Shown one piece after another: positions 1 to 13,700 of a DNA stretch of 13,700 nucleotides; within the stretch, counting starts at the first letter, position 1, and every line of letters begins with the position of its first letter. A program made the position numbers and the translations under genes. The notes under the pieces were generated by a model. The model was not told the DNA's origin, searched no databases, and saw only the letters and a program-made list of their open reading frames with translations. Origin of the DNA: Rhodanobacteraceae bacterium (GTDB lineage Bacteria; Pseudomonadota; Gammaproteobacteria; Xanthomonadales; SZUA-5); assembly GCA_003233535.1 (NCBI GenBank), contig QIMA01000086.1, positions 1 to 13,700 on the forward strand, given 5' to 3'.

Positions 1-2356
1 ACAGCTCGAAGTGCACGCTGACGGCGCCATTTCCAGCCTCTTCGGCCCAGAATTCGCCGGCCAAGATGGCTATTTCCACCAAGTGCGCATGCCGCAGCCA
101 CCGCTGCTGCTGGCTGATCGCGTGCTCGGCATCGAGGGCGCTGCTGGGAGCATGGGCAAGGGTCGAATCTGGACCGAAACCGATGTCGGCTCGCAGGACT
201 GGTATCTGCACCAGCAGCGGATGCCGGCCGGGGTGATGATTGAGGCCGGCCAAGCCGATCTGCTGCTGATTTCCTGGCTGGGCATTGACGCACTGAATCG
301 CGGCGAGCGCGTCTATCGTTTGCTCGGCTGTGAGCTGACCTATCACGGCGATCTGCCCAAGACCGACGACACACTACGCTTCGATATCCACATCGACAGC
401 CACGCCGCGCAGGGCGATGTGCGGCTGATGTTTTTCCACTACGACTCCCACACCCGCAGCGACACGGCGGCCGCGCGGCCGCAGCTGTCGGTGCGCGACG
501 GTCAGGCCGGCTTCTTCACTGCCGCCGAGCTGGCCGAATCGGCCGGCTGTTTGTGGAGCGCGGAGCAGCAGGAGATCAATCCTGAGCCGCGCCTAGATCC
601 GCCAGCGGTCGAGCTGGGTTCGGACGCGCTTACTCGCGAGCAACTCCAGGCCTATGCCGACGGTGATGCTTACGCGTGTTTTGGCGCCGGCTTTGAGTTC
701 GCTCGCACCCACACGCGCAGCCCAGGCATTCACGGCGAGCGCATGTTACTGCTCGATCGGGTCACTCAACTGGCAATCAACGGCGGCCCCTGGCAACGCG
801 GCTATTTGCGCGCTGAGCTGGACATAGACCCGAACCAGTGGTTCTTCGATGGCCACTTCAAGAACGACCCGTGCATGCCTGGCACGCTGATGTTCGAAGC
901 TTGCCTGCACGCGATGGCTATCTACATCGGCGCCTGCGGCTACACCCTGCGCCGCGACGGCTGGCGCTTTCAGCCGATCCCCGAACAGCCCTATCAGCTG
1001 CAGTGCCGCGGCCAAGTCACGCCGCAGTCCAAGCGGCTGATCACCGAAATCTTCGTCGAAGAACGCGGTGACGGTCCGGAACCCTATATCTACGCCGACT
1101 TGTTATGCACCGTCGACGGTCTGAAGGCCTTCCATGCGCGTCGCGTCGGCGTACAGCTGGTTCCCGACTGGCCGCTGGACGGACAGGCTCCAGTCAGCGA
1201 CGATTCGGGTCGCTCAGTGGCTGTGGTCAACGGCTTTCGCTTTGACCAGCAGGCCCTGTTGGCCTGCGCGCTGGGTCGACCATCAAATGCCTTCGGACCC
1301 ATGTACCAGCGCTTCGACGGTCCCACCCGCGTGGCTCGGCTGCCCAGCCCGCCTTACCACTTCATCAGCCGCATCGCCGAGATCGAAGGACCCATCGGCA
1401 AACTCAAAGCCGGCGCCCGCGTCGTTGCCGAATACGATTTGCCCGAAGACGTGTGGTATCTGGATCAAAACGGCTGCCGCAAGATGCCCTTCGCGGTGCT
1501 GTTGGAAGCCGCCCTGCAGCCCTGCGGCTGGCTGTCGAGCTACGTCGGCTCGGCACTGACGGTGGACGAGGAGCTGGGCTTCCGCAATCTCGACGGCGAC
1601 GGCGAAGTGCTGCTGGAACTGAGCGGAGGGGACGGCACCCTGCGTACCGAAGTCAGCCTGCTAGAAGTATCTGCCAGCGCCGGCATGATCATCGAAAAGT
1701 TCGCCGTTAGCTGCCGCCTAGGCGAGCGCGAAGTGTATCGATTGAACACGGTTTTCGGCTTCTTCCCGCCCGCAGCGCTGGCCGCCCAGGTCGGATTGCC
1801 GGTGAGCGATAGTCAGCGTGAACTGCTGCAGCGCGAGTCCAATCTAGAGCTTGATCTGCGCTCAGAGCCTGCCGCCTACTTTAACCCGCAACGGCCGCAG
1901 TTAGCGGGGACCATGCTGCGCATGATCGACCGTATCGAAGGACTCTGGCCAGAAACTGGCGAAGCCGGCCTGGGTCAAGCCCGCGCGATCAAAGATGTGG
2001 ACAGCAACGAGTGGTTCTTCAAGGCCCATTTCTTCCAAGATCCGGTACAGCCCGGATCCTTGGGACTGGAAGCCATGCTGCAAACGCTGCAGGCCTACTT
2101 GCTGCATCAGAACAAAGATGCGGGTATCGCCAGCCCGCGATTCGAGAGCATCGGCCTGCAACGCGCGCACCGCTGGCGCTATCGTGGTCAGGTGCTACCG
2201 CACCATCGCCAGGTGCACACCACCCTAGAACTCACCGATGAAGGACACGACGAACGCGGCTACTATGCGATCGCAGATGCCAGTCTTTGGGTGGATGGCC
2301 AACGAATTTATGAAGCCAGTGGTTTGGCGGTCCGTATTGTTAGCACCGGCGATTAG
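1..2356 (+). CDS. pfaC: PfaC-like PUFA/secondary-lipid synthase, C-terminal dehydratase region (5'-partial)
   Basis: This is the C-terminal part of a large multidomain synthase subunit. The frame is open through the left edge (first whole codon at base 2), so the GTG at 11 is probably internal; the usual N-terminal ketosynthase and chain-length-factor domains would lie outside. About 785 residues contain four FabA-type hot-dog folds, at roughly nt 60-520, 690-1170, 1280-1780 and 1890-2350. Folds 2 and 4 keep the dehydratase His motif (WFFDGHF, His codon 854-856; WFFKAHF, His codon 2027-2029), each followed by a DP-x-x-PG turn and an L/F-E-A helix. Folds 1 and 3 have WYL at the same place and no His. 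The layout is therefore two pseudo-dimeric dehydratase units, each a degenerate half plus an active half, as known for PfaC DH1-DH2. Such domains dehydrate 3-hydroxyacyl-ACP during cytoplasmic PUFA synthesis. The end product cannot be read from this part; a related secondary-lipid synthase is the alternative. Confidence 0.85.
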   Translation, partial: QLEVHADGAISSLFGPEFAGQDGYFHQVRMPQPPLLLADRVLGIEGAAGSMGKGRIWTETDVGSQDWYLHQQRMPAGVMIEAGQADLLLISWLGIDALNRGERVYRLLGCELTYHGDLPKTDDTLRFDIHIDSHAAQGDVRLMFFHYDSHTRSDTAAARPQLSVRDGQAGFFTAAELAESAGCLWSAEQQEINPEPRLDPPAVELGSDALTREQLQAYADGDAYACFGAGFEFARTHTRSPGIHGERMLLLDRVTQLAINGGPWQRGYLRAELDIDPNQWFFDGHFKNDPCMPGTLMFEACLHAMAIYIGACGYTLRRDGWRFQPIPEQPYQLQCRGQVTPQSKRLITEIFVEERGDGPEPYIYADLLCTVDGLKAFHARRVGVQLVPDWPLDGQAPVSDDSGRSVAVVNGFRFDQQALLACALGRPSNAFGPMYQRFDGPTRVARLPSPPYHFISRIAEIEGPIGKLKAGARVVAEYDLPEDVWYLDQNGCRKMPFAVLLEAALQPCGWLSSYVGSALTVDEELGFRNLDGDGEVLLELSGGDGTLRTEVSLLEVSASAGMIIEKFAVSCRLGEREVYRLNTVFGFFPPAALAAQVGLPVSDSQRELLQRESNLELDLRSEPAAYFNPQRPQLAGTMLRMIDRIEGLWPETGEAGLGQARAIKDVDSNEWFFKAHFFQDPVQPGSLGLEAMLQTLQAYLLHQNKDAGIASPRFESIGLQRAHRWRYRGQVLPHHRQVHTTLELTDEGHDERGYYAIADASLWVDGQRIYEASGLAVRIVSTGD

Positions 2357-2359
2357 CTG

Positions 2360-3037
2360 GTGAGCGCAGCAGCCGCACGCGCGCCGCTGATTCGCGTCGC
2401 CTCGGTGGCCGAAATGCTCGCTCAGGCGCCCGCCGACGCGCAGTCATGGCTATCGGCAAGCGAATGGCAGCGCAGCGGCAAACTGCACGCACCGCAGCGC
2501 CGCGAACACTACCTCGCAGGCCATTGGCTGCTACGCGTGCAGCTGGCCCGATTCGTCGACGGCCCAGTCGATCACTGGGACGTTGTCGACCGCCGCAGCC
2601 TGCCGCCGCTGGTGCGCGAACGTCCCGACCTGCACGTTTCGCTCAGCCACAGCGGTCCGTGGATCGCCTGCGCTGTCTCCGCGCAATCCATTGGTATTGA
2701 TCTGGAGCAGCGTCGCTCACGCGAAGCCCTGGCCAACTTCGATCAGCTGTTGCGTAATCCAGACGAAGCGCCCGGCTCGCTCGATCTACAAGCCTTACTG
2801 CGGCGCTGGGTGGTGAAAGAGGCCTTTATCAAGCGCGACTGCGGCAGCGCCCTGCCCGCGCGATTGGCCGAACTCAACGTTAGCCGCCAGAACGAACCCG
2901 CCGACTTGACCCTGTGGCAAACGGAGAGCTTTCTGCTCGGGACGATTGGCGAGGGCATTCACGGTGAGCCGGAGTGGCCCGCAGAGTGCGCGACTGCGCC
3001 GCCCGAGTATTGGAGAGTCGTCGATACCGCTGCGTAG
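2360..3037 (+). CDS. 4'-phosphopantetheinyl transferase, Sfp/PfaE type
   Basis: The 225-aa product has the Sfp-family signature: SLSHSG around His97, GIDLE with the presumed Mg-binding Asp114 and Glu116, and W-V-V-K-E-A at residues 150-155. The family transfers the phosphopantetheine arm of CoA to a serine of acyl-carrier domains, turning apo- into holo-synthase. The length is normal for the family. The GTG start lies 3 bp after the stop of the PfaC-like gene and no Shine-Dalgarno sequence is visible, so translational coupling is likely. This position makes the tandem carrier domains of the upstream PUFA-type synthase the probable substrate, the role called PfaE in PUFA clusters. Specificity cannot be read from sequence. 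The GTG start is favoured because it gives a family-like N-terminus immediately after the upstream stop. Confidence 0.9.
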   Translation: MSAAAARAPLIRVASVAEMLAQAPADAQSWLSASEWQRSGKLHAPQRREHYLAGHWLLRVQLARFVDGPVDHWDVVDRRSLPPLVRERPDLHVSLSHSGPWIACAVSAQSIGIDLEQRRSREALANFDQLLRNPDEAPGSLDLQALLRRWVVKEAFIKRDCGSALPARLAELNVSRQNEPADLTLWQTESFLLGTIGEGIHGEPEWPAECATAPPEYWRVVDTAA

Positions 3038-3052
3038 GTGCGCCTGCTCTTC

Positions 3053-3084
3053 GTAGGATGTGGTGAGCGAAGCGAACCGCATCG
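3053..3084. repeat. REP-like palindrome downstream of the PPTase gene
   Basis: An imperfect hairpin with arms GATGTGGT (3057-3064) and ACCGCATC (3076-3083), one G-U type mismatch, and an 11-base loop GAGCGAAGCGA. It sits 15 bp after the PPTase stop and is preceded by CGTAG. The GTAGG...GAGCGAAGCGAA layout resembles REP-type extragenic palindromes common in Gammaproteobacteria and often mobilised by RAYT transposases; that family assignment is from memory. No T-run follows, so it is not a classical intrinsic terminator, though it could stabilise the mRNA 3' end. Confidence 0.55.
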
Positions 3085-3145
3085 ATGGCCTATACACGCC
3101 ACCCCTCTCTCTACTGGGCCGTGGGCACTAGCCGCTGTGCCCTCT

Positions 3146-3327
3146 TAGCCCGGATATTTCATGAACTCGCGCGATGCTCGCGCAGGACATTGGTAGGCCA
3201 GTGGTTTTTCTGCAGGAGCGCCGGTGGTTTTTCAAAACGGGGTGGTTCATACACCCGACTGCGGAAAAATCGCTGGGCGATCAAGGGCCTAGCGAGGGCG
3301 CGTGAAGTTTATGAAACATCCGGGTTA
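3146..3327. repeat. Inverted-end (MITE-like) element, copy 1, 182 bp
   Basis: The ends form an imperfect inverted repeat: the left end reads TTAGCCCGGATATTTCAT (from 3145) and the right end, reverse-complemented, CTAACCCGGATGTTTCAT; the match continues inwards to AACT. Just inside the left end is a small hairpin, GCGCGA-TGC-TCGCGC. The outer ~50 bp on each side match copy 2 (8764-8912) closely, while the middle differs in length and sequence. There is no transposase gene, so this is a non-autonomous or decayed element. The inner edge of the right end contains the last four codons and the TAA stop of the minus-strand glycosyltransferase gene (stop at 3309-3311). I could not identify a target-site duplication. 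Confidence 0.75.
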
Positions 3328-4439
3328 GCTTCTACGACCTCCGCATACACCGCCAACGTCGCCTCCTGCATCGCCTCAATCGTCGGAATACTGGCGCGAT
3401 CAATCGCCTCTAGCTGCGGATCACTGAGCAAGCCACACGCGCGCTGAACGAGCATCGACTGGTCACTGAATTCGACGACACCCGGCGGATAGCTACGGCG
3501 TAGCTGCTCACCGACGCCGCCTAGATCCCAACCCAAAACCGGCCTGCCTTGATGCAAGGCTTCGGCAACCGTCCGGCCAAAGCTCTCGGGGCGATCAGAC
3601 AGCTGCAGCACCAGATCACTCACCGCGTAGACCTCGCGCACGTCGCTGCGGCTAGTCGTAGCTAGCCAGCATCCTTCCAGACCGAGTTCGCCAGCACGCC
3701 TGCGGAGTTCGTCCAAGTAGCGCTCCCGTCCCGGCTGATCCGCGCCCAGCAACAGTAGCCGCGCGTCCACGCCACGACCGCGCACTGCGGCCAATAGCTC
3801 TAGCGCCGTCGTGTGACCCTTCAGACGCGTGCCGCGGCCCGGCAAGGTCAGCAACTTCTCTCCGGCGAGCTGAGGAAACTCCGAACGAAAGTCGCTAATC
3901 CACGCGTCACTCGGCTGAAACTGGTGAGGAAAATCATCAGCCGACATCCCGCGCGGAATAACGCGTAAGCGCGATAGATCCAATCGCCGGTAGTTTTCTT
4001 GCAGATGGTTAGCGCTGGTTTGCGAGACCGCAATCACCCGCTCAGCGCGGGTCAGAATAGCGCTGTAGCGACTCACCGAATTCAATCCATGCACCGTGCT
4101 AACCGAGGCCGGCATCGATCGGCTGGCGGCGAAGTGAGCCAGCCATGCTGGCAAGCGCGAGCGCACGTGGAGCAGGTCTGGGTTCAGCCCGTCCAGCAAA
4201 CGCCGCAAGGGCCGAATCTGCAGCAGCGTGAGCAGTGACTTCTTAGCGATAGCCAAAGTGTGGTGCTCACTGCCCTCGGCGACGAGTTGTTCGACCAGCC
4301 TGCCGCCGGCTGAAATGACCACGGAGCGATGACCATGGGCGACCAGCGCACGGCCGATTTCCAGGGTCGACCGTTCCGCGCCCCCGGCTTGCATCTCGGG
4401 CAGCAGCTGAACGACTGTCCAAGGCGCCGTTGCCGTCAT
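3309..4439 (-). CDS. Family-4 (GT-B) glycosyltransferase, probable envelope polysaccharide/LPS type
   Basis: The 376-aa product has GT4 features. Near the N-terminus GGAERS-x-LEIGRAL is the glycine-rich acceptor-side loop. The C-terminal nucleotide-sugar-binding half includes the E-x7-E motif (Glu285 and Glu293, ESFGRTVAE) followed by GRPVLGWDLGGVGE. These enzymes transfer a sugar from an NDP- or UDP-sugar, usually on the inner membrane face during LPS or exopolysaccharide assembly; donor and acceptor cannot be told here. I chose the ATG at 4437-4439 because the protein begins family-like there (WTVVQLLPEMQAGGAE) and a longer upstream frame would run into the zinc-finger gene. The Shine-Dalgarno sequence is weak. 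It lies 58 bp downstream of that gene, probably in one operon. Its last residues (NPDVS) and stop codon come from repeat copy 1, so the native C-terminus may have been replaced. Confidence 0.85.
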   Translation of the reverse strand: MTATAPWTVVQLLPEMQAGGAERSTLEIGRALVAHGHRSVVISAGGRLVEQLVAEGSEHHTLAIAKKSLLTLLQIRPLRRLLDGLNPDLLHVRSRLPAWLAHFAASRSMPASVSTVHGLNSVSRYSAILTRAERVIAVSQTSANHLQENYRRLDLSRLRVIPRGMSADDFPHQFQPSDAWISDFRSEFPQLAGEKLLTLPGRGTRLKGHTTALELLAAVRGRGVDARLLLLGADQPGRERYLDELRRRAGELGLEGCWLATTSRSDVREVYAVSDLVLQLSDRPESFGRTVAEALHQGRPVLGWDLGGVGEQLRRSYPPGVVEFSDQSMLVQRACGLLSDPQLEAIDRASIPTIEAMQEATLAVYAEVVEANPDVS

Positions 4440-4497
4440 CGGCTGTTCACTAGTAACGCGGTCGGTGTGTGCACGGTCTGGTCTGGGCCAGCGGCGC

Positions 4498-4719
4498 TTA
4501 AGCTGCGTGAGAGTCTTGCTTGTCGAGCACGTAGATTGCGCCGCAATAGGGGCACTTCGATTCGCCGTGCGCCTCAATCGGCAGATAGACCCGCGGGTGC
4601 GAGTTCCACAAATCCATACCGGGCATCGGGCAAGACAGCGGCAGGTCAGCGACGCTCACCTGGTAGCGGTTCTCAGCATTTGCAGGAATCAACACGGAAG
4701 CAGAATCTACTCGGCTCAT
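4498..4719 (-). CDS. Small CHCC-type zinc-finger protein
   Basis: The 73-aa product carries a CHCC zinc-binding signature: Cys30 (LSCPMPG), His41 (W-N-S-HPRVYLPIE), Cys56 and Cys59 (KCPYCG). This matches the zinc-finger-domain family related to the NDUFS6 tail, widespread as roughly 60-75 aa proteins in Proteobacteria and often encoded beside ilvE or LPS glycosyltransferase genes. The four ligands and the HPRVYLP core are visible; the cellular role of the bacterial family is not well defined. Here it precedes the GT4 gene on the same strand, consistent with that usual neighbourhood. The ATG at 4717-4719 gives a typical N-terminus, though the ribosome-binding site is poor. In the 231 bp upstream I saw no firm promoter, only spaced GTTAGGC copies (4741 and 4790) of unknown meaning. 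Confidence 0.85.
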   Translation of the reverse strand: MSRVDSASVLIPANAENRYQVSVADLPLSCPMPGMDLWNSHPRVYLPIEAHGESKCPYCGAIYVLDKQDSHAA

Positions 4720-4950
4720 CGGGAACGAACTCGATCAGTGGTTAGGCGCTGGATTGTCTCGCGGATGGTGGAGCAGGGCAACGACGTGTTAGGCGTTAGG
4801 TAAAAGAGCCGACCAGCGTTTGGCGCGCATTACCAGCTAACTTGGGCTGCTCTGACTTAAAACCTAAAACGATTGACCCGACTTGCCCGGGGCCATCACA
4901 CGACCCGGTCGCTTGCAGGAGGCACTGCGTCGCGCTGATCGTGGAAAAAA

Positions 4951-5026
4951 TGGCGTCCCCACGGGGATTCGAACCCCGGTCGCCGCCGTGAAAGGGCGGT
5001 GTCCTAGGCCTCTAGACGATGGGGAC
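4951..5026 (-). tRNA. tRNA-Glu (UUC)
   Basis: The reverse strand folds as a 76-nt tRNA with encoded CCA. The acceptor arm is GTCCCCA/TGGGGAC with discriminator G, the T arm contains GGTTCGAATCC, and the anticodon loop CTTTCAC carries UUC. It lies 20 bp downstream of tRNA-Ala on the same strand and probably shares its transcript. A run of six T follows the CCA directly (4945-4950, minus strand), with no separate hairpin before it. Confidence 0.97.
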
Positions 5027-5046
5027 GCTGATTTTTTACTCTTCGA

Positions 5047-5122
<76 letters not shown>

Positions 5123-5137
5123 AAATCGAAGCCGCGC

Positions 5138-5166
5138 AGAATAAACGGAGATTGGCGGATGGTCAA
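5138..5166 (-). promoter_or_regulatory. Sigma70-type promoter of the tRNA-Ala/tRNA-Glu operon
   Basis: On the minus strand, TTGACC (5161-5166) and TATTCT (5138-5143) are separated by exactly 17 bp, 15 bp upstream of tRNA-Ala. A GC-rich stretch (GCGCGGC) follows the -10 box, a discriminator type typical of stringently controlled stable-RNA promoters. That control is inferred from the base composition. Confidence 0.8.
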
Positions 5167-5222
5167 GTTTTTTCTATTGCGGGTCGCGCTCGGTGGTTCA
5201 TGGGAACCGTCGACTAAGTGCC

Positions 5223-5324
5223 AGTAGCCAGAAAAGCGTACCAGCCCTCAAATTCCCGGACCCCAGGCTTTTTCTTTACTGGAACTGGCTACTAGTACTG
5301 GAACTCGCTCTTTCTACCTATACT
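5223..5324 (+). promoter_or_regulatory. Putative rlmJ promoter region with paired direct and inverted repeats
   Basis: Upstream of rlmJ are two exact copies of TACTGGAACT (5277-5286 and 5296-5305), 19 bp apart (about two helical turns). A 9-bp inverted pair, AGTAGCCAG (5223-5231) and CTGGCTACT (5285-5293), overlaps them. A TATACT box at 5319-5324 could be a -10 element 30 bp before the start codon; no good -35 hexamer stands at 16-18 bp, which would fit an activator-dependent promoter. All of this is sequence pattern only. Confidence 0.35.
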
Positions 5325-5353
5325 GCGAACACGCCGTTAACCGAGTAGCCCCG

Positions 5354-6271
5354 TTGAACTATCGTCATGCTTATCACGCGGGCAACTTTGCCGACGTGCT
5401 CAAACACGCCACCTTAGTGGGCTTGCTTGAAGCGCTGACCGTCAAGCAAACGCCGCTGTGCTACTACGACACGCACGCCGGGTCCGGCAGCTATGAACTG
5501 GCCGGGCCACAGGCCCGGGCTACCGGCGAAGCTGCCAGCGGGATTCGTCCTTTGCTTGAGGCACAGCAATTGCCCAGTTCGCTGCACGTCTACCTCAACT
5601 TGGTGCGCTCGCTGAATTCCACACCCAACGCCGGCGGCGTGCTCAGCACCTACCCTGGGTCGCCTCTGATTGCCGCCAGCATGCTGCGCGAAAACGACCG
5701 ATTGGTGCTGTCTGAACTGCAATCGGACGAGGCCGCCGCGCTGCGCGATCTATTCGCCACCGATTCGCGAGTCGGTGTGCACAAGCGCAATGGCTACGAG
5801 GCGCTACCGGCAATGCTGCCTCCACCTGAGCGTCGCGGCTTGGTATTGATGGATCCGCCTTTTGAGGCGCAGGGCGAAGAATTCGACACAATCTTGACCT
5901 GCCTGCAAAAATCCTACGCGCGCTGGCCTACCGGGGTCTACGCACTGTGGTACCCGATCAAGCTGCACGAGACCGTCGCTCGCTTTCACCGCAAGTTTGA
6001 GGCAACCGGCATACCGAAGGTCTTAGTCGCCGAGCTTTGTCTGCACGCAGACGACACCGCTCTGCGCCTGAACGGCTGTGGCATGCTGCTGATTAACCCG
6101 CCCTACCGGTTTGAGAAGACGCTGGAGAGTATTCTGCAGTCGCTCGCACATCACTTAAAACAGGGACGTTACGGTCGAACCACCGTGCGCTGGTTGAGCG
6201 GAGAACAAAAAGGCCCACCGGGTCTAAGGCCCAAACGCCCGGGCCCTCATCCGCGCAGCACGAAGCGCTAG
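5354..6271 (+). CDS. rlmJ: 23S rRNA (adenine(2030)-N6)-methyltransferase RlmJ
   Basis: The N-terminus NYRHAYHAGNFADVLKH is the RlmJ hallmark. It is followed by a SAM-binding stretch (DTHAGSGSYEL, about residues 39-49) and the N6-adenine methyltransferase motif DPPF with Asp167. The enzyme methylates A2030 of 23S rRNA before or during 50S assembly, in the cytoplasm. The start is the TTG at 5354, because homology to the family begins immediately after it and no ATG or GTG fits nearby. The core ends near TTVRWLSGEQ; about 20 further residues rich in Pro, Lys and Arg form an extra tail over a GC-rich stretch, so the usual ~280-residue protein is lengthened to 305. It is transcribed away from the tRNA operon, from its own upstream region. 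Confidence 0.95.
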   Translation: MNYRHAYHAGNFADVLKHATLVGLLEALTVKQTPLCYYDTHAGSGSYELAGPQARATGEAASGIRPLLEAQQLPSSLHVYLNLVRSLNSTPNAGGVLSTYPGSPLIAASMLRENDRLVLSELQSDEAAALRDLFATDSRVGVHKRNGYEALPAMLPPPERRGLVLMDPPFEAQGEEFDTILTCLQKSYARWPTGVYALWYPIKLHETVARFHRKFEATGIPKVLVAELCLHADDTALRLNGCGMLLINPPYRFEKTLESILQSLAHHLKQGRYGRTTVRWLSGEQKGPPGLRPKRPGPHPRSTKR

Positions 6272-6373
6272 CGCGGAAACGCTGCCGGCTGGCGGCATCG
6301 CGAAGCACTCACCGGTGAACCGATAACCTGCGCGGCGTGAAAGCTGTAGGCACGAATTCTGGGAGTAACAACC

Positions 6374-8107
6374 ATGCAACACTCACGTAACTGGCACGCC
6401 GGTGCCATTGTCGGGACACTACTCGCCACGTCCTTTCTTACTGTCGGGGTAAACACGATGGCTGCTGATCGCATCACCGAGCTACCCTTCAGTACGCGAT
6501 CAGAAGTTATCGCCCAAAACGGCATGGCGGCGACCAGCCATCCGTTAGCGACGCAAATTGCCCTGGACGTACTAAAACGGGGTGGCTCGGCGGTCGATGC
6601 GGCGATTGCCGCCAACGCCGCGTTAGGCTTAATGGAGCCCACCGGCAACGGCATAGGCGGCGACTTGTTCGCGATCGTTTGGGATCCAACCAGTGCCAAA
6701 CTACACGGCTACAATGGCTCTGGCCGCTCGCCTGCCGCGCTGACCCTAGCGGAGTTGCAGCGCCGAGGACTGACGGCGATGCCGCCCTTCGGCCCCCTGC
6801 CGGTCACCGTGCCCGGCGCAGTTGACGGCTGGTTTGCCCTGCATGAGCGCTTCGGCAAGCTGCCGATGAAGCAGGTGCTCGAACCGGCCATCGGCTACGC
6901 TGAGAACGGCTTTCCAGTCACCGCAGTGATCGCCCACTATTGGCAACTTTCGGTGCCGCGCTTGGCCGCTTATCCCGGCTTCAGTGAGCAGTTCACGATC
7001 GACGGAGAGGCGCCGAAGAAGGGGCAAATTTGGACCAATCAAAATTTAGCAAACACCCTGTCGCAGATTGCCGACGGCGGCCGGGATGCTTTCTACAAGG
7101 GTGATATCGCGCGCACCATAGATACCTACTTCAAAGCCAATGACGGCTTCCTCAGCTACGAGGACATGGCCAGTCATCGCGGTGAATGGGTCCAGCCAGA
7201 GTCAGCAAACTACCGTGGCTATGACGTCTGGGAACTGCCGCCTAACGGTCAGGGCATCGCTGCGCTGCAGATACTCAACATTCTCGAAGGCTATGAGCTA
7301 TCCAAGCTCAGCTACGACGATCCGCACTATGTGCATCTGTTCGTCGAGGCAAAAAAGCTGGCCTTCGCCGATCGCGCACGCTTCTATGCCGACCCAGCCT
7401 TCGTCAAGGCACCGGTGGCGGAATTGTTGTCCGACGAATACGCCAATCAGCGGCGTCAGCTGATCGACCCGAAACGCGCCGCGCGCAGCGTTGATCCTGG
7501 CAACCCAGCGCTGAGCGAGGGCGACACGATCTACCTCACCACGGCAGACAGCAACGGCATGATGGTGTCGCTGATCCAGTCCAATTTTCGCGGCATGGGT
7601 TCAGGCATGGCGGCGCCCGGGCTGGGTTTCATTTTTCAAGACCGAGGCGAGCAATTCGTGCTCAAGGCTGATCATCCGAACAGCTACGCGCCGCGCAAGC
7701 GCCCGTTTCACACCATCATTCCTGCATTCATCACCAAGGACGGCAAGCCGTGGATCAGCTTTGGCCTGATGGGTGGCGCGATGCAGCCGCAGGGCCACGC
7801 ACAGATCGTCATCAATCTGGTCGATTTCGGCATGAACTTGCAGGAGGCGGGCGACGCGCCGCGCATACACCACACCGGATCTACCGAACCGGCAGGACAA
7901 AATGCGGCAATGACCGATAGCGGCACGCTCAATCTGGAGAGCGAATTCCCGTACAGTACCGTGCGCGATTTAATTTCGCGCGGACACCGGGTGCAGTTTG
8001 CGGTCGGGCCTTACGGTGGTTACCAAGCGATTATGCGCGACCCTAGCAGCGGTGTTTACTACGGCGCCAGTGAATCACGTAAGGACGGCCACGCCGCCGG
8101 ATACTAA
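6374..8107 (+). CDS. ggt: Gamma-glutamyltransferase (gamma-glutamyltranspeptidase), exported
   Basis: The 577-aa precursor matches the Ntn-hydrolase GGT family along its length. It starts with a Sec signal peptide (basic N-terminus, hydrophobic GAIVGTLLATSFL, likely cleavage near NTMAA), so the enzyme is periplasmic or secreted. Early family motifs are HPLAT, GGSAVDAAIAAN and GNGIGGD. The autocleavage nucleophile is Thr385 in GDTIYLTTAD; self-processing there would give a large subunit and a small one of about 193 residues. Further small-subunit landmarks are GSGMAAPG and FGLMGGAMQPQGH. GGT cleaves or transfers the gamma-glutamyl group of glutathione and related compounds; some relatives act on other gamma-glutamyl amides or on cephalosporin precursors. 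GGGAGT (6361-6366) is a good ribosome-binding site before the ATG. The next gene is a membrane-anchored redoxin, 87 bp downstream. Confidence 0.93.
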   Translation: MQHSRNWHAGAIVGTLLATSFLTVGVNTMAADRITELPFSTRSEVIAQNGMAATSHPLATQIALDVLKRGGSAVDAAIAANAALGLMEPTGNGIGGDLFAIVWDPTSAKLHGYNGSGRSPAALTLAELQRRGLTAMPPFGPLPVTVPGAVDGWFALHERFGKLPMKQVLEPAIGYAENGFPVTAVIAHYWQLSVPRLAAYPGFSEQFTIDGEAPKKGQIWTNQNLANTLSQIADGGRDAFYKGDIARTIDTYFKANDGFLSYEDMASHRGEWVQPESANYRGYDVWELPPNGQGIAALQILNILEGYELSKLSYDDPHYVHLFVEAKKLAFADRARFYADPAFVKAPVAELLSDEYANQRRQLIDPKRAARSVDPGNPALSEGDTIYLTTADSNGMMVSLIQSNFRGMGSGMAAPGLGFIFQDRGEQFVLKADHPNSYAPRKRPFHTIIPAFITKDGKPWISFGLMGGAMQPQGHAQIVINLVDFGMNLQEAGDAPRIHHTGSTEPAGQNAAMTDSGTLNLESEFPYSTVRDLISRGHRVQFAVGPYGGYQAIMRDPSSGVYYGASESRKDGHAAGY

Positions 8108-8194
8108 GCACACGCATCGCATGCGTCGCCCCTGCCCGCGCGCAGCGTGGATAGAGATCGCCGATGGCAACCTCGCTGCAAAGGATAGCTACAG

Positions 8195-8767
8195 ATGTTC
8201 GCTCGCTTTATCAGCCTGATCGGCGCCGTCGTCATGACCGTGCTGCTGTTCTACGCCGCCTTGCCCAATTTGTTCACCGACCGAGGGGTACAGACCGGGC
8301 CGATCAATGAACGTCGAGCGCCGCCCTTTGACGCTGACGGAGAGTGGTTTTGGATCAACACCGAGCCAATGCGCTGGAGCGACTTGCGCGGCCAAGTAGT
8401 GATGCTGATGGTGTGGAACTTCGGCTGTGAAAACTGCATTCAATCACTGCCGTGGGTCGAATCGCTGCAGCGCAGTTACGGCGCCCAAGGATTTCGCGTG
8501 ATTGGCGTCCACGCGCCGGAGTTTGAGCCGCAACGCGACCGCAAATCCATTGGCGAGGCGATAGAACGGCTGGAAGTTAAGTTTCCGGTGCTGCTCGACA
8601 ACCGATTTCACTATTGGCGCGCGCTGGAGAATCGTTATTGGCCGAGCTTCTACTTGGTCGACAAGACGGGAATGCTGAGCGAACGTTTTGTTGGCGAAAC
8701 TCAGATCGGCGACGCCGGTGACAAGCTTATACGTAGCGCGATTGAACCGTTGCTCGCTCAGCCTTAA
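8195..8767 (+). CDS. Membrane-anchored thioredoxin-like (TlpA/DipZ C-domain type) protein
   Basis: The 190-aa protein begins with one hydrophobic segment (about residues 5-28), an uncleaved anchor or signal, so the rest should face the periplasm. The soluble part has a thioredoxin fold: LRGQVVMLMVWNFGCENC with the redox pair Cys78-Cys81, then IGVHAPEFEP, FPVLLDN and a cis-Pro-type segment WPSFYLVDKTG. WINTEPMRWSDLRG resembles the periplasmic domain of DipZ proteins and TlpA-like redoxins. A thiol-disulfide role, as reductant or alkyl-hydroperoxide-type redoxin, is likely; the substrate is unknown. AAGGA (8181-8185) lies 9 bp before the ATG. It follows ggt in the same direction and may be co-transcribed. 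Its TAA stop (8765-8767) is part of the left end of repeat copy 2, so the original 3' end could be altered. Confidence 0.85.
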   Translation: MFARFISLIGAVVMTVLLFYAALPNLFTDRGVQTGPINERRAPPFDADGEWFWINTEPMRWSDLRGQVVMLMVWNFGCENCIQSLPWVESLQRSYGAQGFRVIGVHAPEFEPQRDRKSIGEAIERLEVKFPVLLDNRFHYWRALENRYWPSFYLVDKTGMLSERFVGETQIGDAGDKLIRSAIEPLLAQP

Positions 8768-8912
8768 CCCGGATATTTCATGAACTCGCGCGATGATCGC
8801 GCAGGACATTGATTGCCCAGTGGTTTTTTCGAAGGAGCGGTGTAGTGGTTCAAGTCGCTGGGCGATCAAGGGCCTAGCGAGGGCGCGTGAAGTTTATGAA
8901 ATTCCGGGTTAA
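8764..8912. repeat. Inverted-end (MITE-like) element, copy 2, 149 bp
   Basis: The left end TTAACCCGGATATTTCAT and the reverse-complemented right end TTAACCCGGAATTTCAT differ by one missing base. Both flanks match copy 1 almost base for base: on the left the hairpin GCGCGA-TGA-TCGCGC and CAGGACATTG, on the right GCTGGGCGATCAAGG through GCGCGTGAAG. The stem of the small hairpin is kept while its loop differs from copy 1. The centre is about 33 bp shorter than in copy 1. There is no internal gene. The TAA of the left end serves as the stop codon of the upstream redoxin gene. Confidence 0.75.
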
Positions 8913-8993
8913 GGGCACAAACGGACGGTCAGAAGTGCAGTGCGGGCCAAGCACAGGTAAGCTGCGCAGCTCTCCGACTGCCTGCAAATACCC

Positions 8994-10742
8994 ATGCCTT
9001 GTCTAAACCTCTTGCAACGCGTCGTTGCGCTCACCGTATTTTGCCTGTGGGCACCTTACGGACTGGCTCAAATCGTCACGCCAATTAGTCAGTCGCGGCT
9101 GGCGCCTATCCCTGATCAAGCAGCCGACCTAAAACCGTTGCAGCTAGGCCAAACTCGGGTCGACTACTCGGCAATGAGCCCGATCCAAAGAGCCGAGTTC
9201 GTGAACCTGATGGCGAACCTACCGGCCGACTTAAGCCTGCGCGCGTGGAATGGTGAGGGCAGCAAGGACTCGGTTGAGCAACTGCAAATCGATCGTCTAC
9301 AGATCGCGCTCGACACTGCCCAAACGGACGGCGTTTGGTGGTTTGAGTACGTCAACAACGGACGCAGCGCTCGGCATGCCCGTTGGCAAATTTCTCGGCT
9401 ACCTTTCCCCGAAGATCTCAGTAGTTGGCGCGTTCCGGCTGGCTTGGTATCTCAGGGAAAAGTTCCGAATGTGCTGCGCGGAACTCAGGCCAATCGCTTC
9501 AAACTGCAAATCGGCAATTTCTTACTTGGCGCCAATGCAGACAAGCTTGATCTGCTCAACTCACCCGGGCAGACCGTGACCAGCGCGCTCCACAGCGAGT
9601 TCCCTGCGAGCAGACTCTATCTTCGAGTTTTGGTGCTTGGACGCAATGGCAAGCCTGTCACACGGCCGTCGAACACGGTGACCATTGACGTAGATCCCGT
9701 CACCGACATGGCTGCTGCGCACGCTGCGCTGCCGCAAATTCAGGGAACTCCAGAGCTACAGCCAGCGCGCGCAGCGGCAGCCGACTACCGCTGTCACTTT
9801 ATCGCCACGCGGGCGTTTGTTTTGCCCACGGCGAATACGGAATCAACCGTAGAGACTGGAGATGCGATCAATGCCTGCTTACCGCCACCTGTGGGATTAC
9901 TCGGCAGGTTCGAAAAGCACTTCGGCTCGGCGACCCAGCTAGACACGCTTATTCGCGATTGGGATGCAAACCGCTATGTTTTTGCGCGGGACGAAACCTT
10001 CGAGGCAGTTTTCCGAAATTTCGGTGGACCTGAGGGTGGCTGCAATTCGCACTGCCGGCAGGCCATGCAGCTTGCCCTGGACCGCGGAGCCGCAGCGCTG
10101 GGCATTCCCCGCGGGAGCAGTGTGCCTGATCCGAATATCAATGCGGGTCTGGAGTATTTGCGCTATCTCATAATCGATGCTCTGCGGATCAGCGATTTGC
10201 CTGAGGTCGTACATGAACAGGCGTCTACCAAGGCGATAACAGTCTTCCGCGACGCCATGCTTAGCCCCGGCCATGCCCCGCCGCCGTTTGAGCCGAGCCT
10301 AGATCAACTTAGCGCAGCGCCACGCTTAACGCTCACCCTGAGCGCCGGTGAAAGCGAGACCACCGCAACCTATCTGCAGATCCGTGACCCCAGCCGTAAC
10401 CCGCGCGTGCAAAACACCATCATTCCAGTTCCGGCTATTCCTGCGGGCAAGCAGATCAGCGTTCCGATCAAGCTGCCTTCGACCGACATTCCGGAAGCAT
10501 CGGCGACCGCTACGCTGGCGGCAATTGGAAAACTCACCGACGGGATTAACGACCCCGGTCAGTTGCTGCTGCGTGTCGATAGTCAGTTGCGTGATACGCA
10601 GATACGCCAAGCCAGATCCGCCAAGCAAGCTCGGCGTGGCAACTACGATCTAGAGTTGGCCTGGCGCAGCGCCGAAGGAATCGTCGTTAGTGCAATGCGG
10701 CTGCGCTGTAAAGCGAGTAACGGCAAGTGCCGCATTCGTTAG
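8994..10742 (+). CDS. Secreted protein of unknown function, 582 aa
   Basis: I do not recognise this protein. It has a clear Sec signal peptide (LLQRVVALTVFCLWAPYGLAQ, probable cleavage after GLA), which supports the ATG at 8994 despite a weak ribosome-binding site. The mature part shows no catalytic motif I can name. A first region (about residues 30-230) looks like a mixed alpha/beta domain with many polar residues. Around 260-400 there is a helix-rich segment with four cysteines (YRCHF, NACLPP, GGCNSHCRQAM), possibly two disulfides. From about 440 onward it reads like a beta-sandwich (LTLTLSAGESETTATYLQIRD...ISVPIKLPST). Two more Cys close the protein (RCKASNGKC). The gene stands alone, between repeat copy 2 and repeat copy 3, convergent with the WS/DGAT gene. 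A 12-bp perfect palindrome (8960-8971) lies 22 bp before the start. The reading frame is long and bias-consistent, so the gene is real. Confidence 0.8.
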   Translation: MPCLNLLQRVVALTVFCLWAPYGLAQIVTPISQSRLAPIPDQAADLKPLQLGQTRVDYSAMSPIQRAEFVNLMANLPADLSLRAWNGEGSKDSVEQLQIDRLQIALDTAQTDGVWWFEYVNNGRSARHARWQISRLPFPEDLSSWRVPAGLVSQGKVPNVLRGTQANRFKLQIGNFLLGANADKLDLLNSPGQTVTSALHSEFPASRLYLRVLVLGRNGKPVTRPSNTVTIDVDPVTDMAAAHAALPQIQGTPELQPARAAAADYRCHFIATRAFVLPTANTESTVETGDAINACLPPPVGLLGRFEKHFGSATQLDTLIRDWDANRYVFARDETFEAVFRNFGGPEGGCNSHCRQAMQLALDRGAAALGIPRGSSVPDPNINAGLEYLRYLIIDALRISDLPEVVHEQASTKAITVFRDAMLSPGHAPPPFEPSLDQLSAAPRLTLTLSAGESETTATYLQIRDPSRNPRVQNTIIPVPAIPAGKQISVPIKLPSTDIPEASATATLAAIGKLTDGINDPGQLLLRVDSQLRDTQIRQARSAKQARRGNYDLELAWRSAEGIVVSAMRLRCKASNGKCRIR

Positions 10743-10790
10743 TGTGGTGCCCCAGCAGTTGATCTCGTCTCTGATGGACAAAGTCTGAGA

Positions 10791-10823
10791 CTAGCCCGGA
10801 TATTTCATAAACTTCCGGGCTAG
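10791..10823. repeat. Reduced (ends-only) copy 3 of the inverted-end element; possible bidirectional 3'-end hairpin
   Basis: A perfect 10-bp inverted repeat, CTAGCCCGGA (10791-10800) and TCCGGGCTAG (10814-10823), encloses a 13-base loop TATTTCATAAACT. The left arm plus loop equals the left terminus of copies 1 and 2, and the right arm equals their right terminus, so this looks like the two ends joined without the interior. It sits between convergent genes, 48 bp after one stop. The TAG stop of the WS/DGAT gene (10820-10822, minus strand) lies inside its right arm. No T-run follows on either strand, so terminator function is uncertain. Confidence 0.7.
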
Positions 10824-12619
10824 CGGCTTACCGGTTTCAGCGTAGCCACCTTGCGTCGTCGCGGCGCTGCCTTGGTCTTGCTGGCGTCCGTCTTGGGTGC
10901 CGCAGCGGCTGCCGGCTTCGCTGGGGCTTTCGGTTTAGCTGTCGCTCTGGGTTTCGTCGCAGCCCTAGGCTTCACTGCGGCTTTCGGCTTTGCGACCGCA
11001 GCCTGGGCCGAGGGCCTCGCACTTGCCGCTGACCGGGCCTTTGTCGACCCTGCTGACTTCGCTACAGTTTTAGTCGATGAGCGCACCGTTGAAGTCTTTG
11101 CCGGGGACTTTGCTTTAGCGGCGGCTCGAGGCTTGGTCGTGCTGCTAGTTGAGCGAGCCAGCTTCCTGCGAGGCGCTTTGACCGGCTTGGCAGCAGCAGC
11201 CGCGAGCGCCTCTTCAAGCTCATCCAGCGCCTCTCCGGTGTAGGTTGCAATACGCTGCATGTGCGGCAGCGTGTCGCGACAGCCGGTAAAGCCAAAGGCC
11301 AGCTTGCCGCCATAGCTTTGGCAGGTGATGTTCAACGCCTGACCGTGCGAAACCAGCGACACTGGATAGGTGGCCTCCATCTTCGCGCCGCGAAAATACA
11401 GCTCCTCTTCGGGGCCAGGAACGTTGGAGATGGTGATATTGAACATCGGCCGCATTCGCCCGCCGACACCGGTGACTAGGCTCATCATGTACGGTGCCAT
11501 CAGCACCATGGTGTACTGCGTCATCGCCTGGCGCGGCAGACTCTGCACATGATCTTTGGCCAATCTGGTTGAGGCTGTAATGGCGTGCAACCGCTCGAGT
11601 GGATCATCCACATCGGTAGCCAGGGTGGAAATAATGAAGGTGATGGCGTTACCCGTACCCTCGTCGTCCTTGGGCCGCACCGACACCGGAATACCCGTTG
11701 TCAGCGACTTCTCCGGCAGCGCGTCGAGCTCTAGCAAAAAGCGTCTGAGTGCGCCACTGCAGATCGCTAATACCACATCATTGAGCGTTGCGCCGGCACC
11801 GTGGGCGAGGTTGCGCAAGCGGTCAATCGCGTAGATCTGTGTGGCAAAGCGGCGCTGCCCTTTGATCCGACCGTTGAAGATTGAGCTGGGCGTATCGAAC
11901 GGCACCATCATCTTGTCTTTCTTGGCGACGATACCCCCGAGCATGCTGCCGAAGGCACGCACCACGCCGGGAACGCTGGTGACCTGCTCGCGAATCAGCC
12001 CCCAGGCCTCGGCCACGGCGTGCGCCGTAGTCGGCGCCGCAGCAGGAGGACTCTTGCTGAGCTTGCGCTTGAGTTTGCCCTTAGCCTTGCCGCCGGCGCC
12101 TATGGACCAAAATGCCGGCAGCCTGCGGCTTTCCTCACGGTCGGTAGACATCGACCGGACCAGCATTTTCATGCCGCTGATGCCGTCAATCAGGGAATGG
12201 TGCATCTTGGTGTAGAAGGCGAATCGCCGGTTCTCCAAACCCTCAATCAGCGAGAACTCCCACGGCGGTCTGGTCAGGTCCAACGGTTGACTATGCAGTC
12301 GCGCGATCAACTGACCGAGTTCGCGTTCCCCACCTGGCTGCGGCAGCGCTGCGTGACGAACATGGTGCTCCAGATCAACCTCGTCGGTGCTTTCCCAGGC
12401 TGGCATCAAGCCCTTGATGCTCATCTGCCTGAGTTTTTGATTCCACGGCGCAGCAAACGAGTTGGTCCCACGAAACTCGGCCATAAGATCGAGAAAGAAA
12501 TCTTCGGGCGCATCGTCCGGTAACTGGAAGATAGCCAGCCCGCCGACGTGCATCGGGGTTTCTCTGGACTCGACCAACAGCCAAGAAGCATCCAGCGGAT
12601 TGAGTGATTTGGTCGTCAT
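10820..12619 (-). CDS. WS/DGAT family acyltransferase with histone-H1-like C-terminal tail
   Basis: The 599-aa protein is a wax ester synthase/acyl-CoA:diacylglycerol acyltransferase. Visible family motifs: N-terminal PLDASWLLVE, PPWEFSLIEGL, the catalytic HHxxxDG (His140, His141, Asp145), the GATLNDVVLA segment, and SNVPGPEE in the C-terminal half. The family esterifies fatty alcohols or diacylglycerol with acyl-CoA, giving wax esters or triacylglycerol stored in membrane-associated lipid bodies; which of these cannot be told. The ATG at 12617-12619 is preferred to an upstream start at 12712 because the family sequence begins there and GAAGG stands 5 bp before it. The last ~120 residues after the catalytic region are low-complexity Lys/Ala/Pro/Ser/Thr, unlike the ~460-residue family norm. 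The stop codon lies in repeat copy 3. The gene diverges from the small secreted ORF at 12770 across 150 bp. Confidence 0.93.
   Translation of the reverse strand: MTTKSLNPLDASWLLVESRETPMHVGGLAIFQLPDDAPEDFFLDLMAEFRGTNSFAAPWNQKLRQMSIKGLMPAWESTDEVDLEHHVRHAALPQPGGERELGQLIARLHSQPLDLTRPPWEFSLIEGLENRRFAFYTKMHHSLIDGISGMKMLVRSMSTDREESRRLPAFWSIGAGGKAKGKLKRKLSKSPPAAAPTTAHAVAEAWGLIREQVTSVPGVVRAFGSMLGGIVAKKDKMMVPFDTPSSIFNGRIKGQRRFATQIYAIDRLRNLAHGAGATLNDVVLAICSGALRRFLLELDALPEKSLTTGIPVSVRPKDDEGTGNAITFIISTLATDVDDPLERLHAITASTRLAKDHVQSLPRQAMTQYTMVLMAPYMMSLVTGVGGRMRPMFNITISNVPGPEEELYFRGAKMEATYPVSLVSHGQALNITCQSYGGKLAFGFTGCRDTLPHMQRIATYTGEALDELEEALAAAAAKPVKAPRRKLARSTSSTTKPRAAAKAKSPAKTSTVRSSTKTVAKSAGSTKARSAASARPSAQAAVAKPKAAVKPRAATKPRATAKPKAPAKPAAAAAPKTDASKTKAAPRRRKVATLKPVSR
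10823..11190 (-). other. Low-complexity Lys/Ala/Pro-rich tail of the WS/DGAT protein
   Basis: About 122 residues made mainly of Ala, Lys, Pro, Arg, Ser and Thr, with no Asp/Glu-rich or hydrophobic stretch except an occasional Asp. Repeating units such as AxKPRAxxKPRA and KPKAPAKPAAA recall histone-H1-like bacterial proteins and the AlgP/Hc1-like tails. It is strongly basic and likely disordered. The underlying DNA is correspondingly repetitive and may vary in length among strains. An antisense open frame over it is a composition artefact. Confidence 0.8.
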
Positions 12620-12769
12620 ATGCGCCTTCTTTGAGTCGGTTGCACTTTGGGAACGGCTAATCGCAAACCGCGGATCTAGGGACACACTAGGCGAATCACC
12701 CCACCTCTGCAAAGTTATACCGCTTAGGCGAAACTGTGGCCCTGCCGATCCCCCTAATCGGAGTACTCA

Positions 12770-13081
12770 ATGACGAAACTGCATTCTACTCTCTGCGCCC
12801 TGTGTCTTGCGCTGCCCGCTCAGGCCCGCGAATTGCAATTCTCCAAAGACCGCTTCGGCCGCGGTGATTGGCGTATCCGCTTCGATCTGAACGCGGTCAT
12901 GGGCAGCGATGGTCTGTGGCACACCGTTCGCTATCCATCAGCGGAGGGTGAGGAACGCCTGTGGGCCACGATCAATACGCTGCGCCCCCGGCTAGCTGAG
13001 CCCTCTACTCGGGCGCTTCCGGACCCCAGGCCGGATCGTAGTCAATCGCCATATCCGCGTAATTGCCGGCGACAGTCTTGA
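12770..13081 (+). CDS. Small secreted hypothetical protein, 103 aa
   Basis: I do not recognise this protein. A good ribosome-binding site (GGAG at 12760-12763, 6 bp before the ATG) and a credible signal peptide (HSTLCALCLALPAQA, cleavage before REL) support a real start. The mature part up to about residue 72 (ELQFSKDRF...RLWATINTL) looks natural. The last 27 residues are Pro/Arg/Ser-rich and lie entirely antisense to the end of the convergent TPR gene (overlap 13005-13081), which suggests they are not ancestral. The gene may have lost its original 3' end by deletion and read through into flanking DNA. The opposite case, a genuine overlap, is possible. Function unknown. Confidence 0.5.
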   Translation: MTKLHSTLCALCLALPAQARELQFSKDRFGRGDWRIRFDLNAVMGSDGLWHTVRYPSAEGEERLWATINTLRPRLAEPSTRALPDPRPDRSQSPYPRNCRRQS

Positions 13082-13700
13082 ACTGATTGTGTTCGAAGCC
13101 CAGCGCGCCACGTAGTATGCGCAGCGCATAACGGTAGTGCGCACCGGCCTTGGCGTAGTCGCCTTTGGCCTCGTAGGACATGGCGAGGACATTGAACGAC
13201 AACCCCTTGATCTCAGGCAGGGTGGCGGAACGGTCGATCGCCTCACGGGCCAATTCGATGGCCTGTTCATAATCGCTGAGCCAGTAGCGGTTGATCGCCC
13301 AGTCCTTCACTGACTCTGCCGTCTCGGGGTCATCGATCTGCCGCCTGATCGCCACCGCCTCGGCCAACATCGGGTCGGCGCGCTTGTATTGTTTATTGTT
13401 GACCAACAACGAACCGAGTTGAGCGAGCGTTACCGCTAGGTCAGCGCTCTGCTTGCCTAGCGTTTTGCGCTCGATTTCGGCGCAGCGCGTGTAGGCGTAT
13501 TCGGCTTCCTGCATCTGGCCCATTTCGGCCTGAACGTGGCCAAGGTTAAACCAAGTTGCGGCGGCCGTAGCGGATTCGGCACTGTCGCTGCTGGCGAGCA
13601 AATCCAGGCCGCGTTGATAGAATTTTCGCGCCGCGGTCAACTGGTCGGTCTGGTATAGGGCCCGACCTAGCTGATTGTATAGATCGGCTCGGTCAGCAGC
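13005..13700 (-). CDS. TPR-repeat protein, C-terminal part (5'-partial)
   Basis: The minus-strand frame is open to the right edge of the window: codons upstream of the possible TTG at 13640 continue a TPR helix (DLYNQLGRALYQTDQL), so the start lies outside. At least five tetratricopeptide-like units are visible, for example WFNLGHVQAEMGQMQEAEYA, LGSLLVNNKQYKRADPMLAE, DYEQAIELAREAI and VLAMSYEAKGDYAKAGAHYR. TPR arrays form superhelical protein-binding scaffolds; the partner is unknown. The array with 40-42-residue spacing and long-A-helix units resembles the tail of TPR-containing signalling proteins such as serine/threonine kinases or ATPases, but no such domain is in the window. The stop TAG (13005-13007) lies within the convergent small ORF. 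A weak nested hairpin (GCGCCC 12982-12987 with GGGCGC 13011-13016) surrounds the stop. Confidence 0.85.
   Translation of the reverse strand, partial: AADRADLYNQLGRALYQTDQLTAARKFYQRGLDLLASSDSAESATAAATWFNLGHVQAEMGQMQEAEYAYTRCAEIERKTLGKQSADLAVTLAQLGSLLVNNKQYKRADPMLAEAVAIRRQIDDPETAESVKDWAINRYWLSDYEQAIELAREAIDRSATLPEIKGLSFNVLAMSYEAKGDYAKAGAHYRYALRILRGALGFEHNQFKTVAGNYADMAIDYDPAWGPEAPE

Follow-up and report, generated by a model that had tools for sequence, protein, structure and literature searches.

The window, a 13,700-nt stretch of a Rhodanobacteraceae genome (contig QIMA01000086.1), contains three short, hairpin-forming MITE copies, designated A, B and C, at the 3′ ends of genes for a family 4 glycosyltransferase, a redoxin/AhpC-TSA protein and a WS/DGAT acyltransferase (Table 1). 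All three share the left end CCCGGATATTTCATRAA, with the exact 19-mer CCCGGATATTTCATRAACT recurring at positions 3149, 8768 and 10795, and each is bounded by a 4-bp YTAR direct repeat (TTAG for A, TTAA for B, CTAG for C). The right ends are imperfect: that of A reads CCCGGATGTTTCAT, that of B is one base shorter, and that of C is reduced to CCGGG, a right arm of only 5 bp. RNA folding yielded −100.9 kcal/mol (z −9.8) for copy A with its duplications, −78 kcal/mol (z −8.2) for copy B and a z of −5.5 for copy C, while Rfam covariance models gave no match at the copies, the sole above-threshold matches in the window being two tRNAs. At 25, 141 and 176 bp, the non-coding copies have no room for a transposase gene; terminal inverted repeats, target duplications and many dispersed copies, the traits of a MITE, are all present. 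The folds, ends and duplications bear out the original prediction of a mobile element with a hairpin. However, the terminus it had taken for the element's end (TWRCCCGG..) is in fact the YTAR target duplication fused to the element.

Table 1 Genes, MITE copies and target duplications in the window.
Feature	Position	Strand	Basis or remark
Copy A left target duplication TTAG	3145..3148	.	Identical to 3325-3328
MITE copy A, 176 bp, full-length imperfect palindrome	3149..3324	+	Two ends located
Copy A right target duplication TTAG	3325..3328	.	Pairs with 3145-3148
Glycosyltransferase family 4	3309..4439	-	Pfam; stop TAA 3309-3311
Redoxin/AhpC-TSA protein	8195..8767	+	Pfam; TAA stop 8765-8767 is the target site
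Copy B left target duplication TTAA	8764..8767	.	Contains redoxin stop 8765-8767
MITE copy B, 141 bp, full-length palindrome	8768..8908	+	Both ends found
Copy B right target duplication TTAA	8909..8912	.	Pairs with 8764-8767
Copy C left target duplication CTAG	10791..10794	.	Pairs with 10820-10823
MITE copy C, 25-bp remnant (CCCGGATATTTCATAAACTTCCGGG)	10795..10819	+	End search
Copy C right target duplication CTAG	10820..10823	.	Contains WS/DGAT stop 10820-10822 (-)
WS/DGAT acyltransferase	10820..12619	-	Pfam and NCBIfam TIGR02946; TAG 10820-10822 is the target site

The three stop codons occupy the positions and strands originally given for them, but the accompanying claim that all lie inside the element holds for the glycosyltransferase alone. 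Its TAA sits 16 nt into copy A, and its C-terminal residues NPDVS are encoded by the duplication and the element; joining the flanks into an empty site extends the gene by 11 codons to end in ..EVVEAKRAQRLVPTAQ, and same-genus relatives end in ..EVLGASASSQFQ and ..ELLGNPQATVIAS. In contrast, the duplicated target itself holds the stops of the redoxin (TAA) and WS/DGAT (TAG) genes, and both stops are therefore older than the insertion. Indeed, the WS/DGAT orthologue of the same-genus genome G001 lacks the element and ends ATVKPVKR-CGC-TAG (ATLKPVSR-CGC-TAG in the window), the one instance of an element-free relative with the same stop, an outcome that the original proposal had itself named as counting against it. 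In G002, of the same genus, the WS/DGAT orthologue ends KPVKS-TGA and the redoxin orthologue, without the element, ends with TGA two residues earlier; as neither has the window gene's stop, this pair decides nothing on stop origin. Thus, the redoxin and WS/DGAT genes kept pre-existing stops, and the glycosyltransferase alone ends on a stop of the element.

Copy number and target duplications

The 3.08-Mb genome contained 212 forward and 219 reverse matches to the 19-mer at up to 3 mismatches and none to a reversed-pattern control. The exact 19-mer at three sites and a copy number far above chance confirm the repeat family as genuine. The fullest genomes carry about 200–430 ends each. When as many as 2 mismatches were allowed, matches came from 7 of 41 genomes, every one from the window's family, with none among 32 other genomes of the order, and a degenerate form of the terminus matched in 8 of 9 family genomes; a sample of 23 genomes, picked for having the terminus, carries it throughout. 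BLAST of copy B against plasmids and phages gave no match, nor did the copy consensus against E. coli genomes. The 32-base terminus hit 15 plasmid records at E values up to 10, none spanning 80% of the query, and a search of viral contigs found one stretch. The repeat occurs in several phyla, and certain genomes carry hundreds of copies.

Among 193 two-ended copies, 109 had equal duplications, whereas 84 did not (4 inverted, 39 with two different YTAR words, 41 with a non-YTAR sequence on a side). Where CTAA or TTAG stood on both sides, 23 copies had direct and 4 inverted repeats, a marked predominance of direct repeats which argues that these bases are a duplication and not element sequence. 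In the genome G006, 39 of 42 duplications were identical. CTAG was the commonest target (77 of 121 clean insertions), a usage that we infer to be due to the transposase rather than to selection. No flanking motif was shared by all three sets under comparison; a C immediately before YTAR was raised only in mixed species (0.45 vs 0.22). Insertion is directed to YTAR.

IS1380-family elements with matching ends

Ends of this type also enclose transposase genes. On a Noviherbaspirillum malthae contig, CTAG is followed by CCCGAATATTTCATGAG, a 461-aa transposase and GTTCATGAAATATCCGGG before a second CTAG; these ends came from separate inspection, the automatic repeat search having required five identical first bases. 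The locus-cut piece of this transposase matched PF13701 (E = 4.6e-78), and the whole protein the NCBIfam IS1380 equivalog NF033539 (E = 1.4e-113). Among six annotated plasmid IS1380 elements examined, that of Acidovorax has CCCGGATATTTCAC within CTAG on both sides, the ISPosp7 type variants of CCCGGATATTTCAC in CTAG, and the ISPa33, ISMaq4 and Halomonas types CCCGGATTTCTCAT in CTAA or CTAG. ISPa33 sites had equal CTAA or CTAG in five of six cases, the Shewanella ISPa33 being flanked by TTAG/CTAG, and an Azotobacter element had the unequal flanks CTAC/CTAA. Whole IS1380 elements also sit on stop codons, namely of a LysR-type gene in genome G041 and of bphD in pKF715A. The ISPa33, ISMaq4, ISPosp7 and N. 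malthae elements thus resemble the window MITEs in their ends (CCCGGATATTTCAT, CCCGGATTTCTCAT or a close variant) and in their mostly equal YTAR duplications, at times on stop codons; they differ in coding for a transposase and in measuring about 1.56–1.63 kb, compared with 25–176 bp for the non-coding window copies. These matching ends and YTAR duplications make an IS1380-family insertion sequence the likely parent, as judged from sequence. Outside this context, the family is known for mobilising resistance genes. For its member IS1247, the part of the literature consulted gives a published duplication of 5 bp (PMC3281130), the only one for the family in that part; this value and the unequal duplications count against the proposed origin.

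Also on the negative side, PF13701 gave no match in the window's own genome, which is about 81% complete, and only one sub-threshold fragment (in G005) over a set of nine genomes made up of six from the family and three from the order; a MITE of this origin does not, however, require the parental transposase in the same genome. PF13701 matched in 11 of the 23 genomes chosen for the terminus, in 8 of them above the cut-off. Of 57 ORFs listed near unpaired ends, 39 were scanned with Pfam and one carried PF13701. The locus L112 was rejected as the source of this ORF, as it holds a PDZ/peptidase gene, and the long two-ended candidates L083 and L052 contained host-type ORFs, judged by eye. In the literature searched, neither an IS1380-derived MITE nor a report of IS1380 stop-codon targeting was among the matches listed, and neither half of the terminus was found printed in the papers searched.

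Placement at gene ends

Very probably, the repeats are MITEs from IS1380-family insertion sequences that were inserted at YTAR with a 4-bp duplication, harmful insertions having been filtered out. As palindromic, non-coding derivatives, they would be moved in trans by a DDE transposase that inserts into YTAR, most commonly CTAG, and duplicates those four bases. As a set, YTAR is closed under reverse complement and includes TAR on either strand, so that, near gene ends, many of the YTAR sites outside coding sequence are stop codons themselves; insertion at such a stop would do no harm, since the gene retains a complete stop on its own side of the duplicated target. Insertions within genes would be removed by selection, while some out-of-frame insertions near a 3′ end may survive because the element closes the frame, mostly 16 nt inside.

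In the window genome, 34 of 36 copies could be classed, a left YTAR being required; for 15 of these, the window's three included, the target was exactly a stop codon, and 2 lay inside a gene. That three out of three is hard to ascribe to chance was therefore overstated: if about half of all copies are placed in this way, such an outcome has a chance of ~1 in 8. Across 121 pooled clean insertions, sites repeated at 54 bases being counted once and 80 of 201 complete copies being dropped for unequal or non-YTAR duplications, 34 targets coincided exactly with a stop codon, whereas non-coding YTAR sites would predict 15.5, and coding insertions were depleted (OR 0.10). An end-level count of targets at stops, from which ends were dropped if their flank fell short of 150 bp or no gene could be used, gave 56/405 ends versus 452/7217. 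Gene calls came from our own unpublished codon-usage caller, and many stretches had been picked for holding copies. The predicted association with gene 3′ ends thus stands in that copies are commoner there than expected, but the direction shown is to YTAR, not to stops as such.

Might there nevertheless be an active preference for stops, or for the stretch directly following them, on top of the YTAR requirement, exerted by the transposase or by some host factor acting where transcripts terminate? The stop excess over intergenic YTAR (pooled MH OR 2.96, ~3.0) and over YTAR within 50 bp downstream of a gene end (OR 2.06, P = 0.023) would fit, as would 93 mixed-species loci with 11 of 27 at stops and none within 50 bp, a set of 99 less six overlapping with fetched genomes, which was found by the exact YTAR terminus and hence slightly biased to copies with a stop-kept YTAR. 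In contrast, stricter gene calls in five genomes revealed no excess near 3′ ends (19 vs 16.7 expected, P = 0.28), nor was there one in G006 (OR 1.26, P = 0.81), and the lack of a shared flank motif likewise speaks against an active preference, which we consider improbable. We are similarly doubtful that IS1380 elements are stop-sparing by design, with a true stop preference and near-neutral gene-end insertion across several phyla. As the excess over YTAR near gene ends is small or absent, most of the stop pattern probably reflects YTAR targeting and loss of harmful insertions.

The original proposal, that the element is tolerated at gene ends because it carries its own stop codon, accommodates the glycosyltransferase and, in stretches of five genomes, 15 ends with the neighbour's stop inside the element, 12 of them at +16; whichever frame is read into the usual left end, a stop follows within about 30 nt. 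However, the same stretches hold 56 non-coding ends for which that stop is part of the duplicated, pre-insertion target, and the WS/DGAT gene of G001 has such a stop without the element. Supply of the stop as a general rule is already refuted by the target duplications, and we hold it to be quite unlikely that this tolerance explains the pattern. Copies at 3′ ends might instead be retained for a useful hairpin, for example one that ends transcription or stabilises mRNA 3′ ends, by analogy with proposals for REP-like repeats; the strong predicted hairpins and the occurrence of copies at both convergent and tandem 3′ ends are consistent with this, but 20 of the 121 copies face gene starts only, and such retention seems rather unlikely. 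As to the parent, the IS5 and IS701 groups also make YTAR duplications; yet PF13546 was found in none of nine family genomes, against IS701, and the matching ends enclose IS1380 transposases, leaving either group an exceedingly improbable source. With YTAR targeting and filtering as the preferred reading, finding a repeat where a gene ends is no evidence for a repeat-supplied stop. A target that is a stop on either strand, and is rebuilt, offers a simple reason for some bacterial MITEs piling up at gene ends.

Comparison with other repeat families

REP/BIME sequences are, like the window MITEs, palindromic, extragenic and of high copy number; to our knowledge, REPs differ in having no 4-bp target duplication. 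As far as described in the portions of the literature consulted, RUP, Correia/NEMIS, ERIC, YPAL and QMITE2 are likewise small, non-coding, hairpin-forming and repeated, but have other ends, another parent and targets that are TA or variable rather than YTAR. According to excerpts of the respective papers, RUP was ascribed to IS630-Spn1 on grounds similar to ours (PMC2229807), and QMITE2 lies mainly within 3′ untranslated regions (PMC10969869). The present assignment links a high-copy repeat of several phyla to the IS1380 family. The latter serves as outgroup in a piggyBac tree, and an excerpt of the same study describes piggyBac elements with ends that often begin with CCC and with 4-bp duplications of TTAA, TTAG and CTAA being rare variants (PMC10813416). 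In this likeness, which is one of description only, TTAA predominates in the eukaryotic piggyBac elements, whereas CTAG is commonest among the present repeats.

A palindromic repeat family with a YTAR target

The three repeats with a common terminus that had been predicted for the window are present, with the left end CCCGGATATTTCATRAACT exact in copies A, B and C (Table). With up to three mismatches allowed, this end gave 212 forward and 219 reverse matches in the window genome (3.08 Mb, 606 contigs; the window is contig C53), and a reversed-pattern control searched in the same 3.08-Mb genome at the same threshold gave none. Of the ~100 places listed, many are no more than 100-odd bases away from the end of a contig, which suggests that the repeat probably also caused breaks in this assembly. 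RNA folding indicated near-perfect full-length hairpins for copies A and B (z = -9.8 and -8.2) and a short hairpin for copy C (z = -5.5).

Table. Features of the window relevant to the repeat family.
Feature	Position	Strand	Length	Remark
Copy A	3149-3324		176 bp	flanked by TTAG/TTAG
Copy B	8768-8908		141 bp	flanked by TTAA/TTAA
Copy C	10795-10819		25 bp	flanked by CTAG/CTAG
Glycosyltransferase stop TAA	3309-3311	-		16 nt inside copy A
Redoxin stop TAA	8765-8767	+		final three bases of the left TTAA duplication
WS/DGAT stop TAG	10820-10822	-		within the right CTAG duplication
WS/DGAT C-terminal tail	10820-11240	-		long and Ala/Lys/Pro-rich; tails of relatives differ
tRNA-Glu and tRNA-Ala genes	4951-5122	-
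Second repeat, AGTTCCAGTAGCCAG type	5217-5315			also occurs in G002 at the 3' end of the glycosyltransferase orthologue (L305), whose TAG stop it holds
582-aa protein	8994-10742			no match in Pfam or NCBIfam

Among the 27 two-ended copies of the window genome, ten measure 160-161 bp and five 55 bp, with a median pairwise identity of 0.90 among 15 copies of 155-165 bp; a length of 246 bp predominates in G006, from the same family (33 of 42 two-ended copies). The five 55-bp copies (e.g., L180 on contig C21, 8757-8811) are short palindromes in which the left end faces itself, with YTAR words on both sides in four and equal ones in three. Copies of 25-35 bp (copy C; L388, 12113-12143; L089, 2496-2530) carry equal CTAG duplications, extend barely beyond two CCCGG ends, and are perhaps slippage deletions of the palindrome.

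The copies are flanked by a duplicated tetranucleotide target. CTAG and TTAA, being palindromes, are blind to the difference between direct and inverted repeats, so that CTAA and TTAG are the informative words; across six locus sets these formed direct repeats in 23 copies versus inverted ones in four. Of 193 two-ended copies, 109 had equal YTAR words on both sides, 39 two different YTAR words, four inverted words and 41 another word on a side. Such unequal flanks are a real blemish, and may stem from mutation, from exchange by recombination among copies or from chimeric assembly.

Relation to IS1380 elements

Scanning one genome per species for the exact terminus with YTAR returned at least 99 stretches, the matches listed including Delta- and Gammaproteobacteria, Nitrosomonadales, Magnetococcales, Verrucomicrobiota, Planctomycetota and Acidobacteriota. 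One stretch, from Noviherbaspirillum malthae, adjoins a transposase (PF13701, E = 4.6e-78 on the locus piece). The whole element has CTAG on each side and encodes a 461-aa transposase matching the NCBIfam IS1380 equivalog (E = 1.4e-113); the start codon of this gene lies inside the left inverted repeat (..TTTCATGAG.., L173, 1501-1519). Six plasmid-borne elements annotated as IS1380 were compared. The Acidovorax element has CCCGGATATTTCAC ends and lies between CTAG duplications. Variants of these ends, also in CTAG, occur in the ISPosp7 type; the ISPa33, ISMaq4 and Halomonas types have CCCGGATTTCTCAT ends with CTAA or CTAG duplications. The Azotobacter element has unequal flanks (CTAC and CTAA).

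Nine genomes were searched for IS1380-family transposase genes: that of the window, five from its family and three from its order. None was found in the window genome, and G005 had a single sub-threshold fragment. Thus, the window-genome copies are probably relics, or are moved by a transposase that has been lost, is absent from the assembly or has diverged too far. Of 23 terminus-holding genomes, 11 had an IS1380-family transposase match, eight of them over the cut-off.

The repeats belong to a known kind of element, bacterial MITEs with a parent insertion sequence, here probably of the IS1380 family. Among the top-listed results of literature searches, with ISfinder and most subscription papers outside their scope, no report of an IS1380-derived MITE family was found, and a text search of papers returned no match to the terminus sequence. 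PiggyBac, as described in PMC10813416, has CCC ends and a TTAA duplication; this resemblance to the repeats serves as a lead only.

Stop codons of the three window genes

According to the original prediction, the repeat supplies the stop codons of three unrelated genes. This applies to the glycosyltransferase, whose gene end was replaced by copy A: when the flanks are joined into an empty site, the reading frame continues after EVVEA with 11 more residues (KRAQRLVPTAQ) instead of NPDVS. In both same-genus relatives (G001 and G002), the glycosyltransferase tail is about as long and differs in sequence. It does not apply to the redoxin and WS/DGAT genes, since a stop within the target duplication was already in the target before insertion and was not brought in by the element. 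Relatives give uneven evidence on this point. The WS/DGAT gene of G001, with no element at the site, ends ATVKPVKR-CGC-TAG versus ATLKPVSR-CGC-TAG in the window; that of G002 ends KPVKS-TGA. The element-free redoxin gene of G002 (68% identical) stops at a TGA two residues earlier and therefore neither supports nor contradicts an ancestral TAA.

Placement relative to stop codons

For placement statistics, a script removed the copies, genes were predicted from codon usage in the rejoined sequence, and all its other YTAR words served as controls. In the window genome, 34 targets comprised 15 at stops, 17 intergenic and two in genes (other YTAR sites: 226, 930 and 3769); the 42 targets in G006 comprised seven, 26 and nine (86, 455 and 723). 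A pooled set requiring equal duplications (five genomes and 93 other loci; n = 121) had 34 targets at stops, 17 up to 50 bp downstream, 22 at 51-150 bp, 13 further away, 20 next to gene starts only and 15 in genes, compared with 625, 776, 1055, 1452, 1435 and 9121 other YTAR sites. Stratified by genome and tetranucleotide, stops were enriched over intergenic sites (OR 2.96, P = 3e-7) and over sites within 50 bp (OR 2.06, P = 0.023), and insertions in genes were depleted (OR 0.10). The stop excess was uneven across sets: mixed species (11/27, OR 7.4), window genome (11/27, OR 3.6), G050 (2/5, OR 10.6, P = 0.048), G042 (3/15, OR 2.1, P = 0.51), G047 (1/8, OR 1.3, P = 1) and G006 (6/39, OR 1.3, P = 0.81). 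Single ends in the five genomes lay at stops in 56 of 405 cases versus 452 of 7217 control sites (OR 2.4), and in a ratio of 56:46 to the first 50 bp versus 452:598 (OR 1.6, P = 0.028). The stop fell inside the element at 15 ends in these genomes, 12 of them at +16, and in none of 149 two-ended copies did both duplications serve as stops.

A transposase that seeks out stop codons is not needed to explain this pattern. The reverse complement of any YTAR word (CTAG, CTAA, TTAG and TTAA) is again a YTAR word, and TAR is a stop codon on whichever strand it is read. Of the 443 YTAR sites up to 50 bp near gene ends in the window genome, 211 are the stops themselves; YTAR words close to gene ends are frequently stop codons. 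If coding insertions are lost, many surviving copies would be found on stops, where duplication of the target leaves the gene whole. With well-supported genes only, 19 of 78 targets lay at stops versus 10.3 expected (P = 0.006); with matching for a position no more than 50 bp from the end of a gene, the count was 19 of 38 versus 16.7 expected (P = 0.28). A residual preference for stop codons, mainly in the mixed-species set, appears improbable.

Two chance cases show whole IS1380 elements on stops. The CTAG duplication of the N. malthae element contains the end of the upstream LysR-type gene (named by eye), and on plasmid pKF715A the TAA stop of bphD, which precedes ISPa33, lies within the CTAA duplication (L416, 538-541). 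On two Shewanella plasmids, apparently at the same site (L421 and L425, 1501-1516), an annotated gene runs 16 nt into ISPa33 until it reaches its stop, the same inward position as in most cases of a stop inside a MITE.
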